Shown here piece by piece: positions 1-64,000 of a stretch of DNA of 64,000 nucleotides. Location: contig SVAL01000007.1 of the NCBI GenBank assembly GCA_015059405.1, positions 1-64,000 of the forward strand. Reading direction: 5' to 3'. The first letter of the stretch is position 1. Each line of letters starts with the position of its first letter. Both the position numbers and the translations under genes were made by a program. This DNA comes from Bacillota bacterium (GTDB lineage: Bacteria > Bacillota_I > Bacilli_A > RF39 > UBA660). Below the pieces are notes generated by a model that was not told the DNA's origin, ran no database searches, and was given only the letters and a program-made list of their open reading frames with translations.

Positions 1-243
1 CTCTTTTAGAATAATATCTATATTTTTATTTATCTTATTTTCATTATCCCATTTTGCAAGAGAACATATGAGCCTAAAACCACGAACTCTAATAAATGTT
101 TTTTCGTTATTTAACATTTTTAAAAACTCATTAAAATAGTTATATAATTCATTTGATTCAGTAGTTATAATTTCAAGTTCTAGTAATGTTTTATAAGCAC
201 TATTATTATCTTCATTATACAAATTTTTTATTTTCTCTTTCAT
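1..243 (-). CDS. HEAT-like repeat protein, N-terminal part (cut by window edge)
   Basis: This reading frame starts with ATG at 243 and runs off the left edge, giving 81 residues with no stop. A GATGAGGAG Shine-Dalgarno sequence lies just upstream of the ATG. The protein is helical and charged, with the segment FIRVRGFRLICSLAKWD. It resembles small Firmicutes proteins often labelled SufBD-like or HEAT-repeat proteins, whose function is not established. That resemblance is from memory of the family and was not tested. The C-terminal part lies outside the window. Confidence 0.6.
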   Translation of the reverse strand, partial: MKEKIKNLYNEDNNSAYKTLLELEIITTESNELYNYFNEFLKMLNNEKTFIRVRGFRLICSLAKWDNENKINKNIDIILKE

Positions 244-316
244 ATACTACTCCTCATCAAATTGTAATTTGTTATTCTCTAATAATTTTCAATTTTTTCA
301 TAAATATACATTTGTC

Positions 317-910
317 TTAATCTAAAATTTCTATTTCAAAAACTAAATCATCAAACTCATAATCTTTAGAATTAGGAGCGTTGCATATATATCTTTTTTT
401 ATTAGATGTTACTTCTTCAATATACATTCCACCCATATTTTCAAAATCCCAGTAATCAACGCAACCATCTTCAACGACACCATTGCAAATATGAAGATCA
501 TCATTTTTTAAATCTATATCTAAGATAAACTCTTTTCCCATATATTTTTCATATAAATCTAAAGTTGGAAAAGCACATTTAGGTACTTTATATTTTTGCC
601 CATTCCAAGATATCTCTCCATCAAATTTTTTATCCATTACTAAAAGTATTAATTGTTCATCGACACCATTCGATGATACAAAAGTGAATTTCAGTTTATG
701 TTTGCCTTTTAAATTATATACATCAGAACGATAAACAATTCTTCCATCAACTGTCAGTGCATCATCTTCTTTTGAATAACAAATTATTTTCCCACCAAAT
801 TCATGAGTATTATCATCATGACTATCAGTTTGAATTTCGTTATTGTTATTGTTTTTATTTATTTTTTCTTTTTTACTAGAAAGCAATTTATTTAACTCAT
901 CTAAAATCAT
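317..910 (-). CDS. Hypothetical protein, 197 aa
   Basis: I do not recognise this protein. It has an Asn/Lys-rich low-complexity N-terminus (about residues 8-35), then a mixed, probably beta-rich domain with several Trp, Tyr and Gly residues, ending in an acidic stretch DYEFDDLVFEIEILD. There is no signal peptide or membrane segment. An AAGGAGGA ribosome binding site sits about 7 bases before the ATG at 910. It lies between the HEAT-like fragment and the short-chain dehydrogenase, all on the minus strand, with a terminator just upstream at 962-990, so it is probably transcribed separately from the dehydrogenase. Confidence 0.55.
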   Translation of the reverse strand: MILDELNKLLSSKKEKINKNNNNNEIQTDSHDDNTHEFGGKIICYSKEDDALTVDGRIVYRSDVYNLKGKHKLKFTFVSSNGVDEQLILLVMDKKFDGEISWNGQKYKVPKCAFPTLDLYEKYMGKEFILDIDLKNDDLHICNGVVEDGCVDYWDFENMGGMYIEEVTSNKKRYICNAPNSKDYEFDDLVFEIEILD

Positions 911-961
911 ATTAAATCCTCCTTAACAAATTACTATTTATCTCTCTATTTAATTATATCA

Positions 962-990
962 TAAAAAAAGAATAGATTACTCTATTCTTC
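962..990 (-). terminator. Rho-independent terminator after the SDR gene
   Basis: Read on the minus strand, a 9-bp stem (AAGAATAGA / TCTATTCTT, loop GTAA, 968-989) is followed by a run of seven T. It begins right after the stop of the dehydrogenase at 994, so it ends that transcript. Confidence 0.8.
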
Positions 991-993
991 TTT

Positions 994-1776
994 TTAAACA
1001 AATGATTCAGGTAGTGTACTTCCACCATCAATTACTAGACCATGTCCAGTTACATAACTTGATTCGTCTGATGTTAAGAAACAAGCTACTTCTGCAACTT
1101 CTTCAGGATTTCCTAAACGCCCCATTGGGATAGCTTTAGCTGCTGCTTCTAATGCTGCAGCTACTCCACCTTCTACTCCTTCATAAACTTTTCTAATCAT
1201 TGGGGTATCGATTACTCCAGGAAGAATTGCGTTTACTGTAATATTACTTGATGCTAGTTCTGATGCTAAAGCTTTTGTAAAGGCCATAACTGCACCTTTT
1301 GTTCCAGCATAAGCTGAAGAACCTGGATCACATACTAAAACTCCTGTTACTGATGAAAAATTTACAATTTTACCATATTTTGCTTCTTTCATATATGGCG
1401 CAGCAGCTCGACATGAATTCCATACTCCGAAATAATTGATATCAATTTCTCTACGAGCTTCTGCATCGATACTGTCGTCTGTAAAATCAGTAAATACGGC
1501 AACTCCAGCAGCATTCACAACAGCATCAATCTTACCATATTTTCCAAATACTTCTTTATAAATTTCTTTTAATCTTTCACTATCACGTACGTCTGCTTGA
1601 TATCCTGTTACTTCATATCCTAAATTTCTTAATTCTTCTGCATAATTCATTACTTCTGTTGAAAAGTCTATAATATTTACTTTTGCTCCATATTCAGCCA
1701 TTTTTTTAGCAGTGGCTTTTCCCATACCACTTGCAGCACCTGTAACAATTGCTACTTTGTTTTCTAATTTTTTCAT
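994..1776 (-). CDS. Short-chain dehydrogenase/reductase, UcpA-like
   Basis: This is a classical NAD(P)-dependent short-chain dehydrogenase of 260 residues, the usual length. The N-terminal cofactor motif is TGAASGMGKATA (about residues 12-23), followed by the NAAG motif, the catalytic Ser in NFSSVTG, and the YAGTK active-site Tyr-Lys pair. The C-terminus has the typical PMGRLGNPEEVAEVACFL and VIDGGSTLPE blocks, which closely resemble the E. coli UcpA group. The substrate cannot be deduced; candidates include hydroxysteroids, sugars and oxoacyl compounds. The start is supported by AGAAGGAGG upstream. It is flanked by terminators on both sides, so it appears monocistronic. Confidence 0.9.
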   Translation of the reverse strand: MKKLENKVAIVTGAASGMGKATAKKMAEYGAKVNIIDFSTEVMNYAEELRNLGYEVTGYQADVRDSERLKEIYKEVFGKYGKIDAVVNAAGVAVFTDFTDDSIDAEARREIDINYFGVWNSCRAAAPYMKEAKYGKIVNFSSVTGVLVCDPGSSAYAGTKGAVMAFTKALASELASSNITVNAILPGVIDTPMIRKVYEGVEGGVAAALEAAAKAIPMGRLGNPEEVAEVACFLTSDESSYVTGHGLVIDGGSTLPESFV

Positions 1777-1842
1777 ATTTTCCTCCTTCTAGATATATAA
1801 GTTTTCTATCCTCTATATATTAATTTAATTTTATCATAAATA

Positions 1843-1872
1843 AACAAAAAAAGAACTATTTTATAGTTCTTT
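1843..1872 (-). terminator. Rho-independent terminator after cysS
   Basis: On the minus strand AAAGAACTAT / ATAGTTCTTT (1850-1872, short A-rich loop) is followed by TTTTTGTTTA. It lies immediately downstream of the cysS stop codon at 1878. Confidence 0.8.
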
Positions 1873-1877
1873 ATATT

Positions 1878-3305
1878 TTAAATATTAATATCCCATTCAG
1901 TGTTATTGGATATATCTTTAATAATAATATTTTTAATTAATAATTCATTTCTTATTTTATCTGCAGACTCATAATCTTTATTTTTCTTATATGTTTCTCT
2001 TTCTTTTATTAAATTATTAATTATTTCTTCAGTAATATTATTTATTTTTAAATGTTTTTCTTTAATAGCTTTAATTACTTTATCTTCATCTTGTTGAAAT
2101 AAACCTAAAACAGAATATATATCTATAATTGCACTTTGTATATTTATAGCTTTTGTTATATCTTTTTCTTTGATTGCTTTATTAATAAGTGTTATATATT
2201 TAAATAAATTTGATATAGCAACAGAAGTATTAAAATCATTATCCATAGCATTTTCAAATTCTTCTTTAATATTTTTATATTCTATAGAATCTTTATTTGG
2301 GACTAGATCTAAATTTAAATTATTGATTAATTTAAATAATTTATATATTGCATAAATCTTATTTTCATATTGATCAAATATTCCATCAATGACATTTATA
2401 TCTGAGCGATAATGATTTTGTAATAGTGTAATTTTAATAACATCCGAATTATATTTATTTATTAAATCTTCTAATAGTATTCCATTTCCTAATGATTTGC
2501 TCATCTTTTGACTATTTACTTTAACTAGTCCGTTGTGTATCCAGTAGTTTGAAAATTTTTTACCTGTTAGGGCTTCACTTTGTGCTATTTCATTTTCGTG
2601 ATGTGGAAATACTAAATCTCTACCGCCACCATGAATATCTAAGGTGTCTCCCAAAAACTTTCTACTCATTGTAGAACATTCGATATGCCAACCTGGTCTT
2701 CCCTTACCCCATGGTGTTTCCCAAAATATTTCATCATCACCCGCAGATTTCCATAGTGCAAAATCATGACTATCTTCTTTTCCTGGTTCTATTTCTTTTC
2801 TAACACCTACTAAGCTTTCATCAATTAGTCTATTAGAAAATTTTCCATAATCTTTAAAAGCTGATACTCTAAAATAAACACTACCATCAAAAGCTACGTA
2901 TGCATATCCTTTATCAATTAATTTTTGGATAAATTCTATCATATCATTTATATTTTCAGTAGCTCTAACTTGGATAGATGGTCTTTCTACATTAAGTTCA
3001 TCTAATTCTTTATCTGTTTTTTTTATAAAGTGTTCGGCATATTCAATTGGATTTATTTTTGTTTTTCGTGCATTTAAAATTATTTTATCATCTACATCAG
3101 TATAATTTCTTACATAAGTTACATCATAACCTTTGTATCTTAAATACTTTCTAATTACATCAAATACTATTGCTTGATATGCATGACCGATATGGGCATT
3201 ATCTGAAACTGTAATACCGCAGGCATACATTTTTACTTTATTTTCTTCTTGTGGTATAAATACCTCTTTTTTTCTTGTTAAAACGTTATATACTTTTAAA
3301 CTCAT
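1878..3305 (-). CDS. cysS: Cysteinyl-tRNA synthetase
   Basis: This class I aminoacyl-tRNA synthetase (475 aa, normal length) attaches cysteine to tRNA-Cys in the cytoplasm. The N-terminus has YACGITV with the zinc-ligand Cys followed by the HIGH-type motif AHIGHA. Further motifs are WHIECSTM and HGGGRDLVFPHHENEIAQ of the zinc and active site, and the KMSKS loop (SQKMSKSLGN, about residue 265). The C-terminal region is the DALR-type helical tRNA-binding domain. An AGGAGG ribosome binding site precedes the ATG. Its 240-base leader holds two mini-ORFs rich in Cys codons and alternative hairpins, which suggests expression responds to charged tRNA-Cys. A terminator follows. Confidence 0.97.
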   Translation of the reverse strand: MSLKVYNVLTRKKEVFIPQEENKVKMYACGITVSDNAHIGHAYQAIVFDVIRKYLRYKGYDVTYVRNYTDVDDKIILNARKTKINPIEYAEHFIKKTDKELDELNVERPSIQVRATENINDMIEFIQKLIDKGYAYVAFDGSVYFRVSAFKDYGKFSNRLIDESLVGVRKEIEPGKEDSHDFALWKSAGDDEIFWETPWGKGRPGWHIECSTMSRKFLGDTLDIHGGGRDLVFPHHENEIAQSEALTGKKFSNYWIHNGLVKVNSQKMSKSLGNGILLEDLINKYNSDVIKITLLQNHYRSDINVIDGIFDQYENKIYAIYKLFKLINNLNLDLVPNKDSIEYKNIKEEFENAMDNDFNTSVAISNLFKYITLINKAIKEKDITKAINIQSAIIDIYSVLGLFQQDEDKVIKAIKEKHLKINNITEEIINNLIKERETYKKNKDYESADKIRNELLIKNIIIKDISNNTEWDINI

Positions 3306-3332
3306 AAATTATCCTCCTATATTTATATATTT

Positions 3333-3383
3333 TTATTTATAAAAAGGACAACATCGTATACTATTAAATATTTTTTTAAGCAT
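3333..3383 (-). CDS. Second leader mini-ORF of cysS (16 aa, contains Cys-Cys)
   Basis: This short frame (MLKKIFNSIRCCPFYK) starts at 3383 behind a perfect GGAGG that lies inside the 3389-3423 hairpin. It ends with TAA 27 bases before the cysS ATG. It carries two adjacent Cys codons. The buried ribosome binding site and its position between the first leader and cysS suggest that its translation is conditional and linked to cysS expression. This is inferred from sequence layout only. Confidence 0.55.
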   Translation of the reverse strand: MLKKIFNSIRCCPFYK

Positions 3384-3388
3384 AATAA

Positions 3389-3423
3389 AACCTCCATATA
3401 ATGTAAACCATTATATAGAGGTT
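3389..3423 (-). promoter_or_regulatory. Sequestering hairpin in the cysS leader
   Basis: A 15-bp inverted repeat (AACCTCTATATAATG / CATTATATGGAGGTT on the minus strand, one G-U wobble, 5-base loop) contains the GGAGG of the second mini-ORF in its 3' arm. There is no proper T run after it (TTATTATG), so it looks more like a translation sequesterer than a terminator. Its 5' arm is shared with the alternative hairpin at 3401-3448. Confidence 0.75.
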
Positions 3424-3448
3424 AAAAAGACTATATAATAATTTACAT
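3401..3448 (-). promoter_or_regulatory. Alternative (anti-sequestering) hairpin in the cysS leader
   Basis: Bases 3448-3431 can pair with 3418-3401 over 18 bp (two G-U wobbles), with a 12-base loop. Forming this stem uses up the 5' arm and loop of the 3389-3423 hairpin, so the two are mutually exclusive. The left arm starts exactly at the last codon and stop of the first leader peptide, so a ribosome that finishes the leader would block it, while one stalled on the earlier Cys codons would allow it. Confidence 0.75.
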
Positions 3449-3499
3449 GATAAAAAATGATTGACTATTTGTTAAACAACAACAGCAACATTTTTTCAT
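3443..3499 (-). CDS. cysS leader peptide with five consecutive Cys codons (18 aa)
   Basis: The frame starts with ATG at 3499 behind a good AGAGGTGA ribosome binding site and encodes MKKCCCCCLTNSQSFFIM then TAA. Five Cys codons in a row (TGT TGC TGT TGT TGT) are very unlikely by chance. It sits about 10 bases downstream of a sigma-A type promoter and upstream of cysS, as in classical amino-acid attenuators. The likely role is to sense Cys-tRNA through ribosome stalling. I do not know a described example with this exact architecture. Confidence 0.8.
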   Translation of the reverse strand: MKKCCCCCLTNSQSFFIM

Positions 3500-3518
3500 G
3501 TAAATCACCTCTAGAGTT

Positions 3519-3547
3519 AATATAACATTTTAGTGTTTAAAAGTCAA
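3519..3547 (-). promoter_or_regulatory. Sigma-A promoter for the cysS leader
   Basis: On the minus strand TTGACT (3547-3542) is followed by a 17-base spacer and TATATT (3524-3519), with an extended TG one base before the -10. The predicted start lies just before the first leader ribosome binding site. Confidence 0.8.
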
Positions 3548-3549
3548 AT

Positions 3550-4044
3550 TTAGGCTTTTTTGGTTTTTAGTAATACTTTTACACCTGTTGTTAATTCTTT
3601 TTCTATATCTTCTGTAGTTGGATTATCTATTTCATTAGTTGCTTCTAAAATATCTTCTTCCATAGGTGTATTTGGTTTAGCTATACCCATTTCTTGTAAT
3701 ATTGGTAGTATTACGTCAACCATTTCTGGATAATAAGCATATAACGTATCATATGCATTTAATGGTTTATCAGGTTTTGTATATCTAGCACTTTCCCAAT
3801 CTAATACCATTTCTATGTAATCTAAATCAGTCTTTTCTAAATCATTAACATGATGTGGTGTTTGTTCTCTATGTAATTTAGATGCTGTTTTTTTATCATA
3901 AAATAAATATGTATATAACTTATCTAAATCATGCAATTCCACTTGTTGTAGTAGTTCTTTATTATCACTAAAGTATTTCTTAGCAAGCAGCATAACTACT
4001 TTTCTATGTTTATATGTATATTCTATATATTCTTTATTTTTCAT
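3550..4044 (-). CDS. Conserved hypothetical protein, DUF5662-like, with HD-type motif
   Basis: This 164-residue cytoplasmic protein has an HDLDK motif near residue 38, PHHVND near residue 63 and DWESARYTKPDKPLNAYDTL near residue 82. These resemble the DUF5662 family, for which no biochemical function is established as far as I know. The clustered His and Asp residues hint at a metal-binding helical fold, which is an inference. Its ATG at 4044 sits 15 bases downstream of the stop of the ASCH-domain gene, so the two are probably co-transcribed. The cysS leader promoter starts at its stop codon. Confidence 0.6.
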   Translation of the reverse strand: MKNKEYIEYTYKHRKVVMLLAKKYFSDNKELLQQVELHDLDKLYTYLFYDKKTASKLHREQTPHHVNDLEKTDLDYIEMVLDWESARYTKPDKPLNAYDTLYAYYPEMVDVILPILQEMGIAKPNTPMEEDILEATNEIDNPTTEDIEKELTTGVKVLLKTKKA

Positions 4045-4059
4045 ATTATTACGACCTTT

Positions 4060-5238
4060 CTAATTTAATTCAATTAATTGATTTTCTTTTAGTTTAAATA
4101 TTTTAATATTAAAATTATATTTTATTAGTAATTTAGAAATTATTTTTTTATCAATAAAATCCTCATTTATTATAATACCAATCGCACTTTCTATATCTAA
4201 ATAATCTTTTACTTGTACTTCTCCAATTTGATTACTATATCTAGTAGATAAGTGTTGGATTTTTTTTATTAATTTATTTTCTACTTCAAATGGTAAATTT
4301 GGTATATTTTTTACTTCAACTGCATTTATATTCTTAGGAAAAATAAAAGTTATTCCTTTTGATTTTCTTATATACTCTTCAAAACAATATTCACTTTTAT
4401 TGCAGTACAAAATATCATCATTAATTATCTCTAGGATATCTTTATATATCAAATCATTAGTCTTTTTATATAGATACTTTATATCTATAGGATAAGTTCT
4501 CGCTATAGAATCTAAGTAGTTATAATATTCTCTTTTATTAGTTGTGTTATATTTTTCGAAAAACTCTTCTTTACTTAGTGGTTTTTCTAACCAATTATCT
4601 TGTTTTAGATAATTTAAATAGTCATCATATGTATCAAATAAAGTAGATAATTTAGAGTGGCTATATTCATTTTCATCTATTATAAATGTTTTATACTCTG
4701 ATTCTTTTTTGTAACTGGCAAGAGAAATATAATCTATACCATTAAATTTCATCTCATTATTATTTAAAAGTTTTTGAGATTTTAATTTTCTATCTTTTAA
4801 AATATCTTCAAAATTTTTATATATTTCATCCTTAGTATTATCTTTTAAAATAGTATGAAAGTAATAGTTATTTATATCCATATAATCTACTTTTTCTACT
4901 AATTCAAATATTTCGAATATGATTTTATCTTCTTCAGTAAAATCCTGTTTTATGGCTTTAAAAAAGTTATAATGAACGTCTTTCCAATATTTTAAAGATA
5001 AATCTCCTTCACCTTCTAATTTAGCTAATTCTTCTGTCATATCTTTAAATTTTAATACTTTATAATCTATTGTTTTAATAATACAGGCATCTTTTTTATC
5101 ATCAAAGCATATGATTGATTCTTCTCCTACTATTGGTAGATCATTTTCATTATATAAATAACTGGTTGCAGTTTTCTTTTTTGTTTTTACTAAATCAATT
5201 AAATAATTATTATCTATCCCAAAACTCCATCTTTCCAT
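4060..5238 (-). CDS. ASCH-domain protein with unknown C-terminal half
   Basis: The N-terminal 110 residues are an ASCH domain, a PUA-related fold thought to bind RNA: WSFG, LVKTKKKTATSYLY, PIVGEESIICFDD, then FKDMTEELAKLEGEGD and the WKDVHYNFF block. The remaining 280 residues are charged, Lys/Asn/Tyr-rich and not recognised. Stand-alone ASCH proteins are usually near 150 residues, so this is a fusion. The longest frame begins at 5259, but the ATG at 5238 (MERWSFGI) is preferred because it matches the ASCH family start and has AGG upstream. It is divergent from the kinase-like gene. Confidence 0.75.
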   Translation of the reverse strand: MERWSFGIDNNYLIDLVKTKKKTATSYLYNENDLPIVGEESIICFDDKKDACIIKTIDYKVLKFKDMTEELAKLEGEGDLSLKYWKDVHYNFFKAIKQDFTEEDKIIFEIFELVEKVDYMDINNYYFHTILKDNTKDEIYKNFEDILKDRKLKSQKLLNNNEMKFNGIDYISLASYKKESEYKTFIIDENEYSHSKLSTLFDTYDDYLNYLKQDNWLEKPLSKEEFFEKYNTTNKREYYNYLDSIARTYPIDIKYLYKKTNDLIYKDILEIINDDILYCNKSEYCFEEYIRKSKGITFIFPKNINAVEVKNIPNLPFEVENKLIKKIQHLSTRYSNQIGEVQVKDYLDIESAIGIIINEDFIDKKIISKLLIKYNFNIKIFKLKENQLIELN

Positions 5239-5298
5239 AATTATACCTATACCTTTCATATATATAATATCATAAAAATCTGTTTTATTTATAAATTG

Positions 5299-5307
5299 TG
5301 TTATAAT
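5299..5307 (+). promoter_or_regulatory. Extended -10 promoter of the kinase-like gene
   Basis: TG-T-TATAAT is a perfect extended -10 element (TATAAT at 5302-5307). The -35 region is poor. It lies 30 bases before the ATG at 5337. Confidence 0.55.
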
Positions 5308-5336
5308 AATTAACTATCAAGGAAGTGAATATTTAT

Positions 5337-6056
5337 ATGATTCCTGTTAAAAATTTAAATATTAGACAAATATCTACTATTTTAAGACAAGATAAAATCT
5401 TTTCTGGTGGAGAAGCTTCTATTTATGAAAGTGATGATCCATATACTTTATATAAAATATTTTCTAAGTATAATGAAGTTATACCAATGGGTGAAAATAA
5501 AGAGAAAAAGATTTCTATATTATATAATCTTCAATTAAATTCTAGTGTTAAACCAATTTCTTTAATTTCTGTAGATGATATGATAGTTGGATATGAAATG
5601 TCTACTGATTTTGATTTATTAGCTTATAAAAGATATCAATTAAGTGATGAAGAAATATTATATTTATTAAAAGAGTCTAAAGGTATTTTAGAGTATTTTA
5701 AAAGTAAAGGTGTTATATACGCGGATGTAGATTTTAGAAATATACTTTTTAATAGGGATACTGGTGAAATTCAATTTTGTGATATGGATAATGTTAAAAT
5801 TGATAATTATCCAATCGATAAGCTTCCTTTTTCTTTGATTGAATATGATTCTATTAGGGGAATAGATCAAGATGTGCCTGCTTTTATGCATAATAGACTG
5901 GTATTAAATACATTTGAACTTGATATGATTTGTAGTACTAATTATTCATTAAAGAAACATTTAAAAAGACCTGCATTAAAAATAGTTTCTTCAATGAGAA
6001 ATATTGAAACGTTTAATGGTGAATATATTGTTCCTTATGTAAAAAAACACAAGTAA
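5337..6056 (+). CDS. Protein-kinase-fold protein (atypical, RIO/ABC1-like)
   Basis: This 239-residue protein has the layout of a small kinase-like fold. An FSGGEASIYE nucleotide-binding loop lies near residue 25, followed by a TLYKIF strand with a candidate Lys, then YADVDFRNILF near residue 128 in the position of the catalytic loop (Asp and Asn present), and FCDMDNVKI in the position of the DFG motif. It is too short for a full Ser/Thr kinase. The ATG at 5337 is chosen because AAGGAAGTGA lies 8 bases upstream; a GTG at 5325 would overlap that site. Substrate unknown. Confidence 0.65.
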   Translation: MIPVKNLNIRQISTILRQDKIFSGGEASIYESDDPYTLYKIFSKYNEVIPMGENKEKKISILYNLQLNSSVKPISLISVDDMIVGYEMSTDFDLLAYKRYQLSDEEILYLLKESKGILEYFKSKGVIYADVDFRNILFNRDTGEIQFCDMDNVKIDNYPIDKLPFSLIEYDSIRGIDQDVPAFMHNRLVLNTFELDMICSTNYSLKKHLKRPALKIVSSMRNIETFNGEYIVPYVKKHK

Positions 6057-6068
6057 TATACTTGTGTT
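6046..6068. terminator. Bidirectional terminator between convergent genes
   Basis: The perfect 10-bp inverted repeat AACACAAGTA / TACTTGTGTT (loop ATA) has seven T after it on the minus strand and a weaker T-rich stretch on the plus strand. The stop codon of the plus-strand kinase-like gene lies inside the stem. It probably serves both genes. Confidence 0.8.
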
Positions 6069-7760
6069 TCATTGATTTTTTTTCATTTTCTTATAGATTC
6101 TATTTTTGGATATTTTTTGATATTCTCCTGTTTCAGATACTTTTCCCTCATTTAATAGAACTATATGATTAGACATTTTTATTGTTTGATCATTTTTATC
6201 AATTATGATAATTGTATGTTCTTCTTTTATTTGATTTAAAATATCTATTACTTTTTCTCTACTTTCATTATCTAATGATGACAATATATCATCAAAAATC
6301 ATTATTCTTGTATTTTTAAGTAAGATTCTTGCGATATTTAATAATATTTTTGTATTTGTTTTTAATGTATCTTCATTACTATTTAAAATGGTATCATATC
6401 CATATTTTAATTTTAATATTTCATCATGAATATTTAATTGTTTACAAATATATACTACTTCTTCAAAGCTATCATTAACTATATTTAAATTTTCTTTAAT
6501 ACTCATATTTAAAAATCTATCACTTTTATCAATACATGAAACTAAATTATAGTAATAATCAAAATCAATATCTGTGATTGATATATCACCAATTGTAATA
6601 GTCCCTGAATGTTGAGTATTTAGTTTTAATAATAAATCCATGACACCACTTTTACCACTACCTACCATACCAGTAATAACATTAATTGAATTATCTTTTA
6701 ATTCAAAAGTTACTCCTTTTAGACGTGGATTTTGTTTATCTCCATATACAACTTCATTAAATTTAATATTTAGATTTTCTAATTTATATTTTTGTTCACG
6801 CATTAGTTTTTCACGACTATAAATAATTAGTTGATAAAAACGATTTTCTGATACTTTTAATTGTCTAATACCAGTATTAATAGTTGCGAACTCACTAAAA
6901 CCATCTACTAGTTGTGTATAATAATTATAAATAATTAATAGTGTTCCTATTTCCATCTTTCCTTGTGTAATTAAATATATACCATATATAAACATTAACC
7001 ATCTAAAGGCTTCTATCATAGCTAAAACAGAGAATTTAAAGGTATCTTCACCTACTCTTTGTTTTAAGTATGATTTTGAATATATTTGAGTTGATTCATC
7101 TATTCTTTTACGCATAGGTGCGAATATATTAAATGCTTTTATTTCTCTAATACTTAATAAGAATTCATTTATTATTGTATTTCTATTATCTAAATTAACT
7201 GATTTTGTTTTATTTAATTTTTCTATTTTCTTACTTGATAAGAATATTACTGATATTGCGATAAGTGCCATAAATACACCAGCTAGACCTATATATAAAT
7301 CAATCATAAAGAAATATACAAATATTATTAATACTTCAAATATTCTAATTAATCTCATGATTAAGTTACAGTAAAAATCTGACATTACATTTATATCAGT
7401 ACTCATTATATTTAAAAATTCTCCTATATTAAAGCGAGATAAACTATATAATGAATTATCAAATACTTTATTAATTCCTATTTTAGTATATGTATCATAC
7501 ATTGAGTTATATAGTTTATGCCAAGTATAGGTATTAAATATATCAAATATTCTAAATAAAATTACAGTGAAAATAGCACCTATAGATATTAATAAAGCAT
7601 TATTATATTTTCCATTAGTTACTTCATTTACGGCTGTGCTAAATAGAATTGGTGTTATCATAGCAATTGCTCTATAGATTAAAGAACATAAAAATCTTAT
7701 AAATAAATATTTTTTTGATCGTTTTAAAACTATTTTTGTTGCATCGCTTGGTTTATTCAT
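6069..7760 (-). CDS. ABC exporter-type transporter with degenerate ATPase motifs
   Basis: The 563-residue protein has an N-terminal membrane domain (several hydrophobic helices, about residues 20-290) fused to a nucleotide-binding domain, as in half-size ABC exporters. Walker A is intact (GMVGSGKSGVMDL). Walker B ends in IFDD, so the usual catalytic Glu is Asp. The LSGGQ signature is replaced by DTLKTNTK, the Q-loop Gln is absent, and the switch His is absent (IIIDKND). ATP may be bound but hydrolysis looks impaired, or it works with a partner half-transporter outside the window. Substrate unknown. Terminators bound the gene. Confidence 0.8.
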   Translation of the reverse strand: MNKPSDATKIVLKRSKKYLFIRFLCSLIYRAIAMITPILFSTAVNEVTNGKYNNALLISIGAIFTVILFRIFDIFNTYTWHKLYNSMYDTYTKIGINKVFDNSLYSLSRFNIGEFLNIMSTDINVMSDFYCNLIMRLIRIFEVLIIFVYFFMIDLYIGLAGVFMALIAISVIFLSSKKIEKLNKTKSVNLDNRNTIINEFLLSIREIKAFNIFAPMRKRIDESTQIYSKSYLKQRVGEDTFKFSVLAMIEAFRWLMFIYGIYLITQGKMEIGTLLIIYNYYTQLVDGFSEFATINTGIRQLKVSENRFYQLIIYSREKLMREQKYKLENLNIKFNEVVYGDKQNPRLKGVTFELKDNSINVITGMVGSGKSGVMDLLLKLNTQHSGTITIGDISITDIDFDYYYNLVSCIDKSDRFLNMSIKENLNIVNDSFEEVVYICKQLNIHDEILKLKYGYDTILNSNEDTLKTNTKILLNIARILLKNTRIMIFDDILSSLDNESREKVIDILNQIKEEHTIIIIDKNDQTIKMSNHIVLLNEGKVSETGEYQKISKNRIYKKMKKNQ

Positions 7761-7856
7761 ACTATCACTTCCATTTACTTTATATCTATCAAATTATACC
7801 ATACATTAGATGATATAAAAGTCTTTATTATGCTTGTTTACATAAACTTTGCAATA

Positions 7857-7893
7857 AAAAAGAAATTATAAAAATTAATTTATAATTTCTTAA
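7857..7893 (-). terminator. Rho-independent terminator after the lepB-GNAT genes
   Basis: On the minus strand AAGAAATTATAAA pairs with TTTATAATTTCTT, followed by TTTTTTATT. The stop codon of the GNAT gene lies inside the stem. Confidence 0.75.
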
Positions 7894-8362
7894 TATCAAC
7901 TAACATTCTAGGATGATATCCTTGTTTATTATAGAAGTTAATTCCTATTTCGTTATAAGCAAAAACATCTACTAAAACATATTCGCAATTTTGGGATTTA
8001 AAATATTCTTCTAGTTTTCTTATTAATTCATTTCCAATACCTTTACTTCTTGTGTTTTTAGATACGATTAATTCTGTTATTTCTCCTCTTTTAGGACATT
8101 TATAATCTAAATAATCATATTCATCATATTCTGGTATTGTTCCCATTATTAATCCAATTGCTTTATCATTTTCTATAGCTAAATAACATTTACCATTATA
8201 TTCTTTTACTTCGTCTAAATCAAGAATAGCCATTTTATCTCTATATTCTGGATGTAGTTGGTCTAAATGATCTTTATCAATAGATAATATATATTCTTCT
8301 AATTCTACTAATAAATCTTTTACATCTTCTAAATATTTATCTTCATATTCTATTATTTTCAT
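7880..8362 (-). CDS. GNAT family N-acetyltransferase
   Basis: This 160-residue protein has the GNAT fold: an N-terminal YEDKYLEDVKDLL segment, the AIGLIMGTIPEY strand, and the acetyl-CoA loop in ELIVSKNTRSKGIGNELIRKLE, then ENEIGINFYNKQGY-type ending (AYNEIGINFYNKQGYHPR). It would transfer an acetyl group to an amine whose identity is not clear. The ATG overlaps the lepB stop by one base (TAATG), so it is translationally coupled to the signal peptidase. Confidence 0.9.
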   Translation of the reverse strand: MKIIEYEDKYLEDVKDLLVELEEYILSIDKDHLDQLHPEYRDKMAILDLDEVKEYNGKCYLAIENDKAIGLIMGTIPEYDEYDYLDYKCPKRGEITELIVSKNTRSKGIGNELIRKLEEYFKSQNCEYVLVDVFAYNEIGINFYNKQGYHPRMLVDIKKL

Positions 8363-8868
8363 TATTTTTTATTACCCCATCTATTAAAAGGAAATATAGT
8401 TAAGGTTGCTTTTCCTTCTATTTGACTTTCTTTAACTAGACCGATTGTTCTACTATCTAATGATACTTCTCTGTTATCACCTAATACATAATAATATCCT
8501 TCTGGAATCACTTCTGTTTCAAAGTCAGTAGTTTTAGTACCTTCTTCTAAATAGTTTTCTACATATACTTTATCATTTATATATAGGGTATTATCAATAC
8601 ATTTAACTTTATCACCTGGAAGACCTATTACTCTTTTAATTATTAAAGTATCGTGATGATCAACAACTACTATATCAAATCTTTCTATTTCGGATGTATA
8701 GTAACTTAATTTATTTAAAATCATCATATCACCATTTAAAAGAGTTGGATCCATTGAGTCACCACTTACTATTATGGGAGATGCGATAAATGTCTTAATT
8801 AAAAGTATTATTACAATAGCAATGACATATCCTATATACTCTTTTACTATTTTTTTAAACTTTTCCAT
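8362..8868 (-). CDS. lepB: Signal peptidase I
   Basis: This type I signal peptidase (168 aa) removes signal peptides from exported proteins at the membrane. It has one N-terminal membrane helix (about residues 10-30), the SGDSMDPTL box with the catalytic Ser, the IIKRVIGLPGD box with the catalytic Lys, and the GDNREVSLDSRTIG box. It lies downstream of rplS, separated by 29 bases, and overlaps the GNAT gene. The rplS-lepB order is common in Bacillota. Confidence 0.95.
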   Translation of the reverse strand: MEKFKKIVKEYIGYVIAIVIILLIKTFIASPIIVSGDSMDPTLLNGDMMILNKLSYYTSEIERFDIVVVDHHDTLIIKRVIGLPGDKVKCIDNTLYINDKVYVENYLEEGTKTTDFETEVIPEGYYYVLGDNREVSLDSRTIGLVKESQIEGKATLTIFPFNRWGNKK

Positions 8869-8897
8869 AATAAATCAAAAAAATAAGGCATGTTGCC

Positions 8898-9245
8898 TTA
8901 TTTTTGTCCTCTTTCTTTAATTCTGTATTGACCAACAACATTTCTTAAGAAATTTAATTTAGCTCTTCTTACTTTACCTTTCTTAACAACTTCAATGTTA
9001 GCAATTTTTGGTGAATGCATTGGGAATATTCTTTCTACTCCTACACCATATGATACTTTTCTAACTGTAAATGTTTCAGAAACTCCTCCACCTTTACGAG
9101 CTATAACTGTTCCTTCGAACGCTTGAATTCTTTCTCTTTTTCCTTCGATGATTTTAACATCTACTCTTACTGTGTCCCCAACTCTGAATTCTGGTAAATT
9201 TGGGTTCATTTGTTTTTCTGTAATTTTATCGATTACATTTGCCAT
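8898..9245 (-). CDS. rplS: Ribosomal protein L19
   Basis: This 115-residue protein is the 50S subunit protein L19, located near the intersubunit bridge. Family blocks [42 protein letters not shown] and [10 protein letters not shown] are all present. The start has a GGAGAGAG ribosome binding site. In most Bacillota rplS follows trmD directly; here a ten-gene array separates them and rplS has its own consensus promoter (9311-9339) and a hairpin leader. Confidence 0.97.
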
Positions 9246-9282
9246 GATATCTCTCTCCTTTTCTATTTCAAATGATCATAAA

Positions 9283-9304
9283 CAATACATCCAGCGGATC
9301 ACTG
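9283..9304 (-). promoter_or_regulatory. Candidate L19 leader hairpin (autoregulatory element)
   Basis: At the very 5' end of the predicted rplS transcript, CAGTG-ATCC pairs with GGAT-G-TATTG around a GCT loop with one bulged G. Ribosomal protein leaders upstream of rplS are known in low-GC Gram-positives (the L19 leader family). I cannot align this to the family model here, so it is a candidate only. Confidence 0.45.
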
Positions 9305-9310
9305 CATTTA

Positions 9311-9339
9311 ATTATAGCATAATAGTTTTTCTAATGCAA
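9311..9339 (-). promoter_or_regulatory. Sigma-A promoter of rplS
   Basis: On the minus strand TTGCAT (9339-9334), a 17-base spacer ending in TGC, then perfect TATAAT (9316-9311). The -35 lies within an 8-bp inverted repeat (TAATAGTT / AACTATTA) just after the stop of the last array gene. It gives rplS expression independent of the array. Confidence 0.85.
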
Positions 9340-9342
9340 CTA

Positions 9343-9924
9343 TTATTTTCTCTTTACTTTTGCAGGTTCTTTTTTGCCTACAATACTTACGTTTTCAGAA
9401 GTTAAAATCTTTAAAGATACTGGTCCAATTGTTACTCTTCCTACATTTTTACCATTTTCGCTTGTTATTTCTAATGCTGGTTTATTATTAGTTTCTGGCA
9501 TTTCTACTTCAATTATTGCTTCTTTAGTATACTTATTAAAAAGATTTTGAATTTTTGACATACCTTGTGTTTTATTTCTTTGGTTTTCGCTTACTGTTTC
9601 AAAAACAGATTTTCTTACCTTTTCATAGATTCTTAAAAATTCAAATACTAGTGTATAATCTTTTATTGGACATATCTTTTGTTTTCCTCTAGAACTTATT
9701 TTATCTAAATTCATATACCAATCACTATAATGTAGTGATACATACATTTCTTTTTTATTTATTACTAATGAATATGTGTTTCTGTTTCCGTTTTCTGTTA
9801 CAGTAAATTCTGTACTGATTTTAGTTAAATCGGAAACATTATACAAACTTCTTAAGTCTTCTATTATAACTTTATATGTTTTATTTAATTGTTCTTTTTC
9901 TTCTTGTGAAAATATTATTCCCAT
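9343..9924 (-). CDS. Array paralog 10 (last gene), 193 aa, unknown function
   Basis: This gene ends the array. The N-terminal helix is FSQEEKEQLNKTYKVIIEDLRSLY; the middle helix carries YEKVRKSVFETV near residue 105; the C-terminal module begins at EAIIEVEMPETNNKP near residue 135 and continues ENGKNVGRVTIG and VSLKILTSENVSIV. It ends in a basic KVKRK tail. The module is the most divergent at its end, where the usual ITKG turn is LTSEN. It is separated by 2 bases from the previous gene and followed directly by the rplS promoter with no clear terminator. Confidence 0.8.
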   Translation of the reverse strand: MGIIFSQEEKEQLNKTYKVIIEDLRSLYNVSDLTKISTEFTVTENGNRNTYSLVINKKEMYVSLHYSDWYMNLDKISSRGKQKICPIKDYTLVFEFLRIYEKVRKSVFETVSENQRNKTQGMSKIQNLFNKYTKEAIIEVEMPETNNKPALEITSENGKNVGRVTIGPVSLKILTSENVSIVGKKEPAKVKRK

Positions 9925-9926
9925 AT

Positions 9927-10532
9927 TTATTTCCTCTTTATCTTTTCATTTTTATTTTTATTTTTAAATTCAATACTTGCATCAGTTATAATTCTTAATG
10001 ATATTCCACCAAAAGATAATGTACCTATTTTTTGACCATTTTCTTCTGTTACTTCAATAGTATGTTTATTTATAGTTTCAGGTAGTTCTATTTCTATAGT
10101 AGCTTCTTTTTTATATTTATTAATAAGTCTTTGAGCACTTTCTATATTACCAGCTCTATTTTCAATAGCGCTTTCTATCTTTTTTACAATATTTTCTCTT
10201 ATTTTCTCATAATTATTTAAAAAGATAATATCTTGTTCATTTATGGTTAAAAACTTTTTTAATTTTCCTATTGGTTTTCTTCGCGCAAAATGATATGTAC
10301 GATAATTCTCATCATCACCTTGTTTTAAATATATACCTGTTTTATCAATTATTAAATACCAACTATGTAAGGTATAGTTGTCTTCACATTTAGAAAAACC
10401 TGGTAAAGGTGCTTGGACATATATTTTTTCTAGTACCCCTATTTGATAGAAAGATTCTAAATCATCAATAACAGTACTTAAAGCTTCTTCTAGTACTTTA
10501 AGATTGTTACTTGTATATTTTACTTCGTCCAT
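9927..10532 (-). CDS. Array paralog 9, 201 aa, unknown function
   Basis: The layout matches the family: N-terminal helix ending STVIDDLESFY, a predicted beta segment HSWYLIIDKTGIYLK near residue 60, the YEKIRENIVKKI helix near residue 107, and the C-terminal module EATIEIELPETINKHTIEV, EENGQKIGTLSFG, LRIITDASIEF. The tail is Lys-rich and ends KIKRK, like the last array gene. The two are the most similar in their tails, which suggests a recent duplication or a shared constraint. No signal peptide or membrane segment is seen. Confidence 0.8.
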   Translation of the reverse strand: MDEVKYTSNNLKVLEEALSTVIDDLESFYQIGVLEKIYVQAPLPGFSKCEDNYTLHSWYLIIDKTGIYLKQGDDENYRTYHFARRKPIGKLKKFLTINEQDIIFLNNYEKIRENIVKKIESAIENRAGNIESAQRLINKYKKEATIEIELPETINKHTIEVTEENGQKIGTLSFGGISLRIITDASIEFKNKNKNEKIKRK

Positions 10533-10541
10533 ATTATCACC

Positions 10542-11141
10542 TTATTTCTTTTTAGTTTTTGCTTTTTCTTCTTTATTAACTAGAGTTATTTCTCCTTTTG
10601 TTATTATTTTTATTGTTTGAAGTCCAAAATTAATAGTTCCTATCTTTTTTCCATCTTCTTCAGTTATTTCAATTGTTTGACGATTAGTTGTATCTCCTAA
10701 ATCTATTTCTATAGTTGATGTTTTATTAAATTGTTCTTTTAATCTAGCAAATAACAGATCAGTATCTTTTTTTATTGCATCACTGCTAGAAAGTCTTTTA
10801 ATTAATTTATTTCTTATATCTTCATAGTTTTTTATGAAATTAAACATTATATCTTGGTTTATTTCTTCATCTTTTATTAAAACTGTCTTTTTAAAACGAG
10901 TTTTTGCGCGAGCTAATGTGCAAGAAGTTGAATGAGAATATCCTATGTTACAAATTAATCTTATATCTTGATCATCTATTCTAAATGACCATTTTTTAGT
11001 TTTATCATCTTCAAAATATATTGGAATATATACGCTTTTTAAAGCTGATGTTTGCCATATTTCCCATAAGTCATCTAGGGCTTTATTATATAATTCTAGT
11101 AAATCTTTTTGTTGTTTGTTAGTTAATTTGATGTTTGACAT
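10542..11141 (-). CDS. Array paralog 8, 199 aa, unknown function
   Basis: The start is placed at the ATG 11141 (MSNIKLTNKQ) because AAAAAGGAAAAAG lies just upstream; the longest frame would start at 11171 inside the previous gene. It overlaps the end of the previous gene by 23 bases. Family features are the LDDLWEIW helix, WSFRIDDQDIRL strand pair, YEDIRNKLIKRL helix, and the C-terminal module STIEIDLGDTTNRQTIEI, EEDGKKIGTINFG, TIKIITKGEITLV. The tail is KAKTKKK. Confidence 0.8.
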   Translation of the reverse strand: MSNIKLTNKQQKDLLELYNKALDDLWEIWQTSALKSVYIPIYFEDDKTKKWSFRIDDQDIRLICNIGYSHSTSCTLARAKTRFKKTVLIKDEEINQDIMFNFIKNYEDIRNKLIKRLSSSDAIKKDTDLLFARLKEQFNKTSTIEIDLGDTTNRQTIEITEEDGKKIGTINFGLQTIKIITKGEITLVNKEEKAKTKKK

Positions 11142-11490
11142 AACTTTTTCCTTTTTCTTTAGTAGTTTCACTTATTAAAGTTTCTTTTATATTTGGATAT
11201 TCTTTTAGTAGTTCTTTACATAGATTTATATCTTCTATTACTGCTCTTGGTTCTTTTTTTATATTACTTATTTCTAATATAACTAATTTAGCGCACTTTT
11301 TAGTTAAACTCTTCAAATATATTCCTTGTCTTGTAATACTTAATGTCCATCCATTTTCACAATGATAATCATTAGTTCCATATACTTGTGTAGGTATTTC
11401 TATTCTTGATTTTTTTGATTCTTGCAAATGCGTTCTTAAATCATTTAACATATTTGCATAATCAAATTCAAAGTTTTTATCTTGTTGCAT
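11119..11490 (-). CDS. Array paralog 7, truncated (123 aa, no C-terminal module)
   Basis: This copy keeps the N-terminal part (YANMLNDLRTHLQ helix, WTLSITRQGIYLK strand pair near residue 49) and a helix resembling the YE.IR region (YPNIKETLI), but stops there. The conserved C-terminal beta module and basic tail are missing. It overlaps the previous gene by 14 bases and the next by 23 bases, so the region has been compacted, perhaps by a deletion. It may be a single-domain variant or a decaying copy. Confidence 0.65.
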   Translation of the reverse strand: MQQDKNFEFDYANMLNDLRTHLQESKKSRIEIPTQVYGTNDYHCENGWTLSITRQGIYLKSLTKKCAKLVILEISNIKKEPRAVIEDINLCKELLKEYPNIKETLISETTKEKGKSYVKHQIN

Positions 11491-12109
11491 GTTTTCTCTT
11501 TCTTATAGTTCTTTTTACTTTAGAAATTTGTTTTGGTGCTTCTTCTATAGTTTTTGTTTTTTCTACTAAAACTATATCTCCTGTTGTTACAATTTTAATT
11601 GTTCTGCTACCAAAATTAATTATACCTACTTTTTTACCATTTTCTTCTTGTACTTCAATCGTATGTTTATTATTAGTTTCTGGGAAATCTATTTCTATTT
11701 CTGCATCTTTGTTATACTTTTGATTTATTTCTTCTATAGCAGAAAAACCAAGTCCTTTTTTTCTTAATCCTTTTTTTATTTCTTTTACTATTATTCCTCT
11801 TATATCTTCATAATGCTCAATAAAAGTCAATGTAAGTTCATAGTCGGATGGAATTCGATTTATTATTTTTCCTGCTTTAGTTTCTAAGTTATATTTAGTT
11901 GTTGTATCCCAATTTGGACGATGTATGGAAATTTTATTATTTGTAATATATAAATAGTATTGTACATTAGCATCAATATATTTTCCTATTTCTAAATATA
12001 TTTTATCAGTTTCTGCTGTTTTCCATAATTCTCTTATATCATCTAATACATAACCTAAAGACTCTCTTATTTTATCTTTTTCTTCTCTACTAAAAATAAT
12101 ATTTCCCAT
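11477..12109 (-). CDS. Array paralog 6, 210 aa, unknown function
   Basis: This is one of the most typical copies. The N-terminal helix is FSREEKDKIRESLGYVLDDIRELW, then QYYLYITNNKISIHRPNW, the YEDIRGIIVKEI helix near residue 107, and the C-terminal module DAEIEIDFPETNNKHTIEV, EENGKKVGIINFG, TIKIVTTGDIVLV. It has a longer basic tail of about 30 residues ending KVKRTIRKRKHATR. Its last codons overlap the start of the truncated copy. Confidence 0.8.
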   Translation of the reverse strand: MGNIIFSREEKDKIRESLGYVLDDIRELWKTAETDKIYLEIGKYIDANVQYYLYITNNKISIHRPNWDTTTKYNLETKAGKIINRIPSDYELTLTFIEHYEDIRGIIVKEIKKGLRKKGLGFSAIEEINQKYNKDAEIEIDFPETNNKHTIEVQEENGKKVGIINFGSRTIKIVTTGDIVLVEKTKTIEEAPKQISKVKRTIRKRKHATR

Positions 12110-12122
12110 ACTCTCACCTTCT

Positions 12123-12731
12123 TTATACTAACTTCTTTTCTTTTACGGGTTGTTTTGTTTCCTTTTCTAATAAAATAGTTCCTCTTGTAATAATTCTTAA
12201 TGTCCCGTTACCTAATTTTATTTCGCCTATTGCTTTACCATTTTCTTCTAAAACCTCTATACCATGTTTATTCATAGTTGCAGGAATATCTATTTCTACA
12301 GTTGCTTCTTTTGCGTATTTTTGTTCTAGTTCTTCAAATAGATTCAATTCTGTTTCTTTTCTTGATCTACTTTCTTCTATTTCAGTTTTAATTTTAGGTC
12401 TTATGCTTTCATATTCTTTTAAAAGCATCACCATTAATAAATAATTATTAGTTCTTCTTTTCATACCAAATGGTTGTCTTTCTTCTAGTGTTACTTTTAT
12501 TAGATTACTTCTTCTAAAAGTATTTAAAAAATAAATTCCATTATCATTTAATAAAAGATACCAATCCCAATTTGGGTAATTACTATTTATCTTGCTTGCA
12601 TTATCTAGATGGATGTGTATGTTTATTTCTTTTGATTCACATAATTTCCATAATTCATCCAAATCATCTAAGACATTATGAAAAGCACGTTTTATTTGTT
12701 TTTTTTCTTTATTAGTGTATTTTATTTCCAT
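12123..12731 (-). CDS. Array paralog 5, 202 aa, unknown function
   Basis: Family features: N-terminal helix EKKQIKRAFHNVLDDLDELW, WDWYLLLNDNGIYFL near residue 56, YESIRPKIKTEI near residue 103, and the C-terminal module EATVEIDIPATMNKHGIEV, EENGKAIGEIKLG, LRIITRGTILLEK. The tail is short and basic (VKEKKLV). It is separated from its upstream neighbour by 4 bases, within normal operon spacing. Confidence 0.8.
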   Translation of the reverse strand: MEIKYTNKEKKQIKRAFHNVLDDLDELWKLCESKEINIHIHLDNASKINSNYPNWDWYLLLNDNGIYFLNTFRRSNLIKVTLEERQPFGMKRRTNNYLLMVMLLKEYESIRPKIKTEIEESRSRKETELNLFEELEQKYAKEATVEIDIPATMNKHGIEVLEENGKAIGEIKLGNGTLRIITRGTILLEKETKQPVKEKKLV

Positions 12732-12735
12732 ACTA

Positions 12736-13413
12736 TCACCCTTTTTTACTTATTCCTTTTTTTAATACTTTTACTAATTTCTTTTTTGGTTGTTTATGTG
12801 CTTGTTTCAATGTTGATACAAATCTTTGTATTTGTGATTTTCGTCCTTCTTCTAATATTGTTACTGCTTGCTTTATTTGTTTTTGTTTTTCTAATTCTAA
12901 AGTTTTGTCAATTAAAATAATACTACCATTTGAAATAATTTCAATTGTGCGATAACCAAAATCTATTACATTTACTTCTTCTTGTTCTTCTTTTTTTTCT
13001 TCTTTAGGAAGAAATGATATTACTTCATTTATTTCTTGTAAACCTACTTCTTTTTCTTTGGCAGCTTGTTTTAAAATATTATCAAATTCTTTTTTAATTT
13101 CAGCTAAATTTTCTAAGAAATATAATTTAAAAGTTGAAGATGGTGAAATCAAATCATAATACCAATCTTTCATCTTTTTAGCTTTATGTAGAGGTATTTC
13201 TTCATCCATCCAAACGTTTTTATTATTAAAGCGATCTAAACACCAAATAGCATCATCTGTAATAAATAAATTAAAACTTCCAAAATCTAATAATGTATCA
13301 CATCCAAAACAATGTATTGCAATTTCTTTGCGATGACTTGTTTTTAATTTTTCTTTTAACTCTTTAACTGCATTTATAAATTCTACATCTCTAATACTTA
13401 ATAAATCACTCAT
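12736..13413 (-). CDS. Array paralog 4, divergent (225 aa) with long basic tail
   Basis: This is the most divergent member. The N-terminus lacks the usual VLDDI..LW form (instead FINAVKELKEKLK). The SFNLFITDDAIWCL strand pair is recognisable. In the C-terminal part the TIEV..E.NGKKIG half is replaced by a Glu/Lys-rich linker, but EVNVIDFGYRTIEIISNGSIILIDK is kept. It ends with a tail of about 45 residues rich in Lys and Gln. It may have a changed role or binding partner. Confidence 0.75.
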   Translation of the reverse strand: MSDLLSIRDVEFINAVKELKEKLKTSHRKEIAIHCFGCDTLLDFGSFNLFITDDAIWCLDRFNNKNVWMDEEIPLHKAKKMKDWYYDLISPSSTFKLYFLENLAEIKKEFDNILKQAAKEKEVGLQEINEVISFLPKEEKKEEQEEVNVIDFGYRTIEIISNGSIILIDKTLELEKQKQIKQAVTILEEGRKSQIQRFVSTLKQAHKQPKKKLVKVLKKGISKKG

Positions 13414-13415
13414 AT

Positions 13416-14045
13416 TTATATCTTCTTTTGTGGTGCTTTGTTGTTATCTTTTAATATAATTTCACCATTAGTAACTAATTTAATTGTGTTGTTCCCAAAA
13501 CGCAATATACCAATAGTTTGACCTTCTTCTCTTGTTACTTCGATTGGTATTTGATTTTGTGTTTGAAACATTAACTCTATACTTGCAGTTTTTGAATATT
13601 CTTTTGATACATCATCTATATTTATTAATCCTTCGTTTTTGGATTCTATTTTTTTATTAATTGTTTCTATTAGTTTTTTTCTTGTGTAACTTTTATAATT
13701 TCTTACGAAGTCATAATATAAGTTTAAATCAATTTCTGGTTCTTTTTCTTTTTTTTGAAATAATTTTCTTTTCTTGGGTAAATCTTCTTTTTTTCTTAAC
13801 CAAGTTTCTTTTGGCGGTTGACCAATAACTCTATCATCTACTAATTTAATTCCTTGATCATTGACGATTAACTTTTTATCGTCTAAACCTAGACCGTATG
13901 TTATTTCGTAACCAAATATGTATACGCTTATTTCAGGTGTAGTACTTTTTACTTTTTCCCACAATTTTTCTATATCTTGTAAGACTAGTTCAAGTGCTTC
14001 TAAAACATTTTCTTTTTCTTCTTGGGTAAATCTTAAGTTACTCAT
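13416..14045 (-). CDS. Array paralog 3, 209 aa, unknown function
   Basis: Family features: N-terminal helix FTQEEKENVLEALELVLQDIEKLW, KLIVNDQGIKLV near residue 60, a very Lys-rich insert (KKEDLPKKRKLFQKKEKEP) near residues 85-105, the helix YKSYTRKKLIETI, and the C-terminal module ASIELMFQTQNQIPIEV, EEGQTIGILRFG, TIKLVTNGEIILK. It is 2 bases from its downstream neighbour and 15 bases from its upstream one. Confidence 0.8.
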   Translation of the reverse strand: MSNLRFTQEEKENVLEALELVLQDIEKLWEKVKSTTPEISVYIFGYEITYGLGLDDKKLIVNDQGIKLVDDRVIGQPPKETWLRKKEDLPKKRKLFQKKEKEPEIDLNLYYDFVRNYKSYTRKKLIETINKKIESKNEGLINIDDVSKEYSKTASIELMFQTQNQIPIEVTREEGQTIGILRFGNNTIKLVTNGEIILKDNNKAPQKKI

Positions 14046-14060
14046 ACTACTACCTCCTTT

Positions 14061-14732
14061 TTATTGTTTTATTTTTTGTTTAACTGGTTCTATTTGTGTT
14101 AAAACTATATCTCCTTCAGTAATTATTTTTACTAATCTATTACCAAAATCTATTGTTCCAATTTTTTTACCATCTTTTTCTTCTAATTCTATTTTTTGCA
14201 TATTTAGTGTTGTTGCTTGACCTAAATCTACATATACATCACTACCATATATAGTTCTAATTCGTTGTAATTTGGACATAATCTCATTTTTTTGGCTATG
14301 ACAAGTTTCAATATGAGAGATTATTCTATTTCTTATATTTTCATAATCAGCTAATAATCTTGCAATTATTTCTAAATCAAAATTATCTTCTAAATCGTTT
14401 CTTCTTTTGTATCGTTCTTCTTTTTTATTTTTACGACTACCACTTTCTACTGTTATTTCTCTTTCTAACAAAACATTCGTTTTATAAGAAAAGTTTGCAT
14501 CTCCATTAATAAATAGTTTTTTCCATTCTTCTTTATCTGTTTCTAAAGTTAAAAGTGCAATAGCTTTTGGACCAATACATAATAAATATTTATATTCATT
14601 ATCAATTTCTACTTCTATAAAAATATTTTCTTGTGGCGTTATTTCATATATCTTGTGTATATCATCTAAAACGACATTCAAAGTTTCTTTGATATATTTT
14701 TTTTCTTCTTCAGTAAATTTTAATTCTCTCAT
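14061..14732 (-). CDS. Array paralog 2, 223 aa, unknown function
   Basis: Family features: N-terminal helix FTEEEKKYIKETLNVVLDDIHKIY, YKYLLCIGPKAIALL, a charged insert of about 25 residues with many Lys/Arg/Glu near residues 95-120, YENIRNRIISHI near residue 135, and the C-terminal module DVYVDLGQATTLNMQKIEL, EKDGKKIGTIDFG, VKIITEGDIVLTQ. Size differences from other copies lie mostly in the middle insert, while both ends are conserved. Confidence 0.8.
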   Translation of the reverse strand: MRELKFTEEEKKYIKETLNVVLDDIHKIYEITPQENIFIEVEIDNEYKYLLCIGPKAIALLTLETDKEEWKKLFINGDANFSYKTNVLLEREITVESGSRKNKKEERYKRRNDLEDNFDLEIIARLLADYENIRNRIISHIETCHSQKNEIMSKLQRIRTIYGSDVYVDLGQATTLNMQKIELEEKDGKKIGTIDFGNRLVKIITEGDIVLTQIEPVKQKIKQ

Positions 14733-14744
14733 ATGATACCTCTT

Positions 14745-15338
14745 TTACTTTATCTTTTGTTTGTTTTTCGGTTTATTTACAATTCTTACGCCATCTGATG
14801 CTAGTAATGTTAGTGTTAATCCATTAAAGTTTAGTTTACCTATAGTTTTTCCGTTTTCTTCACTTACTTCTAATTCGTACTGATTATTTGAAGGTGGTAA
14901 ATCTATTTCTATTGTTGCTTTTTTAGTTTTCTTTTCTTTCATTTTCTTTTTATATTTATTTCTTGTACTATTCATTAAATCTACATTTTCTTGAATTTGT
15001 CTTAATTTTTTATTTACTATTTCTTCTATATTTTTTCTTATTAAATCATAGTTTTTTATAAAGTGATATTGGGCAAGATAATCATCGTTATCAATAATAA
15101 TATTTCTTCTTTGTCCTTTTGAAATTAGTGAATTACTTTCTTTATATTTTTCTCTTAAAATTATTTCTTTAGCTGTTATTTCTAAATACCAATTACTTCC
15201 ATAATTTCCTATTTCTTCTTGAAAAGCAAAGACTGTTATTTTTGATTCTGGATAATCTTTTACTAATTTTCTAATATCTTTTATTAATAATCTGATTGTA
15301 CTTCTAATTAGTCTCTTTTCCTTTGTTGTAAGAACCAT
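14745..15338 (-). CDS. Array paralog 1 (first gene), 197 aa, unknown function
   Basis: The first gene of the operon, 28 bases downstream of the -10 box with an AGAGGGTGAT ribosome binding site. Family features: helix TTKEKRLIRSTIRLLIKDIRKLV, NWYLEITAKEIILR near residue 48, YDLIRKNIEEIV near residue 97, and the C-terminal module KKATIEIDLPPSNNQYELEV, EENGKTIGKLNFNG, LTLLASDGVRIVNK. The tail is KNKQKIK. Like the last gene, it lacks the ITKG turn of the central copies. Confidence 0.8.
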   Translation of the reverse strand: MVLTTKEKRLIRSTIRLLIKDIRKLVKDYPESKITVFAFQEEIGNYGSNWYLEITAKEIILREKYKESNSLISKGQRRNIIIDNDDYLAQYHFIKNYDLIRKNIEEIVNKKLRQIQENVDLMNSTRNKYKKKMKEKKTKKATIEIDLPPSNNQYELEVSEENGKTIGKLNFNGLTLTLLASDGVRIVNKPKNKQKIK

Positions 15339-15365
15339 AAAATCACCCTCTAAAAAGTGCTTTTT

Positions 15366-15394
15366 ATTATATATGATTTTCCTTATTTTTACAA
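15366..15394 (-). promoter_or_regulatory. Sigma-A promoter of the ten-gene array
   Basis: On the minus strand TTGTAA (15394-15389), 17-base spacer, perfect TATAAT (15371-15366). It lies between the terminator of the trmD-side operon (15400-15422) and the first array gene, so the array is an independent transcription unit. Confidence 0.8.
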
Positions 15395-15399
15395 TAAAA

Positions 15400-15422
15400 A
15401 AGAGTAGATTTTATCTACTCTT
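15400..15422 (-). terminator. Rho-independent terminator of the trmD-side operon
   Basis: A perfect 10-bp stem AAGAGTAGAT / ATCTACTCTT (3-base loop) followed by TTTTTTATTG on the minus strand. The stop of the 15411 gene lies inside it. It separates trmD expression from the array. Confidence 0.85.
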
Positions 15423-15866
15423 ACCTTCTTTAGCTATTTCTTCGTTTGCCGCTAGAAGATATTGCATTCTTAAATTAAGTTCATCTTCTAGAATTGCTAA
15501 CTTATTTTCTAATAATTCTAGTTTTTCATCACTAATATATTTTTTATATTTATTTATAATTTCCATACGGAATTTTTCTGCTTCATTGTGTGCAAGACGC
15601 AAACCTTCTCCTGTTGTATCATCATCTTCATAAATGATTGCTAAAAGATTTATTAAGTGATTAAATCTTTTTCTTGCTTTAATATCAACCATTTTTTCAA
15701 TTAATGATGGATTAATTAATACCATGCTTTTAACATTAATAGCATCTTGGAATTTAATATTATTTTTTGGTGTAATTTGATAACCATCAATTTTATCATA
15801 TTCCATATAAGTTATTTCTTTTGAATCCTTTGTTTTAACAACTAAAAATCTTTGATTTATAGGCAT
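15411..15866 (-). CDS. Conserved hypothetical protein, 151 aa
   Basis: I do not recognise this protein. It has a beta-rich N-terminal part (QRFLVVKTKDSKEITYMEYD) and a helical C-terminal half with many charged residues, probably coiled coil (LLENKLAILEDELNLRMQYLL). It shares no obvious module with the array proteins. The start at 15866 (MPINQRFL) is favoured because GGTGGA lies 5 bases upstream; an alternative ATG is at 15878. It is the last gene of the rimM-trmD unit, 10-22 bases after trmD. Confidence 0.6.
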   Translation of the reverse strand: MPINQRFLVVKTKDSKEITYMEYDKIDGYQITPKNNIKFQDAINVKSMVLINPSLIEKMVDIKARKRFNHLINLLAIIYEDDDTTGEGLRLAHNEAEKFRMEIINKYKKYISDEKLELLENKLAILEDELNLRMQYLLAANEEIAKEGKSR

Positions 15867-15888
15867 AACATCCACCATCTTTCACATT

Positions 15889-16554
15889 TTATTTATCTAA
15901 TAAATCAGGTCGTCTTTCTTTTGTTCTTTTTAGACTTTCTTCTTTTCGATATTCTTCTATATTTTTATGATTACCTGATAATAATACATCAGGCACTTTC
16001 ATTCCTCTAAAATCATATGGTTTTGTATAAGTAGGATAATCAAGCATATTATCAGTAAATGAATCTTCTATATGAGAACCTTCTCTTATAACACCATCTA
16101 ATAGTCTTATTACACTATCACATATAACCATTGCTGGTAATTCACCACCGGTTAAAACATAATCACCAATACTTATTTCCATATCAACAAAATTTCTTAT
16201 TCTTTCATCAAAACCTTCATAATGACCACATACTAATATGATATGTTTTTTTAGTTTTAACTCTCTTGCAGTTTCTTGTTTATAAGGATTTCCTTGTGGA
16301 GTCATAAGTATAACTGTAGTATCATCAACTTTTAAGTCTTCGATAGCACTAACAATTGGATCACACATTAGAACCATTCCTGCTCCACCACCATATGGTG
16401 TATCATCTACTTGACTGTTATTTAACTTAGAATAATTTCTAAAGTTAACTACATTTATACTTACTACTTCTTTTTCTATTGCTCTTTTTATGATAGATTC
16501 ATTTAAAAAGCCATCAAACATATTCGGAAATAATGTTAAAATATCTATTTTCAT
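15889..16554 (-). CDS. trmD: tRNA (guanine-37-N1)-methyltransferase
   Basis: TrmD methylates G37 of tRNAs that read CNN codons, using S-adenosylmethionine, and prevents +1 frameshifting. The 221-residue protein shows [18 protein letters not shown] near residue 53, [13 protein letters not shown] near residue 106, and [16 protein letters not shown] of the trefoil-knot SAM site. Its ATG overlaps the rimM stop by one base. Length is slightly below the usual 240. Normally rplS follows; here a 151-residue gene, a terminator and the array intervene. Confidence 0.96.
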
Positions 16555-17048
16555 TATATCATTCCTTCAATTAATTTTACTTCTATTTTCTTATTTTGTA
16601 AATCCAATTTTAGAATAAAATCTTTATGATAAGGAAGAAGAACTCTTTTTCCTTTATAATTTATTTCCATAATCTTATTAGTAGGAGAAGTTTTTTCTAT
16701 ATTAATTATTTTTCCTACTACTTCATTATTTTCTATAACATCAAATCCAATAAGTTCTTTTTCTAGATATTCTTCTTCTCCTAGATTAAGATCTTCTTTT
16801 AAAATATATACATTTTCTTTTAAATATTTTAAAACTTGATTAATATTATTATACTCATTAAAAGTAACCATTTCAAACTCTTTATGATGTCTATATGTAT
16901 TTATTTCTTCTTTTATCTTATCTTTTCCAATATAAAGATTAAATCCTTTTCTAAAAACTCTTTCTTTATATTCAAAATCTGATAAAATTCGAAGTTCACC
17001 TTTAATACCATGAGTATTTACTATTTTACCAATATATATATATTCCAT
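16554..17048 (-). CDS. rimM: Ribosome maturation factor RimM
   Basis: RimM binds S19 and helps mature the 30S head. The 164-residue protein has the N-terminal [16 protein letters not shown] signature and a C-terminal PRC-barrel-like part ([16 protein letters not shown], then [16 protein letters not shown]). It is coupled to trmD by a one-base overlap, the standard order. Confidence 0.94.
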
Positions 17049-17056
17049 ATTATCAC

Positions 17057-17791
17057 CTACTTATTTAATTCATATAAAAGAATTGATGTAGCAACTGCGA
17101 CATTTAAGCTTTCTACTTTATCGTTCATATCAATAAATAAATATTTATCACACATATCTAGTATTTCTTTTCTTACGCCTTGACCTTCATTTCCCATAAC
17201 TAGACCATACTTTGTTTTGTCTTTTTCTTTTAAGATAGTTATATCTTCGCCATACTCAACATTTGTACCATATACAGGTATTTCTTGTTGTTTTAGATTT
17301 TTTATAACACTTTCTAATTCACATCTAACTATATTAATTCCGAAAATCATACCTTGTGTTGAACGAATTACTTTTGGATTGTATAAATCAACACATTCTG
17401 GACTTAGTACAATTGTATCTACATTAAAAGCTAGGCTACTTCTAATTATTGTACCTAAGTTCCCAGGATCTTGTATACCATCTAGCATTAGGATTTTATC
17501 TCCAATTATTTCTTCTTTCTCATCCATTTTGCAAAGCGCCATTACAGTAGATGGGTTTTCCATTTCTGAGATTTTATTTATTATTTCATTTGTTACATAA
17601 ACAATAGGTAAATCAAGTGGAAGTACTTCATCTTTTTCTAAAATAAGTTCAATTATTTTACCGGCTTTATATGCTTCTAGTACTAAATGTCTTCCTTCAA
17701 CAATAAATGTATTGGTTTTTTTTCGATATTTACGATCTTTTAATTTAATATATCCTTTTACTCTATCATTATCTAAACTAGTTATTAACAC
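17057..17791 (-). CDS. TrmH/SpoU family RNA methyltransferase
   Basis: This 244-residue SPOUT enzyme methylates a ribose 2'-OH of rRNA or tRNA. It has an N-terminal substrate-binding domain (RKKTNTFIVEGRHLVLEA), then the knot domain motifs GIQDPGNLGTIIRSS, GNEGQGV and SLNVAVATSILLYE. It resembles the 23S rRNA Gm2251-type or YsgA-type enzymes; the exact target nucleotide cannot be told. It lies 8 bases upstream of rimM in the same unit. Confidence 0.92.
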   Translation of the reverse strand: MLITSLDNDRVKGYIKLKDRKYRKKTNTFIVEGRHLVLEAYKAGKIIELILEKDEVLPLDLPIVYVTNEIINKISEMENPSTVMALCKMDEKEEIIGDKILMLDGIQDPGNLGTIIRSSLAFNVDTIVLSPECVDLYNPKVIRSTQGMIFGINIVRCELESVIKNLKQQEIPVYGTNVEYGEDITILKEKDKTKYGLVMGNEGQGVRKEILDMCDKYLFIDMNDKVESLNVAVATSILLYELNK

Positions 17792-17804
17792 ACTAACACA
17801 ACCT

Positions 17805-18383
17805 TTATATTTTTTTTACTTTAGCTTCTTTTTTATTTTTATTAAATACTTCTGTTGGATCTTTTTTAATATTAAATCCATCTACTATTTCATATTCAAT
17901 TATTTCATATGTTGGTTCTAGTCTGCCGATAGGACCATTTTTAATATCAAATCTTACTAATTTAGTAGGATCATAGGCTTTTTCATACATCCAGTTAATT
18001 GATGAAGATGCACAACTACATGAATGTATATTTTTCTTCATACTTTCAAAAGCAATAAAATTTAGCCCTTCATAAATATTAGAGAATAAACTAAATTCAT
18101 ATTCATCATTACCTACAACATGTTTTTGATATCCTTCTAAAATATAATGATCTTTATTTTCTGGTGATTTTTTTATATATATTTCTCCTTCAATATAATC
18201 ATCACATTTAAATAATTCGATTGCTTCTTCACTAATTTTCTTTAAAGCTTCCTCATCTTGAATAAAGAAAGTACTATCTTGTAGTAAATATGCTTGAATT
18301 CTTTTTGCTTCTTCTTTTGTTAGTCCTTCAAATTCAAAAGAAATTAGACTATTTTCACCATTATAATAATTAATATAACTCAT
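17805..18383 (-). CDS. Hypothetical protein, 192 aa
   Basis: I do not recognise it. It is a cytoplasmic, acidic protein with an unusual HSCSCASSSINWMYEKAYDPTKLVRFDIKNGPI-type central segment (Cys-Ser-Cys near residue 123) and a basic C-terminus (KNKKEAKVKKI). The paired Cys could bind metal, though only two are close together. It sits between the TrmH-type gene and the YgjP-like gene with 13- and 16-base gaps, so it belongs to the same transcription unit. AGGAGGT precedes the ATG. Confidence 0.55.
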   Translation of the reverse strand: MSYINYYNGENSLISFEFEGLTKEEAKRIQAYLLQDSTFFIQDEEALKKISEEAIELFKCDDYIEGEIYIKKSPENKDHYILEGYQKHVVGNDEYEFSLFSNIYEGLNFIAFESMKKNIHSCSCASSSINWMYEKAYDPTKLVRFDIKNGPIGRLEPTYEIIEYEIVDGFNIKKDPTEVFNKNKKEAKVKKI

Positions 18384-18399
18384 AATAAACCTCCTGATT

Positions 18400-19038
18400 T
18401 TAATAATCTTTTAATATTTTTCTAGTTTCTTTATATTTAGGAAAGTTTTCTTCTACTACTTTCCAAAAACTATTGGAATGATTGGCATGAATTAAATGAG
18501 ATAATTCATGATTTATAACATAATCTAGGCAACTAATATCCTTTTTAATTAGTTCTAGGTTTAATGTAACTTTTATGTCTTTTATATTACATACTCCCCA
18601 TCTTGTTTTCATTTTTCTAATACATAAAGATGGATATGGGATATTTCTTGAAAACTTTTCATAATTATAATCCAGTCTTTCTTTAAAGATTCTAACTGCT
18701 TCTTTTTTATACCATTTATCAAGATCAATTCGTTTATCTAAAAAAACTTTATCACTACCTAAAGTAATAGAACCATCAGTTGTATATACTATATCATACT
18801 TTTTACCTAAAAAATAAAAATTATTTTCGTACTCTTCTTTTTTCTTTTTAGTATTAATCATTTTTTCTATAGAATTAATACTATTTTTTAATAACTTTTC
18901 TATTTCACGATCAGGCACAAAAGTATTTGTAGTTACATAGATAGTTAAATCATCTTTTACTCTAATATAAGTATTTCTAGTAGTTAATTTTTTTACTATT
19001 TCTACTTCATATAGTTCATCTTGTACTTTAAAATACAT
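18400..19038 (-). CDS. YgjP/DUF45-family zinc metallopeptidase
   Basis: The 212-residue protein has the DUF45 (YgjP-like, M48-related) layout: an N-terminal beta region, the RKMKTRWGVCN segment near residue 140, and the zinc motif NHELSHLIHANHSNSFW near residue 180, giving HExxH and a third His. Family members are predicted cytoplasmic metallopeptidases, sometimes linked with restriction systems, but no such partner is seen here. It begins the minus-strand unit leading to rimM-trmD. Confidence 0.88.
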   Translation of the reverse strand: MYFKVQDELYEVEIVKKLTTRNTYIRVKDDLTIYVTTNTFVPDREIEKLLKNSINSIEKMINTKKKKEEYENNFYFLGKKYDIVYTTDGSITLGSDKVFLDKRIDLDKWYKKEAVRIFKERLDYNYEKFSRNIPYPSLCIRKMKTRWGVCNIKDIKVTLNLELIKKDISCLDYVINHELSHLIHANHSNSFWKVVEENFPKYKETRKILKDY

Positions 19039-19088
19039 ATGTTATCACCTATTTAATAATAAAATATTTTAGGTATTTTTTCAATAAT

Positions 19089-19113
19089 AAAACAATGGAT
19101 TAACCATTGTTTT
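19089..19113 (-). terminator. Terminator after the LemA gene
   Basis: A 10-bp stem AAAACAATGG / CCATTGTTTT with a 5-base loop lies 4 bases after the LemA stop. The following T run is weak (ATTATTG), so efficiency is uncertain. Confidence 0.6.
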
Positions 19114-19116
19114 ATT

Positions 19117-19674
19117 TTAATCAAAATTTATTTCTGGAACTTCTTTTTCTTCTTCATTTACTTTAAAATATTCTTGTTTTTTAAATCCTAGGATACTTGC
19201 GAAAATTCTAGTTGGATATATCAAGTAATGATTATTAAAATTAAGAATTCCTTTATTATATCTTTTTCTAGATTCAGAAAGAGTTTCTTCAATATTATTT
19301 ATTTCTTCTTGTAGTTGAAGAAAATTAGTTGATGCTTTTAAATCGGGATAGTTTTCTGCTAAAGCAAATATTTCTTTTAAATTACTACTTACTTCGTTAT
19401 CTGCTTCATTTATTTCTTTTTTATCTTTAGCCTCAATTACTTTATTTCTAGATTCTACTAGTTTTTGTAAAGTTTCTTGTTCATGTTCCATATAAGCTTT
19501 TACTACTTCAACTAATTTAGGTATTAGATCACTTCTTTTCTTTAGATCTATATCAATATTTGAATATTCTTTTTGAATTATAATTTCTAATTTAATTAAT
19601 TTATTATATAAATAAATCATATATATAGATAAACTTATTATTAATACAACTAATAATATTATAATAAAAATCAT
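19117..19674 (-). CDS. LemA family protein
   Basis: The 185-residue protein has an N-terminal membrane helix (residues 2-22) followed by the LemA helical domain: LKKRSDLIPKLVEVVKAYMEHEQETL, then ALAENYPDLKASTNFLQLQEEI and RKRYNKGILNFNNHYLIYPTRIFASILGF. LemA proteins are membrane-anchored with the domain outside in most models; their function is unclear. It is a single gene here, divergent from sspI. AGAGGTG precedes the ATG. Confidence 0.93.
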   Translation of the reverse strand: MIFIIILLVVLIISLSIYMIYLYNKLIKLEIIIQKEYSNIDIDLKKRSDLIPKLVEVVKAYMEHEQETLQKLVESRNKVIEAKDKKEINEADNEVSSNLKEIFALAENYPDLKASTNFLQLQEEINNIEETLSESRKRYNKGILNFNNHYLIYPTRIFASILGFKKQEYFKVNEEEKEVPEINFD

Positions 19675-19726
19675 AAATACACCTCTTCTTATATGTATAT
19701 TATACTAGTTTTTTTGTTTCTTTTAA

Positions 19727-19756
19727 AGTATAAATATTTTTAAAGTTTACATATTA
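19727..19756 (+). promoter_or_regulatory. Candidate sigma-G/sigma-F promoter of sspI
   Basis: AGTATA (19727-19732), 17-base spacer, CATATTA (19750-19756). The -10 fits the CATnnTA pattern of forespore sigma factors and the -35 fits five of six bases of TGhATA-like sites. No good sigma-A promoter is seen. Since the gene encodes a forespore protein, the match is meaningful but unproven. Confidence 0.55.
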
Positions 19757-19775
19757 ATATTAGGAGATGATTTAG

Positions 19776-19991
19776 ATGAGTGATGATATTAAAAAATATA
19801 TTATTAATAATTTTAAAGATGATGATATTAATGTTATTAAAGATGCGATAATGGATTCAATTAATGATAATGATGAAGTAGCATTACCTGGCCTTGGGGT
19901 ATTTTTTTTATTAAATTGGGAAGAAGCAGATAAAATAGAAAAAGATAAAATAGTAGAAAGAATATATAAACAAATAAAAAAAGGTAATTAA
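19776..19991 (+). CDS. sspI: Small acid-soluble spore protein SspI
   Basis: This 71-residue protein matches the SspI family (minor SASP I) in length and layout. Family-like features are the N-terminal helix IKKYIINNFKDDD, the central DAIMDSINDNDEVALPGLGVFF block (LPGLGV is the hallmark), and WEEADKIEKDKIVERIYKQI at the C-terminus. In Bacillus this protein is made in the forespore under sigma-G. It is an isolated plus-strand gene among minus-strand neighbours with its own ribosome binding site (TAGGAGATG). It indicates sporulation ability or ancestry. Confidence 0.88.
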   Translation: MSDDIKKYIINNFKDDDINVIKDAIMDSINDNDEVALPGLGVFFLLNWEEADKIEKDKIVERIYKQIKKGN

Positions 19992-19999
19992 TTACCTTT
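19978..19999. terminator. Bidirectional terminator between sspI and mtaB
   Basis: A palindromic AAAAGGTAAT / ATTACCTTTT stem is flanked by A/T runs on both sides. The convergent stop codons of sspI (19989-19991) and mtaB (19988-19990) overlap within it, an unusually tight arrangement. Confidence 0.75.
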
Positions 20000-21265
20000 T
20001 ATTTTACCTATAATATATGGATATTCTATTTTTTCTAAAGTTATATTTTTGAATGTTCCACTTTCAATAATTTCTTTTACTTTTATTTGTAGATAGTTAG
20101 ATGTATGTCCGATAGAATATCCATCGATAGTTCTTTCAAATAAAACTTCTAAATCTTGATTTATAAACTTATTCATATAATTTAATTCTAAGCTTTTTGA
20201 TAAAGAAAGGAGTGTATGCGCTCTTTCTTTTTTTGTTGGTTCATCTATTTGGGGAAGAGTTGCTGATACAGTGCCATCTCTTTTAGAATATGGGAATACA
20301 TGTAGTTTTGAAAAGTTTATTTCTTTTAATATATCAATACTTTTTTCAAATACTTCATTAGTTTCTCCAGGATGTCCTACAATTATATCAGTAGTTATTG
20401 AAATATTAGGTCTAATAGCCCTAATTTCGTTGATTTTGTTTTTAAAGTATTCTATATCATATTTTCTATTCATGATAGTTAAAACCTCATTAGATGCAGC
20501 TTGAATAGGTATATGAAGATGATCTACAATAATATCATTGTTCTTTATGATATCTAGAACTTCTTTATTTAATTCTGTTATTTCGATAGATGATATTCTT
20601 ATTCTTTTTAAATCATTTATTTTTACTATTTCTTTTAGTAAAGTAGCAAAATCAGTATTTATATCTCTACCATAATTACCTGTATGAATACCAGTTAAAA
20701 CTATTTCTTTAAATCCATTTTTTACTAGAGTTTTAATTTCTTCAATAGTTTTATTAAAATCTTTACTACGACATTTACCTCTAACAAATGGAATTATACA
20801 ATAACTACAAAAATTTTCACATCCATCTTGTATTTTAACAAACGCTCTTGTTCTAGATAGGTACTTATCAATAAACATATCTTCAAAAGTATTTAGTTCT
20901 TTTCTATCAATAACAACATCTATCTTTTCTTTGTTTTTAAAATATTCTTCTATTAAATTAATAATATTACTTTTATCTTTATTACCGATTGCAATATCTA
21001 TTTCTGGAATTAATTCTTCTTTTTTTTGAATGTAACATCCCATAGCCACAACACAAGAAGATGGATTTCTTCTTTTAGCTTGACGAATTATTTTTCTACT
21101 TTTAATATCACTAGTATTAGTAACAGTACAAGTATTAATAATATAAATATCACATATATCATCAAAATTACATATTTCATAACCGTTTTCTGTCAAGCAT
21201 TTAGTTACATATTCACTTTCATAAGTATTAACTTTACAACCTAATGTATATATACCTACTTTCAT
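19988..21265 (-). CDS. mtaB: tRNA t6A37 methylthiotransferase
   Basis: MtaB is a radical SAM enzyme that adds a methylthio group to t6A37 of ANN-reading tRNAs. The 425-residue protein has the UPF0004 domain (YTLGCKVNTYES with the first cluster Cys, then NTCTVT and MGCYIQKK), the radical SAM motif CENFCSYCIIPFVRG, and a C-terminal TRAM domain. The longest frame starts at a GTG at 21280, but the ATG at 21265 has GGTGGTGAT in front and matches the family start. A terminator hairpin follows its convergent end. Confidence 0.95.
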   Translation of the reverse strand: MKVGIYTLGCKVNTYESEYVTKCLTENGYEICNFDDICDIYIINTCTVTNTSDIKSRKIIRQAKRRNPSSCVVAMGCYIQKKEELIPEIDIAIGNKDKSNIINLIEEYFKNKEKIDVVIDRKELNTFEDMFIDKYLSRTRAFVKIQDGCENFCSYCIIPFVRGKCRSKDFNKTIEEIKTLVKNGFKEIVLTGIHTGNYGRDINTDFATLLKEIVKINDLKRIRISSIEITELNKEVLDIIKNNDIIVDHLHIPIQAASNEVLTIMNRKYDIEYFKNKINEIRAIRPNISITTDIIVGHPGETNEVFEKSIDILKEINFSKLHVFPYSKRDGTVSATLPQIDEPTKKERAHTLLSLSKSLELNYMNKFINQDLEVLFERTIDGYSIGHTSNYLQIKVKEIIESGTFKNITLEKIEYPYIIGKIKGN

Positions 21266-21282
21266 AAAATCACCACCCACAA

Positions 21283-21312
21283 AAAAATGCTATTGGTATT
21301 ATAGCACTTTTT
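21283..21312 (-). terminator. Terminator after the coiled-coil membrane protein
   Basis: On the minus strand AAAGTGCTAT / ATAGCATTTT-type stem (one wobble) with a short loop and seven T follows the stop at 21319. A TGCTATAAT within the stem could also act as an extended -10 for mtaB. Confidence 0.65.
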
Positions 21313-21318
21313 AATTAA

Positions 21319-22500
21319 TTAGTCTAAATTTTTTTGTAGTTCTTTTAAAGTTTTTAAGAATTCATTAGTTTTCTTAATTTCTTCATTTAACTTATCTAAA
21401 TTAGCAGTTTGTTCTAATTCAATTGTTTCTTTAGTTTCACTTATTCCATATACAGGAGAAATAAATGGTGAAGATTTAAATTTCTTTTCCATAGCAATTG
21501 GAGGTAAATCTTCCATTTTCTTGAATTCTGCTTCGCTAATGATTGCTTCTTTTTCTTCTTCTTTAATAGTTTCAAAATCTTCTAATTTAATAGTTTTCAT
21601 TTCTTTAGTGTTGTATAAGTTTTCTAATTCAGTAAGACTAATTGGTTCATCACCTTCATCTTCGTAAGCCATTTGAACTGCTTCGTTACTATCATACATT
21701 TCATCACTAATTTTATTAAATTCTTCAACACTGATGATTGCTTTTCTTTCTTGTTCATCTTCGTGTTCTTTTATTATATCTTCTTTACTAATTTCTAATA
21801 TTTCATTTAAATCCTCTTGAACATCGATTGCTTTTTGAAGATTAGCTTCTTCTAGTTTTACTAATTCTTCGTTAATAGCACTAGCGATTTCAGATACTTC
21901 TTGTTTAGTAAATTCTTCACTTGGTGTTTCAATTTCATCTAGTTCTAATAATTCTATTTCTTCAATTACATGTTCTTTTATTTGTTCTTTTTCTTCTTCT
22001 AGTAGAGGTTCTATTTTTTCTTCTAGTGCTTCAGCAACTACTTCTTCTTGAAGTAATTCTACTTCTTCAGTTATTTGTGGTTGTTCTTCTTGTTCTAAAA
22101 TTTCTACTTCTACTTTATTTTCTTGTTCTTGTTTTTTAAGTTCTTCTTGGCGTTTTAATTCTTCTTTTAATTCAGCAAGTTCTATTCTTGCTTTAGTTTT
22201 TTCTAACTCTTCATCTTCTTCAACATATTTAATTTCTTGAACATGATTTGGTTTATCGACAAAAGGTTTTACTTCTTCACTAGCTATAACAGGAAGTTCT
22301 ACTGGAAGAGGTTCTTCTTCTGTTTCTACGATAGTAGTTTCTTGTTGTTCTTTTACTTCTTCTTGTTCAAAAGTTTCTAATTCTTCCTTTTTCTTTTTCT
22401 TACTTACTATATCTAAAATAGCAATTATAACTAGTAATACAGCAATAACAGCTACTAATATTAAAACTATTGTCATATCATTTTGAGTTAGATTTCCCAT
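21319..22500 (-). CDS. Membrane-anchored Glu-rich coiled-coil protein, 393 aa
   Basis: The N-terminus has one membrane helix (IVLILVAVIAVLLVIIAIL, about residues 9-30) followed by KKKKK, which predicts the rest is cytoplasmic. Residues 40-330 are very rich in Glu, Leu, Val and Gln and likely form long helices or coiled coils. Short motifs recur, such as AIISVEEF and AIISEAEF, and KTIKLEDFETI. The layout is that of a cytoskeletal or cell-division scaffold, but no family is recognised. It follows rsmE by 4 bases in the miaA-rsmE unit. Confidence 0.7.
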   Translation of the reverse strand: MGNLTQNDMTIVLILVAVIAVLLVIIAILDIVSKKKKKEELETFEQEEVKEQQETTIVETEEEPLPVELPVIASEEVKPFVDKPNHVQEIKYVEEDEELEKTKARIELAELKEELKRQEELKKQEQENKVEVEILEQEEQPQITEEVELLQEEVVAEALEEKIEPLLEEEKEQIKEHVIEEIELLELDEIETPSEEFTKQEVSEIASAINEELVKLEEANLQKAIDVQEDLNEILEISKEDIIKEHEDEQERKAIISVEEFNKISDEMYDSNEAVQMAYEDEGDEPISLTELENLYNTKEMKTIKLEDFETIKEEEKEAIISEAEFKKMEDLPPIAMEKKFKSSPFISPVYGISETKETIELEQTANLDKLNEEIKKTNEFLKTLKELQKNLD

Positions 22501-22504
22501 AAAT

Positions 22505-23215
22505 TCACCTCATTAATATATAATTAATTATACTAAGTGCATATAAAGATGCTGTTTCAGTTCTTAATACACGATTTCCAAAAGATGTAGATATATATCC
22601 ACTATTTATTAGAAGTTCTTCTTCTTTATCAGTAAATCCACCCTCTGGACCTATTACTAATATTATTTTAGCACCATTTAAGTCTTTTGATAAGACCTTT
22701 TTAATACTTGTTGACAACTCATTTACGGTACAAAGAATCTTTATATCATAATCTAAATTTGCTAAGTCTTTTATATCAAGTATTTCATTTATTTTAGGTA
22801 TAACGATTCTTTTAGATTGTTCGCTAGCTTCTTTTAATATTTTATTCCAACGATCTACTTTTTTAGTTTCTTTTTTATCTAATTTAACAACGCTTCTAGT
22901 AGTGTTTATTGGAATTATTTCACTTACTCCTAATTCACAACTTTTTTGTAAAATTAGATCCATTTTTTGTTCTTTAACAAGACTTTGAGCTATTGTTACA
23001 TAACATGGTAGTTCACTATCTTGTTCTATTTTTTCTAGTTTTTTTACAGAAACTTGTTTATCTAAAGAAACTATTTCACATATATATAATTCTTTATCTA
23101 TAACAACTTCTACTTTATCACCTATTTTATTTCGCATTACCTTAGTAATGTGATATGAATCATCATTAGATAAAGTAAATATGTCTTCTTTTGTATCTAC
23201 AAAATATCTTTGCAT
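22505..23215 (-). CDS. rsmE: 16S rRNA (uracil-1498-N3)-methyltransferase
   Basis: RsmE methylates U1498 of 16S rRNA. The 236-residue SPOUT protein shows the N-terminal YHITKVMRNKIGDKVEVV PUA-like domain, QSLVKEQKMDLILQKSCELGV, then IIPINTTRSV, and the knot motifs LVIGPEGGFTDKEEELL and LGNRVLRTETASLYAL-type ending (SFGNRVLRTETASLYALS). It lies between miaA and the coiled-coil gene with 4-base gaps. Confidence 0.95.
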   Translation of the reverse strand: MQRYFVDTKEDIFTLSNDDSYHITKVMRNKIGDKVEVVIDKELYICEIVSLDKQVSVKKLEKIEQDSELPCYVTIAQSLVKEQKMDLILQKSCELGVSEIIPINTTRSVVKLDKKETKKVDRWNKILKEASEQSKRIVIPKINEILDIKDLANLDYDIKILCTVNELSTSIKKVLSKDLNGAKIILVIGPEGGFTDKEEELLINSGYISTSFGNRVLRTETASLYALSIINYILMR

Positions 23216-23219
23216 ATTA

Positions 23220-24086
23220 TCAATCCTTTATATAATTATATACTTCTTCTATAGTTTTAGAAAAGTCTTTATAATTAGTTTCAAACCATTTTACATCCAT
23301 TTGATTATTAAAGAATGTATATTGCCTTTTAGCATAGTGCCTTGAATTTTTCTTAATTAAATCTATAGCTTCTTCTAAAGATATTTCTTTATCAAAATAT
23401 TTATATAATTCTTTATATCCAATACCTGTATTTATAGATTTAGACCTAATATTTCTTTTATATAAAGACTCTACTTCTTCTAATAAACCTTCTTTTACCA
23501 TTTTATCTACTCTATTATTAATAATTTCATATAAATTATTACGATCAGTAGTTAAACCAATAGTATAGAAATCATATAGTTTTATATTTCCTTCTTTAGA
23601 GAAAGTACCATTGTTTTCTAATTTTTCTAAAGCTCGTTCAAGACGTTTTCTATTATTAAGATGAATATCTAAAGTATTATCTTTTTTTCTTATTTTTTCT
23701 AGTAATTCTTCATTAGTTAAGTCTTTATAACTTTTCTTTTCTTCTTCTTGTTCAAACTTATAATCATATAAGGCTGCTTTTACATATAACCCTGTACCAC
23801 CTACTATAATTATATTTTTATTTTTATCTTGTAATTCTTTTATTTTATTGCGACAATCTCTTTGATAATCATATACTGTATATAAATCACTTGGTTCAAC
23901 TATGTCTAAAAGATGATGAACAATACCTTCTTTTTCTTCTTCTGTTACTTTAGCAGTACCTATATTTAATTCTTTATATACTTGCATAGAATCACAATTA
24001 ATGATTTCCGCATCTATTCTTTTAGCAAGTTCTACACTAAGTTTAGTTTTACCTACTCCAGTAGGTCCAATAATTACAACAATCAT
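23220..24086 (-). CDS. miaA: tRNA dimethylallyltransferase
   Basis: MiaA adds a dimethylallyl group to A37 of tRNAs that read UNN codons. The 288-residue protein begins VVIIGPTGVGKTKLSVELA (P-loop), followed by INCDSMQVYKELNIGTAK, HHLLDIVEP, and the GGTGLYVKAAL block, with KRQYTFFNNQ near the C-terminus. The longest frame starts at 24134, but the ATG at 24086 directly precedes the P-loop and has GAGGAGTGAT upstream, so it is preferred. It heads the miaA-rsmE-coiled-coil unit. Confidence 0.96.
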   Translation of the reverse strand: MIVVIIGPTGVGKTKLSVELAKRIDAEIINCDSMQVYKELNIGTAKVTEEEKEGIVHHLLDIVEPSDLYTVYDYQRDCRNKIKELQDKNKNIIIVGGTGLYVKAALYDYKFEQEEEKKSYKDLTNEELLEKIRKKDNTLDIHLNNRKRLERALEKLENNGTFSKEGNIKLYDFYTIGLTTDRNNLYEIINNRVDKMVKEGLLEEVESLYKRNIRSKSINTGIGYKELYKYFDKEISLEEAIDLIKKNSRHYAKRQYTFFNNQMDVKWFETNYKDFSKTIEEVYNYIKD

Positions 24087-24119
24087 GTAATCACTCCTCA
24101 AATTAATACTATCATAGCA

Positions 24120-24146
24120 ATAAAAAAAGAGCAATTAGCTCTTTAA
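24120..24146 (-). terminator. Terminator after the transglutaminase-like gene
   Basis: Stem AAAGAGC / GCTCTTT with a 5-base loop and a seven-T run on the minus strand, just after the stop at 24150. A near-identical hairpin lies at 24886-24904. Confidence 0.8.
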
Positions 24147-24149
24147 ATT

Positions 24150-24809
24150 TTATTTATGAACATTACCTGTTACTGGTGTTTGTTTTTTATATGACGAAAC
24201 ATTATCTGGCATTTTAATCATTGGAGAGATTACTTTACTTCTACCTATTAAATAATCAACATATGTTTCTGGGAGTAAGAAAAAATTTTCTCCATGGAAA
24301 AATGCTTTTTTCCCTTGATCCATTTTATTAGCATGTTCTACATCATAATCAAAAAAATCAGATTTAGTTCCACGTCCAACAATTACACTTGTTACATCAT
24401 CAAAACTATATGAGTCAGTTTTTTCTTCATATACTAAGTTTAATTGGTGATTAACTTCAGTACCATCATCACAAATAACACAGAATGATTTAATACCAAC
24501 TTGTTCAAGTAATAATTTATAATATTGACTAATTCCATTACAGACACCCTTTTTATAATAGATTACATCTAATAACTCTTGTGCTGGATTTCTAGAAAGA
24601 TTTACGTTTTCCTTATTTATTTCACGTTCTCTTATTCTTTCTAAAAAATCATAGTCATATTCTATACTTTCAGTTAAATAATTAAAAATGATTTCTCTTT
24701 TCTCATATGAACTTAATGAAGACATATCATAAAATTCAAATATATTTTCTATATCTTGAGATAATTTATTTTCTAAACTAGACATTTCCATCACATCTTT
24801 CTTATCCAT
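24150..24809 (-). CDS. Transglutaminase-like cysteine protease-fold protein
   Basis: The 219-residue protein has the transglutaminase-core triad: Cys in KKGVCNGISQYYKLLL (near residue 93), His in VNHQLNLVY (near 120) and Asp in YSFDDVTS (near 138). No signal peptide is seen, so it may be cytoplasmic. The C-terminus is Pro/Thr-rich. A consensus promoter (TTGACA, 17, TAAGAT) ends only 4 bases before this ATG, so the mRNA may be leaderless or translation may start at internal ATGs (24791 or 24785). It is bounded by two similar terminators. Confidence 0.8.
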   Translation of the reverse strand: MDKKDVMEMSSLENKLSQDIENIFEFYDMSSLSSYEKREIIFNYLTESIEYDYDFLERIREREINKENVNLSRNPAQELLDVIYYKKGVCNGISQYYKLLLEQVGIKSFCVICDDGTEVNHQLNLVYEEKTDSYSFDDVTSVIVGRGTKSDFFDYDVEHANKMDQGKKAFFHGENFFLLPETYVDYLIGRSKVISPMIKMPDNVSSYKKQTPVTGNVHK

Positions 24810-24813
24810 TATA

Positions 24814-24842
24814 ATCTTATCTTTCTAGTTAGTTTTTGTCAA
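24814..24842 (-). promoter_or_regulatory. Promoter of the transglutaminase-like gene
   Basis: TTGACA (24842-24837), 17-base spacer, TAAGAT (24819-24814) on the minus strand. The expected start of transcription falls at or next to the ATG at 24809. Confidence 0.65.
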
Positions 24843-24885
24843 TTTTTAAATTGTTATATGAGCTAGTTTTTTAATTTTTAATAAA

Positions 24886-24904
24886 AAAGAGCAATAAGCT
24901 CTTT
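24886..24904 (-). terminator. Terminator after the pilin-like gene
   Basis: Stem AAAGAGC / GCTCTTT with a 5-base loop and TTTTTTATT on the minus strand, 27 bases after the pilin stop. Confidence 0.8.
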
Positions 24905-24930
24905 AAATTTAAACAATTAATACCGAAATT

Positions 24931-25833
24931 TTAGCAAACAAGTGAGAAACTAATATAATATGATATATGAGATTGTATTAGTTCGTCTGTAGGAACTATC
25001 CAACTACACGCAAAATCTTCTTTTTCTTCGTGTTGGAGATATCCTTGTTGAGGTATTATTAGTGAGTCACCGCTTGTAGTAAGTTTTATTTTTGTTGTAT
25101 TGTATTTGCTGGATACCCATTCTCCCCAAGTCATACCTTCCTTGTATTGAAGCGTGTGTTCGCTCCCTTCAAACCATATATTTACATTTTTTATACTTAC
25201 TGCTTTTTCTTGTTCTACATTGGCATAATTATCTCCTTTTTGTTGAAGTGTACATGTTGTTTTGCCATCTCCAGTATTTCCTTCACTTTCTGCTTCAAGT
25301 ACTACCAAATTAGTTGTATCATTTACTACAAATCCATTCCAATTTTTTAATTCTGTTATAGTTGTTACTTTTCCATTTTTAGGTCTAGATAAACTAAGCC
25401 CTGTTTGGATTTGTTTACCTTGTTCATTTAGTTTTGCTTGAGAAGTTGGATATAGTCCATATCCAGCTGAATCTTTAAATGTATATCCATATGTATATGA
25501 TGATGTATCATCATTATATTGTACAAGTACATATGCCCAATATGCATTACTCGCTTGATGCCATGCACCAAACGGATTTGTTCCTCCTCTTTCTAGTGCT
25601 ATACATTCAATTGGTACAGCATACACTGTATTTGCTTCAGTAAAAGTATAACTTAAATCATTAACGTCATTTACTAGTGCTCCAATATAATTTCCTATTG
25701 TTGATGTAACAGTCTTTTTTCTAGACTCGGTAATATACTTTGTTACACTTGGTATTGCTATTGCCATTAATAGTCCTAGTATTACTATTACAGCTAATAG
25801 TTCTATTAATGTAAAACCTTTTTTATTCTTCAT
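24931..25833 (-). CDS. Type IV pilin-like protein
   Basis: The start MKNKKGFTLIELLAVIVILG is a textbook class III prepilin signal: short basic leader, cleavage before Phe, Glu at +5, then a hydrophobic helix to about residue 35. The 300-residue size is large for ComGC-type pilins, and the globular part contains four Cys, including one near the C-terminus. The ATG at 25833 is chosen because GAGGAG is 8 bases upstream. The protein would be processed by a prepilin peptidase and assembled by a GspE-type ATPase such as the one at 44121. Its promoter carries a G9 tract. Confidence 0.88.
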   Translation of the reverse strand: MKNKKGFTLIELLAVIVILGLLMAIAIPSVTKYITESRKKTVTSTIGNYIGALVNDVNDLSYTFTEANTVYAVPIECIALERGGTNPFGAWHQASNAYWAYVLVQYNDDTSSYTYGYTFKDSAGYGLYPTSQAKLNEQGKQIQTGLSLSRPKNGKVTTITELKNWNGFVVNDTTNLVVLEAESEGNTGDGKTTCTLQQKGDNYANVEQEKAVSIKNVNIWFEGSEHTLQYKEGMTWGEWVSSKYNTTKIKLTTSGDSLIIPQQGYLQHEEKEDFACSWIVPTDELIQSHISYYISFSLVC

Positions 25834-25861
25834 TTGACACACTCCTCTATTATCTATTTAA

Positions 25862-25889
25862 ATCTTACCCCCCCCCGGTCTTTTGTCAA
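25862..25889 (-). promoter_or_regulatory. Pilin promoter with G9 tract in the -35/-10 spacer
   Basis: On the minus strand a perfect TTGACA (25889-25884) is followed by a 16-base spacer AAAGACC plus nine G (25876-25868), then TAAGAT (25867-25862). Nine consecutive G are exceptional in this AT-rich DNA. Slippage in the tract would change the spacer length, and 17 bases would be the optimum. TAAGAT is also the -10 of the neighbouring gene's promoter at 24814. Confidence 0.75.
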
Positions 25890-25919
25890 GGTTTTACATT
25901 TATTAATTTTTACTTTACA

Positions 25920-25948
25920 AAATAAAAAGAACATTTTATATGTTCTTT
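25920..25948 (-). terminator. Terminator after the ABC-2 permease gene
   Basis: Stem AAAGAACAT / ATGTTCTTT with a 5-base loop followed by TTATTTT on the minus strand. The permease stop codon at 25936 lies in it. Confidence 0.75.
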
Positions 25949-27363
25949 ATATTCTTTCTTTTAAATATTATTATTGTTACTACTATCATTAGTATGAAAT
26001 ATACTAAACAGTTTATTATTGAGAATGGTAGTGTTACTCCTTTATATGGAGATGTTCCACCAAATAGATATACTGAGAAATCCCAGTTTAGTGTTGGTGA
26101 GAATTTTAACCATTCTATTTCAAATCCTTCTGCTATTACATTTAATACATCACTACCAAATACAAATATTAATGTTAATGTATTAGCTAAAGATGTTGAT
26201 GTAAATATTGTACTTATCATGAATGATATAGTTCCTATTATGATTAACTTTGGTAGTGTTGTAATTGTTAGTAATAATAAATATTTAAATATATGTATTG
26301 CCTCAATTGTATTTGTAGTTAGGTTGTATGTTATATGTGGAATACTTAATGTATCATATCCAAAGAAAATACCTCCTATTATAAGTTGCATTATAAGAGT
26401 AAAAACAACAGCAAATAATATTGTTAGTAATACAGTTATATATTTACTAATTAGTATTTTAGTTCTTGTATATGGTTTTACTAAAAGGAGTTTTATGGTA
26501 CCTTTAGAAAACTCTTCACTAACAATAGATCCACTTATTAATATTATAATTATTATTATCATTGTAAAATACTCTGTATAAAAATTACTTAATATATAAT
26601 GATTAGATCCATATTCTATTTTTTCTATATGATTTTCTATTTTATATTTAGCTAGTTCTACTTCTTTTTTAGCTTCTTTTATGATATTTTTTTGTTCTGG
26701 TTTTAGATTATCCTCATCTACTATTTCATAACTTATAAGAGTAGCTCTATTACTTTTATAATTATCTAAGTATTCATTAAATTCATCATATTTATACTCT
26801 ATATTATATTTTTCTCTTAAATATAAAACTTCTAGTTCTGCTTCTAAGTAATATTTTTCTGCAGATTCACTATTTTTTATATTTATTTTTATTCTTTCAA
26901 TATCATTTTTTAAGAAAGTTTTCCAATCTAGATTTTTTAATTCTTTTGTTAATTCTTCTTTTTCTTTTAATGCTTCTTCATATTCTATTTTATTTTTATT
27001 TTTTCCTAATTCATATTTAACAATTCTTTCAATAATACTATATACTTTTCCATTATATATTTCATGATTATTTATTATATATTTTTGCCATGAATCTTTT
27101 CCAAAACTATCAGCATATTTGTATGTTTCTACATATATTTTACTATCTAAATATTCTTCTGAATCAGTTTCTCCTTCGTTTTCCATGACCTTAACAAAAT
27201 ATTCTTCTGATTCATAATTATCTTCAATATATACACTTACTGTAAGATCAGAATTATATATAAGTTGTGTTAATAAAACAAATAATGTAGTTATTAATAA
27301 AACTATATATAAACTTTTTTTATGAAGTATTTTATATATTTCATTTTTTATTAAATTAATCAA
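25936..27363 (-). CDS. ABC-2 type transporter permease
   Basis: The 475-residue membrane protein has one N-terminal helix (SLYIVLLITTLFVLLTQLIY), a large extracytoplasmic charged domain of about 200 residues rich in Glu and Lys, then five helices in the C-terminal half. This is the layout of BcrB/NatB-type ABC-2 permeases. The start is taken as TTG at 27363 because GGAGGT is 7 bases upstream and it then overlaps the ATPase gene by 8 bases; a longer frame begins at 27396. It works with the ATPase at 27356. Substrate unknown, perhaps a peptide antibiotic or ion. Confidence 0.88.
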   Translation of the reverse strand: MINLIKNEIYKILHKKSLYIVLLITTLFVLLTQLIYNSDLTVSVYIEDNYESEEYFVKVMENEGETDSEEYLDSKIYVETYKYADSFGKDSWQKYIINNHEIYNGKVYSIIERIVKYELGKNKNKIEYEEALKEKEELTKELKNLDWKTFLKNDIERIKINIKNSESAEKYYLEAELEVLYLREKYNIEYKYDEFNEYLDNYKSNRATLISYEIVDEDNLKPEQKNIIKEAKKEVELAKYKIENHIEKIEYGSNHYILSNFYTEYFTMIIIIIILISGSIVSEEFSKGTIKLLLVKPYTRTKILISKYITVLLTILFAVVFTLIMQLIIGGIFFGYDTLSIPHITYNLTTNTIEAIHIFKYLLLLTITTLPKLIIIGTISFMISTIFTSTSLANTLTLIFVFGSDVLNVIAEGFEIEWLKFSPTLNWDFSVYLFGGTSPYKGVTLPFSIINCLVYFILMIVVTIIIFKRKNIKNI

Positions 27364-28258
27364 TGATATTACCTCCAGTCTTTTCAATAAATACATCTTC
27401 TAAAGATATATTTTTTTGTTTTATACTATATATCTTTATATCATTTGAGATAAGTTTGGATAAAATATCATTTATTTCTTCTTTATTTATTTTAATAGTA
27501 AATTCATTATCATTTACTATATTTGCATCCTTAAATATCTTTTTTATTTTTTTAGTATTATTTACTTCAATTTTATATTCGGAATCATTCATATTTTTCT
27601 TTAATTCTTTAATAGTAGATTCTTCTATTATTTCACCGTTTTTAATAATACATACTTTATTACAAAAACTTTCTAATTCAAGTAGGTTATGACCAGAAAT
27701 AAGAATAGCAATTTTTTCTTCTTTGGCAAGTTTTTTTAATAGGTTTCTTAACTCTATTATTCCTTCTGGATCAAGTCCATTAGTTGGTTCATCTAAAATA
27801 AGTAAATTTGGATGGTGAAGGATAGCTTGTGCTATTCCTAATCTTTGTCTCATACCAAGTGAATATTTACTTACTTTATCATTTATTCTATTTTCAAGTC
27901 CTACTAGTTTTACAACTTCATCTATTCTTTCGTTTGTAACATTTTTATATAAGTTTTTAGATAATAATAAATTCTTTTTACCAGTTAAATACATATACAT
28001 ATCTGGATTTTCAACAATTGTTCCTACTCTTTCAATTGCTTTTACAAAATCTTCTTTGATATCAAAACCATTGATTAAAGCAGTTCCTTCATCTATTTTT
28101 TGAAGTCCTAGAATAAGTTTAATAGTAGTTGTTTTACCAGCTCCATTAGGTCCGATAAATCCTAAGATATCTCCTTCTTCTAGTTTAAAACTTACACCTC
28201 TAATTACTTCTTTTTTACCAAATTTTTTCTTTAAATTTTTACATTCTAATACACTCAT
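27356..28258 (-). CDS. ABC transporter ATP-binding protein (BcrA/NatA-like)
   Basis: The 300-residue ATPase shows Walker A GPNGAGKTTTIK near residue 38, the signature YSLGMRQRLGIA near residue 135, Walker B LLILDEPTNGLDPEG, and the switch His in ISGHNLLEL. The C-terminal 80 residues are the extension typical of the antibiotic or sodium exporter subfamily. It is coupled to the permease by an overlap and starts 1 base from the mutL stop region, so it is the gene after mutL on the same strand. Confidence 0.94.
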   Translation of the reverse strand: MSVLECKNLKKKFGKKEVIRGVSFKLEEGDILGFIGPNGAGKTTTIKLILGLQKIDEGTALINGFDIKEDFVKAIERVGTIVENPDMYMYLTGKKNLLLSKNLYKNVTNERIDEVVKLVGLENRINDKVSKYSLGMRQRLGIAQAILHHPNLLILDEPTNGLDPEGIIELRNLLKKLAKEEKIAILISGHNLLELESFCNKVCIIKNGEIIEESTIKELKKNMNDSEYKIEVNNTKKIKKIFKDANIVNDNEFTIKINKEEINDILSKLISNDIKIYSIKQKNISLEDVFIEKTGGNIID

Positions 28259-30055
28259 TTATTTCTCCATACTTCTCATAAATAATTTTTCTAATTCATA
28301 TTTGGAATATGCAATTATTGTTGGTCTTCCATGTGGACATGTAAAAGGATTTTCAGTATTTCTAAGTCTTTCTAATAAATCCTCTAGTGCTGGTAACTCC
28401 TGATGGTCATTTGCCTTAATACTCATTTTACATGCTAATGTTATAGCTACTTTTTCAGTAAATTTATATGGATCAAATTCTCTTTCAGAAATAACTATAT
28501 CTATTATTTTTCTTATTGCCTCTTCTAAACAATATTCTGGTAACCAATATGGATGACTTCTTACTAATATTGTATTAATCCCAAAGTCTTCTATTTCAAA
28601 GTTTAATTCTATTAATTTATCTATTTTTTCTTTTAAAATAATATATTCTTGAGTAGATAATTCTATTTTTAGAGGAATAAGTAAATCTTGCATATGATTA
28701 TCATGAGTTCCTAGTTTCTTTAAATATTTCTCATAATTAATTCTTTCTGCGGCTGCATGTTGATCTATTAAATACATTCCATCTTCATTTTCTGCAATTA
28801 CATAAGTTCCATGTACTAATCCAACAGGATACATCTTTTTAATTCTTTCTTTTTTTTCTTCTTCTATTTCGTTTGGTGTTTTTAAATTTTCTAAAGCATT
28901 TTCTAAATAGTCATCTTGTTCTTCTTCTACTTCAAAATTTAATGTTAGTTCTTCCAAACTACTATAATTATTATTTGTTTCTTCTTTTATTTCCTCTATT
29001 TTTTCATTTTCTTTTACAGCAAGTTCTATTTTATCAACATGAGTTCTACTTTCAATATTAGGAACTAGATTCTTACCTTCTAATTCTTTTATTATAATAT
29101 TTGATAATAATTCTTTTAATGTATCCATTTTAGAAAACTTTATATCCATTTTAGTAGGATGAATATTTATATCTATAAGGATTGGATCTACTTCTATGTT
29201 TAAAACTACTATTGGATATTTAGATGCTGGAATATAAGTATGATAAGCATCTGTAATTATTTTATTTAATTCATTATTTTTAATTAATCTATTATTTACA
29301 AAAGTAGTTATGGAATTACGATTGGATCTTGCTTTTTCCGGATATGATGCATATCCATTAATTGTATAATCACCATTAGTTCCATGAATAGTAAACATTT
29401 TTCTTGCTACATCTACTCCATATACTCTTGATATTACTTTTAATAAGTTATTACTTCCATCAGTAAATAAAATAGATTTTCCATTATTTATTAAATTAAA
29501 TCTAATTCCTGGATAAGATAATGCCATTTTATCAACGTATTCTACTACATTTGCTAGTTCTATATATAAGTTTTTTAAGTATTTTAAACGTACAGGAGTA
29601 TTATAGAAAAGATTTTTAACTTTAATTTTAGTTCCTTGTGGTAAGTCTAAATTCTTCTTTATACTTTCTAATTTACCACCATTAACTATTACTTCTGTTC
29701 CTGTTTTTCCATTATATGTTTGAAGAATAGTATTACTTACAGAAGCAATTGAAGGTAGTGCTTCTCCACGGAATCCTAAACTCTCAATATTAAATAAATC
29801 ATCTAGTGTTTTTAACTTACTTGTTGCGTGTCTAGAAAAACATAAAACGGCATCTTCTTCATCCATTCCGATACCGTTATCTGTTACACATATTTCTTTG
29901 ACTCCGCTATCTATAAGTTCAATTTTAATTTCTGTAGATCCTGCATCTATTGAATTTTCTACTAATTCTTTTACAACGCTAACTACTTTTTCTACTACTT
30001 CACCGGCAGCAATTTTATTTGCTAAATCGGCATCCATTACTAAAACTTTACTCAT
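28259..30055 (-). CDS. mutL: DNA mismatch repair protein MutL
   Basis: MutL (598 aa) links mismatch recognition by MutS to strand incision. The N-terminal GHKL ATPase shows IAAGEVVEKVVSVVKELVENS, DNGIGM, and the RHATSK and GFRGEALPSIASVS blocks. The C-terminal part has the endonuclease motif DQHAAAERINYE, and ACKMSIKANDHQ and FTCPHGRPT near the end. An intact endonuclease motif fits bacteria without MutH. It is 7 kb from mutS with uvrC and other genes between, so they are not one operon. Confidence 0.97.
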   Translation of the reverse strand: MSKVLVMDADLANKIAAGEVVEKVVSVVKELVENSIDAGSTEIKIELIDSGVKEICVTDNGIGMDEEDAVLCFSRHATSKLKTLDDLFNIESLGFRGEALPSIASVSNTILQTYNGKTGTEVIVNGGKLESIKKNLDLPQGTKIKVKNLFYNTPVRLKYLKNLYIELANVVEYVDKMALSYPGIRFNLINNGKSILFTDGSNNLLKVISRVYGVDVARKMFTIHGTNGDYTINGYASYPEKARSNRNSITTFVNNRLIKNNELNKIITDAYHTYIPASKYPIVVLNIEVDPILIDINIHPTKMDIKFSKMDTLKELLSNIIIKELEGKNLVPNIESRTHVDKIELAVKENEKIEEIKEETNNNYSSLEELTLNFEVEEEQDDYLENALENLKTPNEIEEEKKERIKKMYPVGLVHGTYVIAENEDGMYLIDQHAAAERINYEKYLKKLGTHDNHMQDLLIPLKIELSTQEYIILKEKIDKLIELNFEIEDFGINTILVRSHPYWLPEYCLEEAIRKIIDIVISEREFDPYKFTEKVAITLACKMSIKANDHQELPALEDLLERLRNTENPFTCPHGRPTIIAYSKYELEKLFMRSMEK

Positions 30056-30068
30056 AATAGCTCACTCT

Positions 30069-30521
30069 CTATTCTTCGCCTATATCTGTGATATATGTAA
30101 ATGTTCCATCATTAGGATCAACTTCATATACAACGGCTGTATTTGTATCTGTATTAATTACTGTAACTTCATACATATTATCTTTTCTTGCTTTTGCTTC
30201 GAATTTATAGTTATCACTATGATAAATCTTTTTTACTGCATTAATCGCATCTTCTTTAGAAAAACCATATTCATCTTCAATTGTATCTTCATTTGAAATA
30301 ATAGCATCTTTATCAATTACTTCTTCATCTCCACTACCATTTCCACTTCCACTATTATTACCACCATTATTATTTGGTTTCTTTTCATCATTTCCTGATA
30401 AGGCGATTACTAACACAATAATAATTATAAGTGCTACTAAAGCAATTAAAACACTTAAAACTAATTTTTTATTTTTATTATATAATTCTTTAATATCTAT
30501 TTTTTTCTTTTCTTTATCCAT
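30069..30521 (-). CDS. Membrane-anchored PepSY-like protein
   Basis: The 150-residue protein has a basic N-terminus, one membrane helix (LVLSVLIALVALIIIIVLVIAL, about residues 18-40), a Gly/Asn/Ser linker and a C-terminal domain with a PepSY-like pattern: GFSKEDAINAVKKIYH, then YEVTVINTDTNTAVVYEVDPNDGTF. PepSY domains are thought to inhibit peptidases or act outside the cell; the match is by pattern only. It lies 13 bases upstream of mutL. Confidence 0.65.
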   Translation of the reverse strand: MDKEKKKIDIKELYNKNKKLVLSVLIALVALIIIIVLVIALSGNDEKKPNNNGGNNSGSGNGSGDEEVIDKDAIISNEDTIEDEYGFSKEDAINAVKKIYHSDNYKFEAKARKDNMYEVTVINTDTNTAVVYEVDPNDGTFTYITDIGEE

Positions 30522-30575
30522 AATTAGTCTCCTTCTTTTATTCTATATATAATTATAACAAAATAGATTATTATT

Positions 30576-32354
30576 TTAAAGAGATTTTAAATAGTTAAAT
30601 AAATTATTTGCGACATCTTTATTTAAAACAGTTTCTAATTCTTCTATAGATGCTTCTTTTAATTTTTTTAAAGAACCAAATTTCTTTAATAGTTCTTTTT
30701 TTCTAACTTCTCCAATTCCTTCTACCATATCAAGTAAACTAGATAAAGTTCCTTTGCTTTTGATTTGTCTATGATAACTAATTGCATAGTTATGTACTTC
30801 TTCTTGAATCTTACTTAAGAAAATAAACAAATTACTATGTCTATCTAGAGGAATTTCATTTAGGTTTTCATCAATTAATGAACTTGTTTTATGTTTATCG
30901 TTTTTCTTTAATCCAATTATCTTTATATTTAGTTTTAAACTATCTATAATTTCTTTACAAACATTAACTTGATTTTCTCCACCATCAATAACGATAAGAT
31001 CACACTTTTCTTCTTCCCCCATTAAAACACGATAATATCTTCGATATAAAACTTCTCTCATTGCACCTAAATCGTCTTTAACATTTGCATCTATTTTATA
31101 TTTACGATATAGATTTTTATTAGGTAAGAAGTCATCAAAAACAACCATTCCTCCTACATAGAAAGTTCCAAACAAATGTGAGTTATCAAAAGCTTCCATT
31201 CGGCTTATGTTATCTGTATTTAATATTTCTTTTAGTTCTTTTAAAGCATCTAATCTTGCTTCCTCACTTTTTGATAGTGTTTTTTCTTTTTCTTCTAGTT
31301 TAATTTTAGCGTTTTCACTTGCTAAATCTAAAAGTTTTTTAATATCTCCTTTAGTTGGGGAAGATACTTTTATATTTAAAAATTGGCTTAATAAATCTTT
31401 ATCAATTATACTTGGTACTATTATTTCTTTAGGTAAAATATTGTTTTTTTCATAAAATTTAATTATATATTCTGTTAATGCTTCATCACTATCTTCTACA
31501 ACATTTAAGATAGTATCATGTCTACCAAACATTAATCCTTCTCTTATATAAAATACTTCTATTGATAAATAATTGTTGTGTCTATAGAAGTTAAATACAT
31601 CAAAATTATATTTGGCATTTAAAGACATTTGTTGTTTTTTTAGAGTAATATCAATATCGTTTAACATATCTCTTATTTCAAGTGCTCTTTCATAGTTCAT
31701 ATCTTGACTTGCTTTTTCCATTTGTTTAATTAATTTTTCTTTAATGATATCGCTATTACCATTTAAGAAAGATATAATTTCATTAGTAATTATTTCTAAT
31801 TTATTTTTATCTATTTCTTTTTTACAATATCCAAGGCATTCTCCTATATGATAATAAAGACATAGTTCTTTTTTTAATACTTCGCATTTTCTTAATGGAT
31901 ATACTCTGTTTATTATATTTACTGTTTTTCTAGCCGCAGAAACATTAGGATATGGTCCATATAATTTATTCTTATTCTTTTTTCTATTTATATTTCTTAC
32001 TACTTTTAATCTTGGATATTTTTCTTTAGTAAATTCTATATATGGATAACTTTTATCATCTTTTAAAAGAATATTATATTTAGGATTATATTTCTTTATT
32101 AAAGTTATTTCTAATATTAAAGATTCTAATTCTGTTGATGTAACTATATATTCAAAATCATATATATCATTTACAAGCATTAGAGTTTTTCCAGTTTGAG
32201 TTTTATTAAAGTAACTAGATACTCTTCTTTTTAAGTTTTTAGCTTTACCAACATATATTATTAATCCATCTTTATTTTTCATTTGATAAGATCCTGGTTT
32301 TTCAGGTACTAATTTTAATTTTTCTTTTATATATTCTTTTATTTCTTCGTTCAT
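30576..32354 (-). CDS. uvrC: Excinuclease ABC subunit C
   Basis: UvrC makes both incisions in nucleotide excision repair. The 592-residue protein has the N-terminal GIY-YIG nuclease (PGSYQMKNKDGLIIYVGKAKNLKRRV), the UVR helix pair (MEKASQDMNYERALEIRDML near residue 205), the RNase H-like C-terminal nuclease (DNSHLFGTFYVGGMVVFDD, VIDGGENQVNV) and a helix-hairpin-helix end (VEGIGEVRKKELLKKFGSL). The ATG at 32354 is preferred to 32363 because AGGTGATTATT directly precedes it. Confidence 0.97.
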   Translation of the reverse strand: MNEEIKEYIKEKLKLVPEKPGSYQMKNKDGLIIYVGKAKNLKRRVSSYFNKTQTGKTLMLVNDIYDFEYIVTSTELESLILEITLIKKYNPKYNILLKDDKSYPYIEFTKEKYPRLKVVRNINRKKNKNKLYGPYPNVSAARKTVNIINRVYPLRKCEVLKKELCLYYHIGECLGYCKKEIDKNKLEIITNEIISFLNGNSDIIKEKLIKQMEKASQDMNYERALEIRDMLNDIDITLKKQQMSLNAKYNFDVFNFYRHNNYLSIEVFYIREGLMFGRHDTILNVVEDSDEALTEYIIKFYEKNNILPKEIIVPSIIDKDLLSQFLNIKVSSPTKGDIKKLLDLASENAKIKLEEKEKTLSKSEEARLDALKELKEILNTDNISRMEAFDNSHLFGTFYVGGMVVFDDFLPNKNLYRKYKIDANVKDDLGAMREVLYRRYYRVLMGEEEKCDLIVIDGGENQVNVCKEIIDSLKLNIKIIGLKKNDKHKTSSLIDENLNEIPLDRHSNLFIFLSKIQEEVHNYAISYHRQIKSKGTLSSLLDMVEGIGEVRKKELLKKFGSLKKLKEASIEELETVLNKDVANNLFNYLKSL

Positions 32355-32398
32355 AATAATCACCTAAATCATTTTTATTATACTAAAAAATCATAATA

Positions 32399-32425
32399 TA
32401 AAAAAGAGTTAATAACTCTTTTCAA
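32399..32425 (-). terminator. Terminator after the zinc-ribbon membrane gene
   Basis: Stem AAAGAGTTA / TAACTCTTT with a 2-base loop and TTTTTTATATT on the minus strand, at the stop of the gene ending at 32409. Confidence 0.75.
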
Positions 32426-33410
32426 TAATCCATAAAATTGTTGATGGTAGAGGTGTTTTACAATATTCACAACTCTTTTTTAAAGGAGGTACATTTGCAC
32501 CACAATTTGGACACTTTCTTAAAATTTCTCTTTTTTCTTTGTAATGTGGATTCATAGTTACATAAATATTTTCTTTAGAGATAACTCTTTTAATTTTATT
32601 TCCGTTACTGAAATACTTTCTAATTTTTAATTTTAATACAATATATTGTTTGTTATTTTTATATCTATATTTATAATCTTCAAAATCTAAAATATCAAAA
32701 TCTATTAAATCTTTGTTTTTAGGATATAGGTTTTCATCATAATAATCATTTAATAGTGTTGTTTGGACATCTTTAATTAGTTTAGCGTTGTTGATGATTT
32801 CATCGTTATATTTAATTGTATATGTATGAACATCTTTATATACTATTAATCTGTAAAAAATAATTGGTGTATAGAATGTCATAATAAATAGATAAGTTGC
32901 AAACATTAATACTGGGATAGCAATAATACTACTAATAATAGTTTCTATATCTTGATTTAAATATATTGATACTGCAGCAAATATTATTGGCAAAATAATA
33001 CATAAAAATTGTACCCATTTGAAAGAGAACAATTCTTTTAATGTTCTTCCATACGATTTATTGTTTGAGTAATTAATAGTAAAATTAGCACCACAATAAG
33101 GGCATCCATTAAAGAATTCTTTTAAACTATCAGAGTAGCCACATTCACTACATGTATGAGTCTTATCCCCCTTTGTTGCAACGATAGTATAAAATGTTTT
33201 AGGATCAAAATTTTTTTCTCTAAATAATCTCTTTTTATTTTTATAAAAGTTTTTTTCTATTTTAGGAGATTTATATACAGAATCATTTTCTTTACCATCA
33301 GTAGTTCTTATAAAAATCTTATTATCTTTAGGGTATTTATATATTTCTTCAATAACTATTCCTTTTTCTTCTAATCTTTTTAGATGAAGACTATTGCTTT
33401 TGACATTCAT
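32409..33410 (-). CDS. Zinc-ribbon membrane protein, 333 aa
   Basis: The protein has two likely zinc ribbons: CSECGYSDSLKEFFNGCPYCG near residue 90 and CPNCGANVPPLKKSCEYCKTP near the C-terminus. Between them lie two hydrophobic segments (VQFLCIILPIIFAAVSIYL and ISSIIAIPVLMFATYLFIM, about residues 130-185). Similar TIM44-like or zinc-ribbon membrane proteins occur in Bacillota without assigned function. The ATG overlaps the NUDIX gene by 20 bases. GGAGAAG precedes it. Confidence 0.7.
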   Translation of the reverse strand: MNVKSNSLHLKRLEEKGIVIEEIYKYPKDNKIFIRTTDGKENDSVYKSPKIEKNFYKNKKRLFREKNFDPKTFYTIVATKGDKTHTCSECGYSDSLKEFFNGCPYCGANFTINYSNNKSYGRTLKELFSFKWVQFLCIILPIIFAAVSIYLNQDIETIISSIIAIPVLMFATYLFIMTFYTPIIFYRLIVYKDVHTYTIKYNDEIINNAKLIKDVQTTLLNDYYDENLYPKNKDLIDFDILDFEDYKYRYKNNKQYIVLKLKIRKYFSNGNKIKRVISKENIYVTMNPHYKEKREILRKCPNCGANVPPLKKSCEYCKTPLPSTILWIIEKSY

Positions 33411-33864
33411 ATTTTAACTTCTCCTTTAATTTATCCAAAAATATTTGTTGTTTTGGGAAAATTAGATTATATGCTTCTTCTAGTTCTATCCACTCAAATT
33501 TATCATTTTCAGGATATATATTTATTTTATTTGTACCTTTTGGCCATTCTAATTCAAATGTATTACTTTTACAATTAGATAAATCTAAATCTTTTTCTTT
33601 TATAAAAATAGTGACTAATTTATTATTAGATACTTTTTTAGTATATAGAAAGATTATATCTTTATCTACTTCTAAATTAGTTTCTTCTTTAAATTCTCGA
33701 ATTGCCGCATCTTTTGTACTTTCATTTTTATCAAGTTCTCCTTTAGGAATACCCCAACTATGAAGGTGAGTATTTTCCCAATAAGGTCCGCCTGGATGAC
33801 ATAAAAATACTTTTATATTGTCTTTATCTCTTTTAAAGAATAATATTCCTGAACTTCTTTTCAT
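33391..33864 (-). CDS. NUDIX hydrolase
   Basis: The 157-residue protein carries a full NUDIX box: GELDKNESTKDAAIREFKEETNLEV (the key residues are G, E, REF, EE at about positions 42-64). The N-terminus SSGILFFKRDKDNIKVFLCHPGGPYW resembles the NUDIX hydrolases that cleave Ap4A or related dinucleotides. It overlaps the following zinc-ribbon gene. The substrate is inferred only at family level. Confidence 0.88.
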   Translation of the reverse strand: MKRSSGILFFKRDKDNIKVFLCHPGGPYWENTHLHSWGIPKGELDKNESTKDAAIREFKEETNLEVDKDIIFLYTKKVSNNKLVTIFIKEKDLDLSNCKSNTFELEWPKGTNKINIYPENDKFEWIELEEAYNLIFPKQQIFLDKLKEKLKYECQKQ

Positions 33865-33973
33865 TTGATCACTTCCTATATTTATTTCATTTTATAATTA
33901 TTTATATATTTTTACAATATCTTTAATTTTACTTTATTTTATTTATTTGATAAAATTTTAATATGGTGATTAG

Positions 33974-34549
33974 ATGAAAACTATTAAAAATGATTATGTT
34001 TCAGAAATTGAGATAAATAAATCTAGGTTTATTACTTTATTATATAAAGTTAATTCTATTGATGAAGTAAAAGAAAAGATAGATTTAGCTAAATCTTTAT
34101 ATAAAGATGCGACTCATTATTGTTATGGGTATATTATCGATGATAACAAGAAGTCAAGTGATGATGGTGAACCTAGTGGAACTGCGGGTGTTCCTATTAT
34201 GGAAGTACTTTTAAAGAATGATTTAAATTATATTTTATGCGTTGTTGTTAGGTACTTTGGAGGAATTAAATTAGGTGCTGGAGGTCTAGTTAGAGCGTAT
34301 TCTAAAAGTGTTAGTGGTAGTTTAGTTTTTGAAAATATTACTGAGTTAATTGATGGATTAGAAATTGAATTAAGTATTAGTTATGAAGAACAAAGAAAAT
34401 TAGACTATGTTTTAAAAGAATATGAACATAATAAAACTTTTGGAGAAGTAGTTAGTTATGTAATAAAAATACCTAAAGATAAAGTAAATATATTAGATAA
34501 TTATAAATATAATATTTTAAGAGAAATACAAATAGAAAAAGATGCTTAA
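33974..34549 (+). CDS. YigZ/IMPACT family protein
   Basis: The 191-residue protein has the UPF0029 N-terminal domain (EINKSRFITLLYKV, then DATHYCYGYIID and SSDDGEPSGTAGVPIMEVL, and VVVRYFGGIKLGAGGLVRAY), the hallmark of the YigZ/IMPACT family. The C-terminal half is a ferredoxin-like domain. Family members are linked to translation control in eukaryotes; the bacterial role is not settled. It is a lone plus-strand gene. A TGATAAAAT extended -10-like element precedes it. Confidence 0.92.
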   Translation: MKTIKNDYVSEIEINKSRFITLLYKVNSIDEVKEKIDLAKSLYKDATHYCYGYIIDDNKKSSDDGEPSGTAGVPIMEVLLKNDLNYILCVVVRYFGGIKLGAGGLVRAYSKSVSGSLVFENITELIDGLEIELSISYEEQRKLDYVLKEYEHNKTFGEVVSYVIKIPKDKVNILDNYKYNILREIQIEKDA

Positions 34550-34564
34550 TTGCATCTTTTTTAT
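34539..34564. terminator. Bidirectional terminator (YigZ gene and cvpA)
   Basis: Stem AAGATGC / GCATCTT with a 6-base loop, followed by TTTTTTATT on the plus strand and by TTTTT on the minus strand. The YigZ stop lies in the loop and the cvpA stop in the T run. Confidence 0.8.
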
Positions 34565-35274
34565 TTTTTATATTTATCTAATACTTTATTAATTCCAGGT
34601 ACTTTTATTTTATCTGCTTCAATTAATTTTTCAATGTAATCTGGTTTAACCATTTTATGTTTTAGCATTACATCAATAGCATCACGATTGAATTTATTGA
34701 CATCTTTTTCATAAGATTTATCTTGCATTAGTTTAGATACATCTTCAATAGTGTTTCCTACATTAGAAACTATTTGTGTAAGAACTGGAGTTGATTTTAA
34801 TACTTTATCCTTCATTTTAGATCCAGACATTATACCTACATCTAACATTGGTTGATTTAAAACAAATACAACTACAAAAGCTATTAAATATCCTTCTACT
34901 GCCCCTACTAGTGCCCCTAATAGTTTTGATGGAATTCCTAAAATAATAGTAAAATTTAATATTTTTTCAATAATACCACTTATTGATAAAAGAATTCTAA
35001 ATAAAAGCATTGCTAGTGCAAAAACTAAAATGAATGCAACAAATTGATAAAATATTATATTAAGTACCGCTGCACTTTTTACAGCACTACCAAATTCAAA
35101 AAATGGTAGATTTAAACTTAAAATTTGGGCTACTGGATTTTTAAAAATAAATGATACAATAAATACTAATAAAAATCCTACAGTCATTACTAATTCTTTA
35201 AAAAATCCTCTTTTAAAACCTATAACCGCACCACAAGCTACGATTAAAATTATTAATACATCTACAATATTCAT
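34561..35274 (-). CDS. CvpA family membrane protein
   Basis: The 237-residue protein has four hydrophobic segments in the first 150 residues (IVDVLIILIVACGAVIGFKRGFF start, and AVLNIIFYQFVAFILVFALA), the layout of CvpA (colicin V production protein) proteins. GFKRGFFKELV after the first helix is typical. The C-terminal 80 residues are soluble and charged. The function in Bacillota is unknown. It lies 28 bases after the transglycosylase gene. Confidence 0.85.
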   Translation of the reverse strand: MNIVDVLIILIVACGAVIGFKRGFFKELVMTVGFLLVFIVSFIFKNPVAQILSLNLPFFEFGSAVKSAAVLNIIFYQFVAFILVFALAMLLFRILLSISGIIEKILNFTIILGIPSKLLGALVGAVEGYLIAFVVVFVLNQPMLDVGIMSGSKMKDKVLKSTPVLTQIVSNVGNTIEDVSKLMQDKSYEKDVNKFNRDAIDVMLKHKMVKPDYIEKLIEADKIKVPGINKVLDKYKK

Positions 35275-35302
35275 ATTAACCTCCTTATTATATTTATATT
35301 AA

Positions 35303-36484
35303 TTATCTAGTTACATTTAGTGTAACATCATAGTTTTTTATTGATAAGTCTACTCTTTCGCCATTAGGTTTTATAACATATGTATCAATGTCACTTCCCA
35401 TATATGAAATTACATGTTGAACATAGTCTTTATCTCCTACTGTTATTATACCACGATGTTTTAACCAATCACAATTATTTTGATTAGCTAATATATCCGC
35501 TCTTGATATACCAGTTTCTTCTGAATGTTTTTTTAGAATTTTATTTACATTAGTACCACCCATATTATAACTTAAAACACCAGCCAAAATATTATAGTCT
35601 TTATCATGAATCATATCTTGTAATATCATACATCCTATTTTAATATTAGTATCGACATTTTCTATTTTTGATTTAGTAACCTTTACTGTTTCATAACTAT
35701 TAGTATTAAAATTATAAGCAGTAACTTCGTTATCTAGCCATATACCATTTTGGATTTGCATCAATCCTGTTGCGCCTCCTGCATCTTTTTCTGATGAATG
35801 GATACCTCTTTCTTGAGTAGCAAGCGCTAAAACTAGTTCTGGATCTAGGCCATACATGTCAGCATATTTTTCTATCTTATCAAAATAAAGCGTAGATGCT
35901 GTATGAAGTTTTTCTTCATCACTTCGATCTTCATATTCTAAAAATGTATATTCTGGTATATCATCTTCTACTATTGGAGCCTCAAATATTGGTACATCGG
36001 TTGATATATCTGGACTTTTGGACTCTTTATCATAATTCTCGCTATAACTAGAAGTTGGTTTACCACTATTTTGTGCTGCTTCTGGTGCCATTGTTGCACC
36101 TGACATAATAGCTGATGCAAATGCTAGTACCAATAATGTAGTAACAAATACTAGTGGACCACGATATTTATTTTTTCTTGTTACTTTTGATGCTCTTTCT
36201 TCTTTTTGTTCTAGTTTCTTTTCTATTATTTTCAAATAGTCTTTCATTAGTGGATCTTTAGTTACATGGTCAATGTGATGGATATTAACACTAGCATCAT
36301 TATATGTAATAGTTGCTGTATCTTTACCATTGGGATATATCGTTTTTATTTTTTCATCTTTAATGGCATCTAAACATTTCTTTACATTCTTTCCGTGACA
36401 TCTTCCTAAAAGATTATCATTTTCATCATACTGTGCAAATGTCAATTCACCTTTTTTATTATAATAAATCTCTATTCTATACAT
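35303..36484 (-). CDS. Membrane-anchored lytic transglycosylase (SLT-type)
   Basis: The 393-residue protein has a cytoplasmic N-terminal part of about 105 residues, one membrane helix (GPLVFVTTLLVLAFASAIM), a Pro/Ser-rich linker, and a C-terminal lysozyme-like SLT domain: YGLDPELVLALATQERGIHSS with the likely catalytic Glu, GGATGLMQIQNG, and GVLSYNMGGTNV. It would cleave peptidoglycan glycan strands outside the cell. The N-terminal domain is unusual for such enzymes and may sense or anchor. It is 2 bases from the DUF1292-like gene. Confidence 0.87.
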   Translation of the reverse strand: MYRIEIYYNKKGELTFAQYDENDNLLGRCHGKNVKKCLDAIKDEKIKTIYPNGKDTATITYNDASVNIHHIDHVTKDPLMKDYLKIIEKKLEQKEERASKVTRKNKYRGPLVFVTTLLVLAFASAIMSGATMAPEAAQNSGKPTSSYSENYDKESKSPDISTDVPIFEAPIVEDDIPEYTFLEYEDRSDEEKLHTASTLYFDKIEKYADMYGLDPELVLALATQERGIHSSEKDAGGATGLMQIQNGIWLDNEVTAYNFNTNSYETVKVTKSKIENVDTNIKIGCMILQDMIHDKDYNILAGVLSYNMGGTNVNKILKKHSEETGISRADILANQNNCDWLKHRGIITVGDKDYVQHVISYMGSDIDTYVIKPNGERVDLSIKNYDVTLNVTR

Positions 36485-36486
36485 AA

Positions 36487-36735
36487 TTACTTATTATCCT
36501 TTTTGGCTAAAAACTCATCTATTAAATCCCATTCATAGTCTTCTTCTATATCTTGTAAAATATAGAATTTATTTCTTTTATTAAATCTAGATGCATATAC
36601 TTCTAGTTTTCCATCTTCGTCTTTAGTACCATCTGTATATATAACATAGTTAATATTATGTTTTTCATCTTTAAATAAATCTACTACATCACACTTTACT
36701 TTTTTTCCCATTTGATTTAATACCTCAAAGTTCAT
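36487..36735 (-). CDS. DUF1292-like small protein, 82 aa
   Basis: The short acidic protein has the DUF1292 (YrzB-like) pattern: CDVVDLFKDEKHNINYVIYTDGTKDEDGKLEVYASRF. Function unknown. It starts its operon with the transglycosylase and CvpA genes. AGAGGTGGA precedes the ATG at 36735. Confidence 0.8.
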   Translation of the reverse strand: MNFEVLNQMGKKVKCDVVDLFKDEKHNINYVIYTDGTKDEDGKLEVYASRFNKRNKFYILQDIEEDYEWDLIDEFLAKKDNK

Positions 36736-36771
36736 AACAGTCCACCTCTATAATAAAATTATATAATTAAT

Positions 36772-36804
36772 AAAAAGAACAGTCAATTACTGACTATTCT
36801 TTAT
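36772..36804 (-). terminator. Terminator after mutS
   Basis: An 11-bp stem (AAGAATAGTCA / TGACTGTTCTT with a G-U pair, loop 36786-36790) followed by TTTTTATT on the minus strand, containing the mutS stop region. Confidence 0.75.
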
Positions 36805-39349
36805 TTTTTAATTCTTGTTTTAATTCATATAAAATATTTAGAGCTTCTATAGGTGTTATTTCTAAAGGATTTATCTCATTTAATCTTTCTTCTACTTTAC
36901 TAATAGATGGTTCCTCTTCTTTCTCATCAAGATTTAAGAAAAGTGAAGTTTGGGTAAATGATTCTTTCTTTTTACTTTTATTTTCATATATATCAAGAAT
37001 TTCTCTTGCTCTTTCAATTAATGATTTTGGAAGTTTTGCAAGACTTGCAACATGAATACCATAACTCTTATCTACTGCTCCATTTTTGATTTTGTGTAAA
37101 AAAGTAATATTTCCATCTTCTTCCACTGCGCTAACATGAACATTTTTTAATCTAGGCAAGTCTACTGCTAAAGAAGTTAATTCATGGTAATGTGTTGAAA
37201 ATAAAGTCTTTGCTTTTATTTTATCATGAATGTGTTCTAATATTGCTTGAGCTAGGCTCATACCATCATATGTAGCAGTACCTCTTCCCAATTCGTCAAA
37301 CAATATAAGACTATTTTCAGTTGCTTCTGTTATAGCTGTATTTGCTTCTTTCATTTCTACCATAAATGTAGAATCTCCACTAACTAAATCATCACTTGCA
37401 CCAATTCTTGTAAATATTTTATCAAATATTGGCATAGAACACTTTTTAGCTGGGACAAAAGAACCAATCTGAGCCATAATTACTATGATTGCAAGTTGTC
37501 GCATATATGTAGATTTACCAGCCATATTTGGACCAGTTATTAGTAAAATATCTGTATCATCATCCATAATGATATCATTAGCAATATAATCATCTTTAAT
37601 TACTTTTTCAACAACTGGATGTCTTCCTTCTTTGATATTTATATTTCTTTCAAGCGTAATATTTGGTTTAACATAAGCATTTTCTTCTGAAACAGTTGTT
37701 AACGCACACATCATATCTACTTCAGCAATTATTTTACTTATTTTTTGTAATTTACCTATGTATTTTTTAACTTCATCTCTTATTTCCATAAACAAGCGAT
37801 ATTCTAAGTTAATTATTCGTTCTTCTGCACCTAATATTATATTTTCTTTTTCTTTTAATAGTGGTGTTGTAAATCTTTCACAGTTAGCTAATGTTTGTTT
37901 TCTATCATATCCCCACTCTTCTTTTACTAAAGGAATATTTCCTTTACTAACTTCTATATAATATCCAAAAATCTTATTAAAACCTACTTTTAAGTTCTTA
38001 ATTCCAGTTCTTTCTTTTTCTTCTTTTTCAAAATTCAAAATAAAGTCTTTAGATCCACTACTTAATTCTTTTAATTCGTCTAATTCACTACTATAACCAC
38101 TTTTGATAATATTTCCTTCTTTAATAGAAAGGGGCGCATCTTCATTTATTGATTTTTCTAATAAATTATATAACTCATCAAGAGTTTCTATATTTTTGGA
38201 GTAATTAATTTCATCTAATATATTATGAATATTAGGAAGAACTTTTAATGAATTTTTTAATTGAATTAAGTCTCTGGCATTTAAATTACCATAGGCAATA
38301 CGACCAGATAAACGTTCTAAGTCATAGACACTATCTAATTCTCTTACTAAGTCTTCTTTTAAAATAAACTCTGTTAATAGTTTTTCTATTATTGAATATC
38401 TTCTATTAATTTCTTCTATATCAGTAAGTGGATTTTCTATATTATATTTTAAAAATCTACTTCCCATTGCTGTTTTTGTTTTATCGAGTAACCAAAGAAG
38501 AGAAAATGTTCTATCTTTTGTTCTTAAAGTCTCTGTTAATTCTAAGTTTCTTTTTGTATGTATATCAAACGATAAAAATTCATCACTATTTATTAACTCA
38601 GCTTCTTGTAAGTGAGATAATTCTCCTTTTTTAGTATTAATAATATAAGCTAGTAAGTGTTTAATACTAGTAATATTTCTTATATCTGATATGTTTTTAT
38701 AGACAAATTCATAATCTTCTAATTCATATAATTCATCAGTTATCGTAATTAAAATATTATAACTATTACGTAGTGTTGTTATAATTTCACGATCTAATTT
38801 ATCATTAACTATTATTTCACTTATATTTCTTTTTACTATTTCTTTTATAATTTTATTTTTATCATGTTCTACTAATAGAGTATAAAAATGTCCTGTTGTT
38901 ATATCAGTAAAACTTATACCATAACAATATTCAAAATCATATATTCCACCAATATAATTACTATCTTTTTCGTTTAAGAAAGCATCTATTCTAGTTCCTT
39001 TTGTTACAACTTGAACGACATCTCTTTCTACCATTCCTTTAGTTGTTTTAGGATCACTCATTTGCTCGCAAATTGCTACTTTATAACCTTTTTCAACTAA
39101 TTTATCTAAATATGAAAGATATGCATGATGTGGTACTCCACACATAGGTACTCTTTCTTCTAGTCCAGCATTTCTTCCAGTTAAAGTTAATTCTAATTCA
39201 CGACTTCCTATAATTGCATCTTCAAAAAACATTTCATAGAAATCCCCTAATCGATAAAAAATAATTGTATCATTATATTTATCTTTAATTTCTAAATATT
39301 GACGCATCATTGGACTAATTTTTTCTCTATCTACATCGCATCTATTCAT
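36794..39349 (-). CDS. mutS: DNA mismatch repair protein MutS
   Basis: MutS (851 aa) recognises mismatches. The N-terminal domain shows MRQYLEIKDKYNDTIIFYRLGDFYEMFFEDA with the mismatch-contacting Phe-x-Glu, then GVPHHAYLSYL. The C-terminal ATPase has Walker A TGPNMAGKSTYMRQ, SGDSTFMVEM, LFDELGRGTATYDG and FSTHYHEL. The long frame starts at 39409, but the ATG at 39349 has GTGGTGATAAAT upstream and gives the family N-terminus. It uses a TGATATAAT extended -10 promoter. Confidence 0.97.
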   Translation of the reverse strand: MNRCDVDREKISPMMRQYLEIKDKYNDTIIFYRLGDFYEMFFEDAIIGSRELELTLTGRNAGLEERVPMCGVPHHAYLSYLDKLVEKGYKVAICEQMSDPKTTKGMVERDVVQVVTKGTRIDAFLNEKDSNYIGGIYDFEYCYGISFTDITTGHFYTLLVEHDKNKIIKEIVKRNISEIIVNDKLDREIITTLRNSYNILITITDELYELEDYEFVYKNISDIRNITSIKHLLAYIINTKKGELSHLQEAELINSDEFLSFDIHTKRNLELTETLRTKDRTFSLLWLLDKTKTAMGSRFLKYNIENPLTDIEEINRRYSIIEKLLTEFILKEDLVRELDSVYDLERLSGRIAYGNLNARDLIQLKNSLKVLPNIHNILDEINYSKNIETLDELYNLLEKSINEDAPLSIKEGNIIKSGYSSELDELKELSSGSKDFILNFEKEEKERTGIKNLKVGFNKIFGYYIEVSKGNIPLVKEEWGYDRKQTLANCERFTTPLLKEKENIILGAEERIINLEYRLFMEIRDEVKKYIGKLQKISKIIAEVDMMCALTTVSEENAYVKPNITLERNINIKEGRHPVVEKVIKDDYIANDIIMDDDTDILLITGPNMAGKSTYMRQLAIIVIMAQIGSFVPAKKCSMPIFDKIFTRIGASDDLVSGDSTFMVEMKEANTAITEATENSLILFDELGRGTATYDGMSLAQAILEHIHDKIKAKTLFSTHYHELTSLAVDLPRLKNVHVSAVEEDGNITFLHKIKNGAVDKSYGIHVASLAKLPKSLIERAREILDIYENKSKKKESFTQTSLFLNLDEKEEEPSISKVEERLNEINPLEITPIEALNILYELKQELKNKE

Positions 39350-39368
39350 ATTTATCACCACGTTTTCT

Positions 39369-39374
39369 ATTATA
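39369..39374 (-). promoter_or_regulatory. Extended -10 promoter of mutS
   Basis: TG-A-TATAAT on the minus strand, 20 bases before the ATG. The -35 region is T-rich and poor. Confidence 0.5.
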
Positions 39375-39421
39375 TCAAAGTTTGAAAAAAAAACATATTT
39401 TTTATGCATTTTAATATAAAA

Positions 39422-39438
39422 AAGAGACTATGTCTCTT
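39422..39438 (-). terminator. Terminator after the YlbL-like protease gene
   Basis: Stem AAGAGAC / GTCTCTT with a 3-base loop and TTTTTTATATT on the minus strand, at the stop at 39437. Confidence 0.8.
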
Positions 39439-40462
39439 ATTTTTTGTATGCTTTTAATTTTTGTAACGCTTCTTCAAAAGTGGATACTTCAATTATATCT
39501 ATTTTATAGCCTTCTTTTTCTTTAAGTTTTTTTACTTGTTCATAATTTTCTCCTGATGGTACTAAGAAAATATCAGCTTTTGATTTAATGGCACCTTTTA
39601 ATTTATATTCTACACCACCAATTGAACCTACACTTCCATCAGCATTTATTGTTCCTGTTCCTACTATTTTTAACCCTTTAGTAATATCTTCTTCTGTTAA
39701 TTTATTATAAATAGCAAGCGCAAGTGTTAATCCACCACTAGAACCACTTTCGTTTTTCTTAAATTTAAATGTTATTTTAGGTTCAGTTTCATAAGTAAAA
39801 AGATTCATGATAACTATACCAGTGTACTTTTTATTTTCTTCTTCATATACTTTTAATTTTGTATTAATAGTTTTACTTCCTCTTTCAATAGTTATTTCTA
39901 TTTCTTCGCCTATTTCTTTAGTTTGAATATATTTACTATATTCATCTAAATCATCTAATGTTTTACCATCGTAACTAGTTATAACATCTCCTACTCTTAG
40001 GTCGCTATATTCTTTTACAAAATCATAAACATAATATGTGTAATGTTTAGTATCAGTTATTTTAAACTCTTTTTTTGCGGCTTCATAGGCAATTTTAACT
40101 GAATTTTGTAGTGACTCTAGTAAATACATTTGATCTCTCGCGCTTATATCTGCCATATCTTCAGTTGTATCAAAAGTATATGCAGTTTCTTCATATAAAG
40201 TCCAATGCGGCATAACATAGCTTAATAAAACAGTTGGCAAGGTACCTTGTAATTCATTTACATAAGCTAAATTAAAACTTCCTTCTTGGTCATATTCTTT
40301 TTCTATTTCAACTCTATCGCTTACATCAATAGTACCACCTGATACTAAAATATAATATGGTAATGGATATGTCATTAGGATATAAAAACTTAATAAAAAA
40401 ATAATTTCTTTTTGATTTTCTAATATAAAATTTATTACTTTCTCATATATTTTCTTAAGCAT
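39437..40462 (-). CDS. ylbL: YlbL-type membrane Lon-like PDZ protease
   Basis: The 341-residue protein has one N-terminal membrane helix (IIFLLSFYILMTYPLPYYIL), a PDZ domain (DLRVGDVITSYDGKTLDDLDEY near residue 175) and a C-terminal Lon-type proteolytic domain with catalytic Ser in GSSGGLTLALAIY and Lys in GGVEYKLKGAIKS. It matches the YlbL/SdrC-type family of membrane PDZ proteases, whose B. subtilis member is linked to DNA-damage checkpoint recovery. It is divergent from ylbJ with 43 bases between, each side with a TATAAT-like element. Confidence 0.9.
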   Translation of the reverse strand: MLKKIYEKVINFILENQKEIIFLLSFYILMTYPLPYYILVSGGTIDVSDRVEIEKEYDQEGSFNLAYVNELQGTLPTVLLSYVMPHWTLYEETAYTFDTTEDMADISARDQMYLLESLQNSVKIAYEAAKKEFKITDTKHYTYYVYDFVKEYSDLRVGDVITSYDGKTLDDLDEYSKYIQTKEIGEEIEITIERGSKTINTKLKVYEEENKKYTGIVIMNLFTYETEPKITFKFKKNESGSSGGLTLALAIYNKLTEEDITKGLKIVGTGTINADGSVGSIGGVEYKLKGAIKSKADIFLVPSGENYEQVKKLKEKEGYKIDIIEVSTFEEALQKLKAYKK

Positions 40463-40505
40463 ATTATCACATCCTCTAATAATTATATCAAAAAGAAAGG
40501 AATAT

Positions 40506-41438
40506 ATGAAAAGAAAATTTAAAAGTATTTGTATTATTTTAGTTTTAGTATTTATTTTAGTTTTTATGCTTAGTAATCCTAGTAGGATAGTTGAAAGTGT
40601 TTTATTTGGGATAAATATTTGGATGTATAATGTTTTTCCAACTTTATTTCCATTTTTTGTATTATCGGATTTATTGATTAATTATGGTTTTATCAAAGTA
40701 TTGAGTAAATTTTTAGGTTGTTTTATGTATATTTTTGGTCTATCTAAAAATACCTCTTATGTTTATTTTTTAAGTTTAATTTGTGGTTCTCCTAGTGGGG
40801 CGAGAAATATAAAACAGTTACTTGATAAAAATATTATTAATATTAATGATGCGAATCATTTAATTAGATTTACTCATTCTGTTAATCCTTTATTTGTTTT
40901 AGGAACAGTTGGAAGTATTTTGTTAAATGATTTAAGATTAGGTTTCATTATATTAATTAGTATTTTTTTAGGTAATTTAATTATAGGAATTTTATTTAGG
41001 ATTAAAGATAATGATTCTTGTAATAAAAATTCAATACATGATTTTAAAGAAAGAGAGAGTTTTATAGCAGTTTTATCAAATTCTATTTATAATTCTTTGG
41101 ATATTTTATTTTTGATGTTAGGAATAATTATTATTTTTTTAATTATTTCTAGTTTTATTGATATTTTTAATTTTAATAGTAATTTTTCTTTAATTATAAA
41201 AGGAATTCTTGAAATGACTCAAGGAGTTAAATTAGTTTCTATTTCTAATTTTTCTTTAATTTATAAAGTTGTTTTAATGACTTTTTTCTTATCTTTTGGG
41301 GGAATTAGTGTTCATATGCAAGTATCTAGTGTAATAGATGGAAGCAAAATAAAATACAAGAATTTTTTGATTTCTAGAATTATTCATTCTATACTTTCTT
41401 CTATTCTTGTATTTATTTTATTTAATATATTTTACTAG
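40506..41438 (+). CDS. ylbJ: Sporulation integral membrane protein YlbJ
   Basis: The 310-residue polytopic protein has about eight hydrophobic segments and the nucleoside-recognition (Gate-like) domain features: NIWMYNVFPTLFPFFVLSDLL, CGSPSGARNIKQLLD and FTHSVNPLFVLGTVG. These are characteristic of YlbJ, which in Bacillus is a sigma-E-controlled protein needed for spore cortex formation. AGAAAGGAA precedes the ATG. It converges with the long pilin-like gene without a visible terminator. Another indication of sporulation. Confidence 0.9.
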   Translation: MKRKFKSICIILVLVFILVFMLSNPSRIVESVLFGINIWMYNVFPTLFPFFVLSDLLINYGFIKVLSKFLGCFMYIFGLSKNTSYVYFLSLICGSPSGARNIKQLLDKNIININDANHLIRFTHSVNPLFVLGTVGSILLNDLRLGFIILISIFLGNLIIGILFRIKDNDSCNKNSIHDFKERESFIAVLSNSIYNSLDILFLMLGIIIIFLIISSFIDIFNFNSNFSLIIKGILEMTQGVKLVSISNFSLIYKVVLMTFFLSFGGISVHMQVSSVIDGSKIKYKNFLISRIIHSILSSILVFILFNIFY

Positions 41439-41442
41439 TATT

Positions 41443-43809
41443 TTATCCCCCTACACCAGTACCATATTTGCATGTACTACCACTTCTACCTTGATAGTCA
41501 ATTGTCCAATAAACTTTATATTCTTTTGAATTACCCGCGTTGTCTGTTGCGTAGAAGGTCGTTGTTTTATAGCATGGCGCTGAACTACAACCATGAGATC
41601 CTGATGAATCTCCAGATGGTGCTACTGAAGCTACTCCACTTGTTGCATCAGCAAATACTCCACTATTAGTAACTGGTCCAGAGTTATACCAATAATATCT
41701 TAAATCAGAACCACTACAAGCAAGTATACTACAACTATTAGATCCACATGAACGACTTTGGAACCAACTTGTTATAGCACCCCAACTTGAATTATACCCT
41801 GTATATCCGAAACCTGATATTCCACCGTTTTTATATGGGGCTACTGTATCTTTTTTGAAAGTTTTCGAACTATATCCTGTGTTTCCAGCATTATCTTTTA
41901 CATAACAATAATATGTAATACCCGTTGTATCAGAAGTTATTGTATCTGTTTCTGTACCACCATAACTTGGACTTGAATCTGTCGACAAGTTATGTGAATG
42001 AATTTCACTTTTGTGAGTTCCGTTATCTGTTCTTGTTGTCGAAAGGCTTATATTAGATCTAAACCATCCATTGTTTCCGGCTGTACCTGTACCAGAAATA
42101 GAACAACTAGGTGCTGTTTTATCTATCATAATTTTGCTTCCCGCACTTATTGTACACTTTCCTACCTTATCGCACACTTTAAAATATACATCTTGATTTC
42201 TTTCAGCGGAGAATGGTGATGTTACAAAAGTTGTTTTTTCATATGAGTTATAATCAGCGGAATCGTATTTTTTCCAATCACTTTTATCATAACTGTAATA
42301 CCAATAATCATTACCTGAATTTGTATCAGTAGAAGATACAGTTACAGAGAAATCATAATTAACCCACTTATTGGCATTTGAATTTGTGATTGAAATTGCT
42401 GGTGGTGGTGTTGTATCTCTTTTTACCATTGTAGAAGCACAACTTCCTTTATTCCCAGCACTATCTACTACATATCCATAGTAAACAATACCATTTGAAT
42501 CCGTATTCATTACTTTAGTAGCTTTATTATCATATGAGGTTACAGCATCTTCATCCATACTTTGTGTTGTAATAAGATATTTAGACATTACATCTTTTGA
42601 TTCTAATTTAAATGTTACGTCACCAGTATAATAACTTCCTACTTTTGGACCATCTGGTGTTAATGTACATTTTGGTTTTGTTCTATCAATATTAATTATT
42701 GTATGATCTGTTGTACATTGTCCTGCTTTGTTACAAGCTTTTATATATACTTCTTCATTTCTTTCTTTTTCGAATGGAGATGTTACATATTTATCTTTTT
42801 CATATGAATCATATTCTGGTTTATCATATTTTGTCCAATTTTCTTCATCAAAACTATAATACCAATATTCAAGACCTGATTCAGGATCAGTTCCTTCTAC
42901 TGTTAAACTAAATGGTTTATTTGTTGGATTACCTCCTGTTGGATTAACAATTTTTATATTTATTGGTCCAGTTGTATCTCTTTTTACAGTTATACTGCAT
43001 GTTGAAGTAAATCCTTCTGTATCTTTAACAAAACCATAATATGTAGTACCTTTTGTATCTACAGTTAACTCAGCATTTTGTAAGTAGTTATAGTCAACAT
43101 CTTGTTCTGTTGATAAACCATATTCAACTACAGATCCTTTAGTAGTTAAATGAATATCTACATCTGATGTATACCAGTTATTTGTTCCTTTAGTTCCTTT
43201 AGCAGTTATAAGACAACTAACTTCTTCATCAGTGGTTCCACCGGATGTTCCTCCACCTTCTGGAATAGAAGTGTTTGCGACTTTTACTTCAATATTAGCA
43301 AAAGTTCCATCGTTATAACATACTATTATTCTTTTATAATTGTCATATGTAGCTCCTGCTGGTTGTTTATAGTCATCTAAACTAGCAATATAATCTCTTG
43401 CTGCACGATCAAAATCTACATCATTTTTTAAAGAAGTTGTTTTTATTCTTTCTGTTCTATACCAAGTAATATATATTTTATCTACATTTAAATATGTATC
43501 ACCTAATAATTTCCAACAGTAATTTTCTTTATCTAAGTTCTTATCACTACATAAATCTTCTCTTTCATAGATTTTATATGGATTACTTCCTAGATTAAGA
43601 ATTTCTTCTGAATTATCATCTTCTAATATCATCGTTCTTATTAAATTGGCATTGTATGCTCCGTTAATAGTATCGTATTTTTCCATTGCTTCATATTGTC
43701 CCACTAATGGTACAACGTTAACAAACAAGAATGTAAATAGCGATAGAACAAATACCCCTACTACAATTGCTTCTGCTAATAAGAATCCTTTTTTATTCAT
43801 TTTTCTCAT
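41443..43809 (-). CDS. Large pilin-like surface protein with Ig-like repeats, 788 aa
   Basis: The N-terminus MRKMNKKGFLLAEAIVVGVF has a prepilin-like leader (KKGF) and a hydrophobic helix, resembling a minor pilin. Residues 200-720 hold at least four Cys-containing repeats, each with an xKRDTTxP or IDRTKPxC-type junction and a WYYSxDxxxWxKYD strand. Two long units (about residues 300-390 and 475-565) are nearly alike. These look like bacterial Ig-like or cadherin-like modules found in surface proteins. The end (STCKYGTGVGG) has no LPxTG motif. It probably acts as an adhesive pilus tip or minor pilin. It sits near the GspE-like ATPase. Confidence 0.8.
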   Translation of the reverse strand: MRKMNKKGFLLAEAIVVGVFVLSLFTFLFVNVVPLVGQYEAMEKYDTINGAYNANLIRTMILEDDNSEEILNLGSNPYKIYEREDLCSDKNLDKENYCWKLLGDTYLNVDKIYITWYRTERIKTTSLKNDVDFDRAARDYIASLDDYKQPAGATYDNYKRIIVCYNDGTFANIEVKVANTSIPEGGGTSGGTTDEEVSCLITAKGTKGTNNWYTSDVDIHLTTKGSVVEYGLSTEQDVDYNYLQNAELTVDTKGTTYYGFVKDTEGFTSTCSITVKRDTTGPINIKIVNPTGGNPTNKPFSLTVEGTDPESGLEYWYYSFDEENWTKYDKPEYDSYEKDKYVTSPFEKERNEEVYIKACNKAGQCTTDHTIINIDRTKPKCTLTPDGPKVGSYYTGDVTFKLESKDVMSKYLITTQSMDEDAVTSYDNKATKVMNTDSNGIVYYGYVVDSAGNKGSCASTMVKRDTTPPPAISITNSNANKWVNYDFSVTVSSTDTNSGNDYWYYSYDKSDWKKYDSADYNSYEKTTFVTSPFSAERNQDVYFKVCDKVGKCTISAGSKIMIDKTAPSCSISGTGTAGNNGWFRSNISLSTTRTDNGTHKSEIHSHNLSTDSSPSYGGTETDTITSDTTGITYYCYVKDNAGNTGYSSKTFKKDTVAPYKNGGISGFGYTGYNSSWGAITSWFQSRSCGSNSCSILACSGSDLRYYWYNSGPVTNSGVFADATSGVASVAPSGDSSGSHGCSSAPCYKTTTFYATDNAGNSKEYKVYWTIDYQGRSGSTCKYGTGVGG

Positions 43810-44120
43810 ATCTAATCACTTACCCTCATCGATTATAATCTATTTTCATTATATAATATCTTTTTATATTCTACTAGATTATTTTTAATTTTTTTAAATT
43901 TATTTTTTTATTTTTCTTTATATATATATTTATAAATTATTTTTACTTTACATTATATTTGTAAACCTTTTTTTAAAACTCCTTTATTTACTTAGATTTT
44001 GAAAATTACTATTTTTTTATCTTGAAAATTTTGTCTCCTTTTATTGATTATATTTTGAAACTATTATATAATTAATTAGAATATTAAACTAGACAGAAGT
44101 CTAAAAAGGGGCAATAAAAT
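43810..44120. other. Intergenic region between divergent pilin-like and ATPase genes
   Basis: This 311-base AT-rich region has no gene. It holds the ATPase promoter (44044-44072) and candidate TATAAT elements for the pilin-like gene near 43840-43865. The motif TTGAAA occurs three times on the plus strand (43999, 44022, 44055), which might be operator-like but could be chance in AT-rich DNA. Confidence 0.5.
44044..44072 (+). promoter_or_regulatory. Sigma-A promoter of the GspE-like gene
   Basis: TTGATT (44044-44049), 17-base spacer, TATAAT (44067-44072), about 50 bases before the ATG. AAAAAGGGGC serves as the ribosome binding site. Confidence 0.7.
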
Positions 44121-46172
44121 ATGGTAGAGTATGATTTCGTCAAGGTTCCGATAGTTGATATCGTTAACCAAATAATTTTATATGCAGCACAACACAGGGC
44201 CAGTGATATACATTTTGACCCCTTAGAAGATGCATTAATGGTTCGTATGAGGGTCGATGGTGATTTACAAAACCACTCTCTTGTACCTAAAGTTTATGAA
44301 AGAAATCTTATTACAAGAATTAAGTTAGTTTCTGCGATGAATATTACAGAAACTCGTCTTCCACAAGATGGTGCGATTAAAGGTCGTATTGGTGGTAGAG
44401 ATTTGGATATGCGTGTATCTATCTTACCTACTAACGAGGGTGAAAAGTGCGTTATCCGTATCTTGGACTTCCAAAAAGGTTTAAGTGGATTAGATGGTTT
44501 AGGATTTACTCCTAAAAACTTTGCTAAAATAGAAAAAATGCTTGCAGTACCTAATGGTATTATCCTAGTTACTGGGGCTACTGGATCTGGTAAATCTACT
44601 ACTACTTATTCAATGTTATCTGCTTTAAATAAAGAAGAAACTAACGTTATTACAGTAGAAGATCCGATAGAAATGAATATTGAAGGTATTAACCAAGTAC
44701 AAGTTAATAGTGAAATTGGTATGACCTTTGCTGCTGCACTTAGATCAATCTTACGTCAAGACCCGAACGTTATTCTTATTGGGGAAATGCGTGATGAAGA
44801 AACAGCGCAAATCGCAGTTCGTGCCGCTATTACTGGGCACTTAGTTTTATCTACAATCCATACTAACAATGCTCTTGCTACTTTGGAACGTCTATTTGAT
44901 ATGGGTGTTGAAAGATACATGGTTGCAACTTCAGTTGTTGGTATCATTTCACAAAGACTTGCTAGAACATTATGTGATAAATGTAAAAAATTAAGACCTA
45001 CTACAAAATATGAAAGATATATGTTTGCTAGGGTTTTACATAAAAAAGTAAAAGAAACTTATGAACCAGTTGGTTGTAGTGAGTGTCATGGTGGATTTAA
45101 AGGACGTATTGCTATTCATGAAGTATTATATATTTCTGAGCACTTGCGTGATATGATTTCTGATGAATCTGTTGATAAAGAACAATTACGTGATGATGTA
45201 TATGGTAATGGTGATACTACTACATTATTACAAGATGCTTTACAAAAGGTTATTATGGGACATACTACATTCCAAGAAATATATCGTGTTGTTGATATCG
45301 ACGTTGACTTAGATAATGCTATTAAAGCTGATATTGGAATTAATGAAGCTGGTGAAGAAGTTATCGATGTTGAAGAAGATGCAGATTGGATGACATTTGA
45401 TGGTACATTCGATGATGAACTTGAACTTATTGATATTGAAAATACTGATGAAAATGACTTACCTACTCTTGATACTTCTATTATTAATGTTGATGAATTC
45501 TTATGGCAATTTAATAAAAAACTTGATGCTAGTGATCCAGAGTTTGTTAAATTCTTCATACTTGAAGATAAAAAGATTATGGATGAAGAAGTTCTTGCTA
45601 AAGAAAATGAACGTAAGTTATTTAGAGAATTTATTGAACAATATGATGCTAAGTTAACTAAAGCTAAGATGGATAAATTATTTAAAGAATTCTTATCACA
45701 ATATGATGATCAATTTGGAGAAGAAAAGAAATTAAGTAAAGAACAAGAGGATGAAGCATTTAGAAAATTCTTAGCTGAATATGATAATAAAGTTCAACAA
45801 AGAATTCTACATGAAAAAGAATTAGAAGCTGAAATTGGTGATTTAATTGATATATTTGATAATAATAGTTTAATTACTGATTTAGGATTAGTTGAAGATC
45901 CTTCAACAATTAAAAATTTAGATGATATTGTTAAAGGTCAAAAAGATGAAGAAATCTCTAATAATGAAGAAGTTGTTTTATATGAAAAAAATACTTTAGA
46001 TAATATTATTGGTGGATATGGTGCAGTTGAAGAAAGAAGAAATAATATTTTAGATTTAACTAATGTTGAATTTAATTACAAAGAAATTCTTGATTTGATA
46101 GATGCATATTCTGATAAAGGTCCTTCTATTCAAGATGTAGTTGATGATACAATTGGAGAAATGATTAATTAA
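44121..46172 (+). CDS. GspE/PilB-family assembly ATPase with acidic repeat C-terminal extension
   Basis: This 683-residue protein is a secretion/pilus ATPase. Motifs are the ASDIHFDPLEDALMVRMRVDG start, Walker A TGATGSGKSTT (near residue 152), the Asp box TVEDPIE, Walker B ILIGEMRDEETA, the His box VLSTIHTNNA, and zinc Cys pairs (CDKCKK and CSECHGG). It lacks the N-terminal domain of PilB, like ComGA. After residue 390 a 290-residue acidic tail follows, with four FxxFLxxYDxK-type repeats (near residues 460-560). No platform protein or peptidase is near. Confidence 0.92.
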   Translation: MVEYDFVKVPIVDIVNQIILYAAQHRASDIHFDPLEDALMVRMRVDGDLQNHSLVPKVYERNLITRIKLVSAMNITETRLPQDGAIKGRIGGRDLDMRVSILPTNEGEKCVIRILDFQKGLSGLDGLGFTPKNFAKIEKMLAVPNGIILVTGATGSGKSTTTYSMLSALNKEETNVITVEDPIEMNIEGINQVQVNSEIGMTFAAALRSILRQDPNVILIGEMRDEETAQIAVRAAITGHLVLSTIHTNNALATLERLFDMGVERYMVATSVVGIISQRLARTLCDKCKKLRPTTKYERYMFARVLHKKVKETYEPVGCSECHGGFKGRIAIHEVLYISEHLRDMISDESVDKEQLRDDVYGNGDTTTLLQDALQKVIMGHTTFQEIYRVVDIDVDLDNAIKADIGINEAGEEVIDVEEDADWMTFDGTFDDELELIDIENTDENDLPTLDTSIINVDEFLWQFNKKLDASDPEFVKFFILEDKKIMDEEVLAKENERKLFREFIEQYDAKLTKAKMDKLFKEFLSQYDDQFGEEKKLSKEQEDEAFRKFLAEYDNKVQQRILHEKELEAEIGDLIDIFDNNSLITDLGLVEDPSTIKNLDDIVKGQKDEEISNNEEVVLYEKNTLDNIIGGYGAVEERRNNILDLTNVEFNYKEILDLIDAYSDKGPSIQDVVDDTIGEMIN

Positions 46173-46196
46173 GAGTACAATTAGTACTCTTTTTTA
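46171..46196 (+). terminator. Terminator after the GspE-like gene
   Basis: Stem AAGAGTAC / GTACTCTT with a 5-base loop, then TTTTTTATT on the plus strand, directly after the stop at 46172. Confidence 0.85.
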
Positions 46197-46207
46197 TTGC
46201 ATAAAAA

Positions 46208-46229
46208 AAGAAATGAGAAATCATTTCTT
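46208..46229 (-). terminator. Terminator after tmk
   Basis: Stem AAGAAATGA / TCATTTCTT with a 4-base loop and TTTTTTTAT on the minus strand, at the tmk stop. Confidence 0.85.
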
Positions 46230-46905
46230 ATTCATAATCTTGTAAAACTATTTTTAAAACATCTTCATGAATATCTTCTTTAGTTCTAATAGTATTATCT
46301 ATTACACATTTAATAGTACTCCAATTATATAATTCAGATAATTCTATATATGATGCTTCAGCATGTTTTAGATGTTCTGGATTTTTTTCGTGTTCATCTA
46401 AAAATTCTCTATTTTTCTTTAATTCTAAAGATTGTTCATATGGCATATGTAAGAAAATAGTAATGTCTGGTTTAGGAAGTCCTAAAAGCCAATATTCTAG
46501 ACGATCTATCCATTGATACATATTAATACGTTCTTCTTTATCTAATATTTTACCACCTTGATGAGCCATATTAGATGTTGTATATCTATCTAGAATAACA
46601 AAGTATCCTTTTTCTAAGTATTCTAATGCTTCATTGATATTATATTTTCTATCAGCAGCATAATATAGACATGCCACTTTAGGATCTACACTATTAGCAC
46701 CTTCAGTAAATAGTGATTCACTTATTTCAGGTTTTCCTAAATAGCATCCCCCTACTATTTTACCAGTTGGTGTTTCATATTTAGGAAATCCCATACGATA
46801 TACTTTGTGTCCTAATTTATTTAATTTTTCTTCTAATAATTTAGATTGTGTTTCTTTTCCTGAACAATCAGTTCCTTCTATTACTATTAATTTACCTTTT
46901 TCCAT
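46228..46905 (-). CDS. tmk: Thymidylate kinase
   Basis: Thymidylate kinase phosphorylates dTMP to dTDP. The 225-residue protein shows a variant P-loop VIEGTDCSGKETQSK instead of GxDGSGKST, the VILDRYTTSNMAHQGGK block with the DR motif, and a lid region with multiple Arg/Lys. The variant P-loop is typical of a subgroup of low-GC Gram-positive enzymes. It is 1 base from folA and follows thyA in the same unit, so dTMP production and use are linked. Confidence 0.92.
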   Translation of the reverse strand: MEKGKLIVIEGTDCSGKETQSKLLEEKLNKLGHKVYRMGFPKYETPTGKIVGGCYLGKPEISESLFTEGANSVDPKVACLYYAADRKYNINEALEYLEKGYFVILDRYTTSNMAHQGGKILDKEERINMYQWIDRLEYWLLGLPKPDITIFLHMPYEQSLELKKNREFLDEHEKNPEHLKHAEASYIELSELYNWSTIKCVIDNTIRTKEDIHEDVLKIVLQDYE

Positions 46906-46906
46906 A

Positions 46907-47389
46907 TTACTTTCTCCTATATACCATATGCTTATATTTTATACCTTTATCTTCATTTTCTCTTATAAGTTCGCTTGTATAATCATCTTTATTAAATTCT
47001 GGGAAGTAAACATCAGCATCTTTACAACTTGCTTCTACTTCAGTTAAATATAAGCTTTCACAGTCATTAATAAATTGTTTATATATACTAGCACCACCTA
47101 TAATAAAAATCTCTTCTTCTCGGTCTTTCATTGACTCTAAGAATGTTTCTTTATTGTGAAATATTTCTATATCTGGATCTAATTCTCTATCTTTAAATGT
47201 AAAAACTATATATTTACGACCTGGTAGTCGTTTAGGTAAAGATAAGTATGTATTATATCCCATGGCTATTGTCTTACCCATTGTTGTTTCTTTAAAAAAT
47301 TTTAAATCTCCAGGTAAATGCCAAATAAGATTATTATCTTTTCCTAATTCATTATTTTCACCTATTGCAGCAATTAATGATAATTTCAT
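46907..47389 (-). CDS. folA: Dihydrofolate reductase
   Basis: The 160-residue enzyme reduces dihydrofolate to tetrahydrofolate with NADPH. Family blocks are SLIAAIGENNELGKDNNLIWHLPGDLKFFKETT with the substrate-binding Asp-like position, GKTIAMGYNTYLSLPKRLPGR, and IFIIGGASIYKQF. It is one base from thyA, which produces the dihydrofolate it recycles. Confidence 0.96.
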   Translation of the reverse strand: MKLSLIAAIGENNELGKDNNLIWHLPGDLKFFKETTMGKTIAMGYNTYLSLPKRLPGRKYIVFTFKDRELDPDIEIFHNKETFLESMKDREEEIFIIGGASIYKQFINDCESLYLTEVEASCKDADVYFPEFNKDDYTSELIRENEDKGIKYKHMVYRRK

Positions 47390-47390
47390 A

Positions 47391-48293
47391 TTATTGAGCT
47401 ATTGGGAATTTAATAGGTCCCATATGTTGATATTTTTTAACTTTTACATCTTTTAGTTCACGAGAATTATCTATTTCATAGAAATCAGTTACTTCTGGAT
47501 TAATCCATAGTTCTGGTGCTGGTAAGTGTCCTTGTTCATCAAAACGTCTTATTTGTTCTTTAATACCTTCTACTTGATTAACATAGATATGTGCATCTTT
47601 AATACTCCAATCAATTGTACCTACTTCAAGTCCAGTACAATGTGCAAGTAATGATAATAATACTGCATATTGTGTTACATTAAATGGAAGGCCAAGTGGT
47701 ACATCACAACTTCTTTGGTGTACCCAACAATTAAGTTTTCCATCTGTAACGTCCCATTCACTACTCCATACACAAGATGGAAGTACTGCAGTATCTACAA
47801 ACTGATCTTGCCATAAACTAAGTACCATTCTTCTATCGTTTGGATTATTTTTTAATCTATCTATTAATTTATCTATTAAATGGAAATTTTTTACTATCCA
47901 TCCATAAGCAGTACCAATTGTATGAGCCCATTCTTCACCAAAATATTTTTCAACTTCTGTTTTTTCTAGTATACCTTCGGCATTTGGTAACATTTGAGTA
48001 GCTCGCCAATAACCATCTTCTGCAATTTCCCATTCATCCCAAATTTTAACTCCACGTTCTTGTAACCATCTAACATCATTTGATTGTTGTTGGTAAATCC
48101 AAAGCATTTCAATAATAGCTGCTTTAAAATATAATTGTTTTGTAGTTAAAACAGGAAATTCTTCACTTAAATCAAAATGAAAGTGATGAGATGGAATTTT
48201 AATTGTATTAGTTCCCGTTCTGTTTTCTACTTCTACCCCTTCAGTTAAAATCTTTTTACATAAGTTGATATAATCAACATCAAATTTTGACAT
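47391..48293 (-). CDS. thyA: Thymidylate synthase
   Basis: ThyA methylates dUMP to dTMP with methylenetetrahydrofolate. The 300-residue protein has NRTGTNT, the catalytic Cys in VLPSCVWSSEW (the usual PCH motif reads SCV here, so the His after the catalytic Cys is replaced), RSCDVPLGLPFNVTQYA and DAHIYVNQV. This variant occurs in some ThyA proteins. It is followed within one base by folA and then tmk, and preceded by the HD gene with a 4-base gap. Confidence 0.95.
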   Translation of the reverse strand: MSKFDVDYINLCKKILTEGVEVENRTGTNTIKIPSHHFHFDLSEEFPVLTTKQLYFKAAIIEMLWIYQQQSNDVRWLQERGVKIWDEWEIAEDGYWRATQMLPNAEGILEKTEVEKYFGEEWAHTIGTAYGWIVKNFHLIDKLIDRLKNNPNDRRMVLSLWQDQFVDTAVLPSCVWSSEWDVTDGKLNCWVHQRSCDVPLGLPFNVTQYAVLLSLLAHCTGLEVGTIDWSIKDAHIYVNQVEGIKEQIRRFDEQGHLPAPELWINPEVTDFYEIDNSRELKDVKVKKYQHMGPIKFPIAQ

Positions 48294-48297
48294 ATTA

Positions 48298-48882
48298 TTA
48301 CTCCTCCACTATATTATTGTTTTCATCGAAATGAATATCGATTACTTTTCTACTTGCTAGAAAATCACACATATGAACAAAATTCTGATATTTAGATTTA
48401 GGGTAAGGTAAAACTTCATTACCATTATAATCTTGTGTCCAAGGTCCCATATGAGATGCTATAACATCGGATAAGAATTTTATTTCATCGTCACTGTAGT
48501 TTAAGTTCGCTTTATTTTCTTTAATATAATCCCCTATTAATAGTGGATGTTCAAATTTAGTGTACCTACTACATTCTTTCCCCTTTTTTAAACCATCATG
48601 AAGCATTAATGCAATTAGCATTAAATCTTTTTCTTCTTCAGTATATTTATTCCCGATTGCTGGATCACTTAGTAACTCATAAGCAATTCTAACTGCAGCC
48701 TTTGTATGTCTTACTAATCCACCATTACCTTGTGCATATCTAGGATGATATTTTCCAGTTGATGCAGCTTCTACTTCAAAGAAATAATCAGGTAAGCCAT
48801 CAATTAAGTACATCGCATCATTTTTGTATGATTCATTTTTTATATACTTTAACTCTTGTTCAAAAATTGCTACTTTATTCAT
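48298..48882 (-). CDS. HD-domain phosphohydrolase-like protein, 194 aa
   Basis: The protein has HD-family features: GGLVRHTKAAVRIAYELL near residue 56, LIALMLHDGLKKGKE (HD pair) near residue 90, HPLLIGDYI, and SHMGPWT with a later His, matching metal-dependent phosphohydrolases. Substrate unknown; next to thyA a nucleotide role is plausible but unproven. It overlaps the HemW-like gene by 8 bases. GGAGGTAGTA precedes the ATG. Confidence 0.83.
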   Translation of the reverse strand: MNKVAIFEQELKYIKNESYKNDAMYLIDGLPDYFFEVEAASTGKYHPRYAQGNGGLVRHTKAAVRIAYELLSDPAIGNKYTEEEKDLMLIALMLHDGLKKGKECSRYTKFEHPLLIGDYIKENKANLNYSDDEIKFLSDVIASHMGPWTQDYNGNEVLPYPKSKYQNFVHMCDFLASRKVIDIHFDENNNIVEE

Positions 48883-49978
48883 TACTACCTCCTATAAAAT
48901 TTATTAGAATAGAATTAGATAAATACAGTTTATCTTTAGGTATTTTTATATACCCTTCTTTATCTTCTAATAAATTTTTATCAATCATATTTATTATATC
49001 AAATATTTCTTCTATTTTGAAATTATATTTACTAAAGAAGTCATCTTTTTTTATACCTTTAATTTTTCTTAATCCTAGAATCATTTCATTTTCCATATCT
49101 ATTTCTTTAGTAATTATATCTTTTTCTTTTATATAATTTCCTTTTAAATAATTATTAAAACTACTAGTATTGGTATATCTAATGTTATTAATGTATCCCC
49201 CAGATGAAAGTCCAAAGCCATAATACTTATCATTATTCCAATAAGTTAAATTATGTTTTGATGAATACCCTTCTTTAGAAAAATTACTTATTTCATAGTG
49301 AATATATCCTAATTCTTCTAAATATTTAATTATATGATAATACATATTAGACTCTAATTCTTCATCAATTGGTTTTGTTTTATCTATATACAATTTAGTA
49401 TGCTCTTCTAATATTAATGAATATATAGATATGTGTGGTACATTTAATTCTTTAAAGAAGTTCAAATCGTTATCTAAATCTTCTATAGTTTCATTCGGGA
49501 ATGCATACATTAAATCTATATTTATATTAGTAAAATATTCTTTTACTAGTTTTATTTTATTTTTTATTTCTTCTTTATTATTATATCTATTTAAAAACTT
49601 ATAGAATTTTTCGTTGATTGTTTCTATGCCAATACTTATTCTATTTACTTTATTATTTTTTAATATCTCTAATAATTCTTTATTAATGTCACAAATATTA
49701 CATTCGAAAGTAAATTCATATTGTTGTTTTATATTTAATTGATTAGTAATAGAAAATAATTTATCAAGTTGTTTTTTTGACAAACTTGATGGTGTTCCAC
49801 CACCAATATATATAGTTTTTAGATATTCTTTGTTATATCTTTTATTTACTTCATTTTCTAATTCAGTTAAATAATCATCTACAAATTTTTCGTTATAAAA
49901 CATCTTACAAAAATCACAATATGAACATATTTCCTTACAAAAAGGAATATGTAGATATAAAGATTCTATTTCTTTCAT
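48875..49978 (-). CDS. HemW-like radical SAM protein
   Basis: The 367-residue protein begins with SLYLHIPFCKEICSYCDFC, containing the radical SAM CxxxCxxC cluster motif, followed by IYIGGGTPSSL, RISIGIETI and the HNLTYWNNDKYYGFGLSSGGY block typical of HemW/HemN-like proteins. HemW binds heme and is not a coproporphyrinogen oxidase in most bacteria. The true start is ATG 49978 (GGAGTGTGTAAT before it), not the GTG at 49987. Confidence 0.92.
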   Translation of the reverse strand: MKEIESLYLHIPFCKEICSYCDFCKMFYNEKFVDDYLTELENEVNKRYNKEYLKTIYIGGGTPSSLSKKQLDKLFSITNQLNIKQQYEFTFECNICDINKELLEILKNNKVNRISIGIETINEKFYKFLNRYNNKEEIKNKIKLVKEYFTNINIDLMYAFPNETIEDLDNDLNFFKELNVPHISIYSLILEEHTKLYIDKTKPIDEELESNMYYHIIKYLEELGYIHYEISNFSKEGYSSKHNLTYWNNDKYYGFGLSSGGYINNIRYTNTSSFNNYLKGNYIKEKDIITKEIDMENEMILGLRKIKGIKKDDFFSKYNFKIEEIFDIINMIDKNLLEDKEGYIKIPKDKLYLSNSILINFIGGSNE

Positions 49979-50000
49979 ATTACACACTCCTTCTTTTAAA

Positions 50001-50633
50001 TTATTTATTTCTTAAAGATTTTTCTCTTTGTTTAGTCTTTCTCTTAATTAGTCTTAATTCTTTTGGTGTTAGAGACTCAATGTTATTTAAATTTATCCCT
50101 TCATCATACATAGTTTTAGGATATATTACTTCTTCTTCAGGATAAACAAAGTTATTTGTACTATCAGTTATATAACTATCGACATCTTCTCTAATCATTT
50201 GATTTACTTTATCTTTATTTTCTAAAAGCCATGATATAGTTTTCATTTCTCTATATACTTTAGATCCTGTTTTATTTAAAGACATTGATGTTCCTAAAAG
50301 TAAGAAAGCTACTCCTCCTAAAGTATTTCCTGTTAGAAAGTTAGCAGTTGATAAAAACACATCTGCTCCTAATAAGGTTATTTTAATACCATTCATGATA
50401 CCTGAATGTATTCCAACTTTTCTTTTAATCTTTCTAAAACTTTTTTCTTGTTCTTGTTTTATTTCTTCTAAAGATACTTCTTTTGTTGGTACTATTTTAG
50501 TACGCCCATCCATATATTCTATTTTAATATGATCATTTTCTTTAGTTAGATGATAATTTTGAATAGTAGTATTATACATTTTATTACTAATAAAAATACC
50601 ATTATTTTGTGCTAGTGATATATAATTATACAT
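50001..50633 (-). CDS. Two-helix membrane protein, paralog of next gene, 210 aa
   Basis: The protein has two adjacent hydrophobic segments (GIKITLLGADVFLSTANFL and LGGVAFLLLGTSMSL, near residues 88-125) and soluble ends. It shares with its upstream neighbour the order beta-rich N-terminus, helix pair, EMKTISWLLENKDKVNQMIREDVDSY, and YDEGINLNNIESLTPKEL near the C-terminus. The family is not recognised. The pair overlaps by 8 bases, consistent with translational coupling. Confidence 0.65.
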   Translation of the reverse strand: MYNYISLAQNNGIFISNKMYNTTIQNYHLTKENDHIKIEYMDGRTKIVPTKEVSLEEIKQEQEKSFRKIKRKVGIHSGIMNGIKITLLGADVFLSTANFLTGNTLGGVAFLLLGTSMSLNKTGSKVYREMKTISWLLENKDKVNQMIREDVDSYITDSTNNFVYPEEEVIYPKTMYDEGINLNNIESLTPKELRLIKRKTKQREKSLRNK

Positions 50634-51276
50634 TTTTCTTACCTGCTTTTATTACTTTCTTTTGAAGATGTTTTAATTGTTTTACTTTTAATTCATCTAT
50701 ATTACTTAAATTAATTCCTTCTTCATATAATTTTTCAGAATAAGGAACTAAATCTGTTGGATATTCACACCTAACTGGATTCATAGTATTTGTATTTTTA
50801 TTTTTAGGTAAATATTTATCTACTTCACTTTTTATTACTTCATCTACTTGATTTTTATGTTCAATAATCCAAGAAACTAAGTTCATTTCTTTCTTTAATT
50901 TATATGGGAAATAACATTGACCAAAATAAATACCTGCACCTAATAACCAACATGTTCCTGCAAACCAATGACCAACTGTATATTGTAATAAAGTATTGGT
51001 TCCATATAAAAATAATAGTGATCCTTGCCAACGTATTCTACTATCAATTTTAGGTTCTAGCTTGTCTTGCATTTCTTGTAATTGTTCTTTTTGTTTTGAT
51101 TCTAATTCAGCTTCTGTATTTTCGTTTAATGCTTCAGTATGATGCCAACCAGACATATAAACTATTTCTGCGAATTTATGTTCTTTATTTATTCTATAAC
51201 TTTCAATATAATCACTTGTATCCATATAGCTACCAATAACACCATATTTACTTGCTATTCTACTATAATTTTTCAT
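50626..51276 (-). CDS. Two-helix membrane protein, paralog of previous gene, 216 aa
   Basis: Two hydrophobic segments (SLLFLYGTNTLLQYTVGHWF and WLLGAGIYFGQCYF, near residues 90-130) and a YEEGINLSNIDELKVKQL C-terminal motif match its neighbour. It starts behind a GGGGGG ribosome binding site at 51286-51281. The two may form a heteromer. No family recognised. Confidence 0.65.
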   Translation of the reverse strand: MKNYSRIASKYGVIGSYMDTSDYIESYRINKEHKFAEIVYMSGWHHTEALNENTEAELESKQKEQLQEMQDKLEPKIDSRIRWQGSLLFLYGTNTLLQYTVGHWFAGTCWLLGAGIYFGQCYFPYKLKKEMNLVSWIIEHKNQVDEVIKSEVDKYLPKNKNTNTMNPVRCEYPTDLVPYSEKLYEEGINLSNIDELKVKQLKHLQKKVIKAGKKNV

Positions 51277-51296
51277 TTTACCCCCCTAATACTAAT

Positions 51297-51818
51297 TTAT
51301 TTTCTTCCTGATTTTGAAACTCTTTCTTCCATTATCTCTCTTGATATATCTTCGCTAAGTGGATGAGTTCTTTTATGCTCTTCAATATAATCTTGAGCGC
51401 TCATTCCACGACGATTAGCTTCAGCAACAGCATATACCATACTTGCTGTATCAAAATCTTTAACACCTTTTGTTACCATTTCGTGTAGTGTAGAAGATGG
51501 AATTTTAAAATGAGCTTCAGCTTCGCGATAAGTCATACCCTCATTTATTATCTTCATTGCTACTTCAAGTGCTTGTTCTTCTGTCCAAGTTGGTCCTCTT
51601 TTTCCTGTGTGTCCACCTTTAATAGTTCCTGCTTTAATATTACCAGTTTTCTTTTCTTGAACTAATTTAAAAGTCTCTGGTGCTAATTCTTCTAATTTTT
51701 TTAGATGTAATTGTAGAGTTCGTTTACTAATATGTAAGTCACTACTTGCTTGTTCTATAGTTACATCATTTTTTAAATAATATTCTGCTTCTTTAATTAT
51801 TTCTTCTTTTGTTGCCAT
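51297..51818 (-). CDS. SpoIIID-like DNA-binding protein with two HTH units
   Basis: The 173-residue protein has an N-terminal helix-turn-helix like the SpoIIID family (TIEQASSDLHISKRTLQLHLKKL, then LAPETFKLVQEKK and GNIKAGTIKGG) and a second helix-turn-helix (MTYREAEAHFKIPSSTLHEMV, near residue 100). SpoIIID is a mother-cell sporulation regulator; this one is twice as long. The ATG at 51818 (GGTGAATAAT before it) overlaps the lepA end closely. A sporulation role is inferred, not shown. Confidence 0.75.
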   Translation of the reverse strand: MATKEEIIKEAEYYLKNDVTIEQASSDLHISKRTLQLHLKKLEELAPETFKLVQEKKTGNIKAGTIKGGHTGKRGPTWTEEQALEVAMKIINEGMTYREAEAHFKIPSSTLHEMVTKGVKDFDTASMVYAVAEANRRGMSAQDYIEEHKRTHPLSEDISREIMEERVSKSGRK

Positions 51819-51819
51819 A

Positions 51820-53619
51820 TTATTCACCATCCATACTCAATACACTCATAAATGCTTCTTGTGGAAGTTCTACACTACCAATTTGTTTCATTTTCTTTTT
51901 ACCTTCTTTTTGTTTTTCTAGAAGTTTTCTTTTTCTTGTAATATCTCCACCATAACATTTAGCAAGTACATCTTTTCTTAATGCTTTTACAGTAGATCTT
52001 GCAATTATTTTATTTCCTAGTGCTGCTTGAATTGGTACTTCAAACATTTGACGAGGAATTGCATCTTTTAAATGTTCTACAACACTTTTACCACGATTAT
52101 ATGCAAAGTCTTTATGAACAATAACACTTAATGCATCAATTACATCTCCATTTAATAGAATATCCATCTTACATAAATTACTTGTTTTATATCCAATAAG
52201 TTCATAGTCAAACGATGCATATCCTTTTGTATATGATTTTAATTTATCGAAAAAATCATATACAATTTCTGAAAGAGGCAATTCGTAATGAATATTTACT
52301 CTTGTTACATCAATATATTCCATACTGATATAATTACCTCTTTTTTCTTGACATAGTTCCATAATAGGACCGATATATTCAATTGGAGTAAAAATATTAG
52401 TTTTGATATATGGTTCGCGTACTTCTTTTATTTTTGTTTGCTCTGGCATCTTAGTTGGAGCATCTATTAGTTCTACTTCGCCATTTGTTAATACAGCTTC
52501 ATATACAACAGATGGTGCTGTTGTAATAATATCAATATTAAATTCACGTGTAATTCTTTCTTTTATGATATCCATATGTAAAAGACCTAAAAATCCACAT
52601 CTAAATCCAAATCCTAAAGCTGTTGATGTTTCTGGTTCAAATATTAAAGATGCATCATTTAATTTTAATTTATTTAATGCTTCTCTTAAATCTTCAAAGC
52701 GATTTGATTCTATTGGGAATAACCCACAAAATACCATTGATTTCATTGGTTGATATCCAGGTAAACTAACACTTGCTGGATTTTTAGCGTTAGTAATAGT
52801 ATCTCCTACTTTAATATCAGATATATTTTTAATACTAGCAGCAATTGATCCTACTTCTCCTGCTAAAAGTTCTTGTTTTTTTTCTTCTTTTGGTGTATTA
52901 ACCATAAGTTCCACTACTTCATATTCAGCGTTTGTTTCCATCATACGAATAGTATCTCCTACTTTTATTTTACCATTTACAACCCTGTTTGAAATAATAA
53001 CTCCACGATAACTGTCAAAAATACTATCAAAAATTAATGCTTGTAATGGTGCATTTCGATCACCTTTTGGAGCTGGTATTACTTCAACAATACGATCAAC
53101 TAATTCTTTTATACCAACACCAGTTTTAGCACTTGTAAGAATTATTTCATCATCAGTAAATCCTAACAAATCATGTAATTCCTTTTTTACTTTAGGAATG
53201 TCTGCACTTGGTAAATCTATTTTATTTATTACTGGAATAATTGTTAAATCATTTTCCATTGCTAAATATAGGTTTGCTAAAGTTTGAGCTTCAATTCCTT
53301 GAGCTGCATCTACTACTAAAATTGCTCCTTCACAGGCTGCTAGACTTCTACTTACTTCATAAGTAAAGTCGACATGACCAGGAGTATCTATTAAATTTAA
53401 ATTATATTCTTCGCCATTATAATTATATGTTAGTGCCGCTGTATTTAATTTTATTGTTATTCCTCTTTCTCTTTCAAGATCCATACTATCTAAAAATTGT
53501 GCTTTTGCTTCTCTTTTTGTAACAGCATTAGTTACTTCTAAAATACGATCAGCAAGGGTACTTTTACCATGATCAATATGGGCTATTATTGAGAAATTTC
53601 TTATATGAGATAAATCCAT
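51820..53619 (-). CDS. lepA: Elongation factor 4 (LepA)
   Basis: LepA is a ribosome-bound GTPase involved in translation initiation and elongation control. The 599-residue protein shows G1 [19 protein letters not shown]3 DTPGHVDF, and G4 NKIDLP, then the elongation-factor-G-like domains and the LepA C-terminal domain ending [20 protein letters not shown]. The start at 53619 is supported by AAGGTGATGTAT. It has an extended -10 promoter (53637-53642). Confidence 0.98.
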
Positions 53620-53636
53620 ATACATCACCTTGCTCT

Positions 53637-53665
53637 ATTATATCAAAACTCTTAATACTTGATAA
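53637..53665 (-). promoter_or_regulatory. Promoter of lepA
   Basis: TTATCA (53665-53660), 17-base spacer ending TGA, TATAAT (53642-53637) on the minus strand. The -35 is weak but the extended -10 is good. An inverted repeat (TTAATACTT / AAGTATTAA) overlaps the -35 side. Confidence 0.6.
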
Positions 53666-53690
53666 GTATAAAGTATTAAAATAAATAAAA

Positions 53691-53710
53691 AAAGTAGATA
53701 AATCTACTTT
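53691..53710 (-). terminator. Terminator after the 186-aa gene
   Basis: Stem AAAGTAGAT / ATCTACTTT with a 2-base loop, followed by TTTTATTTATTT on the minus strand, adjacent to the stop at 53709. Confidence 0.8.
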
Positions 53711-54269
53711 AATTTGCTAATATTCTTATTTTTGGTGCGTTTGCTTCGTTAGCTATTCTTGTTACAGCTTTATCATTTGTAGTTTGTAATACATTCATAG
53801 CTTGTTCCGCCAACTCAAGTTTTGTTTTTTTAGATGTAGTTGTTGTTAAGTCTTGGTTAAATGCATTCCATCCTTTAGCAATACTACATAGTTCATCACA
53901 CGCATATTCTCTTTGACATTTAGTAAGTGTTTTTAAATATACTTTTTTTACAATTGCTACATATAATTCAACAGCTGAAGGAGTAAAATTATCTACGTTT
54001 ATCATAGTATTTATATGATTTCCACGCATAAGTGCATCTATTTGTTTTAATGTAGAAAAATCTTGTTCTCTAATTAAATGTGATAGTTCTTCTAATCTTT
54101 TAGTTTCTTCAAATGATTCTTGAATAGATTTTTTTATTCTACTTATTCTACCATTTCTAATAATAGCTTGTCCCTTAGCGATAGATCTTTCTAAATCTTC
54201 TCTTGATATACCTAAAATTCTTTCTTTTAATTCTTCATCAGAATGCATTCTTTTTATTATAAATTCCAT
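53709..54269 (-). CDS. Hypothetical protein with a consensus promoter, 186 aa
   Basis: I do not recognise this helical protein. The sequence is rich in Arg, Lys, Glu and Leu; it has a segment ERSIAKGQAIIRNGRISRI near residue 27 and RGNHINTMINVDNFTPSAVE near residue 82, with two Cys pairs (CQREYACDELC). No membrane helix. Its promoter is the closest to consensus in the window (TTGACA-17-TGCTATAAT) and its ribosome binding site AAAGGGGG is strong, so it is probably well expressed. It is monocistronic between terminators. Confidence 0.6.
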   Translation of the reverse strand: MEFIIKRMHSDEELKERILGISREDLERSIAKGQAIIRNGRISRIKKSIQESFEETKRLEELSHLIREQDFSTLKQIDALMRGNHINTMINVDNFTPSAVELYVAIVKKVYLKTLTKCQREYACDELCSIAKGWNAFNQDLTTTTSKKTKLELAEQAMNVLQTTNDKAVTRIANEANAPKIRILAN

Positions 54270-54297
54270 ATTAATCCCCCTTTGTCACATGTTGCTA

Positions 54298-54326
54298 ATT
54301 ATAGCATTTTTCATATTTTTTGTCAA
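54298..54326 (-). promoter_or_regulatory. Consensus sigma-A promoter of the 186-aa gene
   Basis: Perfect TTGACA (54326-54321), 17-base spacer ending TGC, perfect TATAAT (54303-54298), with extended TG. This is an unusually strong match. Confidence 0.85.
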
Positions 54327-54330
54327 TTTA

Positions 54331-54350
54331 AAAGGCATTTACATGCCTTT
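54331..54350 (-). terminator. Hairpin at the end of the recO operon
   Basis: Stem AAAGGCAT / ATGCCTTT with a 4-base loop just at the recO stop; the T run is short (TTAAATT), so termination may be partial. Confidence 0.5.
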
Positions 54351-55083
54351 AGTTATTAAAAGTTTTTAAAAATGATTTACTCTTTAAATATAATCCTGAG
54401 TATAAATCATAATATTCATCTAAGAATTCACTTATTTCTTTTACTGTTTGAATAGATAAGTCTAACTTAGTTATTTTAGATATATCTACATAATTAAACA
54501 TTCTTATTACTTTAATTGCTTTTTCACTTACTATTTTTTCGTTAGTATAGCATTCTCTACAAACGAATCCACCACTCTTACTACTAAGAGTTACTATTTC
54601 TGTTTGGTTACCACAAATGTTACAACCATCAACATTTAGGCCAATTCCTAAATAATCTAAATATTTCAATTCAATTATATTAGTAATAATTAGTGGATCA
54701 AAACCATCTTCTATTTTATTTAATCCCTCTATTAATAAATTATATATTTCAGTACTGGGATTTTGTTTATATGTTTGTTGAGAGAGTTCAATTAGATATG
54801 TAGCATAGCTAATTTTAATTATATCTGTCATGATATTTTTATAGTATCTTTTTAAATCAACACTAATTAAGGTAGATAAACCATTATCTTTATAGTAGAC
54901 ATTAAAATCTCCATAAATAAGTTTGGTGCTTACTGTCCTTAGGTTACTTTTTACTTTACGACATCCTTTAGACATTACACCAATTATGCCATAGTCTTTT
55001 GTAAGTATATTTAATATTTTACTAGACTCACTATAATTAGTATCACCTATTACTATTCCTTCTATTTTCTTTATCTCTGGCAC
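54349..55083 (-). CDS. recO: DNA repair protein RecO
   Basis: RecO helps load RecA onto SSB-coated DNA. The 244-residue protein has an OB-fold start (IEGIVIGDTNYSESSKILNILTKDYGIIGVMSKGCRK), a helical middle, and the zinc finger CNICG...CRECY near residue 155. The GTG at 55083 is favoured because AGAAGGTGAATC lies upstream; an alternative GTG is at 55092. It overlaps the small yqzL gene by 41-50 bases, as in other Bacillota. Confidence 0.94.
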   Translation of the reverse strand: MPEIKKIEGIVIGDTNYSESSKILNILTKDYGIIGVMSKGCRKVKSNLRTVSTKLIYGDFNVYYKDNGLSTLISVDLKRYYKNIMTDIIKISYATYLIELSQQTYKQNPSTEIYNLLIEGLNKIEDGFDPLIITNIIELKYLDYLGIGLNVDGCNICGNQTEIVTLSSKSGGFVCRECYTNEKIVSEKAIKVIRMFNYVDISKITKLDLSIQTVKEISEFLDEYYDLYSGLYLKSKSFLKTFNN

Positions 55084-55177
55084 TTGATTCACCTTCTATT
55101 TTTTTGGCCATTAAATAATATTTAATATCCCCTGTTTGTTTAAAAAGATTCCATACAATTTCATAATTATCATTCAT
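55043..55177 (-). CDS. yqzL: YqzL-like small protein, 44 aa
   Basis: This short frame (ATG 55177 to TGA 55043) has an AGGTGATATA ribosome binding site and lies between era and recO, exactly where B. subtilis has yqzL. It contains VWNLFKQTGDIKYYLMAKKI, similar to the W-x-x-F-x-x-TG-x-x-x-x-Y pattern of that family. Function unknown. It was easy to miss because it overlaps recO. Confidence 0.75.
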   Translation of the reverse strand: MNDNYEIVWNLFKQTGDIKYYLMAKKIEGESSARDKENRRNSNR

Positions 55178-55231
55178 ATTTATATCACCTATTATATATT
55201 GATGATAAAAATATTTATTTATTCATATATT

Positions 55232-55426
55232 TTAATCAAGTATCATTATTAATAAAACTAATAGTAAAATAATTCCTATTATTACAACTACAATATTACT
55301 TGATTTATTTAGTTCTTCTTTGTCGTGATAAATATTATATTGTGTACCATATTTTTTACGTTGTTCATCAGAATTAACTTGATTATTATTTACATTATTT
55401 TGATTGTTATCGTTCATAAAATACAC
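55232..55426 (-). CDS. Small tail-anchored membrane protein, 64 aa
   Basis: The protein has an Asn/Gln-rich N-terminus (NDNNQNNVNNNQVNSDEQ) and a single C-terminal membrane helix (NIVVVIIGIILLLVLLIMIL), the layout of a tail-anchored protein. It follows era by 12 bases. Function unknown. AAGAGGTGTA precedes the ATG. Confidence 0.7.
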   Translation of the reverse strand: MYFMNDNNQNNVNNNQVNSDEQRKKYGTQYNIYHDKEELNKSSNIVVVIIGIILLLVLLIMILD

Positions 55427-55438
55427 CTCTTATATTAT

Positions 55439-56323
55439 TTAGTCTATTTCTTTTAGTCCAAATTCTATTAAATATTTATCTTTATCACGCCAATCTTCAA
55501 TTGTTTTAACGTGTGTTTCTAAGAAAACTTGTTTACCTAGGAATTCTTCGATGTCTTGTCTTGCTTGTATTCCTATTTCTTTTAACATTCTTCCTTGTTT
55601 ACCTATAATTATCTTTTTTAAATTATCTCTATCTACAATTATTAATACACTTATTTCAATTATATTACCTGTATCTTCATAAGATTCAACCATACAGTTT
55701 ACTGTATGTGGCACTTCTTTATTAGTTAAATGAAGAATTTTTTCTCTTACAAATTCTGCGATTAGGAAATTACGACTAACATTGGTAATAATTTCATCAT
55801 CATAATATTTAACATCATCATTTAAATATTTTTTTATTGTATTAATTAAATCAACTACATTATCCCCCTTCAAAGCTGATACTGGAATTATTTCTTTAAA
55901 ATCATGTAGTTTATTTAATTCAGTAATAATTTCAAATAGTTCTTCCTTTTTTATACGATCAACTTTATTTAGAATTAGAAATGTTGGTTTATTTTCTTGT
56001 TTTATCTTTTCTAATATAAATTGATCTCCTTTACCAAAACCTTTTTCTACATCAACTAAAAATAATAATAAATCAACATCTTCTGTCATCATATATGCTT
56101 TTTGATTTAAATATGTTCCTAGTTTATTTTGTGGTTTATGTATCCCTGGTGTATCAATGAAAACAATTTGTGAATCATCATCATTATATATACCTTGGAT
56201 TATATTTCTAGTTGTACCACTAACGTTACTAGTAATGGCAATTTTTCTTTCTAATAAGCTATTTAACAAAGTTGATTTACCTACGTTAGGTCTTCCAACT
56301 ATACTAACAAAACCACTTTTCAT
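55439..56323 (-). CDS. era: GTPase Era
   Basis: Era binds 16S rRNA and helps 30S assembly. The 294-residue protein has G1 GRPNVGKSTLLN, G2 TSNVSGTTRN, G3 DTPGIHK, G4 NKVD, and a C-terminal KH domain with IIGKQGRMLKEIG. Standard length. It lies between the degenerate cytidine-deaminase-like gene and the tail-anchored gene in the conserved order. Confidence 0.97.
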   Translation of the reverse strand: MKSGFVSIVGRPNVGKSTLLNSLLERKIAITSNVSGTTRNIIQGIYNDDDSQIVFIDTPGIHKPQNKLGTYLNQKAYMMTEDVDLLLFLVDVEKGFGKGDQFILEKIKQENKPTFLILNKVDRIKKEELFEIITELNKLHDFKEIIPVSALKGDNVVDLINTIKKYLNDDVKYYDDEIITNVSRNFLIAEFVREKILHLTNKEVPHTVNCMVESYEDTGNIIEISVLIIVDRDNLKKIIIGKQGRMLKEIGIQARQDIEEFLGKQVFLETHVKTIEDWRDKDKYLIEFGLKEID

Positions 56324-56332
56324 AAAAACCTC

Positions 56333-56722
56333 CTAATAGTTGAATATAGATGAGTAAAGATTTGCAACTTCTAGTGTTACTCCTTGTCCAAATAAATTCA
56401 TACAAACAACTTCTTTATTGTCTTCAAAGAATTCGCAAATTACTGCTCTATCTAAATATTTTAAGTCGGAAATACTTGCACTTCCTACCATCAAATATAT
56501 TTTTTCAAAATCTCCTTTTTTGTATCCGGATGTTACTGCTTGACCAATTGCAGATTGTTCAGCATAGATAGCATCTCTGAATACTGAATTTTTTACATTT
56601 ACTCCAAAAAATTCGGTACCATCTTTCATAACTACTATTGATGAAAAGTGAAGTGAGTCACTAGGTACACAGCAATTTTGTAGTAATTTTATCAATTTTT
56701 TTCTATATTTTTCATTATCCAT
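56333..56722 (-). CDS. Cytidine-deaminase-like protein lacking zinc ligands
   Basis: The 129-residue protein is clearly related to the cytidine deaminase at 56732 (SSIVVMKDGTEFFGVNVKNSVFRDAIYAEQSAIGQAVTSGYKKGDF). However, the zinc-binding Cys of the CAEx motif is Tyr (YAEQSA) and the PCxxC pair is replaced by DLKYLDR. Deaminase activity is therefore unlikely. It may bind a nucleoside or the active paralog. It lies 9 bases after that gene and 9 before era. Confidence 0.85.
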   Translation of the reverse strand: MDNEKYRKKLIKLLQNCCVPSDSLHFSSIVVMKDGTEFFGVNVKNSVFRDAIYAEQSAIGQAVTSGYKKGDFEKIYLMVGSASISDLKYLDRAVICEFFEDNKEVVCMNLFGQGVTLEVANLYSSIFNY

Positions 56723-56731
56723 AATACACCT

Positions 56732-57118
56732 CTATACTAAATCACTTTCATCAAAAGGTGATGGACATAGTTGTCTAACTGTAAATACTTTTTTTTCGCC
56801 TGTAGTACTATAACAAATAATAGGACTATCTGGTGAAAATAGTTCGTTAATTACTTGTCTACATAAAAAACAAGGAGTAGATACAGTTTGTCCATCTGTG
56901 ATTACATATAAAAGAGCAAAATCTCCTTTACCATAACCAGCACTACATGCAGCAGCTATTGCATTTTGCTCTGCACACATTCCATCTCTAAATGATGGAT
57001 TTTCAACATTTACCCCCGGAAATCCTTTACCATCTTTTGTAACAACGATTGACGCTGTACGATAATTTGTTAAAGGAACATAACTGTTTTCTTGTAACTT
57101 TCGTAATTTTTCAAACAT
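56732..57118 (-). CDS. cdd: Cytidine deaminase
   Basis: Cytidine deaminase converts cytidine and deoxycytidine to uridine forms. The 128-residue zinc enzyme has NYRTASIVVTKDGKGFPGVNVEN, CAEQNAIAAACSAGYGKGDF (catalytic Glu with first zinc ligand) and PCFLCRQVI (other two ligands). It is in the conserved dgkA-cdd-era order. Confidence 0.95.
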   Translation of the reverse strand: MFEKLRKLQENSYVPLTNYRTASIVVTKDGKGFPGVNVENPSFRDGMCAEQNAIAAACSAGYGKGDFALLYVITDGQTVSTPCFLCRQVINELFSPDSPIICYSTTGEKKVFTVRQLCPSPFDESDLV

Positions 57119-57126
57119 ATTTCCTC

Positions 57127-57525
57127 CTATATTAGACCAATAAATACTAATGCTTTTGGTAATAATATTATTAATCCAATGATAGCGGCTGTTATTGCCA
57201 TTACTAAGACTGCCCCTGATGCAGTATCTTTTGCTATTTTAGCAAGTGGATCATATTTTGGTTGTACTAAATCAACTACTACTTCAACAACAGTATTGAT
57301 TAATTCTAGTGCAATAACTAATCCAATTAATAATATACATATAGCCCATTCAATTATACTTACTCCTAAAATGAAGCAAACAACAAAAACTACAACTGCA
57401 GCTAAGAAATGAAGTCTTAAATTAATTTCTGAATTATAAGTATAATTTATTCCTTCAAGAGCATTTTTTAAAGTTCCTTTTACGGTCTTTTTTTCATGTT
57501 TATATCTTCTAGCGAACAATTTCAT
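57127..57525 (-). CDS. dgkA: Undecaprenol/diacylglycerol kinase (DgkA-type)
   Basis: The 132-residue membrane protein has three hydrophobic helices and the family motif ALELINTVVEVVVDLVQPKYDPLAKIAKDTASGAVLV. In Bacillus this enzyme phosphorylates undecaprenol to recycle the lipid carrier. Its ATG overlaps the ybeY stop by 17 bases. Confidence 0.94.
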   Translation of the reverse strand: MKLFARRYKHEKKTVKGTLKNALEGINYTYNSEINLRLHFLAAVVVFVVCFILGVSIIEWAICILLIGLVIALELINTVVEVVVDLVQPKYDPLAKIAKDTASGAVLVMAITAAIIGLIILLPKALVFIGLI

Positions 57526-57955
57526 AACGTGATAATACCTCCTCTTGTTTCTTAAACATTATTTCTTCATCTTCTTTTTCCATGTGATCATATCCTAATA
57601 GATGTAAGAATCCATGAATAGCAAGAAAAGATAATTCTCTTTTAAAAGAGTGATTATATTCTTTAGCCTGACTTCTTGCTTTTTCTACAGAAATATAAAT
57701 ATCTCCTAATACTCTAATTTCTTCTAAATTAAATGTTTTATCATCTTCTAAAGCAAAGGAAATAACATCTGTTTCACGATCAATATTTCTATATTCTCTG
57801 TTTAAAACTCTTATTCTATCATTATCTATAATTATAACATTAAATAAGATATTATCAAGTCCTTCATCTTTACTAACATTTATTAAAAGAGTCTTTAATT
57901 CTTCTAATTCTTTTTCTAAATCTTCATTTGTTTCATTAAAAATTTCTATTTCCAT
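57509..57955 (-). CDS. ybeY: Endoribonuclease YbeY
   Basis: YbeY processes rRNA and is needed for ribosome quality control. The 148-residue protein has LNREYRNIDRETDVISFAL and the zinc motif HGFLHLLGYDHMEKEDEEIM with three His. Conserved position before dgkA; the phoH and yqfF genes that often precede it are absent here. Confidence 0.95.
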   Translation of the reverse strand: MEIEIFNETNEDLEKELEELKTLLINVSKDEGLDNILFNVIIIDNDRIRVLNREYRNIDRETDVISFALEDDKTFNLEEIRVLGDIYISVEKARSQAKEYNHSFKRELSFLAIHGFLHLLGYDHMEKEDEEIMFKKQEEVLSRYEIVR

Positions 57956-57956
57956 A

Positions 57957-58562
57957 TTACCTCCACGTTACTATTAATACTGTTACTATTAATACTATAA
58001 TCGTTAATAAATTTAAACATATTTCTTTTTTAAAGAAAGGAAATATTTGTCCTATTTTATAAATAATCATATATATAAAGTATCCTATCATACCACCAAC
58101 AACATTTAATAAAATATCATCTACATCAAATACTCTTCCAATTGCTAGTTGTGTTACTTCTATTGAAATAGATGCTGCTAGTATTAATATAAAGGCTTTA
58201 ATTGGATTTTTTAACTCGATATAAAATGATGCAAAAAATCCATATGGCACAAATAATAGGACATTTCCAATTATATTTTTAAAAAATAATCTACTACCAA
58301 CATCATATCTAAATATTTCACTAAATAATCGCAAATTATTACCATCACTAGTATTTAAATCTTTTGCTGTTACTAGTTGAAAGACACATAATATATACAA
58401 CATAAAACATAGATATAAAACTTCTTTATAGAATACAAATTCATCTCGATGTTTTAATAAATAACCAATTCTTATTGTTACTACTAAAACTACAGCGATT
58501 AAAAGAGTTGGCCACGTCATACTCAGTATTTCGTATACAGTTGTATCTATAACACTTCTCAT
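57957..58562 (-). CDS. VanZ-like membrane protein
   Basis: The 201-residue protein has about six membrane helices and the VanZ-like pattern: LFFKNIIGNVLLFVPYGFF, EVTQLAIGRVFDVDDILLNVVGGMIGYFIY. VanZ-like proteins are linked to teicoplanin resistance in some bacteria, but the domain is widespread with unknown roles. It lies between yqfD and ybeY, where many Bacillota carry phoH and yqfF. Confidence 0.87.
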   Translation of the reverse strand: MRSVIDTTVYEILSMTWPTLLIAVVLVVTIRIGYLLKHRDEFVFYKEVLYLCFMLYILCVFQLVTAKDLNTSDGNNLRLFSEIFRYDVGSRLFFKNIIGNVLLFVPYGFFASFYIELKNPIKAFILILAASISIEVTQLAIGRVFDVDDILLNVVGGMIGYFIYMIIYKIGQIFPFFKKEICLNLLTIIVLIVTVLIVTWR

Positions 58563-58566
58563 AACA

Positions 58567-59706
58567 TCACCCGTTTTCTTCTATGTCTTGATATAATGTA
58601 ATATCTTCCTTAACTTTAAAGAATATTACCATCTCTATTGTACTATTTTTTGGGGTTGTTTTCAATTTCTTTTCTAGTAAAATATTATTTTCTTCCTTTA
58701 CTATTGTTAGTATTTTTTCTTTAGCTAATTGAAATGCTTTTAGATCAAGTTCTTCATTTGTATATATTTGATCAATATTAATTATTTTTTGATTATTTTC
58801 AAGACTTATCTTAAATGGAAGTACATTACTTTTTAGAGTTTTTTCACTTGTTATAAATTCATTATAGTCTTTAAATAATGCATATCTCTTATTAAAAATA
58901 GTAAATGATATATTCTTTTTATATTCTTTTGTATATATAGTTTCTTTATAGTTATATGGTACTTCTACTATTACTTGATACCAAGTTTCAGCATATACCT
59001 TACCTTCTGCGCACACTCTATTTTTTTCTTCATCATTTTTAGTAATAATTCCACTAATTAAAATATCGCCTTTTTTCACGTAGTCATTTACGGTTTTTAT
59101 TACTTCTCCTTTAGACGAAGTAATATTCATAATTATTCCTGTTTTTTTGGCAATTATATTTCTGGGACTGCATTTATCTTTTTCTGTTTTTATGATTCTT
59201 TCTTCTACTCTTACTATGTATTTAGTACCAACTCTTTCTATTTCTAACCACTCTAATTTATCTTTGTTATTTTCTAATATATTATTTATTATTACTTGTC
59301 TTTTTTTAAAATCCTTCATAAAAGTATATTTTTTTATACCATTTACTTTTAGTTGTCGTTCAACTAAATTATATATTTCTTCATTTTTGGTATCTATTTC
59401 TATTTCAAAAGTTATATTACAAAGTATATTTAATAAAACTATTCCTAAAAGAATACATATAAAAAAAATATTATACTTTTTAATAATATCTTTTATTTTG
59501 TTTATTCCATATAAATTTGTAATATATATTTTATAAATAGTTTTTACTTTACTTAATTTCTTATAATTATTTGAATCTATTTTTACATATACTATTTTAT
59601 CTATAAACTTTATTTCTTCAAAATATATTCCTAAATTATATAATTGTTTAATAAATCTTTTTACATCTTTACCTTCTATTTTTAATTCATAATAATTATT
59701 AAACAT
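58567..59706 (-). CDS. yqfD: Sporulation protein YqfD
   Basis: The 379-residue protein has an N-terminal soluble part, one membrane helix (YNIFFICILLGIVLLNILC, near residue 80), and an extracytoplasmic domain with the YqfD pattern, including EIERVGTKYIVRVEERI and SSKGEVIKTVNDYVKKGDILISG. In Bacillus yqfD is sigma-E-controlled and needed for sporulation. The start at 59706 has GAGATAGGTGATAAAG upstream and overlaps yqfC by 8 bases. TGA is used as the stop. Confidence 0.92.
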   Translation of the reverse strand: MFNNYYELKIEGKDVKRFIKQLYNLGIYFEEIKFIDKIVYVKIDSNNYKKLSKVKTIYKIYITNLYGINKIKDIIKKYNIFFICILLGIVLLNILCNITFEIEIDTKNEEIYNLVERQLKVNGIKKYTFMKDFKKRQVIINNILENNKDKLEWLEIERVGTKYIVRVEERIIKTEKDKCSPRNIIAKKTGIIMNITSSKGEVIKTVNDYVKKGDILISGIITKNDEEKNRVCAEGKVYAETWYQVIVEVPYNYKETIYTKEYKKNISFTIFNKRYALFKDYNEFITSEKTLKSNVLPFKISLENNQKIINIDQIYTNEELDLKAFQLAKEKILTIVKEENNILLEKKLKTTPKNSTIEMVIFFKVKEDITLYQDIEENG

Positions 59707-59941
59707 CTTTATCACCTATCTCAATATTTAAAATATCACCTTCTATTAGTATTTCTTTATTTAATAGTTTTTTTACTGTTAAAGAGTTCCCTTTAATTAT
59801 AATTCTTCCTAATGAACTTGATAAAGATATTCTATTTTCTGACATAGAGAAAAGCTCTATATAATTAACTATATTGGCTTTATTTTTAGTTATATTTATT
59901 CTAAATTCATCATCTTTAATATAATTAACTATACCTCTCAT
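59699..59941 (-). CDS. yqfC: Sporulation protein YqfC
   Basis: The 80-residue protein matches the YqfC family by length, beta-rich content (SSSLGRIIIKGNSLTVKKL) and position before yqfD. AGGTGATTTT precedes the ATG. It is thought to act with YqfD in sporulation. Confidence 0.88.
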   Translation of the reverse strand: MRGIVNYIKDDEFRINITKNKANIVNYIELFSMSENRISLSSSLGRIIIKGNSLTVKKLLNKEILIEGDILNIEIGDKDV

Positions 59942-59984
59942 AAAATCACCTAATTAATTATATTAATTTTTTAGTTCTATATAA

Positions 59985-60009
59985 CAAAAAAAGAAGACAT
60001 AAGTCTTCT
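59985..60009 (-). terminator. Terminator after yqeY
   Basis: Stem AGAAGAC / GTCTTCT with a 4-base loop and TTTTTTTGTT on the minus strand, at the yqeY stop. Confidence 0.85.
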
Positions 60010-60451
60010 ATGATAATTTATTTTTAATAATTTCACTAACTTGTTTCATATCAGTTTTACCTTTTAATAAAGGTGTAACTTCTCTCATGATTAATCCCAT
60101 ATCTTTTCCTGATGTTGGATTAATTTTTGCAAATGCTGCATCAATAATAGCATTTACTTCTTCGCTAGTTAATTGTTTTGGTAAGTAATCATTTAAAATT
60201 ATTACTTCTTCTTTAGTTTTGTCTGCTAGATCTTGTCTTCCAGCTTTTTCAAATTCACTGATTGAATCGTTACGCATTTTAATTTGTTTACCAACACAAT
60301 CAATTAATAATTCTTCATTTAATTCTTTTTTATTATTGATATGTTCTAGTTGCATAGCCCCTTTTACCATTCTTAATACAGTTAATCTTTCTTTATCTTG
60401 TGCTTTCATTGCTGTAATCATATCTTGATTAAATTTTTCTAATAAGTTCAT
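60008..60451 (-). CDS. yqeY: GatB/YqeY domain protein
   Basis: The 147-residue protein has the YqeY layout: FNQDMITAMKAQDKERLTVLRMVKGAMQ, then ISEFEKAGRQDLADKTKEEVIILNDYLPKQL and a C-terminal SGKDMGLIMREVTPLLKGKTDMKQVSEIIKNKL domain shared with GatB. It is thought to bind tRNA. It follows rpsU, the conserved order, though a terminator separates them. Confidence 0.94.
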   Translation of the reverse strand: MNLLEKFNQDMITAMKAQDKERLTVLRMVKGAMQLEHINNKKELNEELLIDCVGKQIKMRNDSISEFEKAGRQDLADKTKEEVIILNDYLPKQLTSEEVNAIIDAAFAKINPTSGKDMGLIMREVTPLLKGKTDMKQVSEIIKNKLS

Positions 60452-60491
60452 ATTTTCATCTCCTTAGCTTATTTTATCATAAAAAGAGTAC

Positions 60492-60513
60492 AAAAAAAAG
60501 TGCTTGTGCACTT
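60492..60513 (-). terminator. Terminator after rpsU
   Basis: Stem AAGTGC / GCACTT with a 4-base loop and eight T on the minus strand, 5 bases after the rpsU stop. Confidence 0.8.
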
Positions 60514-60517
60514 AATT

Positions 60518-60718
60518 TTAATATCCTCTATTGTTTGCTCTATTTCTTTTTTGAGTGTTTTTGATACCAGCTTTCTTAGCTTCTCTTCTTCTAATTCCTG
60601 GTTTGTCATAACATTCTCTTTTACGACATTCAGAAGGGACTCCGTCTCTTGCTACTTTTTGTTTAAATCTTTTTAATGCTGCATCGATATTATTATCTTT
60701 AACAGGTGTTCTAATCAT
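60518..60718 (-). CDS. rpsU: Ribosomal protein S21
   Basis: The 66-residue basic protein of the 30S subunit has NIDAALKRFKQKVARDGVPSECRKRECYDKPGIRRREAKK, typical of S21. The longest frame starts at 60739, but the ATG at 60718 lies behind GGAGGGGAGAAT, so it is the true start. Its consensus promoter is at 60751-60779. Confidence 0.95.
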   Translation of the reverse strand: MIRTPVKDNNIDAALKRFKQKVARDGVPSECRKRECYDKPGIRRREAKKAGIKNTQKRNRANNRGY

Positions 60719-60750
60719 ATTCTCCCCTCCTTCCGTCATTACTACAAAAG

Positions 60751-60779
60751 ATTATAGCATATTGTTATTTTTTGTACAA
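60751..60779 (-). promoter_or_regulatory. Sigma-A promoter of rpsU
   Basis: TTGTAC (60779-60774), 17-base spacer ending TGC, perfect TATAAT (60756-60751) on the minus strand. Confidence 0.8.
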
Positions 60780-60850
60780 CAAAAATATCTATTTTTTTAT
60801 CTTTTTTCGACGTTTTTATTTATTTTTTTTATTTTTTTGTCATTTTTTTA

Positions 60851-61669
60851 CTATTTTTCTGACAAAAACTTTTCATTTATTTTTCTTGCATAACTGAAAT
60901 TAGACATTCTAATACATTTAATCTTTTTATTTCTAACTATAGTAGTTATTTCTTCTACTTCATTATAAATATTATTCTCACCATCAACAATTACTAATAA
61001 ATTATCTGTGCCATCTATAGTTGGCTTAATAGTAATAGTTCTATTTTCTGGGATGATAATTGAATTTAGAATATCACGATAACTTTTTGTATTAAGTGGT
61101 GCGATTGGAGTTATTTGTAGAGTATGCAAGTCATCATACACAATTGAGCCACCAAAACTTAAGTTATAAGCAGTTGATCCAATTGATGTTGATATTAATA
61201 CTCCATCACCAATATATTTTTCTAATAATTCATTATCTATTTCAATATTTAATTTAGTTGTTTTTAGATTTTTATCTCTTACTACAATTTCATTTAAAGA
61301 AAAGAATCTAGAAATATTACCATCTTTAGTTGTAATTTTAGTTTCTTGAACACCAATAGTTTGAACTGTAAAATCATTATTATTTAGTCTTTCGATAAAG
61401 ACATCGATATCATCTATTGATATTTCTTGAAGAAATCCAAGTGTACCTGCATTTACTCCAACATAATATGTTTCGCTATCAAAAACATTATTTTTTACCA
61501 TTCTTAGAAATGAACCATCGCCACCAATAGCTAGAGCTAAATCATAGCGACTATCTTCTACAACTTCAAAATTTGCGAGTTCTAATCTTGTCTTTAATAA
61601 TTCTTCTATTTCTTTACTTTTTTCGTTATTATTAGGAAAAAGTTTAATTTTATTTATTAATCGACCCAT
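60851..61669 (-). CDS. nadK: NAD kinase
   Basis: NAD kinase makes NADP from NAD and ATP. The 272-residue protein has LALAIGGDGSFLRMVKNNVF (the GGDG motif), GVNAGTLGFLQEI, GDGVLISTSIGSTAYNLSFGGSIV and APLNTKSYRDI. Its ATG overlaps the upstream NrtR-like gene by one base, so the two are coupled. Confidence 0.96.
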   Translation of the reverse strand: MGRLINKIKLFPNNNEKSKEIEELLKTRLELANFEVVEDSRYDLALAIGGDGSFLRMVKNNVFDSETYYVGVNAGTLGFLQEISIDDIDVFIERLNNNDFTVQTIGVQETKITTKDGNISRFFSLNEIVVRDKNLKTTKLNIEIDNELLEKYIGDGVLISTSIGSTAYNLSFGGSIVYDDLHTLQITPIAPLNTKSYRDILNSIIIPENRTITIKPTIDGTDNLLVIVDGENNIYNEVEEITTIVRNKKIKCIRMSNFSYARKINEKFLSEK

Positions 61670-62496
61670 TATTTATTCTTCTTATACTTAAATAATTTTG
61701 ATGGTCTATGTCCACCATCTACTCTTGTTTTATCTGTTTGTTCTACTTTTGATGCGATAATACGACGGAATGCTGGATCTAATAGTTTCTTTCCTAAAAT
61801 AACTTCATATACTTGTTGTAATTCTCCTAAAGTAAAATATTCTGGCATTAAATTAAATGCAATATCAGTATATTCTAATTTATTTTTAATTCTTGATATA
61901 CCACTTACAATTGTTAAAGGATGGTCAAATGCAATATGATCATTTTTTTCAATTGTATATTTATATCTATCTGTTGTTTGTTCTTTTAAGGTCTTTTTAA
62001 CGATAATATCAAAGTTTTCTTCACCATTATCTAAATTAACTTTAATTCTATTTTCATCTTCATCTACTTCCATATTAAACCAAGAAGCATTTTCATATAA
62101 AGTATCATCAAGTCTATTTTTATCTACTAAAGCAACGTAAGAAATACTAATAATTCTCATTCTTGGATCTCTTTTAACATCATCGAATGTATATAATTGC
62201 TCTAAATAAATATTATGTAAATTGGTTTCACGAGCTAATACTCTTTTAGCAGCTTCTTCACTAGTTTCATCTATTCCTATAAATCCACCTGGTAAACACC
62301 ATTTATTTTTGAATGGAAACTGATCTCTTTTAACTAATAAAACACTAAAATGCTTGTTATTTAACTTACGATAATTTTCTTGTTTTGATGATGCAACACT
62401 AAATATTAAGATATCTGTTGTTGCGGATAATTTTTCAAATTGACTAGAATCGTAATTTTTTAAAAATTCTTCTTCTGTTTTATATTCTTTTTCCAT
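61669..62496 (-). CDS. NrtR-like NUDIX protein with winged-helix end
   Basis: The 275-residue protein has an N-terminal NUDIX domain (FSVLLVKRDQFPFKNKWCLPGGFIGIDE) and a C-terminal winged-helix part with LMPEYFTLGELQQVYEVILGKKLLDPAFRRII. NrtR proteins are NAD-metabolism repressors that bind ADP-ribose. The NUDIX box is degenerate (AAKRVLARETNL lacks the REU Glu and one of the EE pair), which fits a sensor and not an enzyme. It is directly upstream of nadK. The ATG at 62496 has AGAGGTGTAATT upstream. Confidence 0.85.
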   Translation of the reverse strand: MEKEYKTEEEFLKNYDSSQFEKLSATTDILIFSVASSKQENYRKLNNKHFSVLLVKRDQFPFKNKWCLPGGFIGIDETSEEAAKRVLARETNLHNIYLEQLYTFDDVKRDPRMRIISISYVALVDKNRLDDTLYENASWFNMEVDEDENRIKVNLDNGEENFDIIVKKTLKEQTTDRYKYTIEKNDHIAFDHPLTIVSGISRIKNKLEYTDIAFNLMPEYFTLGELQQVYEVILGKKLLDPAFRRIIASKVEQTDKTRVDGGHRPSKLFKYKKNK

Positions 62497-62554
62497 AATT
62501 ACACCTCTTCTTATTAACAAATTGATTATAACATATAAGCTATTTTTTGTAAAT

Positions 62555-62577
62555 AAAAAACACTTTATAAGTGTTTT
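62555..62577 (-). terminator. Terminator after the GNAT gene
   Basis: Stem AAAACACTT / AAGTGTTTT with a 3-base loop and TTATTT on the minus strand, overlapping the GNAT stop. Confidence 0.8.
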
Positions 62578-63131
62578 CTTTTTTGTTTTATACTTTCTTG
62601 TTTTTTATTTAATAAATCTACTTGGTATTTGTTATAAGTTATTAAGTTATCATGTTCTCTTATTAATACTCCACCAAATTTTTCTATTGTTCTAATTGAT
62701 GGCAAATTATATGGGTATGCGGTTATTATAGGTTTAATTAGTCCTCTTTGTATCATTTCATCTTCCAATAGTTCAAGTGCTTTTAAAGCAAAATTACAAC
62801 CTTGATATTGCCTTTTTATTTCATAACCTATATTCCCAAATTTATCATCACATTCTTTATATGTTACTCTAATATGACCTATTTCGTTTATATCTTCGTG
62901 TAGAGTTAAATGATAAATATAATGACTAAAGCCTTTATTTTCAACATAAATGTCTAACTCATCTGTTGATACTATTTTAGGCAAGCTTAATAATTTATAC
63001 ATTTCCGATAATTTATTCTTTTTTCGACATAGTTCATTATATCTTTCTGGATTATCTGCGACATATAAGAAATTAGCTAGTTCTTCATCAGTTTTATCTA
63101 ATTCTTTTTTTATATCTTCAAGTCTTAACAT
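62565..63131 (-). CDS. GNAT family acetyltransferase-like protein
   Basis: The 188-residue protein has a helical N-terminal extension of about 55 residues followed by a GNAT-like domain: IGHIRVTYKECDDKFGNIGYEIKRQYQGCNFALKALELLEDEMI-type core with the RQYQGCNFALKALELL helix, and NLPSIRTIEKFGGVLI. Substrate unknown. The ATG at 63131 lies behind AAAGGGGAAATAG and is preferred over 63167. Confidence 0.82.
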   Translation of the reverse strand: MLRLEDIKKELDKTDEELANFLYVADNPERYNELCRKKNKLSEMYKLLSLPKIVSTDELDIYVENKGFSHYIYHLTLHEDINEIGHIRVTYKECDDKFGNIGYEIKRQYQGCNFALKALELLEDEMIQRGLIKPIITAYPYNLPSIRTIEKFGGVLIREHDNLITYNKYQVDLLNKKQESIKQKRKHL

Positions 63132-63174
63132 ACCTATTTCCCCTTTGAATGTGGTATATTTTAACACATTTATG

Positions 63175-63750
63175 TTATTTTGTCATCTTATTTAGTAAAA
63201 TGTATAACTCATTCCAAGTATTTATTACATCAAATTCATCAAATACTCTTTTTTCATATTTAGATTTAAATAAAATACATTTAATATTTTTATCAATTAA
63301 TTTAAAACAATTACTAGGACGATCATCAATCATTACATCTATATTATTTTCTAAACATGCACTACTCTTATCGTTTGTTTCAGTTATAATTAATTTTGTA
63401 TAATTAATTTCATTATCTTTTAAATTATTAGTAGTAGTTTCAAAAGCATTTGTATATTGTTTAGTACTACGATTAGAAATTAAATATATTTCATGTCCTT
63501 CATTTAATAATTTATCAATATAGTACTTAGCATTTTCTTTTGGTTTTAGATTTTTAGCTATCTTTTCCATATTAATATGTAAGAATTCATCTATTTCTTC
63601 TTTACTCCAATCAAACATACCACTCATTAAATATAAATCTTTGTTTATTATTCCTTTATTTCTTTTATTTTTATCTTCTTTTAAAAACTCTTCTAATAAC
63701 ACTTCATCTGTTTCTAAAATAACATTATCTATATCAATACCAATTCTCAT
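63175..63750 (-). CDS. HAD-type 5'-nucleotidase-like protein
   Basis: The 191-residue protein has HAD motifs: IGIDIDNVILETDE (nucleophile Asp and general acid Asp), YLISNRS (motif II), a later Lys, and DVMIDDRPSNCFKL (motif IV). It resembles the 5'(3')-nucleotidase group. The ATG at 63750 has TTGGTGATTTT before it; the longest frame starts upstream at 63840 without such a site. It has an extended -10 promoter. Confidence 0.85.
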   Translation of the reverse strand: MRIGIDIDNVILETDEVLLEEFLKEDKNKRNKGIINKDLYLMSGMFDWSKEEIDEFLHINMEKIAKNLKPKENAKYYIDKLLNEGHEIYLISNRSTKQYTNAFETTTNNLKDNEINYTKLIITETNDKSSACLENNIDVMIDDRPSNCFKLIDKNIKCILFKSKYEKRVFDEFDVINTWNELYILLNKMTK

Positions 63751-63765
63751 AAAATCACCAAGATA

Positions 63766-63793
63766 ATTATACCATATTTGACTTTTTAGGCAA
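63766..63793 (-). promoter_or_regulatory. Promoter of the HAD gene
   Basis: TTGCCT (63793-63788), 16-base spacer ending TGG, TATAAT (63771-63766) on the minus strand. It overlaps the opposing promoter at 63778-63807. Confidence 0.6.
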
Positions 63794-63807
63794 AAATATG
63801 ATATAAT
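63778..63807 (+). promoter_or_regulatory. Promoter of the final plus-strand gene
   Basis: TTGACT (63778-63783), 18-base spacer, TATAAT (63802-63807). A G7 run (63818-63824) lies in the leader and includes the ribosome binding site. Confidence 0.7.
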
Positions 63808-63829
63808 ATGCGCACTTGGGGGGGAATTT

Positions 63830-64000
63830 ATGGAAAACACTATGAAAAGTTTAGTTAATGAGTGTTTAATTCAACATGAAGGCGGAGAAAGCTTCTTTGA
63901 TGCGATTGATGAAAAACTTCGTGATGATAAAAAACTTATTAATTTAATGATTGATAAAGTGAAAGATAATGAAAAATTTGATTATATAATTGTTAGTGGT
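63830..64000 (+). CDS. Hypothetical protein, N-terminal part (cut by window edge)
   Basis: The frame starts at ATG 63830 behind a G-rich site (GGGGGGGAA) and runs to the right edge, giving 57 residues. The visible part is charged and helical (LINLMIDKVKDNEKF) with no recognised motif. It is divergent from the HAD gene. Confidence 0.55.
   Translation, partial: MENTMKSLVNECLIQHEGGESFFDAIDEKLRDDKKLINLMIDKVKDNEKFDYIIVSG

Follow-up and report, generated by a model that had tools for sequence, protein, structure and literature searches.

Ten adjacent, related genes occupy a slot between the trmD operon and rplS in a 64,000-nucleotide stretch of Bacillota DNA (hereafter the window; contig SVAL01000007.1 of assembly GCA_015059405.1), and they encode proteins of two parts: a variable N-terminal domain, and a C-terminal motif that hardly varies (GTINFG..TIKIIT.GDIVLV) and ends in a K-x-K tail. 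Judged by its sequences, this protein family is previously undescribed and has no recognised relatives. We tentatively interpret the array as a repertoire of recognition proteins, cytosolic and without enzymatic activity, in which a variable target-binding domain is combined with a constant docking tail and which may have a role in intracellular conflict.

The ten open reading frames all lie on the minus strand, where the preliminary description had placed them, and are numbered here in the order of transcription. The first three are g1 (14745..15338; 197 aa), which has the C-terminal module and the K-x-K tail, g2 (14061..14732; 223 aa), which forms the best-supported ortholog pair with copy 2 of the related genome G007, and g3 (13416..14045; 209 aa). 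They are followed by g4 (12736..13413; 225 aa), a divergent member with a long Lys-rich extension, g5 (12123..12731; 202 aa), the structure of which was predicted, and g6 (11477..12109; 210 aa). The truncated g7 (11119..11490; 123 aa) shares 14 bp with g6 and 23 bp with g8 (10542..11141; 199 aa; start most likely the ATG at 11141); g9 (9927..10532; 201 aa) and the final member g10 (9343..9924; 193 aa) complete the array. The remaining intergenic gaps are 2–15 bp, and the tight spacing with partial overlap noted earlier thus holds. All members except g7 matched each other in BLASTP, with identities of about 22–37%, in most cases along the greater part of the sequence, and E-values down to 1e-32, which bears out their description as paralogs. 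The C-terminal module with a Lys-rich tail, also described before, is present in nine of the ten proteins; g7 consists of the N-domain only, and g4 retains the short strand motif as the sole remnant of the module.

The preliminary description had put the array between trmD and rplS; the location is correct, but a conserved, genus-specific gene for a 155-aa protein (15411..15878, minus strand), downstream of trmD, and a terminator also intervene between trmD and the array. The 155-aa gene forms the left-hand border and is 88–95% identical among the array-bearing relatives; its candidacy as a homolog of the array family was rejected (hhalign probability 0.1%). An intrinsic-terminator-like hairpin of 10 pairs with a loop of 3 and a T tail (15400..15422, minus strand) lies upstream of the array, where the trmD operon ends, and the T-rich end of this unit is also seen in relatives. 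A promoter-like site, TTGTAA-17-TATAAT (15366..15394, minus strand), precedes g1. It had been proposed as the promoter of the array, and each of the other four family-bearing genomes (G007, G003, G008 and G002) has a similar sequence in the corresponding position; such sites numbered 41 against 49.5 expected in shuffled sequences, and the array promoter taken alone is weak evidence. The right-hand border consists of the rplS promoter (TTGCAT-17-TATAAT with a TG) and leader (AGTGATCCGCTGGA...TTTATGATCA; 9246..9334, minus strand), followed by rplS itself (bL19; 8898..9245, minus strand). Closely similar promoter and leader sequences are found in array-bearing and array-free relatives; the leader had no match in Rfam and was not retained as a known RNA. 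The array is best explained as an independent transcription unit between housekeeping operons.

The N-domain of g5 was predicted as an alpha-beta4-alpha fold (alpha1, beta1–4 and a long alpha2; pLDDT 94.6). The long charged helix precedes the C-terminal motif, and AlphaFold2 drew the C-terminal module, with moderate confidence (pLDDT about 70–80), as an ordinary three-stranded meander. The smallest constant unit is a beta-rich motif of about 22 residues, which stands alone in g4 and occurs in more than one copy in a double-domain protein of G002. In the trmD-rplS slot of G002, the family's C-terminal module is joined to a DnaJ J-domain (Pfam DnaJ, E 8e-26). Of the genes with the module, this one alone has a J-domain with the HPD motif; the J-domain was absent from the ten proteins of the window. 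Within the nine genomes of the genus, the module is confined to family members and this fusion.

Searches of Pfam, PHROGs, NCBIfam, PADLOC and the PDB returned no family that the array proteins matched consistently, in line with the earlier view that no known family has this layout. Stray weak matches of single members in Pfam, PHROGs, NCBIfam and PADLOC were rejected as chance, since the members disagree, and no enzyme family was matched. Foldseek against the PDB gave no E below 0.36 for either model, and the best VIA-align Z for the N domain was 3.7 (YkuJ, rmsd 4.6 over 73 residues). These comparisons recognised no solved fold, in a library that contains no predicted cellular proteins and would therefore miss folds known from predictions alone. 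An origin from phages or plasmids was rejected: homologs were absent from phages, viral contigs and plasmids, apart from two weak single-member PHROG matches (E 2e-4 and 0.0042). Matches to the module in two other genomes of the bacterial family (G075 and G191; E 6e-4 and 0.009; 23–24 positions) were also rejected as chance; the G191 match holds a stop, and a longer ORF runs antisense to the frame of the G075 match. In the literature, we did not find this layout described outside polyimmunity loci.

The family was found in a single genus of uncultured gut Bacilli, in five of its nine genomes (G000, which contains the window, and G002, G003, G007 and G008, one genome per species); a search of about 390 further genomes of the class did not find it. 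Using the 155-aa neighbour as bait to locate the slots of relatives, we found that the trmD-rplS slot holds 10, 9, 7 or 7 plain copies in four of the family-bearing species and none in the fifth; otherwise it contains the single J-domain fusion or a 625-aa gene that is unrelated, or it is empty. A second slot follows lysS and has 7, 7, 5 or 0 copies. Genomes of 1.2–1.7 Mb contain 9–15 detected family genes, and double-domain fusions occur among them. Only family members stand inside the arrays, with no interrupting toxin genes. Together with lineage-specific duplications in the family tree, these numbers support the earlier view of a locally expanded, diversifying family rather than a fixed set of one-to-one orthologs. 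Turnover is not extreme, however, because the sister species G003 and G008 hold the same seven copies at trmD-rplS as one-to-one orthologs, and gene order is largely kept between species. The lysS slot, the J-domain fusion, the double-domain members and the contrast between a fast N-domain and a near-invariant tail had not been noted in the preliminary description.

The two parts of the proteins evolve at markedly different rates. Between G003 and G008, the array genes (the first gene of each array omitted) gave a dN of 0.160 and a dS of 0.471, compared with 0.022 and 0.219 for the flanking genes, and the N domains diverged about sevenfold faster than the flanking genes. Likewise, colinear array proteins of G000 and G007 are 33–44% identical, compared with 93% for TrmD and 95% for the 155-aa protein. 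Residue differences amount to 37–48% in the longer N-domain loops but to 1% in the strand GxxTIKIIT, and although overall identity is low, K197 (numbered as in g5) is conserved in 48 of the 55 family members aligned at this position and K199 in 54 of 54. dN/dS was below 1 in all 12 ortholog pairs (0.13–0.51), with pooled values of 0.41 for the N-part and 0.20 for the C-part; as these pooled values are below 1, positive selection is not established. Such selection on the coding frame, seen between orthologs of two related species, and the presence of the family at the same site in five genomes exclude chance ORFs and an assembly artefact. The doubled dS of the array genes suggests that older alleles may have been exchanged by recombination. 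C-terminal ends have been swapped between paralogs: the last 168 bp are 97.6% identical in two G002 paralogs from different N-domain groups.

In the interpretation that we tentatively favour, the fast-evolving alpha-beta4-alpha domain of each member would bind its own target, and the C-terminal strand motif with the K-x-K tail would attach every member to a single cellular partner common to all, or the members to one another. The probable role would be to neutralise, or to recruit against, varying foreign proteins such as toxins and phage or mobile-element products. The genes would multiply by tandem duplication, with their C-terminal ends exchanged by recombination. This interpretation is favoured by the rate contrast, the near-constant lysines of the tail, the portability of the module to a J-domain protein, the variation in copy number and the double-domain fusions, as well as by the lack of predicted transmembrane helices (0 of 56 members), the basic charge (median pI 8.5) and the confidently predicted N-domain. 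It is weakened by the pooled dN/dS below 1, by the identical copy number in G003 and G008 and by the lack of any recognised toxin, phage or mobile-element gene near the array; furthermore, ordinary immunity proteins need no constant tail, and confidence in the predicted C-terminal fold is no more than moderate.

The array could instead be a true homogeneous polyimmunity locus, in which each protein neutralises one competitor toxin and the C-terminal motif is no more than a piece of the immunity fold; we consider this unlikely, although it survives best among the alternatives. Such loci consist of tandem, same-strand, close-set and distantly related cytosolic paralogs with no interrupting toxins, and multi-domain polyimmunity proteins are also described (Zhang et al. 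2012, PMC3482391). The array, whose paralogs are about 20–36% identical, resembles them in all these respects, including the variation of number by species and the existence of multi-domain versions, and its proteins are by prediction cytoplasmic, globular and non-enzymatic (no transmembrane stretch in 56 members, a folded N-domain and no enzyme family). An immunity-type array is accordingly the best fit to the layout among the three functions that had been offered for it. No array member scored above the cut-off for an Imm family, however; the only match was that of g3 to Imm44 (E 0.0075, sub-threshold), and three sub-threshold Imm44 matches in 392 genomes of the phylum revealed no clear relative. 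None of the nine genomes of the genus has an LXG toxin. WXG100 proteins are missing from G000, G003, G007 and G008, and G002 has only a sub-threshold match. The array family also differs in its confinement to one genus, in the number of slots per genome, which is two for two of the species and one for others, in the position of the slots between housekeeping operons with no recognised recombinase nearby, and in a common tail that is far more conserved than expected of a toxin-binding surface and recurs on a J-domain protein. Since neither an immunity family nor a toxin is tied to the array, we have not filed it as a homogeneous polyimmunity locus despite the close likeness in layout.

Two further alternatives, which we hold to be improbable to the same degree, fit parts of these data. 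In the first, the genes are a weakly constrained tandem family that multiplies by unequal crossing-over in neutral slots and has little function as a repertoire. The family is absent from close relatives such as G004, the LysS of which is 91% identical to that of G008, slots elsewhere hold other genes or nothing, and g7 is truncated. Against this stand the dN/dS values below 1 in every ortholog pair, the near-invariant motif and tail, the intact reading frames of more than 50 copies and the largely conserved gene order. In the second, the proteins would be regulators associated with nucleic acids or the ribosome, being basic, having tails rich in Lys and being expressed together with translation genes. 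The median pI of the family exceeds that of the window's other proteins (5.4), K-x-K occurs within the last eight residues in 79% of the family versus 20%, and family copies adjoin rplS, lysS and rplU. For the RNA-binding regulators suggested earlier, this basic charge is the sole support. Against them, none of the known RNA- or DNA-binding folds could be recognised, the array, with a promoter-like site of its own, is placed between translation operons rather than inside them, other copies adjoin rny and a polymerase IV gene, and the fast divergence relative to the neighbours would not be expected of regulators. Least probable of all are structural, self-assembling proteins that polymerise by beta-stacking of the C-terminal strand motif into a scaffold, with the J-domain version recruiting Hsp70; the short constant unit, alone in g4 and repeated in the G002 protein, the long charged helix before it and the J-domain fusion fit such a scheme, but the predicted meander is an ordinary one, no adjacent NLR or Bell partner was seen, and a scaffold needs no rapid N-domain divergence.

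Two known systems share single features with the array. Bacterial amyloid signalling motifs, which are defined by an adjacent NLR or Bell partner (PMC8086366), resemble the array motif as short (about 20–40 residue), beta-prone C-terminal segments common to otherwise different proteins. The array motif differs in occurring only in its own family and the J-domain fusion, and we found no NLR with this motif at its N-terminus in the nine genomes of the genus and the gene maps showed no NLR adjacent to the family. The G002 slot gene recalls small J-domain co-chaperones, which have specialised C-terminal regions for targeting, and its architecture would make sense if the module served in targeting or docking; the difference is that the ten proteins of the window have no J-domain and the fusion occurs in one genome only.

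The family unites a layout like that of polyimmunity loci with a constant tail that would serve for docking. A bolder and distinctly doubtful extension is that the family represents an undescribed bacterial recognition system of variable sensors or adaptors, in which the shared strand motif would be a universal plug, into a common machine or into one another, the J-domain version would lead to Hsp70, and foreign proteins would be passed to one pathway. The two conserved slots make the arrays genotypable in herbivore gut metagenomes. The tail also offers an experimental handle: a single pull-down using the motif might identify the common partner, and hence the function of all members.

The ten minus-strand ORFs at 9343–15338 (g1–g10 in transcription order) form a tight array of related, partly overlapping genes, as the preliminary description had proposed. 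In pairwise BLASTP comparisons among the ten proteins, nine matched one another with about 22–37% identity (best E value, 1e-32); the remaining member, g7 (11119–11490), encodes a 123-residue fragment of the family's fast-diverging front half (hereafter referred to as the N-domain). The genes are spaced by 2–15 bp, and the overlaps of 14 and 23 bp both involve g7. Upstream, on the same strand, a terminator closing the trmD operon (15422–15400) is followed by a promoter-like site (15394–15366) where a promoter had been claimed. The rplS promoter and leader, conserved in relatives with and without the array, lie directly downstream. From these borders, the array looks like a transcription unit of its own, occupying a slot that separates two housekeeping units. 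Between trmD and this slot sits a conserved, genus-specific gene for a 155-residue protein; on comparison, it proved unrelated to the array family. Another fast-evolving gene nearby (17805–18383, minus strand) encodes a 192-residue protein with no Pfam family and likewise a Lys-rich end (KEAKVKKI); it is 42% identical to its counterpart in the congeneric genome G007, where its neighbours are 85–93% identical.

Pfam, PHROG, NCBIfam, PADLOC and PDB gave no family with a consistent match to the array proteins, in keeping with the initial impression. Whole-genome searches detected the family in five of nine genomes of the genus (the window's genome, G002, G003, G007 and G008), at 9–15 genes per carrying genome; 50 further relatives yielded none. 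Matches in a class-level sample of 395 genomes came solely from genus members, as did those of the family's C-terminal part (the module) in 291 genomes of the bacterial family, apart from two judged to be chance. None of the phages, plasmids and viral contigs searched contained a relative. Each species is represented by one genome, apparently a metagenome bin: records of the named relatives carry the label MAG and trace to metagenomes of goat rectum, sheep rumen and ‘Lapin’ (rabbit), and the window's genome is an estimated 78.6% complete with 4.1% contamination.

The array had been described as locally expanded, and copy numbers in the trmD–rplS slot indeed differ between species: ten in the window's genome, nine in G007, and seven each in G003 and G008 (the latter set split over two contigs). 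In the array-free members G005 and G006, the slot holds an unrelated 625-residue orphan gene without a Pfam match (L053, 10532–12409) and 104 bp only, respectively. A second slot follows lysS, ahead of a transporter gene, and carries seven copies in G002, seven in G003 and five in G008; the transporter gene directly follows lysS in the window's genome, G004, G005, G006 and G007. At the end of this second array in G008, a 235-residue orphan gene lies on the opposite strand (L045, 6771–7478). Single family copies adjoin rplU, rny and a polymerase IV gene. LysS of G004 is 91% identical to that of G008, yet no family copy was detected in G004, which indicates that gain or loss of the family is recent.

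G002 also has three genes that each consist of two fused family copies. They are adjacent (L038, 1253–5402, contig 7) and encode 441–482 residues; the fused copies have diverged, and in one gene the short strand motif occurs an additional time. The array in the trmD–rplS slot of G002 is replaced by one gene (L041/L052, 7011–7586) encoding a J-domain (Pfam DnaJ, E value 8e-26) followed by the module. Every genome of the genus has an ordinary dnaJ, and the fusion is confined to G002 among those compared. This arrangement demonstrates the portability of the module, which is kept here without its usual N-domain.

The AlphaFold2 model of g5 (mean pLDDT, 85.8) features a helix (residues 7–30), strands (35–40, 57–62, 65–70 and 78–85) and a long helix (97–140). 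The module, recognized initially from its motif, comes next as a predicted three-stranded meander (158–182), with moderate confidence. The N-domain modelled alone reached a pLDDT of 94.6 and a pTM of 0.85. Foldseek and VIA-align gave no convincing solved fold for the predicted models, the best match of the N-domain being YkuJ (Z 3.7 over 73 residues). The family proteins have no transmembrane stretch, and 79% of them, versus 20% of other window proteins, have K-x-K in the last eight residues. The smallest constant unit, of ~22 residues ([KT]IGTINFGxxTIKIITxGDIVLV), is all that g4 retains of the module; one double-domain protein of G002 contains more than one copy of it.

By simple pairwise counting between G003 and G008, dN/dS was 0.13–0.51 across twelve ortholog pairs. 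Array genes, the first of each array excluded, had dN 0.160 and dS 0.471, as compared with 0.022 and 0.219 for flanking genes; the first genes (0.036 and 0.189) resembled the flanks. In the arrays of G003 and G008 (L043/L047 and L042/L045), the later genes jointly changed several times faster than the first, whose slow pace may reflect a separate role or a recombination border. The N-part evolved faster (dN/dS components, 0.158/0.388) than the C-part (0.093/0.476), and differing sites ranged from 37–48% in the longer loops to 1% in the GxxTIKIIT strand. Between the window's genome and G007, for which dS was near 1 and uncertain, colinear array proteins were 33–44% identical while TrmD and the 155-residue protein were 93% and 95% identical, in support of the diversification proposed earlier. 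In a maximum-likelihood tree, the seven-gene G002 expansion appeared recent. Fixed one-to-one orthologs, which the preliminary description had set against its reading, were found as strict pairs of G003 and G008 members; the window's genome and G007 paired for some members only (with good support for the g2 and g9 groups and weak support for the others), and copy numbers differ. Paralog DNA similarity, where detectable, was mostly limited to the 3′ end, and gene conversion is indicated by a pair of G002 genes from different N-domain groups whose final 168 bp are 97.6% identical.

The layout, multi-domain versions included, agrees with that of the homogeneous polyimmunity loci described by Zhang et al. 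(2012; PMC3482391), from which the array differs in its extra constant tail. The suggested immunity-type array fits the layout; however, no immunity family scored above the cut-off for the array proteins, no cognate toxin was identified and LXG is absent from the nine genus genomes. Because of these results and the extra tail, we do not claim membership, and direct toxin immunity conferred by each protein seems rather unlikely. Nucleic-acid or ribosome binding, considered beside the median pI of 8.5 (5.4 for other window proteins), is quite unlikely, and we regard a weakly constrained expansion, considered beside dN/dS below 1 and the nearly invariant strand, as improbable. A self-assembling scaffold, considered beside the predicted meander, is also improbable.

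A role of the family in conflict, rather than in housekeeping, is suggested by three features: the proteins change rapidly, presence and absence turn over between relatives, and synonymous divergence is doubled, which is compatible with exchange of older alleles. We infer the function throughout from such patterns: tandem genes whose products combine a variable front with a constant tail would be expected of recognition proteins that have one docking partner in common.
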